Of a stretch of 64,000 bases of DNA, positions 1 through 64,000 are shown in pieces; the first letter of the stretch is position 1; every line of letters begins with the position of its first letter. This DNA is from Corynebacterium simulans. Lineage in GTDB: Bacteria > Actinomycetota > Actinomycetes > Mycobacteriales > Mycobacteriaceae. The translations under genes and the position numbers were made by a program. The DNA is taken from the NCBI RefSeq assembly GCF_001586215.1, contig NZ_CP014634.1, forward strand, positions 248,001-312,000, written 5' to 3'. Below the pieces are notes generated by a model. It had not been told where the DNA came from and did no database searches. It worked only from the letters and a program-made list of their open reading frames with translations.

Positions 1-559
1 ATCCGCCAGTATCGGTACCGATGCCCAACGGCGCCTGGCCTGCCGCAAGAGCCGCAGCAGTACCGCCACCGGAGCCACCCGGGGTGCGCTCGGTGTCGTA
101 CGGGTTATGGGCCGGGCCATACGCGGAGTTCTCATTGGAGGAACCCATTGCAAACTCGTCCAAGTTGGTCTTGCCCAGAATCGGGATGCCCGCCTCACGC
201 AGCTTGGTGACCAAGGTTGCGTCATAAGGAGACATCCAGCCCTCCAGCATCTTGGAAGCTGCGGTAGTCGGGGCGTCGGTAGTAACCAGCAGGTCCTTCA
301 GAGCCAGAGGAACGCCAGCCAGTGCGGAGGCCGGCTTTTCGCCTGCATCGAGCGCCTTATCGACGGCGTCGGCAGTAGCCAGCGCCTGCTCCGCACCGAC
401 GTAGAGGAATGCGTTGAGCTCGTCGTTGGTCTCCGCAATGCGATCCAAGAATGCCTGCGTCACCTCGCGGGAGGTCAGCTCACGGGAATGGATCTTATCC
501 GCCAGCTCCGCAGCGGAAAGGCTTAAGATGCCCTCTTCAGGTGCAATGAAAGTCGACAT
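1..559 (-). CDS. gatA: Aspartyl/glutamyl-tRNA amidotransferase subunit A, N-terminal part (cut by window edge)
   Basis: GatA is the glutaminase subunit of GatCAB, which converts mischarged Glu-tRNA(Gln) or Asp-tRNA(Asn) to the correct amidated form in the cytoplasm. The visible 186 residues show the amidase signature: a probable catalytic Lys at about 88 (in ALKDLL) and the Gly/Ser-rich stretch GGSGGG at 161-166 with the cis-Ser at 163. The nucleophilic Ser lies past the window edge. The ATG at 557-559 overlaps the gatC stop by one base (TAATG), so the two are translationally coupled. The gene runs off the left edge and the frame is open to base 1. Confidence 0.95.
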
Positions 560-861
560 TATTCTTCTCCTCCACCCAAAATCTGCGGTACTACGAAACG
601 ATCATCCTCAGCAGCCGGAGCCTGATCCAAGGCCTGCTCGGCGGTCAGGGTGCGCACGATGACGTCCTCACGCATCGGAGCGACCACGGAGTGCGGGTGG
701 GACATCGGCTCGACGCCCTCGGCGTCGACCTTACCCACGGCAGACACGGAATCGACAATCTTGTCGATCTGCGTCGCAAACTGCTCCAGCTCTTCGTCGC
801 TTAGCGCGAGGCGCGACAGCTTAGCCAGGTGCGCGACCTCTTCACGCGAAATCTCAGACAC
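559..861 (-). CDS. gatC: Aspartyl/glutamyl-tRNA amidotransferase subunit C
   Basis: This 100-residue protein is GatC, the small subunit that holds GatA and GatB together. It opens with the typical helical segment [19 protein letters not shown] and ends with the conserved region [12 protein letters not shown]. The frame is open further upstream (to 948), but I chose the GTG at 859-861 because it sits a few bases after a GGAG ribosome site and gives the family's usual length and N-terminus. The stop overlaps the gatA start, so gatCA is a coupled unit; gatB is not next to it in this window. Confidence 0.93.
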
Positions 862-1007
862 GCGTTCTCCATCCTTTAATACACAGACGTGATTGGTTAC
901 ATGCTTGTAGCTATCGCACCATGGTACTGCACGAACAGGTTCCGACACAGCACCGGTCCCCGATCACCTACGCGCGAATTTAATTCCGGTTTTCCAGAAA
1001 ATTTCTA

Positions 1008-1037
1008 TTGAACACTGTGGAATTGGGCTTGTACGAT
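1008..1037 (+). promoter_or_regulatory. Candidate sigma-A promoter for the ACT-domain gene
   Basis: A -35-like TTGAAC at 1008-1013 and a -10-like TACGAT at 1032-1037 are separated by 18 bases. They lie about 34 bases before the ATG at 1071. This is motif matching only. Confidence 0.45.
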
Positions 1038-1070
1038 AGTGAAAACTATTCTTACGACCGAAAGTTAAAA

Positions 1071-4467
<3,397 letters not shown>

Positions 4468-4485
4468 ACATTGCAAGGTTTTTAA

Positions 4486-4510
4486 AATTATGGAATTCTA
4501 GAATTATGGA
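4486..4510 (+). repeat. Direct repeat of AATTATGGA with an internal 12-bp palindrome over the regulator's start
   Basis: AATTATGGA occurs at 4486-4494 and again at 4502-4510, 16 bases apart, and the second copy contains the ATG of the next gene. Between them lies the perfect palindrome AATTCTAGAATT (4494-4505). Such an element at the start of an ArsR-like gene is a good candidate for its own operator. Confidence 0.6.
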
Positions 4511-5027
4511 TTCCAAAACTTCCGCACGCCAACTCGAAGCCCGCCTCACCGCCCTCGAGGCTCGTGTCGAGGCTCTCGAAGAGCAGAACTCGGCCGCTCC
4601 GCCCCCAGCACCCACCTCCGATTCCCGCTACTGGCTCGTCGAGGCCCTCGAAGAAGGGCCCGACATTCCCGACGGCTCCGTCATCTTTGGCGGCGACATC
4701 ACCATCGGCAATCGCGAGTACAAATACCAATGGCAGCGCCCCACCCAATTCGTCACCGACGAGTCTTGGGAAGAAAACATCAAGCGTCTTACCGCCATCG
4801 CACATCCCACCCGCGCGGAGATCCTGCGTCGCCTCCTATGTGCGCCCGCCAGCGCCAACGACCTTGTACAGGAGGGCCTGGTTAGCTCCACAGGAACCGC
4901 ATATCACCACCTCAACGAACTAAGCAGCGCCGGTTGGATCGCCAAATCCAAGTCCGGCACCTTCGAAATCCGGCCGACCCGCGTCATCCCCCTCATGATA
5001 ATCATCACGGCGGCGGAGGCGCACTAA
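4506..5027 (+). CDS. ArsR-like winged-helix transcriptional regulator with N-terminal coiled coil
   Basis: The protein has 173 residues. Residues about 5-35 (ARQLEARLTALEARVEALEEQN) form a heptad-like coiled coil. The C-terminal half (KRLTAIAHPTRAEILRRLL ... TAYHHLNELSSAGWI) is a winged helix-turn-helix of the ArsR/'helix-turn-helix domain' type. No metal-binding Cys/His cluster of classic ArsR sensors is visible, so it probably does not sense metals that way. ATG 4506 is preferred to the open frame from 4449, which overlaps the exonuclease gene. Its stop overlaps the next start (TAATG), so it is coupled to the serine hydrolase gene, which it probably controls. Confidence 0.82.
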   Translation: MDSKTSARQLEARLTALEARVEALEEQNSAAPPPAPTSDSRYWLVEALEEGPDIPDGSVIFGGDITIGNREYKYQWQRPTQFVTDESWEENIKRLTAIAHPTRAEILRRLLCAPASANDLVQEGLVSSTGTAYHHLNELSSAGWIAKSKSGTFEIRPTRVIPLMIIITAAEAH

Positions 5028-6037
5028 TGAACTTTTCCATTGGCAAACTCGCAATCGGATTCCTGGTCACTGCTCTCGTGGCATCCGGCCTTGTCCTGGT
5101 AGGCCCTCACCGCATTGCCCTGGCAACCGAGGCCACTGGCTCAACCGACCTAGCCCAGAAGCTGCGTGACAATGCGCAGCGCGGACACCACAATCTGACG
5201 GCCTTTACACTGGCGAACGGCGAGACCTCCTTCGCAGGCCTTGGCGCCGATGAGCACACCGAAGTCGAAATCGGGTCGGTAACCAAGATGTTCACCGCGG
5301 AACTCATCCGCCAAGAGGTCTCTGAAGGCAACCTCAAATACGACGCTAGGGTTGGTCAGTTTCTTGATACCGGCGATTCTCCTATCAGCGATGTGCGCAT
5401 CGAAGAGCTAATGGAGCACACATCTGGGCTACCAAGACTCGCTGTAACTAATCCCTTTACCGGAATCTCCACCATGCTCACAGGAGGCAACCCCTACGCG
5501 AAAGAAACTAAAGAGCAACTCATCGATGCCGCCACTTCCTCCGACCTCGCAGGTCGCGGCGAAGAGAATTATTCCAACCTCGGCTACGGACTTCTCGGGC
5601 TCATCTTGGAAGAGGCTTCCGGTAAGCCTTTCGAACAACTGCTGCAAGAGAAAATCTTTGCACCGATTGGAATGCAGGAGACTTACCTCATGACCCCAGG
5701 CAGCGTTCCTTCCGATGCCCCGCGTGGCTACACCAGTCGCGGACAAAAGGCTCAACCCTGGGAATTTCCAGCAAGTGGCGCCGCCGGCGGTATTCGGTCA
5801 ACGCCCAAAGACATGAGCTTGTTCGCCAATTGGCTCATCGAACATGGCGACTTCCAGCATGGCTGGCAAGACAACGAGGCCCCAGTTCCCGCTGGTTACT
5901 GGCACAACGGAGGCACTTACGGATATTCGACAATGCTCATTATCGATCCACAAAGTTCAAAAGTAGCCTTCGTCTCAAATGACACTGAGAAGGGAACTGA
6001 AGAACTCGCTCGCACTATTTTTGGAGAGCTAGATTGA
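5027..6037 (+). CDS. Secreted serine hydrolase of the beta-lactamase/D-Ala-D-Ala carboxypeptidase (class C-like) family
   Basis: The protein has 336 residues. It starts with a signal peptide or membrane anchor (hydrophobic residues 8-26). The three family motifs are present: Ser84-x-x-Lys87 (SVTK), Tyr182-Ser-Asn184 and His293-Asn-Gly295. This places it with class C beta-lactamases, DD-peptidases and esterases of the same fold. Substrate cannot be told from sequence; acting outside the membrane on peptidoglycan peptides or a beta-lactam is plausible given the regulator next to it. Translation is coupled to the regulator upstream and to the small membrane protein downstream (TGATG at 6035-6039). 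Confidence 0.88.
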   Translation: MNFSIGKLAIGFLVTALVASGLVLVGPHRIALATEATGSTDLAQKLRDNAQRGHHNLTAFTLANGETSFAGLGADEHTEVEIGSVTKMFTAELIRQEVSEGNLKYDARVGQFLDTGDSPISDVRIEELMEHTSGLPRLAVTNPFTGISTMLTGGNPYAKETKEQLIDAATSSDLAGRGEENYSNLGYGLLGLILEEASGKPFEQLLQEKIFAPIGMQETYLMTPGSVPSDAPRGYTSRGQKAQPWEFPASGAAGGIRSTPKDMSLFANWLIEHGDFQHGWQDNEAPVPAGYWHNGGTYGYSTMLIIDPQSSKVAFVSNDTEKGTEELARTIFGELD

Positions 6038-6318
6038 TGTTTTCACTTGTAGTAATTATCGGTCTTCTGCTGAACATTGCGTGGCACCTCGTGAGAACTA
6101 AAACAGTATCCACAAACCGCATAGTCGACGTTTGCATAACCTGCATTGTCGTTGCTCTTCTTGGGCGAACCCTGCCTTGGAACTCCGATCTCAGCGTGTT
6201 CTGGTGGTACGCTTTGGTAGCCATGACGGCACTTTATGCTGGAAAAGTGGCCTTTCGTAGAAAGTCTCCCAAATCTCCGGCCGCCAAAAAGTCTCCCAAA
6301 TCTCCTTGTTTGAGGTAG
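6037..6318 (+). CDS. Small membrane protein with Lys-Ser-Pro-rich tail
   Basis: This 93-residue protein has three predicted membrane segments (about 2-20, 29-46, 52-70) and a basic cytoplasmic-type tail made of two KSPKSP units (KSPKSPAAKKSPKSP). I do not recognise a family. The start overlaps the serine hydrolase stop by one base, so it is very likely made together with it. By position it could be a partner or anchor for the hydrolase; that is only inference. Confidence 0.7.
   Translation: MFSLVVIIGLLLNIAWHLVRTKTVSTNRIVDVCITCIVVALLGRTLPWNSDLSVFWWYALVAMTALYAGKVAFRRKSPKSPAAKKSPKSPCLR
6261..6305 (+). repeat. 18-bp direct repeat inside the small membrane protein gene
   Basis: AAAGTCTCCCAAATCTCC occurs identically at 6261-6278 and 6288-6305, a 27-base (nine-codon) period. 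It encodes the two KSPKSP units. Copy number may vary by slippage without breaking the frame. Confidence 0.85.
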
Positions 6319-6329
6319 CCTTGCCGTCT

Positions 6330-7460
6330 ATGAGCACCCGCAGTAATCCTTTCCGCCCCACCTTCGGAGTCCCGCCTCTTTATTGGGTGGGCCGTACTGC
6401 TGTGCTCGATGCATTCCGCAATGCTCTGCAGTCCCCAGCCGGCGCCTCCGCTCGCACGATGATCGTCAGCGGTGCACGCGGTATCGGAAAGACAGTTCTA
6501 CTCAATGAACTGGAAGATTCTGCGAAAGCACAAGGCTGGATATGCATTCGGGCTTCTGGGCGCACCAACATGGTCGAGGAGCTCGTCGAGACCACCATTC
6601 CGCGGTTGATCGAGCAACTCGCGCCCCGCGACAAGCGGAAAATCAACCGCATCGGCATCGGCGGGGTCGGCTCAATCGGCCTGGAGCACAACACGGATGA
6701 GCCTTATAAGCCCACGCTAAATACCCGCCTCCGCGATCTCCTCGCCCAACTATCCGGGGTCGGAATTCTGCTCAGCATCGACGAAGTGCAAGACGCCTCA
6801 GTAGAAGACCTCACTTCTATCGCAGTGGCCTACCAGGATCTCCTGCGCGATGAGCTCGACATTTCCTTTGTCGCCGCCGGATTGCCGCAAGGCGTCAACC
6901 GCCTGCTCGATCTCCCCGGCGTTACTTTCCTGCGCCGCGCCCAAAGATTCGTTCTAGGTCCGCTTTCTGCAGGCAACGCCGCCGAAGCCTTTACTGCCAC
7001 CGCAGCTGACTCGGGCCTTAATTTCTCAGAGGAGGCCATCAGCAAGGCCGTCGAGCTGTCGAAGGGCTACCCATACCTCGTGCAGCTGGTGGGTTCCTTG
7101 GCTTGGGAGCGCGCAAACGCACGCGACGAGACCAAGATTGCAGCTTCAGACGTAGACAGCATTGCCGACGAAGCCATTTCCATCCTGTGCACACAAGTGC
7201 ACTTGCCTGCCGCGTCCTCGCTGCCTCCTGCTCAGCGCCAGTTCCTTGACTCGATGTCTAACGCTTCCGTTGATGGCATCGCCACGATTACGGAGATTGC
7301 AGAAAGCCAAGGCCGCACGGTCCGCTCGCTTTCGGCAACGCGCCAAAGGCTTATCGACGCCGACCTCATCGAGCCCGCCGCCCACGGCGAGCTGCAATTC
7401 GTCATCCCCTACATGGAGTGCTTCTTCAACTCCACCGACAAGCTCGGCAGGGTCGACTAG
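6330..7460 (+). CDS. AAA-type ATPase, archaeal-ATPase/Orc1-like (STAND-like P-loop protein)
   Basis: The protein has 376 residues. Walker A is GARGIGKT (48-55) and Walker B is LLSIDEVQ with Asp151-Glu152. The N-terminus (NPFRPTFGVPPLYWVGR) and the later sensor region (SKGYPYLVQLVGS...) match bacterial ATPases related to archaeal Orc1/Cdc6 'ATP-binding protein' families, which often act with mobile or defence-like genes but are also widespread in Actinobacteria. A winged-helix-like tail (ITEIAESQGRTVRSLSATRQRLIDADLI) could bind DNA. ATG 6330 is used because the reading before it overlaps the previous gene and has a TTG start only. It lies 11 bases after the membrane gene. Function unknown. Confidence 0.8.
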   Translation: MSTRSNPFRPTFGVPPLYWVGRTAVLDAFRNALQSPAGASARTMIVSGARGIGKTVLLNELEDSAKAQGWICIRASGRTNMVEELVETTIPRLIEQLAPRDKRKINRIGIGGVGSIGLEHNTDEPYKPTLNTRLRDLLAQLSGVGILLSIDEVQDASVEDLTSIAVAYQDLLRDELDISFVAAGLPQGVNRLLDLPGVTFLRRAQRFVLGPLSAGNAAEAFTATAADSGLNFSEEAISKAVELSKGYPYLVQLVGSLAWERANARDETKIAASDVDSIADEAISILCTQVHLPAASSLPPAQRQFLDSMSNASVDGIATITEIAESQGRTVRSLSATRQRLIDADLIEPAAHGELQFVIPYMECFFNSTDKLGRVD

Positions 7461-8372
7461 CTATAGATCACCGGCGTCGCGCACCAACATTCCCGCCGTC
7501 TCCACGACCGAGCGCAGCGTGCTTGCCGACGCCTCCCTTGGCACCACGTCTACCGCATCCACCAGCAGCTCACGTGGCATTCCCATGCGGTCAAAGTGCC
7601 GGGCCACAGCCACTGCTTCTGCCCGCGCATCGACGCCTGCAATTGCGAAACCGATTCGCTTGCCTTCGCTTAAGAACTCGCCAAGACCATCGATGTTCTT
7701 TGCCGTGTCGAGCCCAACGAAGTCAGTCACGAATGTTTCCGCGGCATCGGCGATTTCCCAGTGCGGCCCCGCAACTAGGTAATCCGCGCCCAGCTCCTTG
7801 AGCTTCTCCCGAGCAACTTCCGCTGGGATCGCGCGAATCTCGTCAAAGTCGGTGGTACCGGGGACCTTTCCAGTAAGGACGTCGCCAAGCAAAGGCTCGT
7901 CCACCTGCACCCGCACCTCACCGTGGAAGCGACGCACCAGCTTCTTCACGTGCTCCCCGATGCCCATCTGCAGGGCTTCATGCAGATCGCGGGTAGCACC
8001 GGCGTCGGAAAGCACGCGGTGTCCATTCGCAAGCTCTACCGCCGCTGCTAAGCTCCACGGCCCCAAAACCTGCATCTTTAAAACGGGAACAGACTCGCCC
8101 CATACCTCTTGGATGGCGTCCAAATCACGCTCCCACAGATCCCATGTGCGTCGCATCATAAGCTGAGGGCGCTGGGTCATCTGCCACGCGCGTGGGCCGC
8201 GGTCAACGTTGACCGCTTCTAAAAGCGCGGCCGTAGAACCCACGGCATCCGCACCAAGCCCACGCTCCGGAAGCTGCGGAATCGCCGGCAGATGTCCAGA
8301 CTCGCCCATCACGATGTCGGCGGCCTCCGTCATGGACACCCCACGCATCGGACCCAGCGAGAATCCCGTCAC
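7461..8372 (-). CDS. MetE-like (cobalamin-independent methionine synthase family) protein
   Basis: The protein has 303 residues, about the size of one MetE C-terminal barrel rather than the ~750 residues of full MetE. Segments such as QVLGPWSLAAAVEL and VQVDEPLLGDVL resemble the MetE/uroporphyrinogen decarboxylase-like barrel. Actinobacteria carry such short proteins next to mnmA and cysteine desulfurase genes; their reaction is not known to me. The start is GTG 8372, overlapping the mnmA stop by one base (TAGTG), so it is coupled to mnmA. Its stop abuts the ATPase gene on the other strand with no gap. Confidence 0.78.
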   Translation of the reverse strand: MTGFSLGPMRGVSMTEAADIVMGESGHLPAIPQLPERGLGADAVGSTAALLEAVNVDRGPRAWQMTQRPQLMMRRTWDLWERDLDAIQEVWGESVPVLKMQVLGPWSLAAAVELANGHRVLSDAGATRDLHEALQMGIGEHVKKLVRRFHGEVRVQVDEPLLGDVLTGKVPGTTDFDEIRAIPAEVAREKLKELGADYLVAGPHWEIADAAETFVTDFVGLDTAKNIDGLGEFLSEGKRIGFAIAGVDARAEAVAVARHFDRMGMPRELLVDAVDVVPREASASTLRSVVETAGMLVRDAGDL

Positions 8373-9457
8373 TATGCTGTCCCACAGATGGTGCCGGAAC
8401 CGAGGACGATATCCCCCAATTCATCGGGACTTGGCAGGTACAGCACTGCGGCCTGGCCGCGTGCCACACCGGAGAGCGGTTCTTTTAGCTCCAGCGTCAT
8501 CTTGTCGCCCTCGCGGTCCACAAACGCCTTGCAAGGCACAACCGACCCGTGCGCGCGAACCTGGACCTCACATTCCAGCTCGCCGTCCATGGCCGGGTGC
8601 AGATACTTCAAGCGATCTGCCTGAATCCTCGTCACCGCCAAGTCCTCGCGCGAACCCACGGTCACGGTGCCGCTCGCTGCATCGATGTCGGTGACATAGC
8701 GCGGGCGTCCGTCTGCCGTCGGTTCCTTGATGTCAAGGCCCTTGCGCTGACCGATGGTGTAGTTCCATGCACCGTCATGTTGCTTGAGCTCCTGGCCCTC
8801 CTGGTCCACGATCATGCCTGGACGCAAACCAATTCGCGAGCCCAAAAATGCCTGCGTATTGCCATCCGGAATAAAGCAAATGTCATAGGAGTCAGGCTTT
8901 TTGGCCGTGGAAAAGCCATGACGGGCCGCTTCCTCGCGAATCTGCGGCTTTGGGGTATCGCCGATCGGGAAATAACAATGCTCTAGTTCCTCCGCGGAAA
9001 TAACGCCCAAAACATAAGACTGATCCTTGTTTTCATCCTTGGAACGGCGCATGTAGCCGGCGTCGTCGAGCGTGGCGTAATGGCCCGTCGCTACCGCATC
9101 GAAGCCCAACGCCATACCTTTTTGGAGTAGCGCGCGAAACTTGATCTTCTCGTTGCAGCGCAGGCACGGATTCGGCGTCTCGCCGCGGGCATAAGAATCC
9201 ACGAAGTCCCCGATGACCTCTTCCTTAAACTGCTCGGAAAAATCCCAAACGTAGAAAGGAATGCCCAGCTTGTCACAGATGCGACGTGCGTCTGCAGAGT
9301 CCTCCAAGGAACAGCAACCCCTGGCCTTTTCGCGGGTTTGTTGTGCGTCTTTGTGCAGTGCCAAATGCACTCCCACCACATCGTGGCCTGCTTCCACGGC
9401 GCGGGCCGCGGCCACAGAGGAATCGACTCCGCCTGACATCGCTACGAGAACTCGCAC
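8372..9457 (-). CDS. mnmA: tRNA-specific 2-thiouridylase MnmA
   Basis: The 361-residue protein adds sulfur to U34 of tRNAs for Lys, Glu and Gln. The ATP pyrophosphatase loop SGGVDSS lies at 8-14. The catalytic Cys pair is visible as Cys98 (NPCLRCN) and a Cys at about 195 in [10 protein letters not shown]. The GTG start (9455-9457) follows a good AAGGAG site. Sulfur would come from a cysteine desulfurase; one is encoded at 16321-17430 in this window. The MetE-like gene follows with a one-base overlap. Confidence 0.96.
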
Positions 9458-9515
9458 TTAAACTCCTTTTCTTCGGCGGCCAAGCTTACTCTTCCAACCC
9501 ATTAAGCTTAAATGC

Positions 9516-10337
9516 ATGCGCAAAAAGGACGATCTCGTTGGCACCTACGAAATTTCTACCGGCACCGCGGAGGTGGTGGCGGACGAGTACCACGATAACG
9601 GATACACACTCATGGTCAATGGAGTACCTTCAAGCCACATCGTGTTGGGCGCACCGGAAGTCCTCGAGTTTGAGTACATGCGCTGGATCGCCACCGCAGT
9701 CGAAACGCTTCTGCCAGTGGCACCCGATACCCTCCGCATGACACATCTGGGTGGTGCAGGCTGCTCGCTCCCTCGCTATTTCGCCAGCATTTGGCCCAAG
9801 TCCCGCCATACCGTAGTGGAACTCGATGCCAAGCTCGGCGAATTAGTACGCACGCTTTTCGACGTCCCCCGTTCCCCCACCGTCAAAATCCGCGCCGGCG
9901 AAGCTCGCGCGGTCACCGATGGCTTCGCACCCGCTAGCCGCGACGTAATTATTCGCGATGTCTTCGCTGGCGACAAGACCCCGCATCCGCTTACTACCCG
10001 CGAGTTCTTTCAATCGGTCCGCCACGCCTTGGCGCCTGGAGGACTCTACGTTGCCAATTGCGGAGATCACCGAGATCTCAAAATCGCAAAGTCGGAATTG
10101 GCCGGGATGAAGGAGGTATTCGAGCACGTGGCCGTAATCGCGGATCCCCCGATGCTCAAGGGACGGCGTTACGGCAACATCGTTCTTCTCGCCTCAGATC
10201 GCGAAATGCCAGCTGCCGGCTCCGTGGAAGCCGCACAACTGGCAAAGTCACTGTTATCTGGCGCGGTCCCTGCCCACTATAAGGACGAGGCGTGGACCAT
10301 TAACTTCATGCAAGGCGCTACTGCGCGAGCTGATTAA
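9516..10337 (+). CDS. Spermidine synthase-like methyltransferase-fold protein
   Basis: The protein has 273 residues with a Rossmann SAM/decarboxy-SAM-binding fold: motif I is MTHLGGAGCSLPRYF at about 75, followed by VVELDAKLGELVR and VIIRDVFAGDK, the position of the catalytic Asp of aminopropyltransferases. Actinobacterial members of this group are annotated as spermidine synthases, but proof of polyamine activity is often missing and the N-terminal part is short. It is divergent from mnmA and its last 20 bases overlap the muramidase gene tail to tail. The 10-base palindrome TTAAGCTTAA (9502-9511) lies just before the ATG. Confidence 0.78.
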   Translation: MRKKDDLVGTYEISTGTAEVVADEYHDNGYTLMVNGVPSSHIVLGAPEVLEFEYMRWIATAVETLLPVAPDTLRMTHLGGAGCSLPRYFASIWPKSRHTVVELDAKLGELVRTLFDVPRSPTVKIRAGEARAVTDGFAPASRDVIIRDVFAGDKTPHPLTTREFFQSVRHALAPGGLYVANCGDHRDLKIAKSELAGMKEVFEHVAVIADPPMLKGRRYGNIVLLASDREMPAAGSVEAAQLAKSLLSGAVPAHYKDEAWTINFMQGATARAD

Positions 10338-11418
10338 CGGCGTCCTGCGCTTGCTCGACTTGGTTCGGGTTGGCGCCGTTCGCGGTGGCAACGTGGCCGG
10401 CGTTGTCTAGAAGGATTGCAAGGTCACCGACGGTGAAGTCACCGGAGGCCATGCCAACCAGGTCCTCAATCGGCAAGGAACCATTCTTGGTCAGCTGCTT
10501 CACGAAGTCCGTAAAGACGCTCGCAGAGTTGCCATCCAAGCCAGCCTGCTGTGCGGCGTCGATAAGCTGCGGGCTCGCAATGATGCCTGCTGCCAGTGCG
10601 AGGATCGCGCCGATCAGCGGTGCGCTGTTGGAGCTCAGGTCTGGCGCGTCGTCGCCAAGCACAAGCCCCTCAAGGATGCCACCGATGTCCAGGTAGTTGC
10701 CGTTGCTGAAGGAATCCAGCTGGCCCTCGCTACCATTGAAGACGTTCATATCGACCGGACCAGTGATGCCGTTAACGCGGCCAGAGCCGGAGCGCTGCCA
10801 GAAGGAAATCTTATTCCAGCCACCGACTGGATCCGGCGCCTCATCCTGGTAGGCCGCGAGCCATAGCGGCATGTCGGAGAACTCCGTGGTGTTCCCCATC
10901 TGCCCCATCCAGAAGTACTTATAGGTATAGATCATCGGGGTACGGCCGGTTAGCGTGCGCAGCTCCGTGGTGAAATCACGGATCCACTGTTCAAGCTGCG
11001 CCGAAGAAAGACCTTCATCAACCTCAATATCAAGCACGGGCGGCAGCGTTTGATTCGGAACCAGCGCAAGCTGTGCAGCGAAGTGTGCAGCCTGACGCGT
11101 GGCTGACGACGCCGGGCGTGCGTAGTGGTAAGCACCAACCTTCAGACCGCTCGCTGCGGCGGCGTTCGAGTCGGTGATGAAGTGGGGATTCGTCCAGTCG
11201 GAGCCCTCGGTCGCCTTAACGAAAGCAAAGGACTGGCCGTCGGACTTTACTTCGCCCCAGTTGATCGGAGCCCCGCCCGGGTGCTGATGGTTTGCAATAT
11301 CGATACCCGTGGTCGCACCGGAGGTCCAGGCGCCGGCTGTCATCGTGCCTGCGACAGCAAGCGCCACAGAACCAACAACGGCGACGATAGCCTTGCGCAT
11401 TCCCTTAGATGAAGTCAT
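10318..11418 (-). CDS. Secreted GH25 muramidase (lysozyme) with C-terminal extension
   Basis: The protein has 366 residues. A signal peptide covers about 1-30 (MRKAIVAVVGSVALAVAG...TAGA). The GH25 domain (about 35-230) has TTGIDIANHQ with Asp40 and the catalytic pair Asp128-x-Glu130 in VLDIEVDEG; such enzymes cut the MurNAc-GlcNAc bond of peptidoglycan. Residues about 235-366 form a mostly alpha-helical region of no family I recognise, possibly for wall binding. I use the ATG at 11416-11418 because the signal peptide begins just after it; the frame is open to 11448. Confidence 0.88.
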   Translation of the reverse strand: MTSSKGMRKAIVAVVGSVALAVAGTMTAGAWTSGATTGIDIANHQHPGGAPINWGEVKSDGQSFAFVKATEGSDWTNPHFITDSNAAAASGLKVGAYHYARPASSATRQAAHFAAQLALVPNQTLPPVLDIEVDEGLSSAQLEQWIRDFTTELRTLTGRTPMIYTYKYFWMGQMGNTTEFSDMPLWLAAYQDEAPDPVGGWNKISFWQRSGSGRVNGITGPVDMNVFNGSEGQLDSFSNGNYLDIGGILEGLVLGDDAPDLSSNSAPLIGAILALAAGIIASPQLIDAAQQAGLDGNSASVFTDFVKQLTKNGSLPIEDLVGMASGDFTVGDLAILLDNAGHVATANGANPNQVEQAQDAVNQLAQ

Positions 11419-11534
11419 GCGCGCTACTGTACCGACGAAACAACACAATCCCCTTTAGTAACACGCGTATCTTTGCTTTTATTTTTGCCCAGTTTTCTCT
11501 TCCCTTATCATTCGTACATATTTTCGAGTTTCTG

Positions 11535-11563
11535 TTGATTGGGTTCGGTGGGCTGGATATAAT
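11535..11563 (+). promoter_or_regulatory. Strong sigma-A-type promoter
   Basis: TTGATT (11535-11540), a 17-base spacer and a perfect TATAAT (11558-11563). The expected transcript start is at about 11569-11571, which coincides with an ATG at 11570. This is the best promoter match I found in the window. Confidence 0.75.
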
Positions 11564-11569
11564 GAGGGC

Positions 11570-11638
11570 ATGAAGATTTCAAGGCAGTTTATTCCAACGG
11601 GGGTATGGAAAATTGGAAGCATATTATCTTGTAAATGA
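11570..11638 (+). CDS. Possible leaderless 22-codon mini-ORF overlapping the start of the HNH gene
   Basis: An ATG at 11570, exactly where the transcript from the TATAAT promoter should begin, opens 22 codons (MKISRQFIPTGVWKIGSILSCK) ending at TGA 11636-11638. It overlaps the first codons of the DUF222-HNH frame (from 11613) in another phase. It may be a coupling or leader peptide, or a sign that the true N-terminus of the HNH gene has been shifted by a frame change. There is no conservation evidence available here. Confidence 0.3.
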   Translation: MKISRQFIPTGVWKIGSILSCK

Positions 11639-12794
11639 CCTTTCCAGCACATTAGCAACCTCAGCTCGCAACATCCGTAAGCTCGAGTTCAAACAATGGG
11701 AAAATAGCCTCCCTGATCTCGATTCAGACATCGAACTAGTTATCCATAGTTTGGCCACACATACCGGCCTTGGGAAAACCAAAACTAAAAACATCGCCTT
11801 CGCGCTCTATCGCCTACGCGAACTTCCACGCCTGCGTACGATGCAGCTCGATTCCTACTTCCTCGATATGACACGCCTGTGCACTATCGACTCCGCCCTT
11901 AACAAGCTAGGCGCACCCACTCCCGAGATTCTCCAACGCGTCGATGAAGCCCTTTGTGAGTTCTTCACACCCACCAGCCCAGCAGAAGTCTTGCCTTCTA
12001 GCCGTGCCATCCGCACCTTTATCCATGACCTCATCAAACTCCTCGCCCCAGAAATAGATCCTAAAAAGGGCGAGGAAGAAGCCAACAACTCTTACTCCAC
12101 TTACCCTGTGCCCGGTGGAAAAGAAGCCATTAGCGCCGAATACGAACCAGTAACTGCCTATGAGCTCGACCAACGCATAAAGAACACCGCCGAGAAACTG
12201 GAGATAACTCCTGCAGAAGCGCTCGAAAAGCTCATCCGCGGAGAGGCTAACTCCGAGACCATCGTCATCCTGAATATGTACCGCGCCTCGGATATTCCCA
12301 ATGCACCCGCTTTCATCCAGGGTGCCGGCTGGGTCTCCCCCGAGATCGCTGATTCCTTCGAGCCAAAGGTCGTACGTGACATGACCAAGGCCGCTACCGC
12401 GGAGAGCCCTAGCTACACCACACCTTCCACCATCGGCGCTTTCGTTGAAGGCCGCGATGGCACTTGTCGCATGCCACACTGTGACAGGCCCGCGCAGCAC
12501 TGCCAGAAAGATCACCGGATCAACTTTGCCGAAGGCGGACCGACCGCAGGCTCGAATCTGGCTAGCCTCTGCCAGCACCATCACAACATCAAGACCGATG
12601 GCCGAGCCAACTACATCATGGACCCGCTCACCGGAGACATCGTCTGGCTCTTCGACGATGGGCACTGGGAGTATGACGAGCCGACCGGCCCGCTAGCTCC
12701 CAAGAAGCGCAACTGGGTACAAACTTTTGCCCAAGCCATGGAATCCCGGCGAAGGGAGGCGCACGCTAAGTGTTTGAATGACGAAGTGCCTTAA
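11613..12794 (+). CDS. DUF222-family HNH endonuclease
   Basis: The protein has 393 residues. The N-terminal two thirds are helical and of DUF222 type. The C-terminal HNH domain shows CRMPHCDRP, then KDHRINFAEGG, and SNLASLCQHHHNIK: two Cys pairs and the His-Asn-His set of a zinc-stabilised HNH nuclease. Multiple diverged copies are typical of corynebacterial and mycobacterial genomes and their role is unknown; mobile-element-like spread is suspected. The start is uncertain: TTG 11613 is the only early start in this frame and has no clear ribosome site. Its last 29 bases overlap the lipid synthase gene tail to tail. Confidence 0.85.
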   Translation: MEAYYLVNDLSSTLATSARNIRKLEFKQWENSLPDLDSDIELVIHSLATHTGLGKTKTKNIAFALYRLRELPRLRTMQLDSYFLDMTRLCTIDSALNKLGAPTPEILQRVDEALCEFFTPTSPAEVLPSSRAIRTFIHDLIKLLAPEIDPKKGEEEANNSYSTYPVPGGKEAISAEYEPVTAYELDQRIKNTAEKLEITPAEALEKLIRGEANSETIVILNMYRASDIPNAPAFIQGAGWVSPEIADSFEPKVVRDMTKAATAESPSYTTPSTIGAFVEGRDGTCRMPHCDRPAQHCQKDHRINFAEGGPTAGSNLASLCQHHHNIKTDGRANYIMDPLTGDIVWLFDDGHWEYDEPTGPLAPKKRNWVQTFAQAMESRRREAHAKCLNDEVP

Positions 12795-15072
12795 GCGCCT
12801 CGGTGGCCTTCAGATTCGGAAGGTAAGCATGGACCACCGCGAGGCCAATCGCTGGGAGGGATAACTCATCCTCATAACACAGGAACCACTTGTGCTCCTC
12901 CGGCTGGAACTTGCGCTTGCTTGCGGCTAAAGACCGAAAGCCGTAAAGCGGTTCCATCTGCTCGCCGAGTTTCATCAGCAGTGAATCTAAGGTCGAAGGA
13001 TTTTCGGTCGTCCCTGCCAACGGAGCGCCCGAAAGCGAAATCCATTCACAGCCCTCACCCGCCGCGATAACGAGCGCCTCAGAAATCAACAGCTCCATAA
13101 CCCCTTTGAAACCTCGCTCATTACGGCGCATCACATCGAGGGTGTAGCCCACCAACTGCCCATCACGCCGCACCGGCAGCCAGCTGGTCATGCCGTGCAC
13201 CAGACCATCATCGTCTAGAGCCAAAAGGAGACGAGTACCTGAAACCTGCATCTCGTCGATACCTCCCAGAGTAAAGCCCATCTCCGGAAGGGCCTTCTCG
13301 CCGACCCATTCTTCGCTTAGCGTGACCAAAGCGGCGGCAACAGCAACATCGAGTTGATCCCACGTGGTCCACACGGTTCTCACGCCTTCTTTTGCTGCCT
13401 TATTTCGCGCGGTGCGGATATTCTGGAACTTCTTGCCCTTGAACTCCGTGTTTTCACAGCTCAACACCGCCTCGTCCGCGACCTGAAGCCGCTTCAATCC
13501 AGGATGAGAAACCGCGAAATCGCTTGCCACCGAATACCACGCAGGAGTTAGTCCCTGAGATTTGACGAACTCCTCGAACTCGCGAGAGATGTCATCGCCA
13601 ACCGGTCCACCCAATGTCAAAGCAACGCCATTGGAAGCGCGATATGCCACGAAGGAATCGCCAGCGAAGAAATATCTGTTTCCCTCCCACAAGGTCATGA
13701 AGGATAGGTGGTCGCCAGTTCGGCGCTGCAGGATTTTCCGTGCCCGCGAGCGGTCCGATTCCCGTTGCGGGTCCGAGGGCGCGGAGAAGCACCGCCACAG
13801 CGCCCAAATGACGCACAGCCACCACACGTTGCCGACCCACGAATAGACAAACCAGCCAAATCCACTTGCCGGCACCAATTCATGGGGAGAGACGAGCGTT
13901 ATTACTACAGGCAAGAAACGCAACGGCCACTCCGCCAACGCTGCGCTTAGCGACGCCCCGCCCACAAAGGCAGACTTCAACAACAAGGTAGAAAGCAACC
14001 AGGTGGCAGAACAAATAAGGAATACCCCGCCCAGCCAAGCCGCGTGCTTTTTAATAATCTGCGGCGCTTCACGAACTTGGAAGAGCCGGCGGGAGTACAT
14101 GAGCACAGCGAGGCAGAACAACCAGGGCAACAGGGCTTCAAACAGGTTAAGCCCGTAGATGAAGAAACCGTCTTGGTCTAGGTCCCACAGCTGAACGAGC
14201 AGGAAGGCCAAGGAAGCAACTTGGATGAGGCACGAAAGTACCCACGCAGCATGGCGGCCACGCACGAGCCCGAAACACAATACAAGTTGGATAAGCAGCG
14301 GCATGAGGTTGGCAAGCAAGGGACCGACACCATGCATGCGTGCGACGTCAGCCGCGGATATACAGTCCCTGGACGTTTCGTCGAGAGTGCAGAGAACCTC
14401 AACCGCGACGTCGGAAAGCGCAGGCCCCCACATCAGCTCGGTGAGGAGGGAAAATGGGCCTTCGGCGATTGGATTGATAGCAACCAGCACCGGGCTAATG
14501 GCAACCGCGATGAGGATGAAAGCTACGAGCACGCGCCGCTCGCGCAACGAGGGCTTTGCGGTCTCCCGCGGATGACGCCACAGGCCTAAAAAAAGGCCGA
14601 ATACCGCGGCGGTAAGTCCCAAGATGTCGGCCATCGAACCAGCATAAAAGACGTTCGTGAACGCAAGAACGAGGATGATAACCCGAAAACGGCGCTTCCA
14701 CAGGCGCGGCATCTTCGCCGAGGCATACATCGCAGAGCCGAAAATCCAGCCTATTGGTGTAAAGAGGTAGCTGTTGAGGAGATCGTCGCCCCATCGGTTC
14801 AGGCCCGATACTTCGACGCCTCGCGCGATGAAAAAGGCAATCGGTAACGAAAGAAACTGAAGGAAAAGGCCAACGACGAGGTATTTCCTGCTGCCCAAGA
14901 CTCGCTCGGCAGGGCCACCGAAAAGAATGGCGAAGAAGGTTACAACGACGGATCCGCCAATTGTGACGGTGGTCAAACCGGTTGCCTCAACCCAATCATT
15001 GTCCACGAAGTGGAGAACCCACATGACCACAATCAGGAGCAAAGTTACGGGAAATTGCTTAAGTATGAACAT
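12766..15072 (-). CDS. Aminoacyl-phosphatidylglycerol synthase-like membrane protein (MprF/LysX-type, DUF2156)
   Basis: The protein has 768 residues. Residues 1 to about 440 hold many membrane segments. The C-terminal part (from about 460) is a soluble DUF2156 domain related to MprF: it has GNRYFFAGDSFVAYR, LGGPVGD, ARNKAAKEGV and GFKGVMELLISEAL. This class transfers an amino acid from aminoacyl-tRNA to phosphatidylglycerol or another lipid, lowering surface charge and sensitivity to cationic peptides. The chosen ATG (15070-15072) follows GAGG at good spacing and overlaps the esterase gene by 14 bases, so the pair is coupled. The amino acid used (Ala or Lys) cannot be read from the sequence. 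Confidence 0.82.
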   Translation of the reverse strand: MFILKQFPVTLLLIVVMWVLHFVDNDWVEATGLTTVTIGGSVVVTFFAILFGGPAERVLGSRKYLVVGLFLQFLSLPIAFFIARGVEVSGLNRWGDDLLNSYLFTPIGWIFGSAMYASAKMPRLWKRRFRVIILVLAFTNVFYAGSMADILGLTAAVFGLFLGLWRHPRETAKPSLRERRVLVAFILIAVAISPVLVAINPIAEGPFSLLTELMWGPALSDVAVEVLCTLDETSRDCISAADVARMHGVGPLLANLMPLLIQLVLCFGLVRGRHAAWVLSCLIQVASLAFLLVQLWDLDQDGFFIYGLNLFEALLPWLFCLAVLMYSRRLFQVREAPQIIKKHAAWLGGVFLICSATWLLSTLLLKSAFVGGASLSAALAEWPLRFLPVVITLVSPHELVPASGFGWFVYSWVGNVWWLCVIWALWRCFSAPSDPQRESDRSRARKILQRRTGDHLSFMTLWEGNRYFFAGDSFVAYRASNGVALTLGGPVGDDISREFEEFVKSQGLTPAWYSVASDFAVSHPGLKRLQVADEAVLSCENTEFKGKKFQNIRTARNKAAKEGVRTVWTTWDQLDVAVAAALVTLSEEWVGEKALPEMGFTLGGIDEMQVSGTRLLLALDDDGLVHGMTSWLPVRRDGQLVGYTLDVMRRNERGFKGVMELLISEALVIAAGEGCEWISLSGAPLAGTTENPSTLDSLLMKLGEQMEPLYGFRSLAASKRKFQPEEHKWFLCYEDELSLPAIGLAVVHAYLPNLKATEALKALRHSNT

Positions 15073-16261
15073 CGTTGTCCTCGATTCCATGGAATGGGTC
15101 ATGGATGGCTGTAAGTCCCCCGCGGCGCGCAGCAAAAGCGAAGGATTGACGCAGTGCTGGGCGCCACACCCCGAAGGAGTGGCCACCGCTTAGAGCACCG
15201 ACATAAGTCTTTCCGCCTGCCCCGCGAACGAGCTCAGCAAGTTGGTTTTGAGCAGCAATCGCGGGCTTGTCCTTGTCGCCTGCAAAGAAGACGACACTGA
15301 GCCCGGGATAGCGATTTTTCTTCAGCAAGAAGGCCGGATTTTGCGCCTGGAAGGCTTGCTCATCTCCGCCAAAGAACTTCTGGACGGTATCGGCATGCTT
15401 GCCGATGGTCGGCTCCGCCTCACCGGAGAAGTCCAAATACGTTCCGAAGGCCTCGGGATGGTTGGTGGCAACCTGCAAAGTACAGGTACCTCCGTAGGAA
15501 AGGCCGCCGAGAGTCCAATGCGACTGGTCTTCGTCAACGCGCAATTGCTTTTTGATCTGGGCTGGAACGTCTTTGGTCAGATAGGTCATTACCTTGGCGG
15601 ATTGAGAGTCCGCGCAAACAGGGTTAGCGGTTTCAGAACCGGTGGCGTCAACTGCTACGACGATGGGCGATACTCCCCCGTTTGCCTTCTGAAATTCATC
15701 GGCGGTCTGTGCGGCTTCGCCAGTTCCAAACCACTGGGTTGGGCCACCGGGATTGCCATGGAGCAAAACGAGCACCGGCAGGCGCTTTCCGCTCCAATAG
15801 GCTGGCGGCAAATAGGCGGTAGCTTCGCGGGCTTTGAATCCTTGGCTTGGTAAGTCGAGATGAACCAGACCGGCGGAACTGCCCGCATGCGAGGCTAGTT
15901 CGGAGGCGGGAATAGTTTGGGCCACCGGTCGCGGATCGAGGGAACCGACCGTGGAATAGGTCTGGTACTCGAGGTTGACTAGCCCGACGACCGCAACGAG
16001 TGATGCGATGCCCGCGAGCGTCGTGGAAAGTTTCGGCTTACGCAGCAGTGCGGCGAGGCAGATACCAGAGGCGACGAAGACATGAGCAGGGATATCCCAA
16101 TGCTGGAGGAAATACCAGGCACCAACCGATATAAACAAAGCCAAAACAACAGGCACAATCTTGCGCGCCCATGCAACAACTATCGCGGAAAGAACCACGA
16201 TGACCGCATATATCGCCCCATTTACGGGTTCGGCCAGCGGCAGGCCAAGGAGGAAATTCAC
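15059..16261 (-). CDS. Membrane-anchored alpha/beta-hydrolase esterase, partner of the lipid synthase
   Basis: The protein has 400 residues. Four hydrophobic segments fill residues 5 to about 105. The rest is an esterase-D-like alpha/beta hydrolase: nucleophile Ser255 in GLSYGG, an Asp in FFAGDKDK, and His in SGGHSFGVW. The catalytic domain probably faces outward. From memory, corynebacterial aminoacyl-lipid synthases are paired with an esterase that sets the level of aminoacylated lipid; the overlap with the synthase gene fits that. The GTG 16261 start is forced by an upstream in-frame TAG. A -10-like TATGAT ends six bases before the GTG, so the mRNA may be leaderless. Confidence 0.85.
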   Translation of the reverse strand: MNFLLGLPLAEPVNGAIYAVIVVLSAIVVAWARKIVPVVLALFISVGAWYFLQHWDIPAHVFVASGICLAALLRKPKLSTTLAGIASLVAVVGLVNLEYQTYSTVGSLDPRPVAQTIPASELASHAGSSAGLVHLDLPSQGFKAREATAYLPPAYWSGKRLPVLVLLHGNPGGPTQWFGTGEAAQTADEFQKANGGVSPIVVAVDATGSETANPVCADSQSAKVMTYLTKDVPAQIKKQLRVDEDQSHWTLGGLSYGGTCTLQVATNHPEAFGTYLDFSGEAEPTIGKHADTVQKFFGGDEQAFQAQNPAFLLKKNRYPGLSVVFFAGDKDKPAIAAQNQLAELVRGAGGKTYVGALSGGHSFGVWRPALRQSFAFAARRGGLTAIHDPFHGIEDNDVHT

Positions 16262-16320
16262 TCCTAAATCATAGGCCTGCGCTGGCCAAATAGGCTGTTA
16301 AGTACCTGGGAGGTCGGTAC

Positions 16321-17430
16321 TTATACGCTGCGGGCGCGCTTGACGACGTCGGGAAGCTGCGCCAGGACGTACTCGACGTCGGCAGGCGTTGTGTTCCTAC
16401 CAAGGGTAAAACGCAGCGAACCGATTCCATCAGAGTCGGACACATTCATCGCCTCAAGGACGTGCGACATGCGGTTGACGCCCGAGTGGCAGGCGCTGCC
16501 GGTCGAGGCCTCGATGCCCAAGGAATCGAGCAACATGATGAGGCTGTCGCCATCGGTGCCGGGGAAGGACACATGCAGGTGCGAAGCCAACATAGGTTCC
16601 TCGCAATTGAGGATGACGTTGTCGATGCTGGAGAGAATGCCGGCACGCAGCTGGTTACGAAGAGCACCGACGCGCTTGGTCTCGGAATCGATCTCAGAGA
16701 CAGACTCCTCGAGCGCAGCCGCAAGAGCAGAAGCACTGGCGACGTCCACGGTGCCGGGGCGGATGCCCCTTTCTTGGCCGCCTCCGAAAGCGATGGGCTG
16801 CGGGGCTGGGCTGCGTTTTGCAAGCAGCAAGCCGATGCCACGTGGGCCGCCGAACTTGTGGGCGCTCGCCGCGAGCGTGGTAGCACCGAGCTCGTGGAAG
16901 TCGATGGGCAGCTTGCCTGTGACCTGAACTGCATCGATGTGAACTGGGGTGCCAACTAAGTTTGCGCGGCGCACAATCTCGGCAACTGGCTGGATGGCAC
17001 CGGTCTCGTTGTTTGCCCACATGCAGGTGGCAACGTCGGCAGGCGTATCTAGTGCGGAGAAGTCGCTGACGTGGGAATAACGATCGACGGGCAGAAGATC
17101 GACCTGTGCATCCGGCAGCTGGGCAACGCTATCGCGAACGGCTGGGTGCTCGATAGGAGTCGAAACCACGCGGTTGGTGGTGCCCAGACGGTACAGGCCT
17201 TGGATGGCGATGTTGTCGGCTTCGGTGCCGGAGGAAGTGAAGATGACCTCGATCGGCTCACAGCCAAGAATATCCGCGACTTTCTCGCGGGCGTCGTCAA
17301 GCACGGAGCGAGCCTTTCGGCCCGAGGCATACTGCGCGCCGGAGTTTACCGCGCCAGAGGCGGCAACCCACGCATCGATGGCCACCTGGCGCATCGGCTG
17401 AGTAGCCGCATAGTCAAAGTAGTGCGACAT
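16321..17430 (-). CDS. Cysteine desulfurase (NifS/IscS family)
   Basis: The 369-residue PLP enzyme takes sulfur from cysteine for tRNA thiolation and Fe-S or cofactor use. The PLP Lys lies in SAHKFGGPRG, the His in TPIEHPAV, and the active Cys314 in TGSACHSG, as in the NifS/IscS group rather than SufS. The gene overlaps the etfA stop by one base (TAATG), placing it at the end of an etfBA-desulfurase unit. With mnmA in the same window it could supply sulfur for tRNA; no IscU-type scaffold is next to it. The exact isoform name is not certain. Confidence 0.92.
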   Translation of the reverse strand: MSHYFDYAATQPMRQVAIDAWVAASGAVNSGAQYASGRKARSVLDDAREKVADILGCEPIEVIFTSSGTEADNIAIQGLYRLGTTNRVVSTPIEHPAVRDSVAQLPDAQVDLLPVDRYSHVSDFSALDTPADVATCMWANNETGAIQPVAEIVRRANLVGTPVHIDAVQVTGKLPIDFHELGATTLAASAHKFGGPRGIGLLLAKRSPAPQPIAFGGGQERGIRPGTVDVASASALAAALEESVSEIDSETKRVGALRNQLRAGILSSIDNVILNCEEPMLASHLHVSFPGTDGDSLIMLLDSLGIEASTGSACHSGVNRMSHVLEAMNVSDSDGIGSLRFTLGRNTTPADVEYVLAQLPDVVKRARSV

Positions 17431-18371
17431 TACTTGCGGGACTCCAGCTCAGCGACCAAAGCCGGGGAAATCTCGTGGACGTCACCAACGACGCCGAGGT
17501 CAGCGATCTGGAAGAAAGGCTCGTCCTGATCCTGGTTAACCACAACGATGGTGCCGGAGGTCTGCATGCCGGAGGTGTGCTGGATAGCACCGGAGATGCC
17601 AAGCGCGATGTACAAATCCGGGGAAACCGTGACGCCGGTCTGGCCCACCTGGTGTGCTGGGTCGTAGAAGCCCTGATCGACTGCATCGCGGGTGGCACCG
17701 ACGGCACCGCCGAGGGCGTCGGCAAGCGGCTCCACGATGGTGGAGAAGTTGTCGTCGACGCCGCGGCCACCAGAGACAACTACCTTCGCGGCAGTCAGCT
17801 CCGGACGAGCAGACTTCTCATGCGGGGTAAAGGAGGTGACGGTGACGTCCTTGGCAGTTGCGGCCGGCAGGGGCATCGGCGCCGGAGCGGCGGCTACCGG
17901 CTGCGGATCCGCGGCGATTGCGCCTGGGCGCAGGGTGTAGATCGGGCTCGCGCCAGATGCTGTCGCAGTAGTCTCGTAGGAACCGCCGAAGATGGTCAGG
18001 TGCGCGGAGCCGTCGGCGTTAATCTCGTCGACGTTGACGAGGGCGCCGGAAGCCAGACGCGCGGAAAGGCGGCCGGCAATCTCGTTGTTGGTCGGGGTCG
18101 CAGCTAGCACGATTGGGGCTGGGTTCGCGGCGGCGAGGGCGTGCAGGGCATCGACCTCGGGCAGGATGATGCGGTGCTCGTAGTCCTCAGCGCTTGCCTG
18201 CACGATCTGTGCGGCGCCAAGGGCGGCCAGCTCGGAATCGAAGGCATCTGCTTGCTTGCCGACGACGACTGCGGAAACGGTACCCAGCGCACGCGCTGCG
18301 GTAATCAGCTCACCGGTAACAGGGCTAAGGGCGTTATCTTCGTGCTCTACAAGTACGTATACGTGAGACAT
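17430..18371 (-). CDS. etfA: Electron transfer flavoprotein subunit alpha
   Basis: The 313-residue protein is the FAD-binding ETF subunit. The C-terminal FAD domain shows [33 protein letters not shown] and [14 protein letters not shown], the classic FixB/EtfA signature. With EtfB it accepts electrons from acyl-CoA and other dehydrogenases and passes them to the quinone pool. It lies 9 bases after etfB and overlaps the desulfurase start. Length and motifs are normal. Confidence 0.96.
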
Positions 18372-18380
18372 TTTCGGCTC

Positions 18381-19157
18381 CTAGATAAGGTTCTTCGCGG
18401 CGAGGAAGTCGGCAATCTGCTTTGCGGCTTCCTGCGGATTCGGCTCGGTGATGACCTCACCCGCGGTGCGGGCAGGACGCTGGGCGGCGGCTGTCACCGT
18501 GGTGGTTGGTGCCACGGCATCGATGCCAAGGGAGGCCACGTCGAGGGTGGTGATCTCGGCCTTCTTGGCCGCCATGAGTCCCTTGAAGTTCGGGAAGCGC
18601 GGCTTATCGGCCTTATCGGTGAAGGTCGCGATGGCTGGCAGGGCTGCCTCCAGCTCCCAGTGGCCGTGAGCGTCCTCGCGCACACCGCGCAGGACGCCGC
18701 CCTCGAGGCTCAGGGACTTCAGCTCGGTCATCGCCGGGAGCTGACGGTACTCAGCGAGCAGGCCAGCCAGCAGGCCGGTGGAAGCATCAGAGGAGTAGTT
18801 GCCCAGGGTGATGATCTGGACGTCCTCGATAGTGTTGATGGCCGCGTTGAGTGTCCAGGCGGTGGAGAGTGCATCGGCGCCGGAAAGGGCGTCGTCAAGC
18901 ACGTGTACTGCGTCGTCTGCGCCCATCGCAAGGGCCTTGCGCAAAGCTTCGTCAGCGCCGGCGGGGCCCATGGTCACTGCGACGACGCGGAAGTCTGGGT
19001 TTGCTTCCTTGATGCGCAGGGCCTGCTCGACGGAATACTCGTTGACCTCGTCGATGACGTTGTCGACGCTCGTGCGGTCGAGGGTGTGGTCTTCCTCGAG
19101 GGACTTGGTGGACCAGGTATCCGGTACGTGTTTGACCAGAGCCACGATTGCGGGCAT
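18381..19157 (-). CDS. etfB: Electron transfer flavoprotein subunit beta
   Basis: The 258-residue protein is the ETF beta subunit. It begins IVALVKHVPDTW and contains ALRIKEANPDFRVVAVTMGP and the AMP-binding-type segment GADDAVHVLDD, with a normal C-terminal arm that wraps the alpha subunit. It sits 24 bases after the methyltransferase gene and 9 bases before etfA, on the same strand. A ribosome site (GGGAAG) precedes the ATG. Confidence 0.96.
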   Translation of the reverse strand: MPAIVALVKHVPDTWSTKSLEEDHTLDRTSVDNVIDEVNEYSVEQALRIKEANPDFRVVAVTMGPAGADEALRKALAMGADDAVHVLDDALSGADALSTAWTLNAAINTIEDVQIITLGNYSSDASTGLLAGLLAEYRQLPAMTELKSLSLEGGVLRGVREDAHGHWELEAALPAIATFTDKADKPRFPNFKGLMAAKKAEITTLDVASLGIDAVAPTTTVTAAAQRPARTAGEVITEPNPQEAAKQIADFLAAKNLI

Positions 19158-19181
19158 TGGACACTTCCCTTTCCGATAGAT

Positions 19182-20321
19182 TTATGTTGCGTAATTATCC
19201 TCGGACGATACTACTCGTGGTCCGCACAGCAACGCGATTCCCTTAGTTCCGATGCGTGTCATGATGACGGCCATGGAACGGCTTCCTTTGAGCTTAAGCT
19301 TCTTCCGCAACTGATCGGGGTCGACGTCTAGACCGCGGACCAGTATCTCGAGGGAGCCAGCATCGTGTGACTGCAGTGCGGCTTTGAGTTTCTTGACTGG
19401 CACCGCCTCGATGAATTCAAATCCGGACGTGCCTGCCGGGATGCGTTGCCCTGTCAGGTAAGCGATGCGCGGGTCCAGCTGGTGGAGGCCTTCGCGCTTG
19501 GCGTAGTGACGCACGAGCCCCGCGCGTACAACCGCGCCGTCTGGGTCCATGATGTAGGTGCCAATGTCGTCGGCTTCGGGCAGGTCGGCCTCGTCGAAGT
19601 CGGTGTTGGAGAGAACATCAGCCTTTCCGCCTTTGATCATGACTGCGCTGCGGCCAACGCCCAGGCCGGGTGTATACAGGCAGGCCTCTTTGACGTTGCC
19701 GTCGACGCTGGCGACGGATACTAAACCTTGCCAATCTGAAAAGTCGAGACCGGGGGCACACTTGACGGCGAGTTCGCACTCGTGTGCCGCCAGAAGATCG
19801 GGCAACGGCGGCAGGAGCTTTGCGGGATCGGTGATGCGTTTGCCGCCGCTTCGGCGCGCTGGATCGGCGATGATAACGGGTGCCGTTGAGCTCTGCGTCA
19901 AAGCGTCTGCGCAGAAGAAGGGATGCGGGGTGTTGTGCTGCGCCATCTTGATGCGCGACCGGTCGAGGTCAGAGCCTACATATTTTCCTGGAGCCCACGC
20001 AGCCCCCTCGGTACCGATGGAACAGGTGACATCGTGGACGAGCTCGACACCCAGGCTTGTCAAGAAAGCGGCACGATGTTTGGCTACTTCGAGCGGGGTG
20101 GCCTGCTGCACGGAATCGGAGTCCATAAGCCAGTCACTGGGCAGCTTTTTACTGTTTCGGGCTTTGATGAGTTCGGCTACGGCGCGGGCGTGCTCACCGA
20201 ATTCTTGCTGGAGCTTGGCGACGTCGCCTAATTGGGAGGCCTTGCTGAATTCAAGGTCAAGTCCCGCTATCTCCGGTTGGTGCTGGATTAAGAAGTCGAT
20301 CTCGGCGAGGGTATAACTCAT
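19182..20321 (-). CDS. SAM-dependent methyltransferase with THUMP-like C-terminal domain
   Basis: The protein has 379 residues. The middle part is a class I methyltransferase: DVTCSIGTEG is motif I, followed by VGSDLDRSRIKMAQHN and VIIADPARRSGGKR, where DPAR takes the place of the DPPY/NPPY motif. The C-terminal part (about 290-379: VKKLKAALQSHDAGSLEILVRG...LRKKLKLKG) matches the 'THUMP-like' domain of actinobacterial methyltransferases. An RNA substrate is likely but unproven. Its start overlaps the Nudix stop (ATGA). Confidence 0.88.
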   Translation of the reverse strand: MSYTLAEIDFLIQHQPEIAGLDLEFSKASQLGDVAKLQQEFGEHARAVAELIKARNSKKLPSDWLMDSDSVQQATPLEVAKHRAAFLTSLGVELVHDVTCSIGTEGAAWAPGKYVGSDLDRSRIKMAQHNTPHPFFCADALTQSSTAPVIIADPARRSGGKRITDPAKLLPPLPDLLAAHECELAVKCAPGLDFSDWQGLVSVASVDGNVKEACLYTPGLGVGRSAVMIKGGKADVLSNTDFDEADLPEADDIGTYIMDPDGAVVRAGLVRHYAKREGLHQLDPRIAYLTGQRIPAGTSGFEFIEAVPVKKLKAALQSHDAGSLEILVRGLDVDPDQLRKKLKLKGSRSMAVIMTRIGTKGIALLCGPRVVSSEDNYAT

Positions 20322-21145
20322 ATTCTGTCTACGGGTTGAGTGCTGAAGAATTCGCGGTAGCGCGGGTCGTGCTCTGGGTCGCCGATGATGGGGCGAAGAT
20401 CGGAGAAGGAGGCGTCGTCAAGCGCTTCTCGCACCGTGGAGTAATTGCTAAGCCGCAGCATTTGCGCCCAGGTGGGAAGGGCTAGGCGGACCAGCCCGGC
20501 GCGCCACCCGTCGAGGACGAGGCGGGGCGGGAACCATCCGGCGTCGGCAGCCTCGGTGGTTTCCCCGTCTGGTTCTTGGCCTTCCGGTAGAACGGCGATG
20601 AAGAAGAAGGTATCGAACCATTGTCCGCAGTCTTCGCCTGCCCACCGAGACCACGGCATGAGCATGTCGGCGTCGGCGCGCATGCCGTTGTTCATGAGGA
20701 ATTCGGTAAAGGAAATCTCGTGGGTCTCCAGCATGACGCGTTCGCGGTGATAGCGTGAGGCGTCGGAGACGATTCCGTCATCGCGAACGGCGAGCAAGGT
20801 ACCGGATTCCTCGAAGAGTTCCCGGATGGCGGCGAAGACCAAGGCATGGGTCTTGTATTTGGTAACGCCCATGCGACGGGCCAAGGAAATAACGGAGCGG
20901 CCCGCCCAGAGATCGCCGGAACTCCACATTCTTGGCGGGAAATCGCGGGGGTCTACTCCCCCGCCCGGAAACACTGCGTGCCCCGGGTAATTGCGCATCG
21001 TGGAGACCCGTTCCTGGAGCCAAACCTCGAGCCCTTCTTGGCCGTCGCGCAGCAGCAGGACGGTAGCGGCCAAGCGTCCACCGTTAAAACCGGTGGTTTC
21101 GCTGTGGTCGATCGCGTCAAGGCGCTCGTGAATGGGTCGGGTCAT
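20318..21145 (-). CDS. Nudix hydrolase
   Basis: The protein has 275 residues. The Nudix box is partly split: GGGVDPRDF, then the core AAIRELFEESGTLL (the RELxEExG type) after an insertion of about 40 residues. This long-insert form is like actinobacterial 'NUDIX hydrolase' proteins related to coenzyme A diphosphatases/NUDT19 types. The substrate is a nucleoside diphosphate linked to another group, not further known. The gene starts 12 bases after the ABC ATPase stop and overlaps the methyltransferase by 4 bases. Confidence 0.86.
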   Translation of the reverse strand: MTRPIHERLDAIDHSETTGFNGGRLAATVLLLRDGQEGLEVWLQERVSTMRNYPGHAVFPGGGVDPRDFPPRMWSSGDLWAGRSVISLARRMGVTKYKTHALVFAAIRELFEESGTLLAVRDDGIVSDASRYHRERVMLETHEISFTEFLMNNGMRADADMLMPWSRWAGEDCGQWFDTFFFIAVLPEGQEPDGETTEAADAGWFPPRLVLDGWRAGLVRLALPTWAQMLRLSNYSTVREALDDASFSDLRPIIGDPEHDPRYREFFSTQPVDRI

Positions 21146-21157
21146 GCAAAGTTCCGT

Positions 21158-21982
21158 TTAGCGTATGCGGCGAGCGAAGTAACGTTCACCGATTCGATCC
21201 ACCTGAATTGGTTGGTGGAAAGCCTGCGTAAGGTTTTCTGAGGTAAGGACCGTATTGATTAGTCCCTTCGCCACGACCTTACCCTCATCGAGGATCATCG
21301 CATGGGTAAATCCATAAGGGATTTCCTCGACGTGGTGGGTAATCATGACGATTGCTGGTGCATCGGCATCCATTGCCAGATCGCCCAAGTAACCCACGAG
21401 ATCCTCGCGGCCTCCTAAGTCCATGCCAGCGGAAGGCTCGTCGAGAATGAGTAGCTCAGGGTTGGACATAAGGGCACGAGCCAAGATGACACGCTTCTTC
21501 TCACCCTCCGATAGGGTTCCCCAGGTGCGTTCGGCCAAGTGGCGGGCGCCCACCTGGTCAAGAATTTCGAAGGCGCGGCTAAAGTCCATGTCTTGGTATT
21601 CCTCGCGGAAGCGTCCCAAGACTGCATAGCCGGCGGAGATAACGAGGTCGTCGACTCGCTCGCCGTCGGGAATGCGGTGCTGTACTGCGGCGGAAGAAAT
21701 GCCGATTGCGGCACGCAGATCGCGCATGTCGGTCTTGCCGATCTGCTCGCCCATCAAAAAGGCGGTTCCTTTAGAAGGAAACTCTTCCGCAGAAGCCATG
21801 CGGACCAAGCTGGTCTTGCCGGCGCCGTTTGGGCCGATGATGACCCAACGCTCGTCGAGCTCTACTTGCCAATCGACTGGGCCCACCAAGGTTCTTCCGC
21901 CACGGCGCAGCTCGACGCCGCGAAAGTCGATGAGCCAATCTTCGTCGGTTACGGGCATTGTTTCGTTATTCACAGCATTCAC
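21158..21982 (-). CDS. ABC transporter ATP-binding protein without a partner permease
   Basis: The protein has 274 residues. Walker A is GPNGAGKT, the signature is LSEGEKKR, Walker B is LLILDEPSAGMDLGG, and the switch His is in ITHHVEEI. It resembles YlmA/ModF-like iron-type ATPases that occur without a membrane partner; no permease is beside it. The start is unclear: GTG 21982, GTG 21973 and ATG 21958 are all in frame, and a -10-like TATAAG (minus strand, 21985-21990) lies just upstream. The gene is divergent from glgE. Confidence 0.85.
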   Translation of the reverse strand: MNAVNNETMPVTDEDWLIDFRGVELRRGGRTLVGPVDWQVELDERWVIIGPNGAGKTSLVRMASAEEFPSKGTAFLMGEQIGKTDMRDLRAAIGISSAAVQHRIPDGERVDDLVISAGYAVLGRFREEYQDMDFSRAFEILDQVGARHLAERTWGTLSEGEKKRVILARALMSNPELLILDEPSAGMDLGGREDLVGYLGDLAMDADAPAIVMITHHVEEIPYGFTHAMILDEGKVVAKGLINTVLTSENLTQAFHQPIQVDRIGERYFARRIR

Positions 21983-22049
21983 GTCTTATATTGTGGCGGA
22001 AATTCTGGTTGCCCGGTGAAACTGACACAGCTGCACTACTCTAAAGGGC

Positions 22050-24017
22050 ATGACTACACGCCTCGCCATCGATGATGTCCGTCCTAGCTTCTCTCCCACT
22101 AAGGCCGTGGTTAATGAGGTGGTTCCGGTAACCGCGTTGGTCTGGCGGGAAGGCCATGATGCGGTGTCGGCAACCCTTTCGGTATGGAATACCGAATCCC
22201 CTTCGGTTTCCTCGGTGACCATGGACCAAGACCCAATTGACCCTGACCGTAGGCATGGTGTGTTTACTCCGCTTACCTGTGGGCGCTGGTTCTTCCGTAT
22301 CGATGCGTGGTCAGACCCGATGGCAACGTGGCGCAATGCGGTGGAAAAGAAGATGGCTGCGGGGCAGACGGCCGCCGAGCTTTCCAACGATCTCCTCCAC
22401 GGCGCAGAGCTTTTTGAGCGGGCGGGAATGCCCGATGTTGCTAAGTCGCTAGCGAATGAGTCTTTGGACCTGGCCTCGCGCGTCGAGGCAGCGCTTTCCG
22501 ACGCCGTGGCAAAGAAACTGCATGCGCACCCCTTACGGGATCTGCTCGTGGAAGGCGAGGTCCACGAGGTACTGGTCGAGCGCCGAGAAGCGCTTTATAA
22601 CTCTTGGTATGAGCTCTTCCCGCGTTCTACGGGCGGTTGGGATGAAGAAGGCAACCCAGTCCACGGCACTTTCAAGACCACGGCCAAGGCGCTGGAGCGA
22701 GTCGCAGACATGGGCTTCGACACAGTGTATTTTCCGCCGATCCACCCCATCGGCAAGGTTCACCGCAAGGGCAAGAACAACTCGGTGGTGGCTGAACCAG
22801 GCGACGTCGGCTCGCCGTGGGCAATTCAAGATCATTCCACCACTCACCCAGACTTGGGCACGATGGATGATTTCAAAAAGCTGGTTTCCCGCGCGCAGGA
22901 GCTGGGGCTCGAGGTAGCGCTGGACTTAGCGCTCCAGGCCGCACCGGACCATCCGTGGGCCAAGACGAACCCAGAGTTTTTCACGGTCTTGGCTGACGGC
23001 ACCATCGCTTATGCGGAGAATCCTCCGAAAAAGTACCAGGACATCTATCCCCTAAACTTCGACAACGACCCAGACGCGATCTATAAGGAGATCTTCCGCA
23101 TCGTGATGATCTGGATCGAGGCGGGCGTAACCACCTTCCGCGTGGATAACCCGCATACCAAGCCGGCAAACTTTTGGACCTGGCTCATAGACAAGGTGCA
23201 CGTGACCCATCCAGAGGTCATCTTCCTGGCGGAGGCCTTTACCCGCGCGCCACGGCTGTTCGGCTTGGCAAAGGCAGGCTTTACCCAGTCCTATACCTAT
23301 TTCACCTGGCAAACCTCGAAGCACGAGCTGACCGAGTTTGCCAAGATGCACGTGGATCAGGCGGATATTTGCCGCCCCAACCTCTTCGTGAATACGCCTG
23401 ACATCCTGCACGAGTCTTTGCAGACCGGCGGGCGGGCCATGTTCGCTATCCGCGCGGCTTTGGCCGCGACTCTGTCTCCGCTATGGGGCGTGTACTCCGG
23501 CTATGAGCTTTATGAGCACGAGGCAGTGGCGCCGGGCAGCGAGGAGTACATGGACTCTGAGAAGTACGAGCTGCGCCCGCGCGACTTCCAGGAGGCGGCT
23601 ACCCGTGGCGCATCGTTGGAATCCTATATTCGCCTGCTCAATCTCATCCGCCGTGAGAACCCCGCGCTGCAGCAGCTGCGCAACCTCAAATTCCACGACG
23701 TCGATAACGAAAAAATCATTGCCTACTCCAAGGCAGATCCTGCGACGGGCAACGTGATCCTGGCCGTGATCAACCTGGATCCGCGCAATGCCCAAGAAGC
23801 CACCGTTACCGTAGATATGGAAGCGATCGGCAGGGCCGACGGTGACGTCTACACCGTCCACGATGCCATTACCGGCGCCGCCTATAACTGGTCCAACCGC
23901 AACTTCGTGCGACTCGAACCGATGCGCGACGTCGCCCATCTGTTCGTGCTGCCGCAGGCTGACCCGCATTCCTTGGACCGCCTTGCCTGGCGCGACGTCA
24001 ACGATTATCGACCTTAA
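22050..24017 (+). CDS. glgE: Alpha-1,4-glucan:maltose-1-phosphate maltosyltransferase GlgE
   Basis: The 655-residue GH13 enzyme extends alpha-glucan with maltosyl units from maltose-1-phosphate. The N-terminal domain starts RLAIDDVRPSFSPT; the barrel shows FDTVYFPPIHPIGK, the nucleophile Asp366 in TFRVDNPHTKP and the acid/base Glu in FLAEAFTRAP. These are the GlgE signatures, not those of ordinary amylases. It is followed after 34 bases by glgB on the same strand, giving the usual GlgE-GlgB pair that builds branched alpha-glucan in Actinobacteria. The maltose-1-phosphate source (Pep2/TreS or GlgM) is not in the window. Confidence 0.96.
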   Translation: MTTRLAIDDVRPSFSPTKAVVNEVVPVTALVWREGHDAVSATLSVWNTESPSVSSVTMDQDPIDPDRRHGVFTPLTCGRWFFRIDAWSDPMATWRNAVEKKMAAGQTAAELSNDLLHGAELFERAGMPDVAKSLANESLDLASRVEAALSDAVAKKLHAHPLRDLLVEGEVHEVLVERREALYNSWYELFPRSTGGWDEEGNPVHGTFKTTAKALERVADMGFDTVYFPPIHPIGKVHRKGKNNSVVAEPGDVGSPWAIQDHSTTHPDLGTMDDFKKLVSRAQELGLEVALDLALQAAPDHPWAKTNPEFFTVLADGTIAYAENPPKKYQDIYPLNFDNDPDAIYKEIFRIVMIWIEAGVTTFRVDNPHTKPANFWTWLIDKVHVTHPEVIFLAEAFTRAPRLFGLAKAGFTQSYTYFTWQTSKHELTEFAKMHVDQADICRPNLFVNTPDILHESLQTGGRAMFAIRAALAATLSPLWGVYSGYELYEHEAVAPGSEEYMDSEKYELRPRDFQEAATRGASLESYIRLLNLIRRENPALQQLRNLKFHDVDNEKIIAYSKADPATGNVILAVINLDPRNAQEATVTVDMEAIGRADGDVYTVHDAITGAAYNWSNRNFVRLEPMRDVAHLFVLPQADPHSLDRLAWRDVNDYRP

Positions 24018-24051
24018 GTCCTGTCTCCTTCGATTTAGGTAACGTGAACTC

Positions 24052-26172
24052 ATGAACATTCCGGAAGCAGATCTCGCCCGCCTCAACGAGTGCCGCCACC
24101 ATGCCCCACATGACTTTTATGGCTGGCACGACGGCACGGTTTTAACTCGTCGCCCCGGCGCCGAGAAGGTGGAGCTGGTCACCGAAACTGCAGTGCACGA
24201 GATGAATGCTGTAGGCCACGACCTGTGGGAGTGCGCACTAGACCAGGAGCAGGATTATCGCTTCCGGGTGACTTACCCAGGCCAGGCTCCGGTCGAGGTG
24301 GCCGACGGCTACCGGTTTTTACCCACTGCCAGCACTTTCGATCTACATCTGATTTCAGAAGGTCGTCACGAGCGGCTTTGGGAGGTACTTGGCGCGAATC
24401 TGCACAGCTACGACACGCATTTGGGCCGGGTTGAAGGTGTTTCGTTTGCGGTGTGGGCGCCGAATGCCAAAGGCGTTGCCGTAGTAGGCGACTTCAACGG
24501 CTGGAATCCCGCGCAGTCGCCGATGCGCTGTTTGGGCGCAACCGGGGTCTGGGAGCTCTTCGTCCCCGGCATCGGCCCCGGCGAGCGCTATAAGTTCGCG
24601 ATTCAAACCGCGGACGGCCGGCGCATCGATAAGGCTGATCCGATGGCGAAGCAAACGATTGCTCCGCCGGAGACAGTCTCGGTAGTCATGGCAAACGATT
24701 ACGAATGGAATGACTCCGCATGGATGGATGCTCGTAACGGCAATCTCGATGTGCCGATGAGCGTCTACGAGCTGCATGTGGGTTCTTGGAAGCAAGGCGC
24801 CGACTACAACAGGCTGCGCGCTGAGCTCATCGATTACGTCCTCGAGCAAGGCTTCACCCACGTCGAGCTGCTTCCGGTGGCAGAGCACCCCTTCGGCGGC
24901 TCTTGGGGCTACCAGGTCTCGGGCTACTACGCGCCGTCGGCGCGCTGGGGGTCGCCGGATGAGTTGCGTGCGCTAATCGACGCCCTGCATAACGCCGGCA
25001 TCGGCGTCCTCATCGACTGGGTTCCGGCGCACTTTCCCAAAGACGAATTTGCACTGGGCCGCTTTGACGGCCAGGCACTCTACGAGCACCCCGATCCCCG
25101 CCGCGGCGAGCAGGCCGACTGGGGAACCTACGTCTTTGACTTTGGCCGCAACGAGGTGCGCAACTTCTTGGTAGCAAACGCGCTGTATTGGGCCGAAGAA
25201 TTCCACGTCGACGGCCTGCGCGTGGATGCTGTAGCCTCGATGCTCTACTTGGACTACTCCCGTGAAGTATGGCTGCCCAATCAGTACGGTGGACGCGAAA
25301 ACCTGGAAGCGGTACAGTTCTTGCAGGAGACGAACGCTACCCTGCAGCGCCTGCATCCCGGCGTGCTGACCATTGCCGAGGAATCGACCTCTTGGCCGGG
25401 CGTTACTGCTCCCACCTCGGAAGGCGGCCTCGGATTTTCCCTGAAATGGAATATGGGCTGGATGAATGACACCCTCGAGTACTTCACACATGAGCCCATC
25501 TACCGCCAGCACCATCACGGCGAGCTGACCTTCTCTATGGTCTATGCCTATTCAGAACGCTACGTGCTGCCGTTTAGCCACGATGAGGTGGTCCATGGCA
25601 AGGGCTCGCTGTGGACGCGCATGCCTGGCGACGATTGGAACAAGGCCGCAGGCTTGCGTGCGCTGTACGGATATATGTTCTCGCATCCGGGCAAGAATCT
25701 GCTGTTTATGGGCCAAGAGTTTGGCCAGGTCGCAGAGTGGAACGAATCCAGTTCTGTGGACTGGGCCAATCTCGAAGGCTGGGGCGGTGAGTGGCATCGA
25801 GGCATCAAGCGCTTAGTGCGCGATATCAATATCGTTTACAAAGACACCCCTGCCCTGTGGTCCCAGGACTTTACGCAGGATGGTTTCCAGTGGGTCAAGG
25901 CTGATGACTCGAACAATAACGTCTTGGGTTACGTGCGCTACGGCAACGATGGCTCGGCGCTGCTCGCCGTGTGCAATTTCTCAGGCAACTCCATTCCGAA
26001 CTACCACATGTGGCTGCCCCGCGACGGCGCGTGGGAGTTGCTGCTCAACACCGACGACGCCGTCTACGAGGGCGCGGGCAATGACTTGGCACATAAGGTG
26101 CACTCCACATCGAATTCCGCGGATCTACACCTCCCGGCCAACTCCGTGCAGTGGTACCGCTTTGTGGGCTAG
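24052..26172 (+). CDS. glgB: 1,4-alpha-glucan branching enzyme GlgB
   Basis: The 706-residue enzyme makes alpha-1,6 branches in glycogen-like glucan. It has an N-terminal N1 domain, a CBM48 domain ([26 protein letters not shown]), the GH13 barrel ([18 protein letters not shown]), nucleophile Asp392 in [10 protein letters not shown], acid/base Glu443 in TIAEEST, and [12 protein letters not shown]. Length fits two-domain GlgB. It works with GlgE just upstream. The stop shares bases with the ABC permease stop on the other strand through a CTAG palindrome. Confidence 0.96.
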
Positions 26173-27779
26173 CTGACCCAGGTGTCGACCTTGGCGTAAA
26201 TCTCCGGCATCCGGCCGTCGACCCGCTTGCCGGCGATAAACGCCACCAGTGCGTGGACGATAGCCGGTACGGCAAGGCTCAAGATGACACCGACTGCTAG
26301 CAACGGAGCCTTGTCTTGGGTAACGGCGATGCCTAGGCAAACAAGACCTGGGGCCACGGCAATCCAGCCGAAGATGAGTCCGAAGAGGCTGGCCACAAAG
26401 GCGGGTGCGGAGTAGCCAGACTTATCAGTCCACGCATTGGTACCCGGCGCGGAGACGGGATAAGGGTTATACACCGACAAAGCGAGTGCGCAGGAGCTTA
26501 CGGAAAGCAGCATTCCTATTGCAGCACAACCAAAGGCCAATACCTTCAGGCGTTCAGGGCTGATGATGAGCGCCAGGATGACGCAAATGAGGATGACAAC
26601 TGCAGAAGGCGTCAGGTGCGCGCGATGGCGGGCCAGCAGAAATTTGCTTGGTGCACAAGGTGCCATCATCTTCAGCCAGCCGGAGGGGCCATCGTAGCCA
26701 TAGTCGTTGACGCCGAGCAGGCCGCCCAGGAGACCGAGCATCACGAGCACGCCTAAACCAGCGGTCAAGTTGCCGTTAAAGATGTGGTAGAGACAGAATC
26801 CTGCGAGCACCGGCATGAAGATCAAGGTATTTACTAGGCGCATATCGCGGACGATATAAAGCAACGAGCGCGAGTACTCCATCATGGCGGGACTGCGATA
26901 AGCCAGGCCCATCAGGCGGAGGCGGGATACGCCGTGCTCCTTTGTCTTTGTGGCTGGCGCAGGCCGGGCGTGCTTTTGGCTTTGGGCGAATTCTGTTTTG
27001 ATTAAGTGCCGCCAGACCGCGAAGAGCCCCACTGCGGTGAGAATAGCGATTAGAAGCTGTGCGAGTGCTTCCATGTAAGAGCCATTGCCAAGCGCTGTGG
27101 CCCAACCGGTCGCTGCGGTAAACGGCGTCCACGCGGCATACTTGCCGATGGTGCCGAGCGGCACTGCATCTTCAATCTGGCCGTTTAAGAGAATGACGCA
27201 GAGCATCAATACGGTGCCGAGAATGCCGCCAATGAACTTGCTGCGATCACTTTCCAAGCTGACCACGTTGCTGGCAACGCTCATCAGGCACTCCGACAAA
27301 CAGATAGTGATAAACCACGAAAGCGCCATGCCGAGCACGAATGCGGGTATTGCAATGACATTGAAGTCACCGATGCTCACGAGCATGATCGCACCGACGA
27401 TTGCCCAGATGATGCTAAAACCTGCAGAAAGCCAGACGCGGGAGTTAAGGAAAGAAATGCGCAGCATGGCGGGCCGGACCTCTTCTAAAGAAAGCGGCAG
27501 GCCCTTCAAGGTATCGGGGTAAAGCTGCTTTTCACCGGCGGGCATGATTATCGCGAGCATGAGGTACATCGCTACGCCGAGGAGGTTGACTGTGGTGAGA
27601 GCGTGAGCATTGCGCGTGCCTTCGCTCAGATCTAAGCCGGCCATAAACCCAGTGTTGGCGAGACCAATCAGGCCATAGATGGCGAAGAGGAGCACCATCA
27701 TCCACTGCGCGGTGTTTTCCTTGAAAGTCCTGCTCCATAGTGTGCGGTGTAGCTTGACGAGGGTTTTGCTGGTGTCCAT
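26169..27779 (-). CDS. ABC exporter membrane protein
   Basis: The protein has 536 residues and about 12 hydrophobic segments, typical of a type-2 exporter permease fused from two six-helix halves. There is no solute-binding or ATPase motif. It lies six bases after the ABC ATPase gene, so the two form an exporter. The substrate is unknown. I prefer ATG 27779 over the adjacent GTG 27782. Confidence 0.82.
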
Positions 27780-27785
27780 CACGGC

Positions 27786-28583
27786 CTAGTTTCCACCCAA
27801 CCACTGGAAGGCGTTGGAATCGAGATCGGCGCCGCCGACGAGCTCGATGAAGACGTCAGTGAGGCTCTTGTCACCGCGGACCTCATCGACGGTGCCGGAG
27901 GTAAGCACTTGGCCATCATTAATGATTGCCACGGAGGTACAAAGTCCTTCGACTAGGGACATGACGTGGGAGGAAATCACCACGGTGCCACCCCGGGCAG
28001 CGAAGTTCACGAGCACGTTTTGGATGAGGCGGCCGGATACTGGATCGACTGCCTCGAGCGGCTCATCGAGGATGAGCACCTCGGGATTATGGAGTACTGC
28101 GCCGGCAAGCAGAATCTTCTTGGTCATGCCAGCGGAATAGTCGGCGATGCGTTTGGAGGCGGCGTCGTCAAGCGCGAGCACGTGCAGGAGCTCGGCGGCG
28201 CGGCGCTGTGCCTCCCCCTCGTCGAGCTTGCGTAGCGCGCCCAAGTAGTAGAGATACTCGGCGCCGGTGAGGCGGTCGAATACGGGTGCGCCGTCCATGA
28301 GCAAGCCCATCGATGCCTTCGCAGGGATTGGATCGTGCCACACGCGGTGACCGGCAACGAATGACTCGCCGCTATCGGGGCGCAGAAGACCGCAGCCCAT
28401 GGTCAGCATGGTGGTCTTGCCCGCACCGTTGGGGCCGACGATGCCATAAATAGAACCCCGCGGGACGTCGAGATCTAGATTGCGGACGGCGGGAGAACCA
28501 TTGAAGGATTTGTTAAGGCCACGGATTGCAAAGGCTTGCTGCCTAGGATCGGACGAAATCGGTGCTCGGTGCGGACTAGTCAT
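27786..28583 (-). CDS. ABC exporter ATP-binding protein
   Basis: The protein has 265 residues. Walker A is GPNGAGKT, Walker B is VLILDEPLEAVDP and the switch region is ISSHV. The family signature is degenerate: YSAGMTKK in place of LSGGQ. Hence it belongs to the two-gene ABC-2 type exporter with the permease downstream. ATG 28583 is preferred over 28592: a -10-like TAAAAT (28591-28596, minus strand) ends seven bases before it, so the message is probably leaderless. Confidence 0.88.
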   Translation of the reverse strand: MTSPHRAPISSDPRQQAFAIRGLNKSFNGSPAVRNLDLDVPRGSIYGIVGPNGAGKTTMLTMGCGLLRPDSGESFVAGHRVWHDPIPAKASMGLLMDGAPVFDRLTGAEYLYYLGALRKLDEGEAQRRAAELLHVLALDDAASKRIADYSAGMTKKILLAGAVLHNPEVLILDEPLEAVDPVSGRLIQNVLVNFAARGGTVVISSHVMSLVEGLCTSVAIINDGQVLTSGTVDEVRGDKSLTDVFIELVGGADLDSNAFQWLGGN

Positions 28584-28636
28584 GCACCGCATTTTATTAG
28601 AAAATGTTACCTATTTCTAGGTATTTAGTATCTAAA

Positions 28637-29032
28637 TTAATTATGGCGCGCAATCAATTCTTTGACGCGGGCATCAATATCGTCGCGCAGCTCGACCATC
28701 CTTTGCTTGCCCTCCACGCCACGCTGGGAGGGATCTTCAATCTCCCAGCGCTCGGCGGGTCCATCGTACTCGGCGCCACCGACGATGATGACGTGATCGA
28801 CATTGGCGGCAAGTTCCGGATCAACCGGCTTGGGCGTGCCCTCAGACATGTCGGCGCCCACTTCGGCCAGGCAATGGGATGCCTCGAGATTTACATCGCC
28901 GGACTGCCCCGGTTCGGTCACTTGCACGCCGGCCGAATAGACCTTCCACGAGGGAGCATGCAGCTTCGCCAAAGCTGCGGCCATCTGGGACTTGCCGCGG
29001 TTGGAATTACAGAGGAATAGTACTTTCGTCAT
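28637..29032 (-). CDS. Arsenate reductase, mycothiol-dependent LMW-phosphatase type
   Basis: The protein has 131 residues with a low-molecular-weight phosphatase fold. The P-loop is CNSNRGKS (residues 8-15): nucleophile Cys8 is present, but the usual Arg of CX5R is Lys14. The DP motif region is EDPSQRGVEG. Corynebacterial arsenate reductases that make an arseno-mycothiol adduct have, from memory, the same GKSQMAAAL loop, and they couple to mycothiol and mycoredoxin. No arsenite pump or ArsR regulator is next to it. It lies 21 bases after the symporter gene and may be read from it. Confidence 0.8.
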   Translation of the reverse strand: MTKVLFLCNSNRGKSQMAAALAKLHAPSWKVYSAGVQVTEPGQSGDVNLEASHCLAEVGADMSEGTPKPVDPELAANVDHVIIVGGAEYDGPAERWEIEDPSQRGVEGKQRMVELRDDIDARVKELIARHN

Positions 29033-29053
29033 AGGCTCGCAGTATAGCGAGAA

Positions 29054-30490
29054 CTACTTGTAGTACATCTCAGAGCCGTCTTTGTAGCGCTCCAAATCAA
29101 CCTGCTGCGTTGGCTGCAGGCGCTCGTGGGCTGGGTTCTCCACGTCTGGCATGCGCAGGTTAACGGTGCTGTCCTTGCCAGAATCAGCGTATGGTTCCTC
29201 ACCGTTGAGTACCTTCGTGACGCGGTCCATGTCCACGGTCTTGGTCCAGCGGCCAACCAGGATGGTTGCGAGCGCGTTGCCGGCAAAGTTGGTCAGAGCG
29301 CGAGCCTCGGACATAAAGCGGTCGATGCCCATGATGACGTCGACGCCGCCGAGGAGCTCAGGGCGGTGGGACTGCAAGCCCGCAGCCAGCGTTGCGATGC
29401 CGGCTCCGGAGACACCCGCTGCGCCCTTGGACGCGATGATCATAAAGACCAGCAGGCCCACCTGCTCGCCCAAGTTCATCGGCATATGCATTGCCTCGGA
29501 AATGAAGATGGCGGAAAGCGTCAGATAAATAGCGGTGCCGTCCAGGTTGAAGGAATAACCGGTCGGTACAACGATACCCACGGTCGGCTTCTCCACGCCG
29601 AGGTGTTCCAGCTTGCGCATGAGGTTCGGCAATGCGGATTCAGAGGAAGAAGTAGCAACGATGAGCAGGAACTCGCGGCCCAGATACTTGCAGAGCTTCC
29701 ACATGCTGATACCGCCGAATACACGGGCGATGAGGCCGAGTACCACGAATACGAAGAGGAAGCAGGTGATGTAAAAAGCCAGCATCAGGGTGGCCAAGGA
29801 CTTCACGGCATCCATGCCGGTCTCACCAACGACGCCTGCCATAGCTCCGAAAGAGCCGAGCGGAGCCAGCCACAAAATCATGTTGAGGATCTTGAAGACG
29901 AGGCGCTGCAGGCTGGCGACGAAGCCAAGAATAGGTTCGCCTGCTTCGCCCATGGACTGCACGGCGAAGCCACACAGTAACGCGATAAACAGGACCTGGA
30001 GAACAGATCCCGAGGTAAACGCCGAGAACATGGTCTCTGGGACGATGGAGCTGACAAAGCCCCAAAGACCCTCGCCTTCCGCACCTGCCTTGATGTACTT
30101 AGAGCCATCACCGCCGCTAATATGAAGGCCAGCGCCGGGATCGATGAAGTTTCCGACCACGAGGCCGATCGCCAGCGCAAAGGTGGACATCGTGATGAAG
30201 TACGCCAGAGCGATGCCGCCGGCCTTACCGACCGATGCCGCAGCGCGCACCGAGCCGATGCCCAGCACGATGGTGCAGAAGATGATTGGCGCGATGACCA
30301 TCTTAATGAGGCTGACGAACATCGTGCCCAATGGCTTGAAGTTAACGGCAACGCCCGGGGCGACTAGACCCAAGGCAATACCGGCAATCACCGCAACGAT
30401 GACGCCGATGTAGAGCCAGTGGGTACGGTCCTTCTTCGGGGCTTTGGGCTCCGGGATTTTTGGACCATTAATTGGTTGCAAAGTCGGCAT
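29054..30490 (-). CDS. Dicarboxylate/amino acid:cation symporter (DctA/GltP type)
   Basis: The protein has 478 residues and about eight membrane helices plus two re-entrant loops of the DAACS family. The typical signatures are VATSSSESALPNLMRKLE, PTGYSFNLDGTAIY and SKGAAGVSGAG. The sequence points to a DctA-like transporter taking up succinate, fumarate and malate, or Glu/Asp, by Na+ or H+ symport. ATG 30490 follows a GGGAG site. The upstream reading to 30532 includes a 12-bp tandem repeat that looks untranslated. Confidence 0.9.
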   Translation of the reverse strand: MPTLQPINGPKIPEPKAPKKDRTHWLYIGVIVAVIAGIALGLVAPGVAVNFKPLGTMFVSLIKMVIAPIIFCTIVLGIGSVRAAASVGKAGGIALAYFITMSTFALAIGLVVGNFIDPGAGLHISGGDGSKYIKAGAEGEGLWGFVSSIVPETMFSAFTSGSVLQVLFIALLCGFAVQSMGEAGEPILGFVASLQRLVFKILNMILWLAPLGSFGAMAGVVGETGMDAVKSLATLMLAFYITCFLFVFVVLGLIARVFGGISMWKLCKYLGREFLLIVATSSSESALPNLMRKLEHLGVEKPTVGIVVPTGYSFNLDGTAIYLTLSAIFISEAMHMPMNLGEQVGLLVFMIIASKGAAGVSGAGIATLAAGLQSHRPELLGGVDVIMGIDRFMSEARALTNFAGNALATILVGRWTKTVDMDRVTKVLNGEEPYADSGKDSTVNLRMPDVENPAHERLQPTQQVDLERYKDGSEMYYK

Positions 30491-30499
30491 AGAGCACTC

Positions 30500-30523
30500 C
30501 CTTTTAATTGGCCTTTTAATTGG
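30500..30523. repeat. 12-bp tandem repeat in the symporter 5' region
   Basis: CCTTTTAATTGG is present twice in a row (30500-30511, 30512-30523). On the symporter strand a TTGACA box (30527-30532) lies directly upstream, and each repeat unit supplies an AATTAAAA that could serve as a -10-like element. Unit number would change box spacing. Confidence 0.7.
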
Positions 30524-30613
30524 CTCTGTCAAGGATTTCTGCCCTGATAATAGAACCGGATAAAAGCGATCCAGAAATTCCAGAAAGCCGGGGGTGCTCT
30601 AGTTACCCCTTCG

Positions 30614-31498
30614 CTAATAAAGAGCGCTTGCGAGCTTGGTGCGCGCTTGCAGGACACGGGAATCGGAGGCGTCGAAAAGCGCGAAGAGCTCGAGCAAGCG
30701 AACCTTGAGGGCTTGCTTGTCGTCGCCTGCGGTTCTTTGCATCGCCGAGATGAGGCGCTCGAAGGCTTTCTCGGGCGCACCGGCGACGACCTCGGCGTCG
30801 GCGGCATCGCACTGCTTGGCGACGTCGGCTGGCGCAGCGTCGGCAGCAGCAATCGGGTCCTCGGTGCGGTTGGCTGGGTCCAGACGACGCAAAACCTGGG
30901 TGGTGTTGCGGGCCTGCTTGACCTCGGCGTTGTCTGGATCGTCGGCCAAAATGGCGTCGTAGTGGGCGATGGCTGCGTCGAAATCGCCGTGGTTTAGGGA
31001 CTCCTCGGCGGCCTGCACGCGTGGGTCCGCGGCAGTTTCTGGTTCTGGGGTCTCGGTGCTGAGACCACTCAATTGCGGCCCAAGCTTCTCGACGAGCGTG
31101 GCAGTCCACTGCTCCAGCGCATCCTTGGGCTGGGCTCCCTCGAAGTTGGTAATCGGCTGGCCGGCAGCTAGGGCGACGGTGGTCGGCAGGTTTCGCACGC
31201 CAAAGACCTGCGCTACCTGCGGGATAGCATCAGCGTCGATGTAGCCAACGATGAACTTGAGACCACCGGCCTCTGCGACAGCGCGCAGGTCATTCTTCAG
31301 TTGCTCGGAGGCGGGCGAACGCGAAGAACCGATGAGCGCAATAACGGGGACCTCGGCGGAACGGCGAATCAATTCGGATTCGAAGTTAGCCTCGGTTACC
31401 TCGAAAAATGCAGATACCCCGGAAGGCGCTTCCTCAGTCTCCTTTTGCTGCTTCAGCGCGCCCAAGTCAAGGGCACCGCCTACATAAGGTCCGGTCAC
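30614..31498 (-). CDS. CnoX/YbbN-like thioredoxin-fold TPR protein without CXXC
   Basis: The protein has 294 residues. Residues about 30-135 form a thioredoxin fold, but the redox CXXC is absent: the site reads GSSRSPAS. From about 155 it has TPR-like helices (AEESLNHGDFDAAIAHYDAILADDPDN). This matches YbbN/CnoX holdase co-chaperones, which hand clients to chaperones; a CXXC-less form cannot act as a disulfide reductase through that site. The start is GTG 31498, overlapping the previous stop (GTGA). Confidence 0.85.
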   Translation of the reverse strand: MTGPYVGGALDLGALKQQKETEEAPSGVSAFFEVTEANFESELIRRSAEVPVIALIGSSRSPASEQLKNDLRAVAEAGGLKFIVGYIDADAIPQVAQVFGVRNLPTTVALAAGQPITNFEGAQPKDALEQWTATLVEKLGPQLSGLSTETPEPETAADPRVQAAEESLNHGDFDAAIAHYDAILADDPDNAEVKQARNTTQVLRRLDPANRTEDPIAAADAAPADVAKQCDAADAEVVAGAPEKAFERLISAMQRTAGDDKQALKVRLLELFALFDASDSRVLQARTKLASALY

Positions 31499-31803
31499 TT
31501 GTTTTCCTCCAAACGTCGATTCACAGACTCCACCTTTTGCGTCAACTGGCCAGTCACACCTTCGCGGATATCGGCCTTGACTACAAGCGAGGTACGCGGC
31601 GAAACCTTGCGTACCGCATCGGTGGCTTCCTTGATTACGGCAAAGACCTCATCCCATTCGCCTTCTATAAGGGTAAACATGGCATTGGTCTCGTTGGGCA
31701 AGCCGGATGCGCGCACCACGCGGACGGCTTCGGCGACGGCTGCAGACATCTCCGCAGTTTCCTCGCCCACCACGGTTGGCGCGACAGAAAAAGCAACAAT
31801 CAT
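31495..31803 (-). CDS. Thiamine-binding family protein (MTH1187/YkoF-like)
   Basis: The protein has 102 residues starting MIVAFSVAPTVVGEETAEMS and containing ASGLPNETNAMFTLIEGEWDEV, the hallmark of the thiamine-binding/MTH1187 family, a small ferredoxin-like fold. Its role is not clear; members may bind thiamine precursors. ATG 31803 is chosen because the family starts here; the frame goes on upstream to 31992 but only as an antisense shadow. It overlaps the CnoX-like gene by four bases. Confidence 0.82.
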   Translation of the reverse strand: MIVAFSVAPTVVGEETAEMSAAVAEAVRVVRASGLPNETNAMFTLIEGEWDEVFAVIKEATDAVRKVSPRTSLVVKADIREGVTGQLTQKVESVNRRLEENK

Positions 31804-31813
31804 GCCCGCTATC

Positions 31814-32098
31814 CTACCCACGCTCCCAGCAGTGACGGTGCCAATGGCGGCGGTCATCTTCCCTGCCGCCTGTATCACGCGGCCAGGCCACGATATGGGC
31901 AACGCGAGGCGGAATATTTTGGTTGCAGCCGGGGCAGATATAAAACTTTGTAGCCGCCGCGCTGCCGATGTGGCGCATAACGAAGAGCTCACCGTGGGTC
32001 CACTTTGGGCCCTCGACGGTCTGCGAGCCTAGAAAAGTAGAGCCATCCTTAGGCAGCGGGCGCGGGCTGACGCGGTTTCTCCTATTGCGGCGTGGCAT
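31814..32098 (-). CDS. Small basic Cys/His protein, HNH-like, conserved next to nucS
   Basis: The protein has 94 residues. The N-terminus is strongly basic (PRRNRRNRVSPRPLP). The centre has CPGCNQNIPPRVAHIV, and RRHWHRHCW ends it: a likely zinc site (CxxC with His and Cys), close in layout to a minimal HNH fold. I do not know a function; actinobacterial homologues are called 'ATP/GTP-binding' by habit. The ATG overlaps the nucS stop (TAATG), so it is coupled to nucS and may help it. Confidence 0.78.
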   Translation of the reverse strand: MPRRNRRNRVSPRPLPKDGSTFLGSQTVEGPKWTHGELFVMRHIGSAAATKFYICPGCNQNIPPRVAHIVAWPRDTGGREDDRRHWHRHCWERG

Positions 32099-32790
32099 TA
32101 GAAAAGACGCAGCTCGTTCGACTCGATGCCGCGCAGATCTTGGTAGTCAAGGATGACACAGCGAATACCGCGGTCCTCGGCCAGCGTACGGGCCTGCGGC
32201 TTGATTTCCTGGGCTGCAAACACGCCTTGCACGGGTGCCAGTAGCTCGTCACGGTTGAGAAGCTCCAGATAGCGTGTGAGCTGCTCGACGCCGTCTATAC
32301 CACCGCGGCGCTTAACCTCAACCGCAACGAACTTATTGTCTTGGTCTTTGGCCATGATATCGACTGGGCCAATTGCGGTTGGATACTCGCGCCGAACGAG
32401 TGAATAGTCCTCGCCCAGGGTATCGATGTGCTCGGCGAGCAGCTCCTGCAGGTGTGCCTCGACGCCGTCCTTAACAAGCCCTGGGTCCTCGCCCAACTCT
32501 ACGGAGATGTCTTGGTGAATCTCCGCGATGGTGATACGCAGCTGCTCCCCCTTGGGGTTTTCAACGAGCCACAGCTGCTCACCAGTGTCCTCGCCGTCGA
32601 TGTCAGTGATGGCGGATTCCTCCAGCGTGCACGGCGGAGTCATCCAATTCAGCGGCTTATAGGCGCGGTCGTCGGCGTGGATCGACACGGAACCATCTGT
32701 CTTGATGAGGATGAGGCGATCGGCGACTGGCAAATGGGCATCCAAACGGCCGACATAATCAACTGAGCAACGAGCGATGACTAAACGCAT
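32098..32790 (-). CDS. nucS: Mismatch-specific endonuclease NucS/EndoMS
   Basis: The 230-residue protein cuts DNA at mismatches and replaces MutS/MutL repair in most Actinobacteria. The N-terminal beta domain starts [16 protein letters not shown]. The RecB-like nuclease core is visible: Asp144 (GPVDIMAK), Glu158 and Lys160 ([10 protein letters not shown]). The C-terminus ends in LRLF, an F-x-x-like tail that could contact the sliding clamp. Length fits. It is followed by the coupled small HNH-like protein gene. Confidence 0.96.
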
Positions 32791-32814
32791 GCCCTCTACC
32801 CTATAGGTAGCCGC

Positions 32815-33291
32815 CTACTCCTTAGTAAAACGGGTAGCGCGCTGGCGCAGACGCCGATAGTCAGGACGTTCCAAGCGCTTGGAAGGCGCCGCCTCAATCC
32901 AGGCGGTGAGCCCCATGATTCCGTGTAGGTCAGTGGCGATTTCGTATTCCTGATCCGCGAAGGAAAAGCGGATGACCTGGTCGGCGGCGGACATAAAAGC
33001 AGCCTCGTCATCGTCCAATTGACGAGTGCCAATTAGTTCGACGCCGAGGCGATTGAAACGAAGGTCTGCTTGGACCGAAACCGAGCGCAGCTTGAAGTAC
33101 TCCACGTATTCCCCGCTATAGCGCATCACGCCATGACGCCAAGAACGAGAGTTTTTAGCAGGCAGGGTTCTCAGCAATACAGAGGTCCCGCGCGCCCGCA
33201 ACTTGAAAAAGCGGCGAGCAGCAAGCATAAGACACAAAAGGATAGAAGCCGCCACGATGAGGAACAACCAGCCTAGACCTGAAATGTTCAT
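32815..33291 (-). CDS. DUF2550 membrane-anchored protein
   Basis: The protein has 158 residues: one N-terminal membrane helix (about 4-25) and a soluble beta-rich domain (FKLRARGTSVLLRTLPAK, WRHGVMRYSGEYVEYFKLRS). This is the DUF2550 family that sits after atpC in Corynebacterium and Mycobacterium. The function is unknown; the layout makes a role near the ATP synthase or cell envelope possible. A ribosome site (AAGGAG) precedes the ATG. It is separated from atpC by a terminator. Confidence 0.88.
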   Translation of the reverse strand: MNISGLGWLFLIVAASILLCLMLAARRFFKLRARGTSVLLRTLPAKNSRSWRHGVMRYSGEYVEYFKLRSVSVQADLRFNRLGVELIGTRQLDDDEAAFMSAADQVIRFSFADQEYEIATDLHGIMGLTAWIEAAPSKRLERPDYRRLRQRATRFTKE

Positions 33292-33392
33292 ATCCTGCCG
33301 CTCCTTTTAATCCTGAACCTGAAAGATATTAGGTAAAATTCTAGTATCTTCCCCAGCCGTTATGCCACTAAACCCCGTAGCAAAAGCCAACG

Positions 33393-33435
33393 AAAAAGCG
33401 CCCCACCTTTCTGGTGAAAGAAAGGTGGGGCGCTT
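33393..33435 (-). terminator. Rho-independent terminator of the ATP synthase operon
   Basis: A perfect 16-bp inverted repeat (33396-33411 with 33420-33435) with an 8-base loop. On the minus strand it is followed by a run of five T. It lies 36 bases after the atpC stop. Confidence 0.93.
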
Positions 33436-33471
33436 ATGAGAGCGGAAGGGCTTTGCTGCCCGTTACTCTAC

Positions 33472-33840
33472 CTAGCCCTTGGCGCGACGAAGTGCTCGCT
33501 GAGCGGCTTCACCACGGTTGTGGACAATGGGCTCCTCGGACTTCTGGTCTTCGGAAGCCTGTGCCTCATCAACTTCAGTGGACCAAGTGGCCCAGTTGGC
33601 GAGGACAGTGATCTTGTCCTTGGACACGGAGAGGAAGCCACCCTGGACCGCGGCGACGAGGCGCTCGCCGTCGACTGGGTGGATGGTCACAACACCATTG
33701 TCGGCCAGCTGACCGACCAATGGCTCGTGGCCAGGAAGCACGCCGATCTCACCCTCAGTGGTCTCAGCCGTAACCAGCGTGGCCTTACCAGCCCACAGCT
33801 TACGCTCGACGGATACCAGTTCAGCGGTGATGTCAGCCAT
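33472..33840 (-). CDS. atpC: ATP synthase F1 epsilon subunit
   Basis: The 122-residue epsilon subunit sits on the central stalk and can inhibit ATP hydrolysis. It shows the N-terminal beta sandwich ([32 protein letters not shown]) and a short C-terminal helix. ATG 33840 was chosen because the family N-terminus begins there; the longer frame to 33966 is inside atpD. It follows atpD by 10 bases and ends before the terminator. Confidence 0.95.
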
Positions 33841-33850
33841 GTGCCACTCC

Positions 33851-35299
<1,449 letters not shown>

Positions 35300-36283
35300 C
35301 TAGTCACTTTCTGCGCTTTCGGCGAGCGCCCCAGCGCCACCGACGATCTCTGTAATTTCCTGGGTAATCTGTGCCTGACGAGCCTGGTTGGCCACGCGCG
35401 AGAGGTCCTTGACCAGCTCGGTTGCGTTGTCAGTAGCAGACTTCATTGCGGTACGGCGTGCTGCGGACTCGGAAGCGGAAGCCTCCAAGAACATCGCAAA
35501 GAGGATACGAGAGACGTACTGCGGAAGCAGTGCCTCCATAAGAGTGTCAGCATCCGGCTCGAACTCGAAATCAGGCGAAACCTGATCCGTAGGCTCGGAG
35601 TCGGAGAGCGCGGACTCTCCGAGGTGGAATTCCTCATCCTCAATAACCGGAACCACCGGCAACAACTGCTGTGCACGCGCGGTTTGGGTCAGCATGGACT
35701 CAAACTCGGTGTACACAACGTGAACCTGGTCGAAGCCACGGATGCCTTCGCCCTCGGTGTTGAGGCCGTCGCGGTACTTGGCAGTCCCCTTGGAACCTGC
35801 AATGAAGCCGTCGATCATGTGACGACGGACATCGTGGGTGGTCTCCCAGGACGGATCCTGCGAGAAACCAGCCCAGCTTCCTGCGACATCAGCTTCACGG
35901 AACTTGTAGAAGCCAACGCCCTTATTACCCGTGACGTAGCGGACGGTCTCGTAGCCTTGCTTCTTGAGCAGGGCTTCGAGCTCGGCTGCCTTCTTGAAGA
36001 TGTTGTTGTTGTAGCCACCACACATACCGCGGTCAGAAGAGACCACGAGAATAGCGGCGACCTTGCCATCTTCCCGTTCACGAAGCATCGGGTGATCCAG
36101 CGAGCTGGCCGCTGCGAGCTTGTTCATCACATTCGCAAGCTCGTGTGCGTAAGGCTGTGAAGCCTCAACCCTAGCCTGTGCCTTGGTAATGCGCGAGGTA
36201 GCAATGAGCTCCTGTGCCTTGGTGATCTTCTTAGTGGAATTGACGGACCGGATTCGGTCGCGCAGTTCACGAAGATTAGCCAT
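35300..36283 (-). CDS. atpG: ATP synthase F1 gamma subunit
   Basis: The 327-residue central-stalk subunit is longer than the ~290 residues of E. coli. It has the typical ends (ANLRELRDRIRSVNSTKKITKA and RQAQITQEITEIVGGAGAL). An acidic insertion at about 220-250 (EDEEFHLGESALSDSEPTDQ...) accounts for the extra length; from memory mycobacterial gamma subunits also carry extra loops. It lies 57 bases after atpA. Confidence 0.96.
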   Translation of the reverse strand: MANLRELRDRIRSVNSTKKITKAQELIATSRITKAQARVEASQPYAHELANVMNKLAAASSLDHPMLREREDGKVAAILVVSSDRGMCGGYNNNIFKKAAELEALLKKQGYETVRYVTGNKGVGFYKFREADVAGSWAGFSQDPSWETTHDVRRHMIDGFIAGSKGTAKYRDGLNTEGEGIRGFDQVHVVYTEFESMLTQTARAQQLLPVVPVIEDEEFHLGESALSDSEPTDQVSPDFEFEPDADTLMEALLPQYVSRILFAMFLEASASESAARRTAMKSATDNATELVKDLSRVANQARQAQITQEITEIVGGAGALAESAESD

Positions 36284-36340
36284 GGTGTTCGCTCCTCCCT
36301 TCTATTATCTCGACGGTTGATTCTTAGAGCTGTGCGGACT

Positions 36341-37981
36341 CTAGTTAGCCGTCTTACGGGAGACGCTGAGCTCGGTCTTCTTTACCTCTGCCGCATCGAG
36401 CGGATCGACCTCTGCCTCGGAGCCCAAGTTGTGGCCCTCGGTGGTGCGGAAGGTCGGGGCGAAGTCCTTAGCAGCCTTGACGAGCGCATCCTTGGATTCG
36501 TCGGACAGAGGCTGGCCACCAGCGATCTGCTCGAATACCTGCGGGGTATTCGAGTGCAGGTACTCGTGTACCTCAGCCTCGAAGCGACGTACATCCTCGA
36601 CGGGAACGACGTCGAAGATGCCCTGGTCAGCCAAGTAGATGGAAACCATCTGGAACTCGACTGGCTGCGGGGAGGACTCCGCCTGCTTGAGCAGCTCAAC
36701 CAGACGCTCACCGCGCTCGAGCTGTGCCTTGGAGGCAGGGTCGAGGTCGGAAGCGAAGGCAGCGAATGCCTGCAGGTCACGGTAAGCAGCAAGCTCAAGA
36801 CGCAGGTTACCGGCAACCTTCTTCATGCCCTTGGTCTGTGCAGCGCCACCCACACGGGAGACGGAGACACCGACGTTAATTGCCGGACGGACGCCCTGGT
36901 TGAACAAGTCGGACTCCAGGAAGACCTGGCCGTCGGTAATGGAAATAACGTTGGTCGGGATGAAGGCGGAAACGTCGTTCGCCTTGGTCTCGATGATCGG
37001 CAGTGCGGTCATGGAACCTGCACCCATGTCGTCGGAGAGTTTTGCAGCACGCTCCAGCAGACGGGAGTGGAGGTAGAAGACGTCGCCCGGGTAAGCCTCG
37101 CGGCCCGGCGGACGGCGCAACAGAAGGGAAATCGCACGGTAGGCCTCAGCCTGCTTGGTGAGATCATCGTAGATGACCAGGACGTGGTTGCCCTGGTACA
37201 TCCAGTGCTGACCCAGAGCTGCACCGGAGAACGGTGCCAGCCACTTGAAGCCGGCGGCGTCGGAAGCCGGAGCTGCCACGATGGTGGTGTACTCCAGTGC
37301 GCCGTGCTGCTCCAGGGTGTGGCGGACTCCAGCAATGGTGGAGCCCTTCTGGCCGATAGCGACGTAGATACAACGTACCTGCTTGTCCTTGTCGCCAGAC
37401 TCCCAGTTAGCCTTCTGGTTCAGGATGGTGTCGATGCAGACTGCGGTCTTACCCGTCTTACGGTCACCAATGACCAACTGACGTTGACCACGACCAATCG
37501 GGGTCATTGCGTCAATAGCCTTGATGCCGGTCTGCATCGGCTCTTCAACCGGCTGACGCTGCAGCACGGAAGGTGCCTGCAGCTCGAGGACGCGGTCCTC
37601 TTCAGCGGCGATTGGGCCCAGGCCGTCGATCGGCTGGCCCAGTGGGTTGATAACGCGGCCGAGGAATTCCTCGCCCACAGGGATGGAAAGGACTTCGCCA
37701 GTCCTCTTGACCTCGTCGCCCTCGGTGAGGGACTCGAAGTTGCCCAGGACAACGACACCGATGGAGTTGGTGTCAAGGTTCTGTGCGACGCCAATAACGC
37801 CGCCTGGGAACTCGAGCAGCTCATTCGCCATAACGGATGGCAGGCCAGAAACCTGCGCAATACCGTCAGCTGCCGAAATGACCACGCCGACCTCCTCACG
37901 GGAGGCCTCCGCGGAGTAGCTCGAGGTGTAGTTCGCAATCGCGCTACGAATCTCATCGGAGGAGATCGTCAGCTCCGCCAT
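36341..37981 (-). CDS. atpA: ATP synthase F1 alpha subunit
   Basis: The 546-residue subunit has the P-loop [10 protein letters not shown] at about 170 and the alpha-type region [27 protein letters not shown] start it at ATG 37981 ([14 protein letters not shown]); the frame goes on to 38014. The C-terminus extends about 30 acidic residues past the E. coli protein, a feature of actinobacterial alpha subunits. It lies 65 bases after atpH. Confidence 0.97.
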
Positions 37982-38046
37982 GTTCTTCCTGCTCTCGGTA
38001 GTTTCTTCCAGCAATTACTTAATCATTTCTGTCGTTTCGGCCTGAC

Positions 38047-38862
38047 TTAAGCCATCTTGGCACGCAGGCGGGCAATCTTGCCTGCCGTGGAGCCGTCGAT
38101 AACTTCGTCGCCGACGCGGATGGTCATACCACCGAGGAGGCTGGTGTCAACCTCAGAGTGAATGGACATCGCACGACCATAAATTTTGCCCAGCTTCTCA
38201 GCGAGTGCTGCACGCTGGCTATCATTCAGCTCACCCGCGGTGGTAACACGAGCAATGGTGCGACCCTGCAGCTTAGCTGCGTAGTCGGCCAGTGCCGCGA
38301 CATCATCGATCGGGTTCTGCTCAGGGCGGCCGATGGCCTGGAGCGCGAGCGCCTCAGAAAACATCGTTACCTTGCCGTAGAGCACGCTTGCCAGCAATCC
38401 GCGCTTACGTGCGGACGTAGCAGTTCGGTCGGAAAGCAGCTGGGTCAGCTCTGCCTCGTTCTTCAGGATGCTAGACAGGCGGAAGAGCTCGTCTTCTACC
38501 TGGCCCAGCTGGCCCTGAGCCTCAGCACCGCGCAGAAGAGCGCGGCGGCCGAGAGACACGAGACCCTTGACGAAGTCACGGGAGGTGGACCACTGCTCGG
38601 CAGCAGAAGCTTCGATCACCTGGGTGGCGACCGGAGCAATCTTTGCACCGAAGAGGTTCTGTACCAGTGACTTGCGGTTTGCAGCCGGAACGGCGGCGTC
38701 GGTTAGCGCGACGCGCAGTTCACGGTCAGCATCAAGGACATCAACGACCTCGAAAAGGTCGAGACCTGCCTGTGCCGCCGTCGCAATCGCATCGTCCTGC
38801 GCCAGAATCTGATCCAGCTGGGACTCTACGTGTGCGAGGGCTTCGCGGCTAGCTGCCTTCAT
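38047..38862 (-). CDS. atpH: ATP synthase F1 delta subunit with long N-terminal part
   Basis: The 271-residue subunit joins F1 to the peripheral stalk. It is about 90 residues longer than E. coli delta (177). The C-terminal half (AALAEKLGKIYGRAMSIHSEVDTSLLGGMTIRVGDEVIDGS) is canonical. Residues about 30-115 and about 120-205 look alike (each runs ExELRxxL-type helix, then a Lys/Arg-rich turn, then LFGAKI/LYGKV), suggesting a duplicated N-terminal domain. Mycobacteria have a b-delta fusion; here atpF and atpH are separate, six bases apart. Confidence 0.94.
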   Translation of the reverse strand: MKAASREALAHVESQLDQILAQDDAIATAAQAGLDLFEVVDVLDADRELRVALTDAAVPAANRKSLVQNLFGAKIAPVATQVIEASAAEQWSTSRDFVKGLVSLGRRALLRGAEAQGQLGQVEDELFRLSSILKNEAELTQLLSDRTATSARKRGLLASVLYGKVTMFSEALALQAIGRPEQNPIDDVAALADYAAKLQGRTIARVTTAGELNDSQRAALAEKLGKIYGRAMSIHSEVDTSLLGGMTIRVGDEVIDGSTAGKIARLRAKMA

Positions 38863-38868
38863 AGTTGC

Positions 38869-39435
38869 CTACTTTCCGGCCGGTGCCACAGAATCGAGCT
38901 CGGACAGGAAGTTGTCAATCGTGGAGGACTGCTTGGTTGCGGAAGAAAGTTCGCCGCCCAGCAGCTTCTCAGCCAAGTTGATGGAGTTCTGTCCGATATC
39001 GGAACGCAGCTCAGAGATGACCTGTGCACGGGAAGCTTCCAGCTGCTTCTCGCCAGAGGCGACAATGCGGCGGGACTCTTCTTCTGCCTGGGTCTTAGCC
39101 TCAGCCTCGATCTGCTTGCCGCGCTCGCGCGCCTGCTCGCGGATCTCTGCAGCTTCTGCACGTGCGTCAGCAAGCTGTGCGTTGTACTTCTCGAGAGCAG
39201 CCTTAGCTTCAGCCTGCTGAGCCTCAGCACGCTTCATGCCGCCCTCGATGCGGTCCTCGCGCTCCTGGAGCATCTTGTTGTATGCCGGAAGAACGAACTT
39301 CCAGAACAAAATCAAGATGACAACGAAACAGATCAAAGACCAGAAAATGTCATAGTTCTTGGGCAGAAGAACGGAGAAGCTGCCGGAACCCGGGTTCTCC
39401 TCCCCCGCCGCAAGCGTATAAAAGACGTTGTTCAT
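38869..39435 (-). CDS. atpF: ATP synthase Fo b subunit
   Basis: The 188-residue subunit has one N-terminal membrane helix (about 30-50, [19 protein letters not shown]) and a long charged coiled coil ([19 protein letters not shown]...) that forms the peripheral stalk. It is a little longer at the N-terminus than E. coli b. It lies 45 bases after atpE and six bases before atpH. Confidence 0.95.
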
Positions 39436-39480
39436 GTGGTCTCCAGTCTTAAAAGGTTGGTTTAGGAAAACGCGAACTTT

Positions 39481-39770
<290 letters not shown>

Positions 39771-39825
39771 GAGATAGTTTCTGTGAAGTTGAGATTATTC
39801 TCGGTCGCGCTCGTCGACCTCGTCC

Positions 39826-40626
39826 TTAGTGCGAATCCGCGTGCAGGGACAGTTCGATGTACACCGCCGTCAAAAGCGCGAAGATGTAGGCCTGCAGGAA
39901 GATGACCAGAAGCTCGAACAGGCTGAAAGCCAGTCCCAGAACAATGGTCAAACCGGACAGTGCCGTCCAACCGTTCAGCTGCCAGAAGAAGAAGTTCGAA
40001 GCAGAGAAGAGAAGGACCAGAATGATGTGTCCTGCCAAGAAGTTCGCCATGAGACGAATGGCGAGGGTAACTGGTCGCAGAATGAAAGTCGAGAAGAACT
40101 CGATCGGCACAACGAGCAAGTGCAGAGCCGGCGGCAGGTTAGGAATAACCACCGAGGACTTGATGAACTTGCCGAAGCCATAGCGCTTTGCGCCGGCGTA
40201 AATCATTGCGATGTACGACACGACTGCAAGGACGATAGGCATGCCGATACGACCATTTGGCGAGACGTTGAGTCCCGGGATGATGGTCGGCACATTCATA
40301 AACAGGACTGCGAAGAAGATCGTCGCGATTACCGGAAGGAATCGCTTGGCCTCCTTAGTACCCAAAATATCTTCGGCGATGTGGATACGGACGAAATCGA
40401 CCGCATTCTCGCCGACGTTCTGCAGACCCTTCGGAACCAACTTCGGGTTCTTGAAGGCCAGCATGAAAAGAACCACCAATACCAGCGTCATCAAGATGCG
40501 CACCAGCATTAGGCGATCAAGCGCGAACCATCCGTCGGCAAAGTCGCCGAAGAACAGATGGTCAGCATCTACTTGCCCCGGGAAGAATTCTTCACCCAGA
40601 TCAGGCGCGTGGAAGTGCCCTTTCAT
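39826..40626 (-). CDS. atpB: ATP synthase Fo a subunit
   Basis: The 266-residue subunit forms the proton channel with the c ring. It has about six membrane helices, the essential Arg in RPVTLAIRLMANFLAGH and the C-terminal segment LLVIFLQAYIFALLTAVYIELSL. ATG 40626 (MKGHFHAPDLGEEFFPG) fits corynebacterial N-termini; no clear ribosome site precedes it. The gene opens the atpBEFHAGDC operon. Confidence 0.94.
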   Translation of the reverse strand: MKGHFHAPDLGEEFFPGQVDADHLFFGDFADGWFALDRLMLVRILMTLVLVVLFMLAFKNPKLVPKGLQNVGENAVDFVRIHIAEDILGTKEAKRFLPVIATIFFAVLFMNVPTIIPGLNVSPNGRIGMPIVLAVVSYIAMIYAGAKRYGFGKFIKSSVVIPNLPPALHLLVVPIEFFSTFILRPVTLAIRLMANFLAGHIILVLLFSASNFFFWQLNGWTALSGLTIVLGLAFSLFELLVIFLQAYIFALLTAVYIELSLHADSH

Positions 40627-41063
40627 GGCCAATGTTGTAACGCTCAGCGTTCTCTCCCGTGTTAGGGCCGCCGCAAAATAGCTTTGCGGACGGTGCGATG
40701 GACGTCTCAAGCTCTCTGTCACGACTTCGGACTCCGTCGCACATCTTCGAAGAAGTGACAGGGATTGACCGCGCGGGATCCAATGCAAAAATCTCGGTCC
40801 CGTGGTAACCCGCGAGAAATAATATCAGTTCAGGGCCTAATTCACGTGTACCAGGGTAGGCACAGGTTGACACCCGTAGCTCGCGGGCGATTCTTTGGCC
40901 GAAATAGAGCCCATGACTAGGCAAAAGCCCCCGTATGGCCTTTGTCACAAACCGTTTTTGTACACCACCTCGGGGGTGGAATTAACACCCTTTCCACATC
41001 TTCCCCCAAGGAAATTAAGACTAGAGGGCTCGTGTTTTATCCCCGCCGCCCTTTTCAGGATGG
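40627..41063. other. 437-base gap between atpI-like gene and atpB, with an operator-like palindrome
   Basis: I see no gene here. It should hold the atp operon promoter. The 13-base palindrome AACGCTCAGCGTT (40639-40651) lies just before atpB. A TATTAT (minus strand, 40819-40824) has no good -35. A short CCACC/GGTGG inverted repeat lies at 40965-40979. Confidence 0.5.
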
Positions 41064-41507
41064 CTAGTGCACATAGGAGACGCGGGCACTGACGACGCCC
41101 CAGGCCTCGGTACCCAGCGTTGCAATAAGGGCCATCACTACGGTGACAAAGAGCGCCATCTTATCGTAGAAGTCCATGTCGCGGATGACCGCGAGGATGA
41201 CAATCAGCACCAGCAGTTTGATGAGCCAGCTACCCATAACGACGATGATCGTGTTGGTGGGGCTAGTCTTCGAGGCAGCAAGCACGGAAAGAACCGTCAG
41301 CAGCACAAACCCACCGCCGATGCCGGCACCGACGAGCACTCCCCAAATTCCCGGAATTCCACGCATGCCACCCCACACAGCGAGCGAGATAATCGTGATG
41401 GCCACCAGCGCAATCGAGCCGAAGCGCAGTGCACGCTTGAGCGGCAAAACTGGGTCGTCAAAGTCATCCACGTTGTTTATTGCCGCGTTCGTCATCGGAT
41501 CAGTCAT
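41064..41507 (-). CDS. AtpI-like membrane protein
   Basis: The protein has 147 residues and four membrane segments with a charged N-terminus (DDFDDPVLPLKRALRFG). By position directly before atpB and by topology it is the actinobacterial counterpart of AtpI, which helps c-ring assembly. Sequence similarity to E. coli AtpI is weak. It ends 437 bases before atpB, so it may have its own message with wecA. Confidence 0.75.
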   Translation of the reverse strand: MTDPMTNAAINNVDDFDDPVLPLKRALRFGSIALVAITIISLAVWGGMRGIPGIWGVLVGAGIGGGFVLLTVLSVLAASKTSPTNTIIVVMGSWLIKLLVLIVILAVIRDMDFYDKMALFVTVVMALIATLGTEAWGVVSARVSYVH

Positions 41508-41545
41508 AGGCCAAAAGCCTACCGCACTACGACAGCCCGGGACTC

Positions 41546-42721
41546 CTAGGCGGGATCGGTATGCGCCACCACCGTGGTAGCCCGTTTACTTGGGCCAAGC
41601 TTCCCCTGGCGCAGAGGAATGAGCGTGACGCCGAATGCCACCCCCAGCGCGATGGCGGTAAGCGCGACGGCAACGGGCCACGGGACGATGGAAAAGGACA
41701 CCGCGCCGAAAGCTACCGCCGAGACCCACAGGTATAGCACCAAGACGGTGCGGCGGTGGGTATGGCCGAGCGAAAGCAGGCGGTGATGAATGTGCGCCTT
41801 ATCAGCAGAAAAGGGCGATCGGCCCTGCGAAAGGCGGCGAATAACCGCCCAGACAAGGTCCAAGACTGGAATAAACACAGCTGCGGCGACCACAATGAAA
41901 GGCGATGCGAGCGCCACCATGTCAACGGTGCCATACAGCGACATGTTGATCTTGCCGGAAGCAGAGGTGGAAGCTGCGGCCAGCAGGAGACCAATGAGCA
42001 TCGATCCGCTGTCGCCCATAAAAATGCGCGAAGGCTCAAAGTTATGCGGCAGGAAGCCCGCACAGATACCGACCAACGCAGCAGAGATGATCGCCGGCGG
42101 ATAGGCAGAGACTGCCCCACCCTGGTCATGCAAAACCGTGATGGAAAAGATCAAGATGGCGCCACCTGCAATAAGCCCTAAGCCAGCGGCGAGACCATCA
42201 AGGCCGTCCACAAAGTTCATTGCGTTGATGAGCAGCACCGTAAAGAAGGTTGTCAAGAGTGTGCCCTGGATTTGGTCGAGCAACACCGTAGTTCCGCCGC
42301 CGAATGGAATAAACAGAAGCGTCCAGGTAAGGCCAAGGCCGCTCATGATTCCAGCGGCGAGCAATTGGCCGACCAACTTCACCATCGCACCCAGTTCGAG
42401 GGCATCGTCGATGACGCCCACGAGCACGATGGCCAGCGCTGCCCAAAACACGGCATTCATCTCAGGGGTAACGGGCATGAAACCGCGAGTCAAGGCTGGA
42501 AGCTGGGCGGCTAGGAAGACTGAGGCGCCGAAACCGGTAAACATTGCCACGCCACCCATCTGCGGGGTGGGCTGGGAATGCGAATCGCGCAGGCGAATCT
42601 CTGCCACTCGCCCAGTGCGGACGAGGAAGCTACGTACCAAGCCCGTGGCGAGGTAGGTAAAGGTCGCTGCGACCAAAATGACAAGCGCTAGCTCGCGCAG
42701 CGGTACACCGGTGCCACTCAC
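41546..42721 (-). CDS. wecA: Polyprenyl-phosphate GlcNAc-1-phosphate transferase (WecA/Rfe, MraY family)
   Basis: The protein has 391 residues and about 11 membrane helices. The family motifs are present: DSHSQPTPQMGGVAMF, NFVDGLDGLAAG (the DGLDG catalytic site), FMGDSGSMLIG and AHIHHRLLSLGHTHR, the HIHH motif of the WecA/TagO branch. In Corynebacteriales it transfers GlcNAc-1-P to decaprenyl phosphate to start the linker between arabinogalactan and peptidoglycan. The start is GTG 42721, with AGGAG rather close to it. It is followed by an AtpI-like gene. Confidence 0.92.
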   Translation of the reverse strand: MSGTGVPLRELALVILVAATFTYLATGLVRSFLVRTGRVAEIRLRDSHSQPTPQMGGVAMFTGFGASVFLAAQLPALTRGFMPVTPEMNAVFWAALAIVLVGVIDDALELGAMVKLVGQLLAAGIMSGLGLTWTLLFIPFGGGTTVLLDQIQGTLLTTFFTVLLINAMNFVDGLDGLAAGLGLIAGGAILIFSITVLHDQGGAVSAYPPAIISAALVGICAGFLPHNFEPSRIFMGDSGSMLIGLLLAAASTSASGKINMSLYGTVDMVALASPFIVVAAAVFIPVLDLVWAVIRRLSQGRSPFSADKAHIHHRLLSLGHTHRRTVLVLYLWVSAVAFGAVSFSIVPWPVAVALTAIALGVAFGVTLIPLRQGKLGPSKRATTVVAHTDPA

Positions 42722-42736
42722 ACAATCTCCTTTTGT

Positions 42737-43405
42737 TTAGGCAATGGGGCGAGTGCGCAGCGACTCGGCGCTCACGCCAATGACCTCAGCGATTTCTTCG
42801 GCAGAAAGCGCGCCCTCACGCAGCAGGTATGGGTGCTCACCGGACAAATCGATGATGGTGGAAGGCTTGCCAACGGCAGTCTCGCCACCGTCCAAGTAAA
42901 CGGTAACGGCTTTACCAAGCTGCTGCTTTGCAGCCAGCGCGGTGGTCGGTGGCTGGTGGCCGGAAATATTCGCGGAGGACACAGCCATTGGGCCAACCTC
43001 GCGCAGAAGCTCGATGGCAATAGGATGCAGCGGCATGCGCAACATCACCGTGCCGCGGGTATCTCCTAAGTTCCACGGCAAGGAAGGCGCCTGCGGGACC
43101 ACGATGGAAAGTCCACCGGGCCAAAAAGCCTCGACGAGTGCTCGCGCAGTATCGGTGTACTCCGCGACGAGACCGCGGATGGTGTCCCAGGACCCCACGA
43201 GGACCGGAACGGGCATATCGGGGCCACGCTGCTTGGTTGCAAGGAGGCTGGCCACAGCGTCGTTGTCGAAGGCGTCACAGCCGAGGCCGTACAACGTGTC
43301 AGTAGGCATCACGACGAGGCGGCCAGACTTTGCTGCTTTGACCGCGATGGCTAGGCCTTCTTCACGCTCTGCCTTATCGGCACAGTTATAAATCTTTCCC
43401 TGCAT
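42737..43405 (-). CDS. L-threonylcarbamoyladenylate synthase (TsaC/Sua5)
   Basis: The 222-residue protein makes threonylcarbamoyl-AMP, the precursor of the t6A base next to tRNA anticodons. The family motifs are visible: KSGRLVVMPTDTLYGLGCDAF and KQRGPDMPVPVLV near the N-terminus and VSSANISGHQPPT later. Length fits the TsaC type with a short C-terminal Sua5-like tail. It lies 30 bases after prmC and 15 bases before wecA, as is common in Actinobacteria. Confidence 0.93.
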   Translation of the reverse strand: MQGKIYNCADKAEREEGLAIAVKAAKSGRLVVMPTDTLYGLGCDAFDNDAVASLLATKQRGPDMPVPVLVGSWDTIRGLVAEYTDTARALVEAFWPGGLSIVVPQAPSLPWNLGDTRGTVMLRMPLHPIAIELLREVGPMAVSSANISGHQPPTTALAAKQQLGKAVTVYLDGGETAVGKPSTIIDLSGEHPYLLREGALSAEEIAEVIGVSAESLRTRPIA

Positions 43406-43435
43406 TCTTTCCTCACTTCGTGTGTTCAGACCAAC

Positions 43436-44296
43436 CTACTGTACTCCCGCCGGGGTGGCGGTCGCACTTTTAATAGCAGTTACAAAACGCGCGGTACCTG
43501 TTAGGTCTCGCAGCACTGCGACTTCGTGGAATCGCCCAGAATTCAGCAATGCAACTTGCACGGCCTCGCTCGTGGCATCGTCGTGCTCGATGCCCACTTT
43601 CCCGCCGGGACGCAGTAACTTCGCAATGCGAGGTACGAGGCGGTCGATGACCTCCATGCCATCGGCGCCGCCGAAGACCGCCATGTGGGGGTCGCGGTAG
43701 ACTTCGGGCTCTAGGTCTGGCGTCTCCGGAACATAAGGCGGATTCGTGAGCACGAGATCCACGGTGCCGTCGAGTTCGGCCAGAAGCGAGAAGTCTGTTG
43801 CATCGCCGTGGACCAGATGCACGCCTTGGGCAAGATTGCTGCGGGCAAAAGGCAGCGCATCTTCAGAAAGCTCGACCGCAAATACATCCGCGTCCGGCCG
43901 CTCGTGGTTTACATAGGCGGCCAGTGCCCCGCTGCCGGTACACAAGTCGACAACGCGGGGCTTGGCGACGTCGCGAAGCACCCGCACTCCCCAATCCGCC
44001 AGGACTTCCGTTTCTGGGCGTGGAATAAACACGCCCGGACCTACCTTGAGCTCGAGCGGACCAAACCACGCCGTGCCCAGAATATGCTGCAGCGGCTCGC
44101 GAGCCTCACGGCGTTCGACCCAGCCCTCATAGGCGATGGCAAAGCCGGGAATCGGTTGGGCATCCAGCGGGATGTCCATATGCCCACAACCAATGAGCTC
44201 GGCGGCAAGCACTCGTGCGTCCCACTCCGGGCTAGGTACTCCAGATGCGCGAAAGCGCTCCGCGGCATCGCGAAGCGCCATTGCGTAGGTATCCAC
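43436..44296 (-). CDS. prmC: Peptide chain release factor N5-glutamine methyltransferase
   Basis: The 286-residue enzyme methylates the Gln of the GGQ loop in release factors. It has [14 protein letters not shown] (SAM motif I) and the catalytic [12 protein letters not shown]. The target, RF1, is encoded two bases upstream, so the pair is one operon. The motifs and length are normal. Confidence 0.95.
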
Positions 44297-44298
44297 CT

Positions 44299-45375
44299 CT
44301 AGTCTTCCGCCTCCAAGCGCTCGGCGCGCTCTTGAGCCTGCAAAGCGGTGATCAGATCCTGCATATCGCCGTTGAGAACGGAATCCAGGTTATTCGCCTT
44401 GTAGCCGATGCGGTGATCAGTGATGCGGTTTTCCGGCCAGTTATAGGTGCGGATACGCTCGGAGCGGTCCAAGGTGCGCACCTGGGATGCACGTTGCTCC
44501 CCTGCCTCAGCCTCACGGGCTTCGCGCTCGATCTGATCCAGGCGTGCCTGCAGCACCTGCAGTGCGCGGGCCTTGTTCTGAATCTGGGAACGTTCCTTCT
44601 GGCAGGTGACCACCAGGCCAGTCGGCAGGTGGGTAATGCGTACTGCGGAGTCAGTGGTGTTAACGCCCTGGCCGCCCTTACCGGACGAGCGGTAGACGTC
44701 GATGCGCAGGTCCTTTTCGTCGATGTTGACGGATTCGACCTCATCCGGCTCCGGGTAAACCAACACGCCGGCTGCTGAGGTCTGGATGCGGCCCTGAGAC
44801 TCGGTCACCGGAACGCGCTGGACGCGGTGGACGCCGCCCTCGAACTTGAATACGGACCAAGCGCCGTCGCGAGACGGGGTCTTGGACTTAAACGAGATGG
44901 ACATGTCCTTCACGCCGCCCAAGTCAGACTCGTTGAGGCCCAAGACCTCCCACTGGAAACCAGCTTTGTCGGCATAACGCTCGTACATTCGCGCGAGATC
45001 GCCTGCGAACAATGCGGCCTCCTCGCCGCCGGCGCCAGCCTTGATCTCCATAATGATGTCTTCGGAGTCGTGCTCGTCACGTGGAGCGAGTAGGTCTGCT
45101 AGCTTTTCCTCCAGTTCAACGACGAGCGGCTCGAGGCGGTCGACTTCGTCCTGAAAGTCATGGTCCTCGTAGGCCATTTCCTTGGCATCTTCGAGGTCCT
45201 GACGAGCCTGCTCTAGCTCGTTGTTGACCGCGACGATTGGACGCAGTTCGGCATAGCGCTTAGACAGCTTACGGAACATCGTCTGATCGCCAGCGACCTC
45301 GGGATCGCCCATCTGCATCTCGATGCCCTGGTACTCGGAGACAATGTCGTCTACGAGGGAAACTTGATTAGCCAT
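44299..45375 (-). CDS. prfA: Peptide chain release factor 1
   Basis: The 358-residue RF1 reads UAA and UAG. The peptidyl-hydrolysis motif GGQ lies at 234-236 ([15 protein letters not shown]), the site that PrmC methylates on Gln236. The C-terminal end has the RF1-type region [18 protein letters not shown]. The start overlaps the rho stop (TAATG). All parts look intact. Confidence 0.96.
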
Positions 45376-47165
45376 TAGATGTAATCCTCAGCTTCCTTGT
45401 CAGCGACCATCGGCGCCGAGCTTGCCACCTGCATCAAGAACTCGCCGTTGGAGCGGGTCTTCTTCAGCTGCTTGATGAGCAAGTCGATAGCGGCGAAGGA
45501 ATCCAAACCAGAAAGGATGCGACGCAGCTTGGTCATGATGCGCGCTTCCTCCGGAACGAGCAGCAGCTCGTCCTTGCGGGTGCCGGATGGGTTAACGTCC
45601 ACGGCCGGGAAGATGCGACGCTCGGAAATGGCGCGGTCGAGCTTGAGCTCGGCGTTGCCGGTGCCCTTGAACTCCTCGAAAATGACCGTGTCACCGGTGG
45701 AGCCGGTCTCCACCATCGCGGTGGCGATGATGGTAAGGGAACCGCCGTTTTCGATATTGCGGGCAGCACCCAGGAAGCGCTTCGGTGGGTAGAGCGCATT
45801 GGAGTCCACACCACCGGAGAGGATGCGGCCGGATGCTGGGGAGGAGTTGTTGTAAGCACGGCCCAGGCGGGTAATCGAGTCCAGGAGAACCACGACGTCC
45901 TTGCCCTGCTCCACCAAGCGCTTCGCGCGCTCGATGGCCAGCTCGGCAACGGAGGTGTGCTCTGATGGCGGGCGGTCGAAGGTAGAGGCAATGACCTCAC
46001 CCTTGACGCTGCGCTGCATGTCGGTGACCTCTTCTGGGCGCTCGTCTACTAGGACGACCATGAGGTAGCACTCTGGGTTATTTGCGGAAATCGCGTTGGC
46101 GATGTTCTGCAAAATGGTGGTCTTACCGGCCTTCGGCGGGGAAACAATCAGCGCACGCTGGCCCTTGCCGATAGGCATGATGAGGTCGATAACGCGGGTG
46201 GTCAGGATCTTCGGATCCGTTTCCAGGCGCAGACGCTGGTTCGGGTACAGCGGGGTCAGCTTGGAGAAGTGAGGACGGTCCTGTGCCGCTGCTGGCTCCA
46301 TGCCGTTTACCGTGTCAACCTGCACCAACTGGTTGTACTTGCGGCGATTACGGCCATTGCCGTGGGTATGAGTTGGGCCAGAGACCTTGACCTGGCCGGT
46401 CACGGCGTCGCCAGAGCGCAGGCCCAAGCGCCGGACCAAGTTGTTGTTGACAAAGACGTCAGAGCTTGCCGCGCGGTAACCGGTGGTGCGCAGGAAAGCC
46501 ACGTTGTTGTCGACGACCTCGAGGATGCCGCCTACTGCCTGGACTTCATCGCCCTCGCGGATCTGGAGATCGTTGCCGCCGTTGTTGTCATTACCACCGC
46601 GGTTGCGGCGGTTGCGACGGTTGCGGCGGTTGCGGCGGCCGCCACCGTTGTTGTCATCGTCATCATGGCGGCGGTTGCGGTTGCCGCGGTTGCGCTCGCC
46701 GTTATCACGGTTGTCACGGTTATTGTTATCGCGATTGTCGTTAGAGTTCTCGGAATCCTTGTTCGGCTCCTTGGCCTCTTCCTTAGCGCCCTCCTGCTTT
46801 GCCTCGGCGTTCTCGCGCTCCTGGCGGCGGGCGCGGTTGCGGCGGGCACGGCGAGCCTGGGAGCGTGACTCGTAGCGCTGCTCCTCGTTCTTCTCACCCT
46901 TTTCTTGGGTCTTGTCTTCGCCACTATCCTTGGCGTTATCCTCAGCCTTTGCCGACTTCTCTTCAGCGGGCTTACGTGTGCGGCGCTGTGGCTTTTCCGC
47001 CTTTTCTGCCTTCGCAGGGACCTGGCCAGTGCTCAGGGCGGTGATCAGATCGCCCTTGCGCAGACCCGAGATGCCGCGCAGGCCGCGCTCGGCAGCCAGC
47101 TTGCGCAGTTCCGGCAGCTTCATGGATGCGTAATCCTGTGCTGCGGCTTTGTCCGTATTGCTCAC
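45375..47165 (-). CDS. rho: Transcription termination factor Rho with Arg/Asn-rich insertion
   Basis: The 596-residue Rho helicase ends transcription by moving along RNA. The N-terminus ([25 protein letters not shown]) is the Rho N domain, then a long low-complexity region (about 50-200) rich in Arg, Asn, Asp and Glu ([15 protein letters not shown]) follows; it is typical of actinobacterial Rho and adds RNA contacts. The RNA-binding cold-shock-like domain and the P-loop SPPKAGKTT (at about 342) follow. Long 5' region: see the upstream gap. It is coupled to prfA. Confidence 0.95.
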
Positions 47166-47502
47166 GGATATCCTTTCGTCGCTTCACCAGCGTCTAAATG
47201 CTTTTCGCCTGCAGTCCGGCTTAAGCGCTGGAAGCCAATCTGTATTTTTATGGTGCATGCCGCCACAAGCGGGAAGCCGCGGGCGGTGAAATATCTAGGC
47301 CTCTCCTCTGGGAAAAGGAATGCCACGGAGGAGAATTGATAGAAGGCGACTGCGAGCGAGAAAAAAGAAACGCTCTGCGGCGGTTCTGCAATACTCGGTT
47401 ACGCGGGAGCTTTCCTAAAATTCGGGCTAGTCCGCGTCAGTCACGAGCCACTATACCGTATTAGCATCCCGCGCCGGAAGTGACACCGCTAAAGTAGAAC
47501 TC
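47166..47502. other. 337-base divergent gap between rho and the acyl-CoA ligase gene
   Basis: I see no gene. On the minus strand a -10-like TATAGT (47450-47455) would give rho a leader of about 280 bases. On the + strand TAAAGT (47490-47495) ends seven bases before the ligase ATG, so that message may be leaderless. No clear hairpin or riboswitch was seen. Confidence 0.45.
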
Positions 47503-49263
47503 ATGCTTTCTACCATGCAGGATATCCCCCTGTCCCTGACCCGCATCCTGGAATACGGATCGACGGTGCATGGGCAGACGCAGGTGACCACGTGGCGCAA
47601 CCATAGCGAGCCGGAAACCACCGACTTCGCCGCCATCGGCGCACGCACGGCCGCATTCGCGCACGCATTGCACGATGAGTTGGGCATTACTGGGGACCAG
47701 CGCGTGGCATCTTTCATGTGGAACTGTGCTGAACACCTAGAGGTCATGTTCGCCACTGCCTGCAAGGGTGCTATTTTCACCCCGCTAAACAAGCAGTTAA
47801 TGAATGATCAGATTCGCCACATCATTAACCACTCCGAAGCGGAAATTGTAGTTGCCGATCCGCGCTTAAAGGATCAGCTGGCTAAGGTCTTAAACGGCGT
47901 AAAAACCGTGCGTGCGGTGGTTCTCATTGGTCTAACCGATCCCGCCGACTACCTGGGCAAGTTTGGCGCTGGCATCGAGGTCTATTCCTATGAGGCGCTA
48001 CTCGACGGCCGCCCTACCGAGTACAACTGGCCTGAGCTAGACGAGCGGACGTCGGCCGCCTTGTGCTATTCCACCGGCACCACTGGCGCGCCCAAAGGCG
48101 TGGTCTATTCCCACCGCGCGCTCTACCTGGAGAGCATGCAGTTGCGCGCCTCCGATTCGCTGTGCGTTACCCACGGCGAGACCTTCCTGTGCTGCATCCC
48201 GATTTATCACGTGCTCAGCTGGGGCGTTCCCTTTGCCGCCTTTATGACGGGCACGCCACTAGTGCTTCCCGACGCCGACGTATCCGCACCGACGCTTGCT
48301 AGCATCATCGCTGCCACCTCGCCCCGCGTGGCGCATGGCGTGCCCACCATTTGGATTCAGCTTTTCGCGCACTATCTCAAGAATCCCCCAAGCCGCATGA
48401 CGCTGACCGAGATCTTCGCCGGCGGCTCTCCCGTCCCGCCGCAGCTGATCAAAATGTGGGAGGAACGCTACGGCGTCGACGTCGTGCACGTGTGGGGCAT
48501 GGTGGAAACCACAACGGTGGGCACGGTGGCCCGCCCTCCCCAGGGTGCCGATGGCGATACCCGCTGGGCATACCGCATATCCCAAGGACGTTTCCCGGCC
48601 TCCTTGCAATACCGTGTGGTCAATGACGGCGTCGTCGTGCCCAAGTCCGACCGCAATGCCGGCGAGATCCAGGTCCGCGGCAACCTCGTTACCGGCTCCT
48701 ACTACCACTCGCCCACTTCTGAACCGGGCGGTAGTGCCGACGAGTTCCGCGGCAAGCAAGTCGAGGATGCCGAATCCAAATTCACCGCGGATGGCTGGCT
48801 GCGCACTGGCGACGTCGGCTCGGTAACGGAAGACGGCTTCTTGACCGTCGAAGACCGCGCCCGCGACGTCATCCGCTCTGGCGGCGAGTGGATCTATTCG
48901 GTCCAGCTCGAAAACCTCATCATGGCTAACCCGGTCGTCGTGGAAGCCGCCGTCATCGGTTATCCGGATAAACAGTGGGTGGAACGCCCTCTGGCGGTAA
49001 CGGTGTTGGCACCAGGGTTTTCTCCGACAATCGAAACCGCCGAGCGCATCCGCGAGGGTATGCGCAAGGAGCTGCCTTCGTGGATGCTGCCGGAGTACTG
49101 GACCTTCGTAAAGCACATCGACAAAACCTCGGTGGGCAAGTTCGATAAGAAGGACCTGCGTTCACACTTGGCTGAAGGCGAATACAACATCATTCGATTG
49201 AAAGGCCCTGGCGAGTCACAGCGTCTGGATGACTTGCCACAGCATTTCCCGCCCCGTGATTAG
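47503..49263 (+). CDS. Long-chain fatty-acid-CoA ligase (FadD-like)
   Basis: The 586-residue ANL-superfamily enzyme activates fatty acids as acyl-AMP and then acyl-CoA. Motifs are the P-loop YSTGTTGAPKGVVYSH, WGMVETTTVG, the RTGDVGSV-type hinge and the C-terminal Lys in SVGKFDKK. Similar proteins in Corynebacterium are called long-chain-fatty-acid-CoA synthetase; the chain length is not clear. It starts MLSTMQDIPL; M5 (47515) is possible. It is followed after 71 bases by moaA. Confidence 0.88.
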   Translation: MLSTMQDIPLSLTRILEYGSTVHGQTQVTTWRNHSEPETTDFAAIGARTAAFAHALHDELGITGDQRVASFMWNCAEHLEVMFATACKGAIFTPLNKQLMNDQIRHIINHSEAEIVVADPRLKDQLAKVLNGVKTVRAVVLIGLTDPADYLGKFGAGIEVYSYEALLDGRPTEYNWPELDERTSAALCYSTGTTGAPKGVVYSHRALYLESMQLRASDSLCVTHGETFLCCIPIYHVLSWGVPFAAFMTGTPLVLPDADVSAPTLASIIAATSPRVAHGVPTIWIQLFAHYLKNPPSRMTLTEIFAGGSPVPPQLIKMWEERYGVDVVHVWGMVETTTVGTVARPPQGADGDTRWAYRISQGRFPASLQYRVVNDGVVVPKSDRNAGEIQVRGNLVTGSYYHSPTSEPGGSADEFRGKQVEDAESKFTADGWLRTGDVGSVTEDGFLTVEDRARDVIRSGGEWIYSVQLENLIMANPVVVEAAVIGYPDKQWVERPLAVTVLAPGFSPTIETAERIREGMRKELPSWMLPEYWTFVKHIDKTSVGKFDKKDLRSHLAEGEYNIIRLKGPGESQRLDDLPQHFPPRD

Positions 49264-49334
49264 ACCCCGGATTAAACGCGAATATTTCCGGGTTAATATG
49301 GATAAGACCACTCTCCTTATAGACTAGGACGACA

Positions 49335-50351
49335 ATGACTTATCCGCTTCTAGACAAATACGGCCGCAGGGCCCGCGACCTGCGCGTTTCGCTTACTGAT
49401 CGCTGCAATCTCCGCTGCACGTATTGCATGCCAGCCGAAGGTCTCGAGTGGTTTCCCACCGCAGAAACCTTGAGCGATGAGGAAACGATCCGCCTTATCC
49501 GCATCGGCGTCGAAAAGCTAGGCATCCGCCAGGTACGTTTCACCGGCGGCGAACCGCTCCTGCGCAAGTCTTTGGAGAAGATTGTCGCTGCTACTAAGCA
49601 ATTGCGCACCGACGAAGGTAAATCACCGTCTACCGCACTGACCACGAACGGCTTGGGCCTCGACCGGCGTATCGATGGATTGGTGGAAGCAGGCCTCGAC
49701 CGCGTGAACATCTCGCTCGATACCACCGACCGCGAGCTTTATGCCCGGCTAACCCGGCGCGACCGCATCCAGGATGTCTTCACAGCCATCGAAGCCGCGA
49801 CCCGCGCCGGGCTGCACCCAGTCAAGGTCAATGCGGTAGTGATGCCGGGCATTAATGAGGATTCTATTATCCCGCTGACGGAATACTGCATTGAGGCAGG
49901 CGCACAGCTGCGTTTTATCGAGCAGATGCCGCTGGGCCCGCGCGATAAGTGGCGGCGCGAGGATATGGTGACCGCGGACGATATCTTGGCCCGCCTCGGC
50001 GAGTCCTTCGAGCTCTCCCCCGCTGATGAGCCGCGCGGCTCTGCCCCGGCATCACTGTGGAATGTCTATCGCGGAGGCCACGAGATAGGACAAATCGGCG
50101 TCATCGCCTCAGTCACCCGCTCCTTTTGTGGTTCCTGCGATCGCACGCGCCTGACAACTGACGGTGCGGTGCGCAATTGCCTATTCGGTAATTCGGAGAC
50201 CTCTCTTCGCGACCTCATGCGCGCGGGCGCCAGCGATGAAGAGCTCATGGAGGCCTGGGCCGCAGAAATGTGGGCGAAGCTGCCCGGCCACGGCGTGAAT
50301 GACGAGGGTTTCTTGCAGCCGGATCGTTTGATGGCAGCAATCGGTGGCTAA
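49335..50351 (+). CDS. moaA: GTP 3',8-cyclase MoaA
   Basis: The 338-residue radical-SAM enzyme does the first step of molybdenum cofactor synthesis. Cluster 1 is Cys24, Cys28, Cys31 (RCNLRCTYCMP); the second cluster is CGSCDRTRLTTDGAVRNC in the C-terminal part. The C-terminus ends in the conserved double glycine (AAIGG), needed for activity. moeA follows after 16 bases. A -10-like TATAGA lies at 49318-49323. Confidence 0.96.
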   Translation: MTYPLLDKYGRRARDLRVSLTDRCNLRCTYCMPAEGLEWFPTAETLSDEETIRLIRIGVEKLGIRQVRFTGGEPLLRKSLEKIVAATKQLRTDEGKSPSTALTTNGLGLDRRIDGLVEAGLDRVNISLDTTDRELYARLTRRDRIQDVFTAIEAATRAGLHPVKVNAVVMPGINEDSIIPLTEYCIEAGAQLRFIEQMPLGPRDKWRREDMVTADDILARLGESFELSPADEPRGSAPASLWNVYRGGHEIGQIGVIASVTRSFCGSCDRTRLTTDGAVRNCLFGNSETSLRDLMRAGASDEELMEAWAAEMWAKLPGHGVNDEGFLQPDRLMAAIGG

Positions 50352-50367
50352 AGGCTAAGGATCTAGT

Positions 50368-51612
50368 TTGAAAAGCATGCGCACCCCACAAGAACATTTT
50401 GAGGCGATAATGTCTCACGCCCGGCCGGTGCCGGTAGAGGTATTTCCGGAAGCCCAGCCAGTCAACGAGAAACTTCTAGGCCGCGTTATTGCAGAAGGCG
50501 TTACTGCGTGCCTAGCAGTGCCGCCTTTTAGCAACTCTGCGATGGATGGCTTCTTGGTACACCTAAAGGATCTGGTTGAGCTGCCTGCGCGTTTGCCCGT
50601 CGCAGGCGACGTTCCGGCGGGCCAGGCACCCATGGAGGTGCCAGCGGGCAAGGCGGTGCGCATCATGACCGGCGCGCCGGTTCCGGAGGACAACGATGGC
50701 CTAGTTGTAGTCCCAGTGGAGTTGACCGATATTCCAGCCGGCCCACACGAGCTGCCGAGTGAGGTCACCATCAACGAGACGCCAAGGCGCACGCACATCC
50801 GCCCGAAGGGAGAAAACGTTCGGGAGGGCGCGAACATCGCCAAGCCGGGCACCGTGGTTGATGCCGGCCTTATTGCCGCGCTGATTTCGGCTGGCATCAC
50901 GCATGTTCGCGTCTACCGCCCCGTTCTCGTAGGCGTGGTCTCCTCCGGCGACGAACTGGTCGAGGGCTCGAGCCTCGAGCCGGGCCAGCTACCCGATTCG
51001 AATGGGCCGATGATCGAATCGCTGATTCGCTCCACCATCCCGCACGCAGTGGTAACGCACATGCGCTCTTCCGACTCCTCGGAGCAGCTGCGCGAGACGA
51101 TTGAGCAGCTGTTTCATTCCCACGAGGTAGTAATCACGACGGGCGGTGTTTCCGCCGGTGCCTTCGACGTCACGCAGACCGCGCTTCAGACCGCAGAGGA
51201 CTGTGAAGCTTGGTTCGGCGGGGTCAAGCAAAAGCCCGGCACGCCGCAAGGTTTTTCCCTCTATGGAGGTTTGCCGGTTATCTCCCTGCCGGGCAATCCC
51301 GTAGCGGCGTTTGTTTCCTACCACCTTTATGTTTCGCCTTTCCTCGAGGCCTTGAGCGGGCGCCCTGCCCGCACGAAGGTCTGCAGCGGGCGCACAATCG
51401 TCGCGCGCGCCGGGGAGGAGTTCCCCATGGCGCACAAGCACGGCACGGCATTTGTGCCCACGCGTTTGGAGTTCGGCGAGGCCGTCGTGGCGTACCCCTT
51501 TGCCAGCGGGTTGAGCAGCCACTTCGTAGCCTCGCTCCACGGCACGTGCGGTCTGGTTGAGGTGACCTCCGAAATTCAGGCTGGCGATGAAGTCCGCGTG
51601 GTTGTCTATTAA
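50368..51612 (+). CDS. moeA: Molybdopterin molybdenumtransferase MoeA
   Basis: The 414-residue protein inserts molybdate into adenylated molybdopterin. The family motifs are PPFSNSAMDGF, MTGAPVPEDNDG, SSGDELVEGS, PDSNGPMI, TTGGVSAGAFDV and SLPGNPVAAFVSYHLYV. TTG 50368 is used because an AAGGA site lies six bases before it; ATG 50377 is the alternative. Several MoeA copies are usual in Actinobacteria and this copy belongs to the nitrate-reductase cluster. Confidence 0.94.
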   Translation: MKSMRTPQEHFEAIMSHARPVPVEVFPEAQPVNEKLLGRVIAEGVTACLAVPPFSNSAMDGFLVHLKDLVELPARLPVAGDVPAGQAPMEVPAGKAVRIMTGAPVPEDNDGLVVVPVELTDIPAGPHELPSEVTINETPRRTHIRPKGENVREGANIAKPGTVVDAGLIAALISAGITHVRVYRPVLVGVVSSGDELVEGSSLEPGQLPDSNGPMIESLIRSTIPHAVVTHMRSSDSSEQLRETIEQLFHSHEVVITTGGVSAGAFDVTQTALQTAEDCEAWFGGVKQKPGTPQGFSLYGGLPVISLPGNPVAAFVSYHLYVSPFLEALSGRPARTKVCSGRTIVARAGEEFPMAHKHGTAFVPTRLEFGEAVVAYPFASGLSSHFVASLHGTCGLVEVTSEIQAGDEVRVVVY

Positions 51613-51644
51613 TTCTCGATTAGGACTTAATTAGACTAGACCCC

Positions 51645-52124
51645 ATGAAATTTACCCATCTCAATTCCTCCGGCTCCGCCTACATGGTGGATGTGACAGA
51701 AAAGCAGCCCACCGTCCGCTCCGCTACCGCGCAAGGCGAGGTTGCATGTTCTCCTGAGGTTCTTTCTGCGCTTCGCGACGGCACGGTTCCCAAGGGCGAC
51801 GTGCTAGCGGTCGCGCGCATCGCCGGCATCTCGGCGGCCAAGAAGGTCCCGGAACTGCTTCCCCTCGCCCACACCATCGGCGTGCATGGTTGCTCGGTCG
51901 ATCTGGAAATCCGAGACGACCATGTCTTCATCGAGGCAACGGTGCGAACCGCCGATCGCACCGGTGTGGAGATGGAGGCGCTTACCGCGGTCAACGTTGC
52001 GGCGCTGTCCATCATCGATATGGTCAAAGGCGTCGACCGCTCCGCATTTATCCGCCGCTGTGGGATCACCGCAAAGTCCGGTGGCCGTTCCGGCGACTGG
52101 AGCCGCGAGCTTCCTAAAACCTAG
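51645..52124 (+). CDS. moaC: Cyclic pyranopterin monophosphate synthase MoaC
   Basis: The 159-residue protein converts the MoaA product to cyclic pyranopterin monophosphate. It has the MoaC signatures VDVTEKQPTVRSA, LPLAHTIGVHG and ALTAVNVAALSIIDMVKGVD, with the catalytic Lys in the last. It lies 32 bases after moeA and three bases before the mobA-like gene. Confidence 0.96.
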   Translation: MKFTHLNSSGSAYMVDVTEKQPTVRSATAQGEVACSPEVLSALRDGTVPKGDVLAVARIAGISAAKKVPELLPLAHTIGVHGCSVDLEIRDDHVFIEATVRTADRTGVEMEALTAVNVAALSIIDMVKGVDRSAFIRRCGITAKSGGRSGDWSRELPKT

Positions 52125-52127
52125 GCA

Positions 52128-52730
52128 ATGCTGAACTACAAACCGCATGAGCTAGGAATCATCATCCTGGCAGGCGGCCACGGCACCAGGATGGGCGGGC
52201 GCGATAAGGGCTCGGTGCGTGTACGGGGCGAAAGGCTTGTCGACGTCGTGCGCAGGCAGCTTCCTTATGGCGCGCCGGTCTGCGTGGTTTCCCCGTTTCC
52301 GCTGGGCCTGCCGCAGGTATGCGAAAATCCGCTTTTTGGTGGGCCTGCAGCTGGCATCGTGGCAGGCCTGAAGAACCTAGAAGCACGTAGTTTAGCGCCA
52401 CTTCGCTATATCGCAGTGTTATCTGTGGATGCGCCGGATTCGCCCCAAATGCTGCCAAAGTTGTTGGAAAAACTCGCCGCTTGCGAAGCGCAAAGCTCGA
52501 TTCCCTCGGTAGCGGCGGCTTTAAGCGGCGATTTTATCCAGCCGCTGTGCGCGCTGTGGCACTACGACGGCCTGCGCCAAGCGGTAGATTCCTTCGACTG
52601 CCTGCACAACAAGTCAGCCCGCAGGCTGTTGCACGCAGTCCCCCGCCTCATCGCGGTGCCGGGTACAGGCGCGGAAGAGGACTACGATACCTTGGCTGAA
52701 CTCGCCGAATGGGAGCGCCGCCGAGCGTAG
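52128..52730 (+). CDS. Molybdenum cofactor guanylyltransferase-like protein (MobA family)
   Basis: The 200-residue protein has the nucleotidyltransferase start IIILAGGHGTRMGGRDKG and VLSVDAPDSPQMLP, which fits MobA. MobA would make the MGD form of the cofactor that NarG uses. It is short but complete. Other NTP transferases of the MobA-like group (MocA, CofC) are possible; the gene's place in the moa-nar cluster favours MobA. Confidence 0.84.
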   Translation: MLNYKPHELGIIILAGGHGTRMGGRDKGSVRVRGERLVDVVRRQLPYGAPVCVVSPFPLGLPQVCENPLFGGPAAGIVAGLKNLEARSLAPLRYIAVLSVDAPDSPQMLPKLLEKLAACEAQSSIPSVAAALSGDFIQPLCALWHYDGLRQAVDSFDCLHNKSARRLLHAVPRLIAVPGTGAEEDYDTLAELAEWERRRA

Positions 52731-52746
52731 TAAGTAACCGCGCTTA

Positions 52747-53229
52747 TCAGTTACTCTTCGCATCCCGGAAGATATCCCCGAGCAAAGGGAGAACGACACC
52801 CAAGGTGTCAGCAACTGCGCCGCGGGAGGACGCGGAATTGATAATCAGCGAGCCACAGCCGCGGTCAGTCATGCCAATGACCCCGCGGGAAAGGCCAGTC
52901 TTGTGCGAACTCTCCAGACCTTTGAGCAGCACCTGGGTTTCCAGCCCGTGAAGGCGGGCAGCGATGAACTCTTCGGTTACTTCAGGTGTGTAGTTGGTGG
53001 GACCGACGCCAGTACCTCCAATGACCACAATGACGTCGACGCCAGCCCGTACTTGCTCGCGCAGCGCTTCGGCCACGCGGGCGTAGCCTTCCGCAACGAC
53101 ATCGTGGCTCGTCACTTCGAGCCCCTGAGCCAACAAAAGCTCCTTGGCCAAGGTTCCTGCAGAATCAGGCTTTGCGCCGCTCAAAACGCGGTCAGCGGTG
53201 ACGATTATGGCAGCGGTGGCAGGTTTCAT
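52747..53229 (-). CDS. MogA/MoaB-family molybdopterin adenylyltransferase
   Basis: The 160-residue protein has the MPT-binding motif VVIGGTGVGPTNYTPE and MTDRGCGSLIINS. MogA adenylates molybdopterin before MoeA adds Mo. It is on the minus strand, converging with the mobA-like gene and divergent from narK. This set leaves only MoaD, MoaE and a molybdate importer outside the window. Confidence 0.92.
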   Translation of the reverse strand: MKPATAAIIVTADRVLSGAKPDSAGTLAKELLLAQGLEVTSHDVVAEGYARVAEALREQVRAGVDVIVVIGGTGVGPTNYTPEVTEEFIAARLHGLETQVLLKGLESSHKTGLSRGVIGMTDRGCGSLIINSASSRGAVADTLGVVLPLLGDIFRDAKSN

Positions 53230-53461
53230 TTGGGCGTCCTTTACCTCGGTTTAGTGGTGTGACATTTTTAACAGAATCGAGTCATAAGCAGCGGTTTCCC
53301 ACCCCTTAATGGGTTAACCAGCGAAAGGTCGGTATGTGAAATGTTTTCGCAACACTAATGTTTCCTAATTAAACTCGGATAACTCCGTAGAAAATGTCTC
53401 TTTTTAGGGTAATTGAAACTAAATTGGACAGAGACAGTTTCTACGAGAATACCGAGGAAAA
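53230..53461. promoter_or_regulatory. Divergent control region between the mog-like gene and narK
   Basis: AT-rich 232-base gap. A CRP/GlxR-like half-pair TGTGA-N7-TCGCA lies at 53335-53351 (one base too long for the usual TGTGA-N6-TCACA). An inverted repeat GAAACT/AGTTTC (53415-53420, 53436-53441) lies close to narK, and GGTTAACC is at 53312-53319. No perfect promoter was found; oxygen or nitrate control is expected. Confidence 0.5.
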
Positions 53462-54787
53462 ATGACTGCACTTGATACGTCGGGCAAGACCATCCAAGGA
53501 TGGAACCCCGAAGAAAAAGACCACTGGGATTCCAAAGTTGCGTGGCGAACCTTGTGGGTTTCCACCTTCGTGCTGATCATCGGTTTTGCAACGTGGTACC
53601 TCGTTTCCGCAATTGCACCGATGCTCAACCAGATCGGCTTCGATCTCAGCAAGAGCCAGCTGTACTGGCTAACCTCTATTGCAGGCCTCGCATGCGGCTT
53701 ATTCCGCCTGCTGTTTATGTTCCTGCCGCCTATCATCGGCACCCGCAAGCTGGTATTCGTTTCCTCCCTGCTGTTCATCATCCCGATGCTCGGCTGGTTT
53801 TTCGCCGTGCAGGACACCTCCACCCCATACTGGTGGCTTTTAACCTTGGCTTTCCTCTCCGGTATCGGCGGCGGCGTCTTTTCTGGCTTTATGCCTTCCA
53901 CCGGCTACTTTTTCCCTAAGCGCATGTCCGGCACCGCCCTCGGCCTGCAGGCTGGCTTGGGCAACTTCGGTATTTCCTTCATTCAACTGGTTGCACCGTG
54001 GCTGATGGGCTTTACCCTCCTGGGAATCGGCTTCGTGGCACCGCAGCGCACAGATGATGGCGCAATCTTCGTGCACAACCCGGCCATCTTCTTGGTTCCA
54101 TGGGCAATAGTTGGTGCTGTTCTCGCATGGATGCTGCTCAAGGACGTTCCAGTCAAGGCAAACTTCCGCCAGCAGATCGATATCTTCGGCAACAAGAACA
54201 CGTGGATCTTGACCGTTGTCTACTTGATGACCTTCGGCGCTTTCTCCGGCTTCGCGGCTCAAATGGCGCTTCTTATCAACCAGACCTTCGGCGCCGATTC
54301 CCAGTTTGCTGGCCAGTTCGATGACCTGCCGCGCGGTGCTGCCTATGCCTTCCTCGGCCCGCTGATCGGCGCGCTGGTCCGCGCGCTGTGGGGCCCGCTG
54401 TGCGATAAGTTCGGCGGCGCTATCTGGACCTTCGTCGGTTGCGTAGGCATGACGGTGTTTACTGCCCTTTCTGCGCTTTTCTTAAACCCCTCCGACCCGA
54501 GCGAGTTCAAGGGCTTTTTGACCTGCATGCTCATCATGTTCTTCTTCACCGGCCTAGCCAATGCCGGCACCTTCAAGCAGATGCCAATGATTTTGCCGAA
54601 GCGTCAGGCAGGCGGCGTCATCGGTTGGACTGGTGCCATCGGCGCATTCGGCCCGTTCGTCGTAGGCGTGTTGCTTTCCATGATGCCGGCCGCCACGTTC
54701 TTCTGGGGCTGCGTTGTGTATTTCGCAATCACCTCTGTCCTCGTGTGGATCTACTACGCTCGTCCACGCGCACCTTTCCCCGGCTAA
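53462..54787 (+). CDS. narK: Nitrate/nitrite transporter NarK
   Basis: The 441-residue major-facilitator protein has about 12 membrane helices. It includes the nitrate-porter signature stretches GVFSGFMPSTGYFFPKRM and FTGLANAGTFKQMPMILPK. It most likely takes up nitrate and/or exchanges it for nitrite. A GAGG site sits four bases before the ATG. narG follows after 32 bases, so narKGHJI is one operon. Confidence 0.95.
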   Translation: MTALDTSGKTIQGWNPEEKDHWDSKVAWRTLWVSTFVLIIGFATWYLVSAIAPMLNQIGFDLSKSQLYWLTSIAGLACGLFRLLFMFLPPIIGTRKLVFVSSLLFIIPMLGWFFAVQDTSTPYWWLLTLAFLSGIGGGVFSGFMPSTGYFFPKRMSGTALGLQAGLGNFGISFIQLVAPWLMGFTLLGIGFVAPQRTDDGAIFVHNPAIFLVPWAIVGAVLAWMLLKDVPVKANFRQQIDIFGNKNTWILTVVYLMTFGAFSGFAAQMALLINQTFGADSQFAGQFDDLPRGAAYAFLGPLIGALVRALWGPLCDKFGGAIWTFVGCVGMTVFTALSALFLNPSDPSEFKGFLTCMLIMFFFTGLANAGTFKQMPMILPKRQAGGVIGWTGAIGAFGPFVVGVLLSMMPAATFFWGCVVYFAITSVLVWIYYARPRAPFPG

Positions 54788-54819
54788 ACCACGCCTTTCC
54801 AAAGGAGTAACCCACCCCC

Positions 54820-57800
54820 ATGACTGAAAATAAATCCGGCCCCAGCTCCCTTTTCAAGCTCGGCGCCTATCTGCGCAAAGGCGAAGCCAGCGACTCTGGC
54901 CAACAGCTGTTTTTGAAGGGCGGCAGACAGGCAGATGTCTTCTACCGCAACCGCTGGGCCTTCGACAAAATGGTTCGCTCCACACACGGCGTCAACTGCA
55001 CGGGTTCTTGCTCGTGGAAGGTCTACGTCAAAGATGGCGTCATCACCTGGGAATCCCAGGCCGTGGACTATCCCACCACCGGCAATGACATGCCGGAATA
55101 CGAGCCGCGCGGATGCCCTCGTGGTGCTTCTTTCTCCTGGTACACCTACTCGCCTACCCGCGTGCGCTATCCCTATGCGCGCGGCGTTCTGGTGGACATG
55201 TTCCGTGAGGAAAAAGCTAAAAACGGCGGCGACTCTGTCCTCGCATGGCGTGCCATCCAGGAAGATCCTGAAAAGCGCAAGGCTTATATCTCCCAGCGTG
55301 GCAAGGGCGGCCTGATTCGTATCAGCTATGAAGAGGCGATCGACATCGCTGCTGCGGCGCACGTTTACACCATTCGCAAGTACGGTCCGGACCGCATCTT
55401 CGGCTTTACAGTTATTCCTGCCATGTCGCAGGTCTCCTATGGCGCCGGCACCCGCTTCCTGCAGAGCATCGGCGGCGTCGCTCTGTCCTTCTATGACTGG
55501 TACGCCGACCTGCCGCCGGCATCCCCCCAGACCTTCGGCGATCAGACTGACGTACCGGAATCCGGTGACTGGTACAACTCTTCCTATCTCATGATGTGGG
55601 GCTCCAACATCCCGGTAACCCGTACCCCGGATGCACACTTCATGGTGGAGTCACGCTACAAAGGGACCAAGGTCGTCGTGGTTTCGCCGGACTTCGCCGA
55701 CAACACGAAGTTCGCCGACGAGTGGGCCCGCATCGAACCCGGCTCGGATGCCGCTTTGGCCTTTGCCATGGGGCATGTCATCTTGAAGAAGTTCCACGTT
55801 GAGCGCCAAGAACCGTACTTCTTGAACTACATGCGCAAGTACACGGACTCGCCTTTCTTGGTCACCTTGGACGAGCGCGAGGACGGCACCTATACCCCAG
55901 GCAAGTTCCTCACGGCTTCCCAGGTCTCCGATGCGGAGCTGAATTCCTCGCCAAACGCCACCCACCGTGGCCTCGTCATGGAAGAAGACGGCAAGGTAGT
56001 CGATCCGGGCGGCACCGTCGCTGACCGCTGGGACAACAACTCGGCGAAGTGGAACCTCTCCCTCGACAACGCCGATCCTGTCATGTCCATCGCAGAGACC
56101 GATTCCTTCGAGACCGCCGAGGTACTCTTCCCGCGCTTCGACCTGGATGCGGACCCAGCCGACATCGGCACCGAGAAGCCTGTCGGCACGGGCATCGTGC
56201 ACCGCGGTGTGCCGGTTCGTCGCGTCGACGGCAAGCTCGTGACCACGGTCTTCGACGTCATGCTCGCACACTACGGCGTCAACCGCGAAGAACTTAACTT
56301 GCCAGGTTCCTGGCCGAAGGACTTCTACGATGCCTCCGAAGTGGGCACGCCAGCCTGGCAGGAAGGCCTCACCGGCGTGCCTGCCGATACCGCCATCCGC
56401 ATCGGCCGTGAGTTTGCGCAGAACGCGGCAGATTCCAAGGGACGCTCCCAGATCATCATGGGTGCCGGCGTCAACCACTACTTCCACGCAGATACCATCT
56501 ACCGCACCTTCTTGGCGCTGACCTCGATGTGCGGCACCCAGGGTGTCAACGGTGGCGGCTGGGCTCACTACGTGGGCCAGGAGAAGCTGCGCCCTGTCAA
56601 CGGGTGGACCCAGTGGGCCATGGCCACCGACTGGCAGCGTCCTCCGCGCCACATGATTTCGACAGGCTTCTACTACTTCGCCACCGAGCAATACCGCTAC
56701 GACAACTCCCGCGCCTCCCATCTGGGATCGCCCCTGGCCAACCACGGTGCCATCGGTGACAAGATGGTCTCCGACACCATGGCTGAGGCTATGCGTCGCG
56801 GCTGGATGCCGGCTTACCCGCAGTTCAACCGCAACAACCTATTGCTTGCGGCAGAGGCAAAGGAAAAAGGCGTCGACATCAATGACTACGTTGTAAGCCA
56901 ACTCAAAGATGGCGACCTCGAGTTCTCCTACGACAACCCTTCGGCAGAAGAAAACTGGCCGCGCATTCTTTTGAACTGGCGTACCAACCTGCTGGGCTCT
57001 TCTGCAAAGGGCACCGAGTTCTTCTTGCGTCACTTGCTCGGAATCGACTCCGATGCCACGGCCGAAGAGCTCGCTGCCGAGGATCGTCCACGCACCATCA
57101 AGTGGGTTGATGAAGCTCCTGAGGGCAAGCTCGACCTCATGATGACCACAGACTTCCGCAATACGTCGACGACCTTGGTCTCTGACATCGTGCTGCCGGC
57201 AGCTACCTGGTACGAAAAGCACGATATGTCCTCGACGGATATGCACCCATACCTGCACTCCTTCAACGCGGCCATCAACCCGCCGTGGGAGGCGCGCACC
57301 GACTTCGAGGTCTTCCGCGACCTCGCGGCTTCGCTTTCTGCCAAGTCCGCAAAGTGGCTCGGCGTGCAAACTGACATCGTCACGCAACCGAGCCACCACG
57401 ACTCCCCCGATGAGTTGGGCATGCCAAACGGCATTGTGCCCGACGTCGAAAAGCTCGGCTTGGTGCCAGGGGTTACCATGCCGAAGCTGCATGTGGTGGA
57501 GCGTGACTACACCAAGATCTATGAGAAGTGGACCCACTTGGGCCCGCTGCCGGCCAAGGCCGGGACTGCGGTGCATGGCACCAAGTTCAACGTGGAAAAG
57601 CAGGTCAAAGAGCTTGAGCTCATCTGTGGAACCTCGAAGACCTCGATGGGTGAGCTCATTGACTTGAGCAAAGACACAAAGGTCATCGACGCCATCTTGC
57701 ACCTGTCCGGTGTATCCAACGGCGAGCTGGCAAAGCAAGGCTTCGAGTATCTGTCTTCGCGCACCGGCCGTGACATGACACCGCTTGCGACCTCCGATGA

Positions 57801-58548
57801 AGACGTGCGCATCAGCTGGGATTCCATCAAGGAGCGCCCGACCGAGGTCATCACCTCGCCGGAATGGACGGCTGACAAGCGCAATAAGCGCCGCTACACG
57901 GCGTTTAGTATCAACGTCGAGTTCGACAAGCCATGGCACACGCTGACCGGCCGCATGCACTACTACATCGACCACGATTGGTTCATGGACTACGGCGAGG
58001 CGCTGCCTATCTTCCGCCCACCGCTTGATCATCTGCATATGCACGGCGAATTCGCGCCGGGCCAGACCTTGCAAAATGAGCGCGGCGAGGTCGAGGTCAC
58101 ACTGCGTTATCTCACCACCCACAACAAGTGGTCGATTCACTCGCAGTACTTCGACAACCTGCACGTGCTGTCTATTTCCCGCGGCGGCCAGGTGGTCTGG
58201 ATGTCGGACAAGGACGCCGCAAAGATCGGCGTGAAGGACAACGAGTGGGTTGAGGTCTACAACCGCAACGGCATCGTGTCCGCCCGCGCCATCGTCTCCC
58301 ACCGCATCCCGGAGGGCACGATGATCTGCAACCACGCCCAGGAACGCACCGTTGGTACCCCAATCAACGAGTTCACCGGCCGCCGCGGCGGCACGCACAA
58401 CTCGCTGACCCGTATCTCCATCAAGCCGGTCCATATTGCCGGCGGCTACGGCCAGCTGACCTATCACTTCAACTACATCGGCCCAACCGGCAACAACCGC
58501 GACGAAGTCACCCGCGTGCGCCGTCGCTCCCAGGAGGTTTCTTACTAA
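54820..58548 (+). CDS. narG: Respiratory nitrate reductase alpha subunit NarG
   Basis: The 1242-residue subunit holds the Mo-bisMGD site where nitrate is reduced. The FS0 ligands are visible: His56, Cys60, Cys64 (HGVNCTGSC) and Cys99 (RGCPRG). The Mo ligand Asp250 lies in PESGDWYNSSY, followed by MMWGSNIPVTRTPDAHF. Length fits membrane-bound, cytoplasm-facing NarG; no twin-Arg signal is present. Cofactor genes lie just upstream. The stop overlaps the narH start. Confidence 0.97.
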   Translation: MTENKSGPSSLFKLGAYLRKGEASDSGQQLFLKGGRQADVFYRNRWAFDKMVRSTHGVNCTGSCSWKVYVKDGVITWESQAVDYPTTGNDMPEYEPRGCPRGASFSWYTYSPTRVRYPYARGVLVDMFREEKAKNGGDSVLAWRAIQEDPEKRKAYISQRGKGGLIRISYEEAIDIAAAAHVYTIRKYGPDRIFGFTVIPAMSQVSYGAGTRFLQSIGGVALSFYDWYADLPPASPQTFGDQTDVPESGDWYNSSYLMMWGSNIPVTRTPDAHFMVESRYKGTKVVVVSPDFADNTKFADEWARIEPGSDAALAFAMGHVILKKFHVERQEPYFLNYMRKYTDSPFLVTLDEREDGTYTPGKFLTASQVSDAELNSSPNATHRGLVMEEDGKVVDPGGTVADRWDNNSAKWNLSLDNADPVMSIAETDSFETAEVLFPRFDLDADPADIGTEKPVGTGIVHRGVPVRRVDGKLVTTVFDVMLAHYGVNREELNLPGSWPKDFYDASEVGTPAWQEGLTGVPADTAIRIGREFAQNAADSKGRSQIIMGAGVNHYFHADTIYRTFLALTSMCGTQGVNGGGWAHYVGQEKLRPVNGWTQWAMATDWQRPPRHMISTGFYYFATEQYRYDNSRASHLGSPLANHGAIGDKMVSDTMAEAMRRGWMPAYPQFNRNNLLLAAEAKEKGVDINDYVVSQLKDGDLEFSYDNPSAEENWPRILLNWRTNLLGSSAKGTEFFLRHLLGIDSDATAEELAAEDRPRTIKWVDEAPEGKLDLMMTTDFRNTSTTLVSDIVLPAATWYEKHDMSSTDMHPYLHSFNAAINPPWEARTDFEVFRDLAASLSAKSAKWLGVQTDIVTQPSHHDSPDELGMPNGIVPDVEKLGLVPGVTMPKLHVVERDYTKIYEKWTHLGPLPAKAGTAVHGTKFNVEKQVKELELICGTSKTSMGELIDLSKDTKVIDAILHLSGVSNGELAKQGFEYLSSRTGRDMTPLATSDEDVRISWDSIKERPTEVITSPEWTADKRNKRRYTAFSINVEFDKPWHTLTGRMHYYIDHDWFMDYGEALPIFRPPLDHLHMHGEFAPGQTLQNERGEVEVTLRYLTTHNKWSIHSQYFDNLHVLSISRGGQVVWMSDKDAAKIGVKDNEWVEVYNRNGIVSARAIVSHRIPEGTMICNHAQERTVGTPINEFTGRRGGTHNSLTRISIKPVHIAGGYGQLTYHFNYIGPTGNNRDEVTRVRRRSQEVSY

Positions 58549-60143
58549 TGAAAGTCATGGCCCAAATCTCCATGATCATGAACCTGGACAAGTGCATCGG
58601 CTGCCACACCTGTTCGGTCACGTGTAAGCAGGCATGGACCAACCGCGAAGGCACCGAGTACATCTGGTTCAATAACGTCGAAACCCGTCCCGGCGTGGGC
58701 TACCCGCGCACCTGGGAGGACCAGGAAAAGTGGAAGGGCGGCTGGGAGCTTACCGGCTCTGGCAAGCTAAAGCCCAAGGCCGGTGGACGCTTGAAGAAGC
58801 TGGCTACCCTGTTCCATAACCCGAACCTGCCGACGATCCAGGACTACTACGAGCCGTGGAGCTACCAATACGAGGATCTGATGGGTGCCAAGGCTGGTCA
58901 GAAGACCCAGCCCACCGCAAAGCCGGTCTCTCAAATCGATGGCCGCGAAATAAACAAGATTGAGTGGTCTTCCAACTGGGATGACAACCTGGGTGGTTCT
59001 ATTGAAACCATGGACCAGGACCCTACCCTGCACCAGATGAATCTGCAGGTAAAGAAGGAGATCGAGGACTCCTTCATGTTCTACCTGCCACGCATCTGCG
59101 AGCACTGCATGAACCCCACCTGCGTGTCTTCGTGCCCTTCCGGCGCGATGTACAAGCGCGCTGAAGACGGCATCGTGCTCGTGGATCAGGACCAGTGCCG
59201 CGGCTGGCGCATGTGTGTCTCGGGCTGCCCTTATAAGAAGGTTTACTTCAACCACAAGACCGGCAAGGCCGAGAAATGTACGCTCTGCTACCCGCGCCTT
59301 GAGGTAGGCCAGCCCACGGTTTGCTCTGAAACCTGCGTGGGCCGCCTGCGCTACTTGGGCGTCATCTTCTACGATGCCGATCGCGTGGCCGAGGCCGCCG
59401 CGACGCCGAATGAGCAGGACCTCTTTGAAGCGCAAAAGTCCATCATGCTGGACCCACACGACCCTGCTGTCGTAGCTGCCGCACAGAAAGAAGGCATCCC
59501 GCACTCCTGGATCGATGCCGCGCAGAACTCGCCAATCTACGACCTCATCTTCAAGTACAACGTCGCGCTTCCGCTGCACCCGGAGTACCGCACGCTGCCG
59601 ATGGTCTGGTACATCCCGCCGCTTTCGCCCATCGTGGACCAGGTAAGCGCCACCGGCAATGACGGCGAGGACCACAAGATCCTCTTCTCCGCACTGTCTA
59701 ACATGCGTATTCCGCTGGAGTACCTCGCAGGTCTTTTCACCGCAGGCGATACCGTGCCAGTGGAAAAGTCGCTGCGCCGCCTAGTCGCTATGCGCTCCTA
59801 CATGCGCGATATCAACTTGGGCAACGAGCCACAGGAGGAGATTGCACAGGCCGTCGGCATGACCGGAGAGGACATGGTGGCAATGTACCGCCTGCTTTCC
59901 ATCGCCAAGTACGACGACCGCTACGTCATCCCGACTGCCTCCCCGGAGACCCCGCGTGGCATCGCTTCGCTGGATCCTTTCGGCGACGTTGACCCGGCAC
60001 GCGCTTCCGAGGACGTCTTCCATGACTTGGGCATGGGCGCGCCGGAAGCCTGCACGCACGGCGCGGCAGCAGGTTCCGGCACGGTTTCCCTACTGTCGTG
60101 GACTGGTGACCGCCCCGATTCGATGTTCCCAAACCGGGACTAG
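58548..60143 (+). CDS. narH: Respiratory nitrate reductase beta subunit NarH
   Basis: The 531-residue electron-transfer subunit carries four Fe-S clusters. Cys16, Cys19, Cys22 and Cys26 (CIGCHTCSVTC) are visible, as are CEHCMNPTCVSSCPSG and the modified set CRGWRMCVSGCP, where Trp replaces a Cys, as in the [3Fe-4S] site of NarH. It passes electrons from NarI to NarG. It overlaps narG by one base. Confidence 0.97.
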   Translation: MKVMAQISMIMNLDKCIGCHTCSVTCKQAWTNREGTEYIWFNNVETRPGVGYPRTWEDQEKWKGGWELTGSGKLKPKAGGRLKKLATLFHNPNLPTIQDYYEPWSYQYEDLMGAKAGQKTQPTAKPVSQIDGREINKIEWSSNWDDNLGGSIETMDQDPTLHQMNLQVKKEIEDSFMFYLPRICEHCMNPTCVSSCPSGAMYKRAEDGIVLVDQDQCRGWRMCVSGCPYKKVYFNHKTGKAEKCTLCYPRLEVGQPTVCSETCVGRLRYLGVIFYDADRVAEAAATPNEQDLFEAQKSIMLDPHDPAVVAAAQKEGIPHSWIDAAQNSPIYDLIFKYNVALPLHPEYRTLPMVWYIPPLSPIVDQVSATGNDGEDHKILFSALSNMRIPLEYLAGLFTAGDTVPVEKSLRRLVAMRSYMRDINLGNEPQEEIAQAVGMTGEDMVAMYRLLSIAKYDDRYVIPTASPETPRGIASLDPFGDVDPARASEDVFHDLGMGAPEACTHGAAAGSGTVSLLSWTGDRPDSMFPNRD

Positions 60144-60158
60144 GGGGTAAGGCTGAAG

Positions 60159-60977
60159 ATGAATATCTTTGAAAAGCTTGCCACCCGTGCGGCTCAACCT
60201 CCGCAAGATGACGCCGTGGCAGGATACGGCACCGTCAGCGGTGTGCCTGCCGGCATCGGCTCTTTGGGCGGAGCTGCCGATGTCAAGCGCACGGCACGTA
60301 CACACACCGGCCAGGTCCCCACTGACTTCGTGACACCGGTGGCGGTCGATGAGACCCAGCGGCGCATCGTCGCCATGGCAGCCAGTGTCTTGCTGCGCTA
60401 CCCGGAGGAGGATTTCCTCTCCCATTTGGACGTGGTCCAGGACCAGCTCGACCAGCTACCAATGGCGCTGGCAACGGACTTCATGGGCTTTATCGACGCC
60501 GCCCGTACCGCGGGGCTGCGCGCGCTGCAGGAGCACTACGTTGAGACCTTCGATCAGCGCCGCCGCTGCTCGCTGTTTTTGTCCTACTACGCCGTCGGCG
60601 ATACCCGGCAGCGCGGAATGGCCATCTTGTCCTTCTCCCAGCAGCTTGAGTCCTTTGGTTTCCAGCTGGCAGAAAATGAATTGCCGGACCACCTCTGCGT
60701 GGTTCTGGAAGCGCTAGGACTCGCCGAGGGCGAAGACCATGCGCGCGCCGTTGAGATGCTGGCGAGCTATCGCGAGGGCATAGAGGTGCTGCGTGCTGCG
60801 CTTTCACAACAGGATTCGCCTTATGTGCGTCTTATCGTCGCCGTGTGCAAGGCGCTGCCGAAGGTAGATGCCGAAACCGCGCAGAAATACGTCGATCTCA
60901 TTCGTACCGGCCCTCCAGCTGAAATGGTGGGCATTGCCGATCTTCCTTTCCCCACTGCCCAACCTGATCTCGTTTAA
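60159..60977 (+). CDS. narJ: Nitrate reductase chaperone NarJ
   Basis: The 272-residue TorD/NarJ-family chaperone helps Mo cofactor insertion into NarG and is not part of the final enzyme. It has RIVAMAASVLLRYPEEDF, HYVETFDQRRRCSLFLSYY and ELPDHLCVVLE. The first ~60 residues are not conserved chaperone sequence and are longer than in E. coli. It lies 15 bases after narH. Confidence 0.94.
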   Translation: MNIFEKLATRAAQPPQDDAVAGYGTVSGVPAGIGSLGGAADVKRTARTHTGQVPTDFVTPVAVDETQRRIVAMAASVLLRYPEEDFLSHLDVVQDQLDQLPMALATDFMGFIDAARTAGLRALQEHYVETFDQRRRCSLFLSYYAVGDTRQRGMAILSFSQQLESFGFQLAENELPDHLCVVLEALGLAEGEDHARAVEMLASYREGIEVLRAALSQQDSPYVRLIVAVCKALPKVDAETAQKYVDLIRTGPPAEMVGIADLPFPTAQPDLV

Positions 60978-60986
60978 GGAGCACTC

Positions 60987-61769
60987 ATGGATTATTTCAA
61001 CAACTTTTTCTGGGGTGCCTTCCCGTGGCTGGCCATCGCCGCGTTTTTCGTCGGCATCTTCTGGCGCTGGCGCACCGACCAATTCGGTTGGACCACGCAC
61101 TCTTCCCAGATCTATGAATCGAAGCTGCTACGCCTTTCCTCCCCGCTGTTCCACTGGGGCATGGTCTTCGTGGTCATCGGCCACCTGATGGGCTTGGCTT
61201 TCCCAAAGTCGTGGACGCGTGCAGTAGGCATCAGTGACCACGCTTATCACCTGTTAGCGACGATCCCTGGCTCCATCGCGGCGGTCGCCGTGGTTCTTGG
61301 CTTCGTGGGTCTGCTTTACCGCCGCATCGTTAATCGCTCAGTGTTTCTGTCCACCTCGAGCTCGGACAAGGTCATGTACTTCTTCCTGGCGCTAGCGCTG
61401 CTGTCTGGCACCATCGCGACGTTTAGCACCCAGGTCTTCGGCGGGCCACATGGCTATGACTACCGCGAGACCATCTCGCCGTGGCTGCGCCAGCTGCTGA
61501 TCTTCAACATCCACCCGGAGTGGATGGCTGATGTTCCCTGGCAGTTCAAGGTCCACGTTTTGTGTGGATTTACCATCATCGCCGTCTGGCCTTTTACTCG
61601 CCTGGTCCACGCTTTCTCGGCGCCGGTGGGCTACGTCACCCGTCCGTACGTGGTCTACCGTTCCCGCGACCAGCGCGCCACGGATATGCGCTCACACACT
61701 GCGTGGGAGCCGGTGCGTTCCCACCGCGCGCAGCTCGACGCCAACGAGACTCCTGCCCACGGAGCCTAA
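60987..61769 (+). CDS. narI: Respiratory nitrate reductase gamma subunit NarI
   Basis: The 260-residue cytochrome b anchors NarGH and oxidises menaquinol. It has five membrane helices and the haem-His candidates in FHWGMVFVVIGHLMG and VHVLCGFTIIAVWPFTRLVH. Length and topology are normal. It lies 9 bases after narJ and is followed by a terminator. Confidence 0.95.
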   Translation: MDYFNNFFWGAFPWLAIAAFFVGIFWRWRTDQFGWTTHSSQIYESKLLRLSSPLFHWGMVFVVIGHLMGLAFPKSWTRAVGISDHAYHLLATIPGSIAAVAVVLGFVGLLYRRIVNRSVFLSTSSSDKVMYFFLALALLSGTIATFSTQVFGGPHGYDYRETISPWLRQLLIFNIHPEWMADVPWQFKVHVLCGFTIIAVWPFTRLVHAFSAPVGYVTRPYVVYRSRDQRATDMRSHTAWEPVRSHRAQLDANETPAHGA

Positions 61770-61785
61770 TCACTAGATCGATTAG

Positions 61786-61818
61786 AGGAGCGAGGAAGAT
61801 TTCTTCCTCGCTCCTTTT
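61786..61818 (+). terminator. Terminator between narI and nirK
   Basis: A long inverted repeat (arms 61786-61799 and 61802-61815) followed by a T-run on the + strand, 16 bases after the narI stop. It ends the nar operon and, being between converging genes, may also serve nirK (stop at 61828). Confidence 0.88.
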
Positions 61819-61827
61819 GTCTAAGCT

Positions 61828-63195
61828 CTACTGCGTGACCACAATCTTTCCGTGCTGGCCCTTTTCGGCCGAGGTCATGATGTGATTGACAAAGCTATAG
61901 GTGCCGGGTTCATTGAAGGTCATCTCCACGAAGCCGCCCTGCGCGGGTAGGAGATCCAGCGCCTGCGAACCCGAATCGCGACGGTCCTTAATCAGGTAGT
62001 CGCCCTCCTTGTACGCGGTGTCAAATTGCTCGCCCACCACGTGGAAAGACAACGGCTGGTCTGGGCCCACGTTGAGCAGCCAGATGCGTACCTTATCGCC
62101 CACCTTGGCATGCAGTGGCTCAAGGTCGTACTGATTCGGATAGTAATTAAACGCCATCAGGTCGTACTCGCCGTTTGAGACGCGGTCGGCGTCGGCGCCA
62201 TTTTCGTCGCCCAGGAAGATTTCGTCGGCGATCATTGCGTACTCCGCATCGGCGTCGCCAAGCTCTGGCGGATCGATGACCACCGCACCGGCCATGCCGT
62301 TGGCAATGTGTAGGCTCATCGGCGCCGTGGAGCAGTGATACATCCAGATGCCGGAGCGATGCGCGGTGAACTCATAAGTCAGGGACTCGCCCGGCGCGAT
62401 GGTCTTCATGTTCTCATCCGGGTTGACCTCGCCGGCGTGGAAGTCCACGGAGTGGCCCATGCTTCCCTCGTTCTTGATGGTGATCTTGAACTTATCGCCC
62501 ACCTTGCCGCGCAGGGCTGGCCCTGGGGCTTGGCCGTTGAATAGCCACCGCGTTTGTTTTACACCTGGCGCTACCTCGACCTCTTCCTCGGTCATGGTCC
62601 AGGTTTCCTCGTGGGTGGTTCCTTCGGCCTTGGCCAAGCGGGCATCGAAAGCCTTGAAGTCGTCGCGCTTCTGGGTGCGCTCCGCCGCACTCGGTACGTC
62701 GGGGTGGCTCGCAGAGTGATGGTGCTCGTGCATGGCATCGCCTGCTGTGCCTGCAGCTCCCGCGGCGTCGTCAGTCGTGTTGATCTGGAGCACCATACCC
62801 TGTGCTTTGTGCCCGGCGATAGTGCAATAGCCCTGGGTGGATTCGTTGATAATGCCCGCATCGAGCTCAACGGTCTTGCCTGGCTCCACACGGCCGGTCT
62901 CGTTGTCACCAATCTTTAGGTCGTGGACCTGGTCGCCGTCGTTGGTGAAGTTGACCACAAGGTGGGCGCCCTGTGGCACGTCAATCGAAGCCGGGACGAA
63001 GGCCATGCCGGAGACTGAGACGTCGACAACGGTCGCTTCCACGCCCGCGCTTTCCGACGCCCTTTGCGCCTTGCCCGTGCTATTAAACACCGCGAGCGCG
63101 ATAACCGCAGCAAGGGCAATGCCGATGAGCAGCCAGGAGGCCCAATTGTTTTGAACCGGCGGCTTCGGAGATTGATTCGAAGAAACGCTGAGCAT
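61828..63195 (-). CDS. nirK: Copper-containing nitrite reductase with extra N-terminal cupredoxin domain
   Basis: The 455-residue protein reduces nitrite to NO. One membrane helix (about 18-37) anchors it outside the cell. Residues about 50-140 form an added cupredoxin with a full type-1 copper set: His91, Cys124, His129, Met134. A His-rich linker (HEHHHSASH) follows. The two NirK domains (about 195-455) keep type-1 ligands His248, Cys288, His296, Met301, type-2 ligands His253, His287, His438, and catalytic Asp251 and His385. The N-terminal domain may feed electrons to NirK. It converges with the nar operon. Confidence 0.93.
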   Translation of the reverse strand: MLSVSSNQSPKPPVQNNWASWLLIGIALAAVIALAVFNSTGKAQRASESAGVEATVVDVSVSGMAFVPASIDVPQGAHLVVNFTNDGDQVHDLKIGDNETGRVEPGKTVELDAGIINESTQGYCTIAGHKAQGMVLQINTTDDAAGAAGTAGDAMHEHHHSASHPDVPSAAERTQKRDDFKAFDARLAKAEGTTHEETWTMTEEEVEVAPGVKQTRWLFNGQAPGPALRGKVGDKFKITIKNEGSMGHSVDFHAGEVNPDENMKTIAPGESLTYEFTAHRSGIWMYHCSTAPMSLHIANGMAGAVVIDPPELGDADAEYAMIADEIFLGDENGADADRVSNGEYDLMAFNYYPNQYDLEPLHAKVGDKVRIWLLNVGPDQPLSFHVVGEQFDTAYKEGDYLIKDRRDSGSQALDLLPAQGGFVEMTFNEPGTYSFVNHIMTSAEKGQHGKIVVTQ

Positions 63196-64000
63196 TTAGT
63201 TCTCCAGTCTTTTCTGCTTGTAAACGGCCACTACGATGGCCAAGACGTTGGTGATAAGGCCAAGCCCCATCATGATAAGCCCGGCAACATCCGCGCCGAG
63301 TAAGCACAACACTGCGCCCAAGTTGATAAGCACCAAACGCGCATAACCGCCGCGGTCAGCGACTTTTCGCCCTAGTGTGACTTTCGCCAGACCGCCGCCC
63401 AACAGGGTGGGCAGGAGGTGATGCAGCACGCCGATGACCAATTGCAACAGGCCAGCGCCGACGAAGGCGGGCATGAGCAACAACGTCACCGCGCGCGGGT
63501 AGACGCCGATGACGGCGCACACCGCGTCCGCAGCGCACAAGCTGAGCATCCACAGCAGGCCCGCCTGCACGGAGACGGCAGCAGTGGTCTGCTGCGGGTT
63601 TCCCGCCACCACCGTGGCCAGGATGGGCTGAATGATGAGAATCGCGGCGAGCACGACGAGCAACTGGGCCATGCCCGCTGCCCGTGTAAGCCCCACCGCG
63701 TAAAGCCCCACCGCGAGGGCGAGGCCTACGCAGTGCACCGTAAGTACCCGGGAACAGCGGGCGCGCGCTGCCGGGGCGATCTTGGTGCCCGACAGCGTGG
63801 GCAGCAGCGTGACCACAGTTCCGAGGATGGTCAGCCAGGCAAAGCCCCACACCATTCCGCGGGAGTGCGCGGCGACCAGCAGTGAGTAGTTGCCCACACC
63901 GTTACCCGCCAAAATGACCATCACGACTGAGGCCACCAAGAACACGGCGGCCGTAATGTAGAAAGGTACTGTCACGGCAAAAGAACCCGCAAGCGAGCCT
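63196..64000 (-). CDS. Polytopic membrane protein next to nirK (N-terminus beyond window)
   Basis: At least 268 residues with about eight membrane helices; the frame is open to the window edge, so the GTG at 63975 may not be the start. His residues lie near helix ends (LLVAAHSRGMVWGFAWL, VLTVHCVG, VIGVLHHLLPTLL), a layout seen in NnrS-like and oxidase-related membrane proteins. It ends one base before nirK and is likely read with it. A role in NO or copper handling is only inferred. Confidence 0.6.
   Translation of the reverse strand, partial: GSLAGSFAVTVPFYITAAVFLVASVVMVILAGNGVGNYSLLVAAHSRGMVWGFAWLTILGTVVTLLPTLSGTKIAPAARARCSRVLTVHCVGLALAVGLYAVGLTRAAGMAQLLVVLAAILIIQPILATVVAGNPQQTTAAVSVQAGLLWMLSLCAADAVCAVIGVYPRAVTLLLMPAFVGAGLLQLVIGVLHHLLPTLLGGGLAKVTLGRKVADRGGYARLVLINLGAVLCLLGADVAGLIMMGLGLITNVLAIVVAVYKQKRLEN

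Follow-up and report, generated by a model that had tools for sequence, protein, structure and literature searches.

The window, a stretch of 64,000 nucleotides from Corynebacterium simulans, carries an open reading frame of 455 residues (61828..63195, minus strand) whose product consists of a transmembrane anchor, an N-terminal cupredoxin domain, a linker and a core of the copper nitrite reductase (NirK) type. The original prediction had correctly placed a frame at 61828..63195 but gave no strand; the minus strand is established here, and the plus-strand frame across the same positions is interrupted by stops. The genes narG, narH, narJ and narI lie on the plus strand at 54820..61769 (narJ and narI assigned by Pfam and NCBIfam, narG and narH by judgement of the sequence), and narGHJI and nirK are convergent. 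Directly upstream of nirK on the same strand is a gene, here called M, which encodes 399 residues; the C-terminal two thirds lie in the window (63196..64000, minus strand), and the start lies outside it at genome position 312395. M is in turn preceded by a gene, U, that overlaps it. The host genome is one contig of 2,737,971 bases. The nearest of 23 named loci is that of C. striatum ATCC 6940 (95%), to which the cupredoxin stretch is 100% identical and the NirK core 95%. U itself lies outside the window (L026:12383-13762, minus strand); it encodes a membrane protein with weak NnrS similarity (E 5.6e-4) and in many split loci it stands ahead of M. Near U, M and nirK there are also a DUF2249 gene and an HTH regulator (L026:13433-13786 and 16329-17036).

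Domains and copper ligands of the nirK product

All domains are encoded on the minus strand. A hydrophobic sequence, predicted to form the anchor helix (residues 18-37, 63085..63144), is followed by the N-terminal cupredoxin (residues 54-141, 62773..63036), which has strands over residues 54-141 and the type 1 (T1) ligands H91, C124, H129 and M134. The linker comprises residues 142-193 (62617..62772), with low model confidence at about 141-160, and the two-domain NirK core residues 194-455 (61831..62616). Pfam places Cupredoxin_1 at residues 31-112, and Cu-oxidase_3 and Copper-bind in the core, where all ligands and catalytic residues are found (H248, D251, H253, H287, C288, H296, M301, H385 and H438). 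In an alignment of 86 proteins, made up of the query, 71 of 120 listed relatives and 14 of 79 listed M homologues, the four N-terminal T1 ligands are invariant (86/86), which argues that the set is not due to chance, and the core ligand and catalytic positions are equally invariant save Met301 (85/86). A His2-Cys-Met ligand set in cupredoxins is typical of electron transfer. The original prediction of a complete extra T1 domain between a membrane helix and the core, with these same four residues as ligands and with the NirK residues intact, thus agrees with our data, and the loss of N-terminal ligands in close relatives, named there as a refutation, was not seen in any of the 86 proteins. The His-rich motif HEHHHSASH, also pointed out there, does occur in the linker of this protein but is poorly conserved among the relatives: at least two His are present in 64 of the 86 linkers and HxH or HH in just 37, and a His-rich linker was rejected as a conserved element.

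The match to TIGR02376, the NCBI naming model for NirK, reaches 139.5 bits and stays below the curated cut-off of 296.3, which is a threshold for naming. Judged from the T1 and type 2 (T2) ligands of the core and its catalytic Asp and His, the protein is a predicted copper nitrite reductase. A weak match of CopI type covers residues 27-98 (27.3 bits against a cut-off of 280).

Relation to other NirK proteins

The cupredoxin sequence searched alone gave no useful match in the PDB (best E 0.077), while a profile built from 23 sequences found as its best matches the N-terminal domains of the Hyphomicrobium denitrificans NirK (HdNiR; 2dv6, E 5.7e-10, residues 57-130; 6tfd, E 2e-8), with an alignment running through the CX4HX4M motif. 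Below these came the NirK 6hbe together with designed proteins and single cupredoxins; domains of cytochrome oxidase subunit II appear from E 0.0025 onwards. HdNiR (PDB 2dv6, 6tfd and 6tfo) has a T1 cupredoxin ahead of the NirK core, as found here, whereas the M partner and the membrane anchor, both present here, are not mentioned in the available excerpts of PMC7201279. According to the excerpts of PMC4770552, an N-terminal cupredoxin is present in every actinobacterial NirK of its set. With these precedents the novelty that the original prediction attached to the N-terminal placement has to be given up: the three-domain NirK belongs to a kind already described, and its domain order is not new. 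In the C-terminally tethered RpNiR, PhNiR and TsNirK and in the four-domain Bradyrhizobium NirK (6the) a donor-type domain is likewise fused to NirK, as described in the excerpts of PMC7201279 and PMC6400189, but these enzymes differ in having the domain at the other end or a heme added; the same excerpts mention no M partner for the C-terminally tethered and four-domain enzymes.

The closest parallels are actinobacterial. The P. acnes NirK is reported to have a transmembrane domain of 400 residues (PMC4770552, excerpts), and that of C. pseudotuberculosis has 882 residues and about 13 predicted transmembrane helices (PMC5338063, excerpts). Both types share the CX4HX4M motif with the protein studied here, and in both a membrane region of about 400-500 residues precedes the cupredoxin; by their fusion relatives they belong to the same family. 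The difference is that this region lies within the protein in P. acnes and C. pseudotuberculosis, while in our locus a gene of its own, M, encodes it upstream, with a stop that abuts the nirK start. The excerpts of the two papers assign no fold to the membrane region. Going by the excerpts of PMC4770552, only some members of its set carry the membrane region of about 400 residues in the protein, and the functions of cupredoxin and membrane region are called unknown there.

Linkage of M and nirK

At the junction (63193..63205, minus strand) a GGAG (63202-63205) lies in the end of M, and the M stop TAA (63196-63198) is followed in frame by the nirK ATG (63193-63195). Thirteen named loci of Corynebacterium (L005, L006, L008-L016, L018 and L019) have the same abutting TAA-ATG, and in several other loci the ATG overlaps the M stop (e.g. 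L020, L065, L073 and L087); stop and start being so arranged, M and nirK look translationally coupled. In the genus survey the profile spans M and NirK across one in-frame TAA in 10 genomes, our own included, and other Corynebacterium as well as other Actinomycetota encode all three parts, M, cupredoxin and NirK, in a single open frame of about 840-1100 codons. Sixty NirK loci among the matches listed in the Corynebacterium survey were typed. NirK is fused to M in 22 of them (G507 on a broken contig) and split from it in frame in 10; a further 25 have M within 2.5 kb, on the same strand in 21. Among the remaining three, the second G439 copy has M beside it and no M was found at the other two (G460 and G538), which counts against M as a partner of NirK.

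The phylum survey covered 29 NirK-like loci with about 1.5 kb of flank. M is fused in 7 and on a neighbouring frame in 3 (L041, L042 and L049), 2 are weak cases (L048 and L054), and the 17 with no M within about 1.5 kb again count against a partnership. The tight link between M and NirK is therefore a Corynebacterium result. The N-terminal cupredoxin motif is present in 17 of the 29 loci, in 8 of which no M was found within about 1.5 kb. The generalisation that all actinobacterial NirK have the cupredoxin was rejected, as 12 of the 29 lack the N-terminal motif, some of them on short contigs. In two loci with motif-less NirK, cupredoxin and NirK are separate neighbouring genes, in either order (L040:116-1700 and L044:1192-2952).

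The M-cupredoxin module without NirK

No NirK domain is present in 32 of 79 listed homologues of the fused type of M. CX4HX4M is intact in 31 of these 32 and cut off in one, and an HDL string is present in 31, P0287 being without the exact string. In the M tree (83 rows, midpoint root; one NirK-less row, P0242, is truncated) the NirK-less proteins are nested in NirK-bearing branches with at least four label changes, and loss of NirK appears likelier than gain as the direction. A NirK-less M-cupredoxin protein occurs in C. glutamicum (P0290), and among 18 genomes that encode an M-cupredoxin protein, 16 have no NirK among the matches listed. M and cupredoxin also occur as separate neighbours with no NirK in the stretch fetched (L057, L060, L065, L066, L073 and L074). 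A vestige of the NirK linker was looked for in the NirK-less proteins and not accepted. In one locus a single cupredoxin gene lies between two M-type genes (L065:6190-9081) with an HTH gene beside M and cupredoxin (L065:9141-9899); in another, which has no NirK, the genes for U, M and cupredoxin stand beside MoaC and MFS genes (L073:3792-12894), and further molybdopterin genes, assigned by judgement of the sequence, again indicate a nitrate-respiration setting.

Predicted fold of M

M is predicted to be a protein of 12 transmembrane helices with the fold of heme-copper-oxidase subunit I. The M sequence found no PDB match up to E 1; its profile showed no significant similarity to an actinobacterial COX1 profile (best probability 1.4%), and an hmmsearch of these COX1 sequences with the M profile returned no hit. 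Heme-copper oxidases have conserved His in TM2, TM6, TM7 and TM10 for the low-spin heme, the high-spin heme and CuB. This pattern is not conserved in M, where H49 (TM2) and H177 (TM6) are the sole invariant ones in a set of 83 sequences, and His is found in 26/83 at position 221 (TM7) and in 22/83 and 36/83 at positions 325 and 326 (TM10), although position 326 is His in 27/27 of the split subset. The codons, on the minus strand, lie at 63865-63867 for H177, 63442-63444 for Q318 and 63337-63339 for R353, with H49 beyond the window. M is thus oxidase-like in fold only, and not by His pattern or sequence profile, and it differs from cbb3 CcoN and cNOR NorB in both respects; the cupredoxin has a T1 and not a CuA ligand set.

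NnrS (PF05940) gave 11.8 bits on M and 19.8 bits on U, both below the Pfam cut-off of 28 bits, and matched 12 of 61 M relatives at E <= 0.01, which is weak similarity; the NnrS search of our own genome was silent everywhere, 14 controls included, and is uninformative. With NnrS M shares this weak profile similarity and a link to nitrogen oxides, but differs in its tie to a cupredoxin. In the literature searched, beyond which most subscription journals lie, no report tying an NnrS-like or oxidase-fold protein to a cupredoxin-NirK was found. Several M relatives (P0124-P0239) are named beta-carotene 15,15'-monooxygenase in public records, a name that looks wrong given the predicted fold. The coupled partner with its predicted oxidase fold is, in our opinion, the part of this locus that deserves work.

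Electron supply to NirK

The oxidase-like fold predicted for M bears on how actinobacterial NirK obtains its electrons, and M, as a tightly linked membrane partner, may be the electron feeder. Our results concern sequence, ligand conservation, gene linkage and predicted fold and topology; a heme in M, a quinol donor, the direction of electron flow and contact between the parts are inferences. M would take electrons from the membrane, most likely from menaquinol and probably via a heme on the conserved His; the anchored cupredoxin, in a position like that of subunit II, would collect them at the outer face. A flexible linker would let it deliver them to the core T1 copper, and T2 would then receive them for the reduction of nitrite to NO. 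That M and nirK encode one such membrane-bound nitrite reductase, with quinol electrons running via M, cupredoxin, T1 and T2, is the reading we prefer, as a working proposal held with slightly more doubt than belief. The missing COX1 profile match, the weak NnrS similarity and the unconserved heme-ligand pattern all speak against an oxidase-type feeder. The relay step is questioned by HdNiR, a hexamer of head-to-head trimers in which the T1 coppers are about 24 Å apart and for which a relay is doubted (PMC7201279, excerpts); this spacing exceeds the limit of 20 Å set in the original prediction and so counts against a relay, as does an N-terminal T1 mutant reported to be more active (PMC4770552, excerpts). 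The joint superposition of our predicted NirK, a monomer model only, on HdNiR reaches no better than an rmsd of 10.7 Å, a further point against the preferred reading. On the other hand, PMC7201279 cites, in its excerpts, pulse radiolysis in which the N-terminal copper is reduced first and then passes the electron on. The built-in relay foreseen by the original prediction gains from the strictly conserved T1 domain, and PF13473 and PF00127, families that do not cover every possible donor, match no protein besides NirK in the 2.74-Mb genome; with a 12-helix partner, though, it would not be self-contained, and the relay role of the cupredoxin is unproven.

M might instead be an NnrS-like protein which deals with the NO that NirK produces or gives protection from it, coupled to NirK for detoxification and not for electron supply, with electrons coming from a cytochrome of the bcc complex via the cupredoxin or directly. 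The genome may offer such a source in a diheme-like frame of 297 residues, its only PF13442 protein (matched twice), which we tentatively take to be QcrC. The weak NnrS similarity of M, U and the family members points the same way, and NnrS is described as a heme-copper membrane protein in NO-responsive regulons (PMC1274295, excerpts) and is linked to nitrosative stress (PMC6769254, excerpts). We nevertheless regard this as unlikely, if worth serious attention: M and a cupredoxin are also fused or paired in the absence of NirK, an arrangement that suggests that the pair transfers electrons, and one of the two COX1-type matches in the genome, within a frame of 908 residues, looks from its sequence like a NorB-type quinol NO reductase, already at hand for NO. 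It is improbable that the cupredoxin serves membrane proximity and the shaping of the oligomer, as suggested for HdNiR, with electrons entering at the core T1; the HdNiR hexamer and its more active mutant would fit such a role, but a copper site would be superfluous for it, and the ligands are invariant in 86/86 and the motif kept in 31 of 32 NirK-less proteins. Least probable of all is a chaperone role, in which NirK would receive its copper from the cupredoxin and the His-rich linker and M would be a membrane protein that handles copper, as the linker His in this protein, the CopI-type match and the listing of NnrS as a cuproprotein (PMC6769254, excerpts) might suggest, since those His are poorly conserved, the module persists without NirK and the ligand set is that of electron transfer.

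If M holds a heme and oxidises quinol, as our preferred reading has it, this would link NirK to the fold of heme-copper oxidases and would matter for how Actinomycetota without soluble donors form NO. It is tempting to speculate, with considerable reservation, that Actinomycetota have reversed an oxidase-type scaffold, made up of the subunit-I fold and an anchored cupredoxin in the place of subunit II, into a quinol:nitrite oxidoreductase, running outward from membrane heme through T1 to NirK without cytochrome c, encoded either as a single polypeptide or by two coupled genes, and serving other acceptors where NirK is absent. The oxidase-like fold and the persistence of the M-cupredoxin module without NirK lead to one direct question, namely whether M contains heme and oxidises quinol.

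A second M paralogue, without cupredoxin, is present in the same genome (G000:C1:1635111-1636376; L098:6100-7536, minus strand), next to MFS and LysR genes and to sodA and msrA as judged from sequence. A similar setting, with an MFS gene, M and the same next gene, surrounds M-cupredoxin in L056, L063, L064, L068 and L072, and in L079 it holds M-cupredoxin-NirK.
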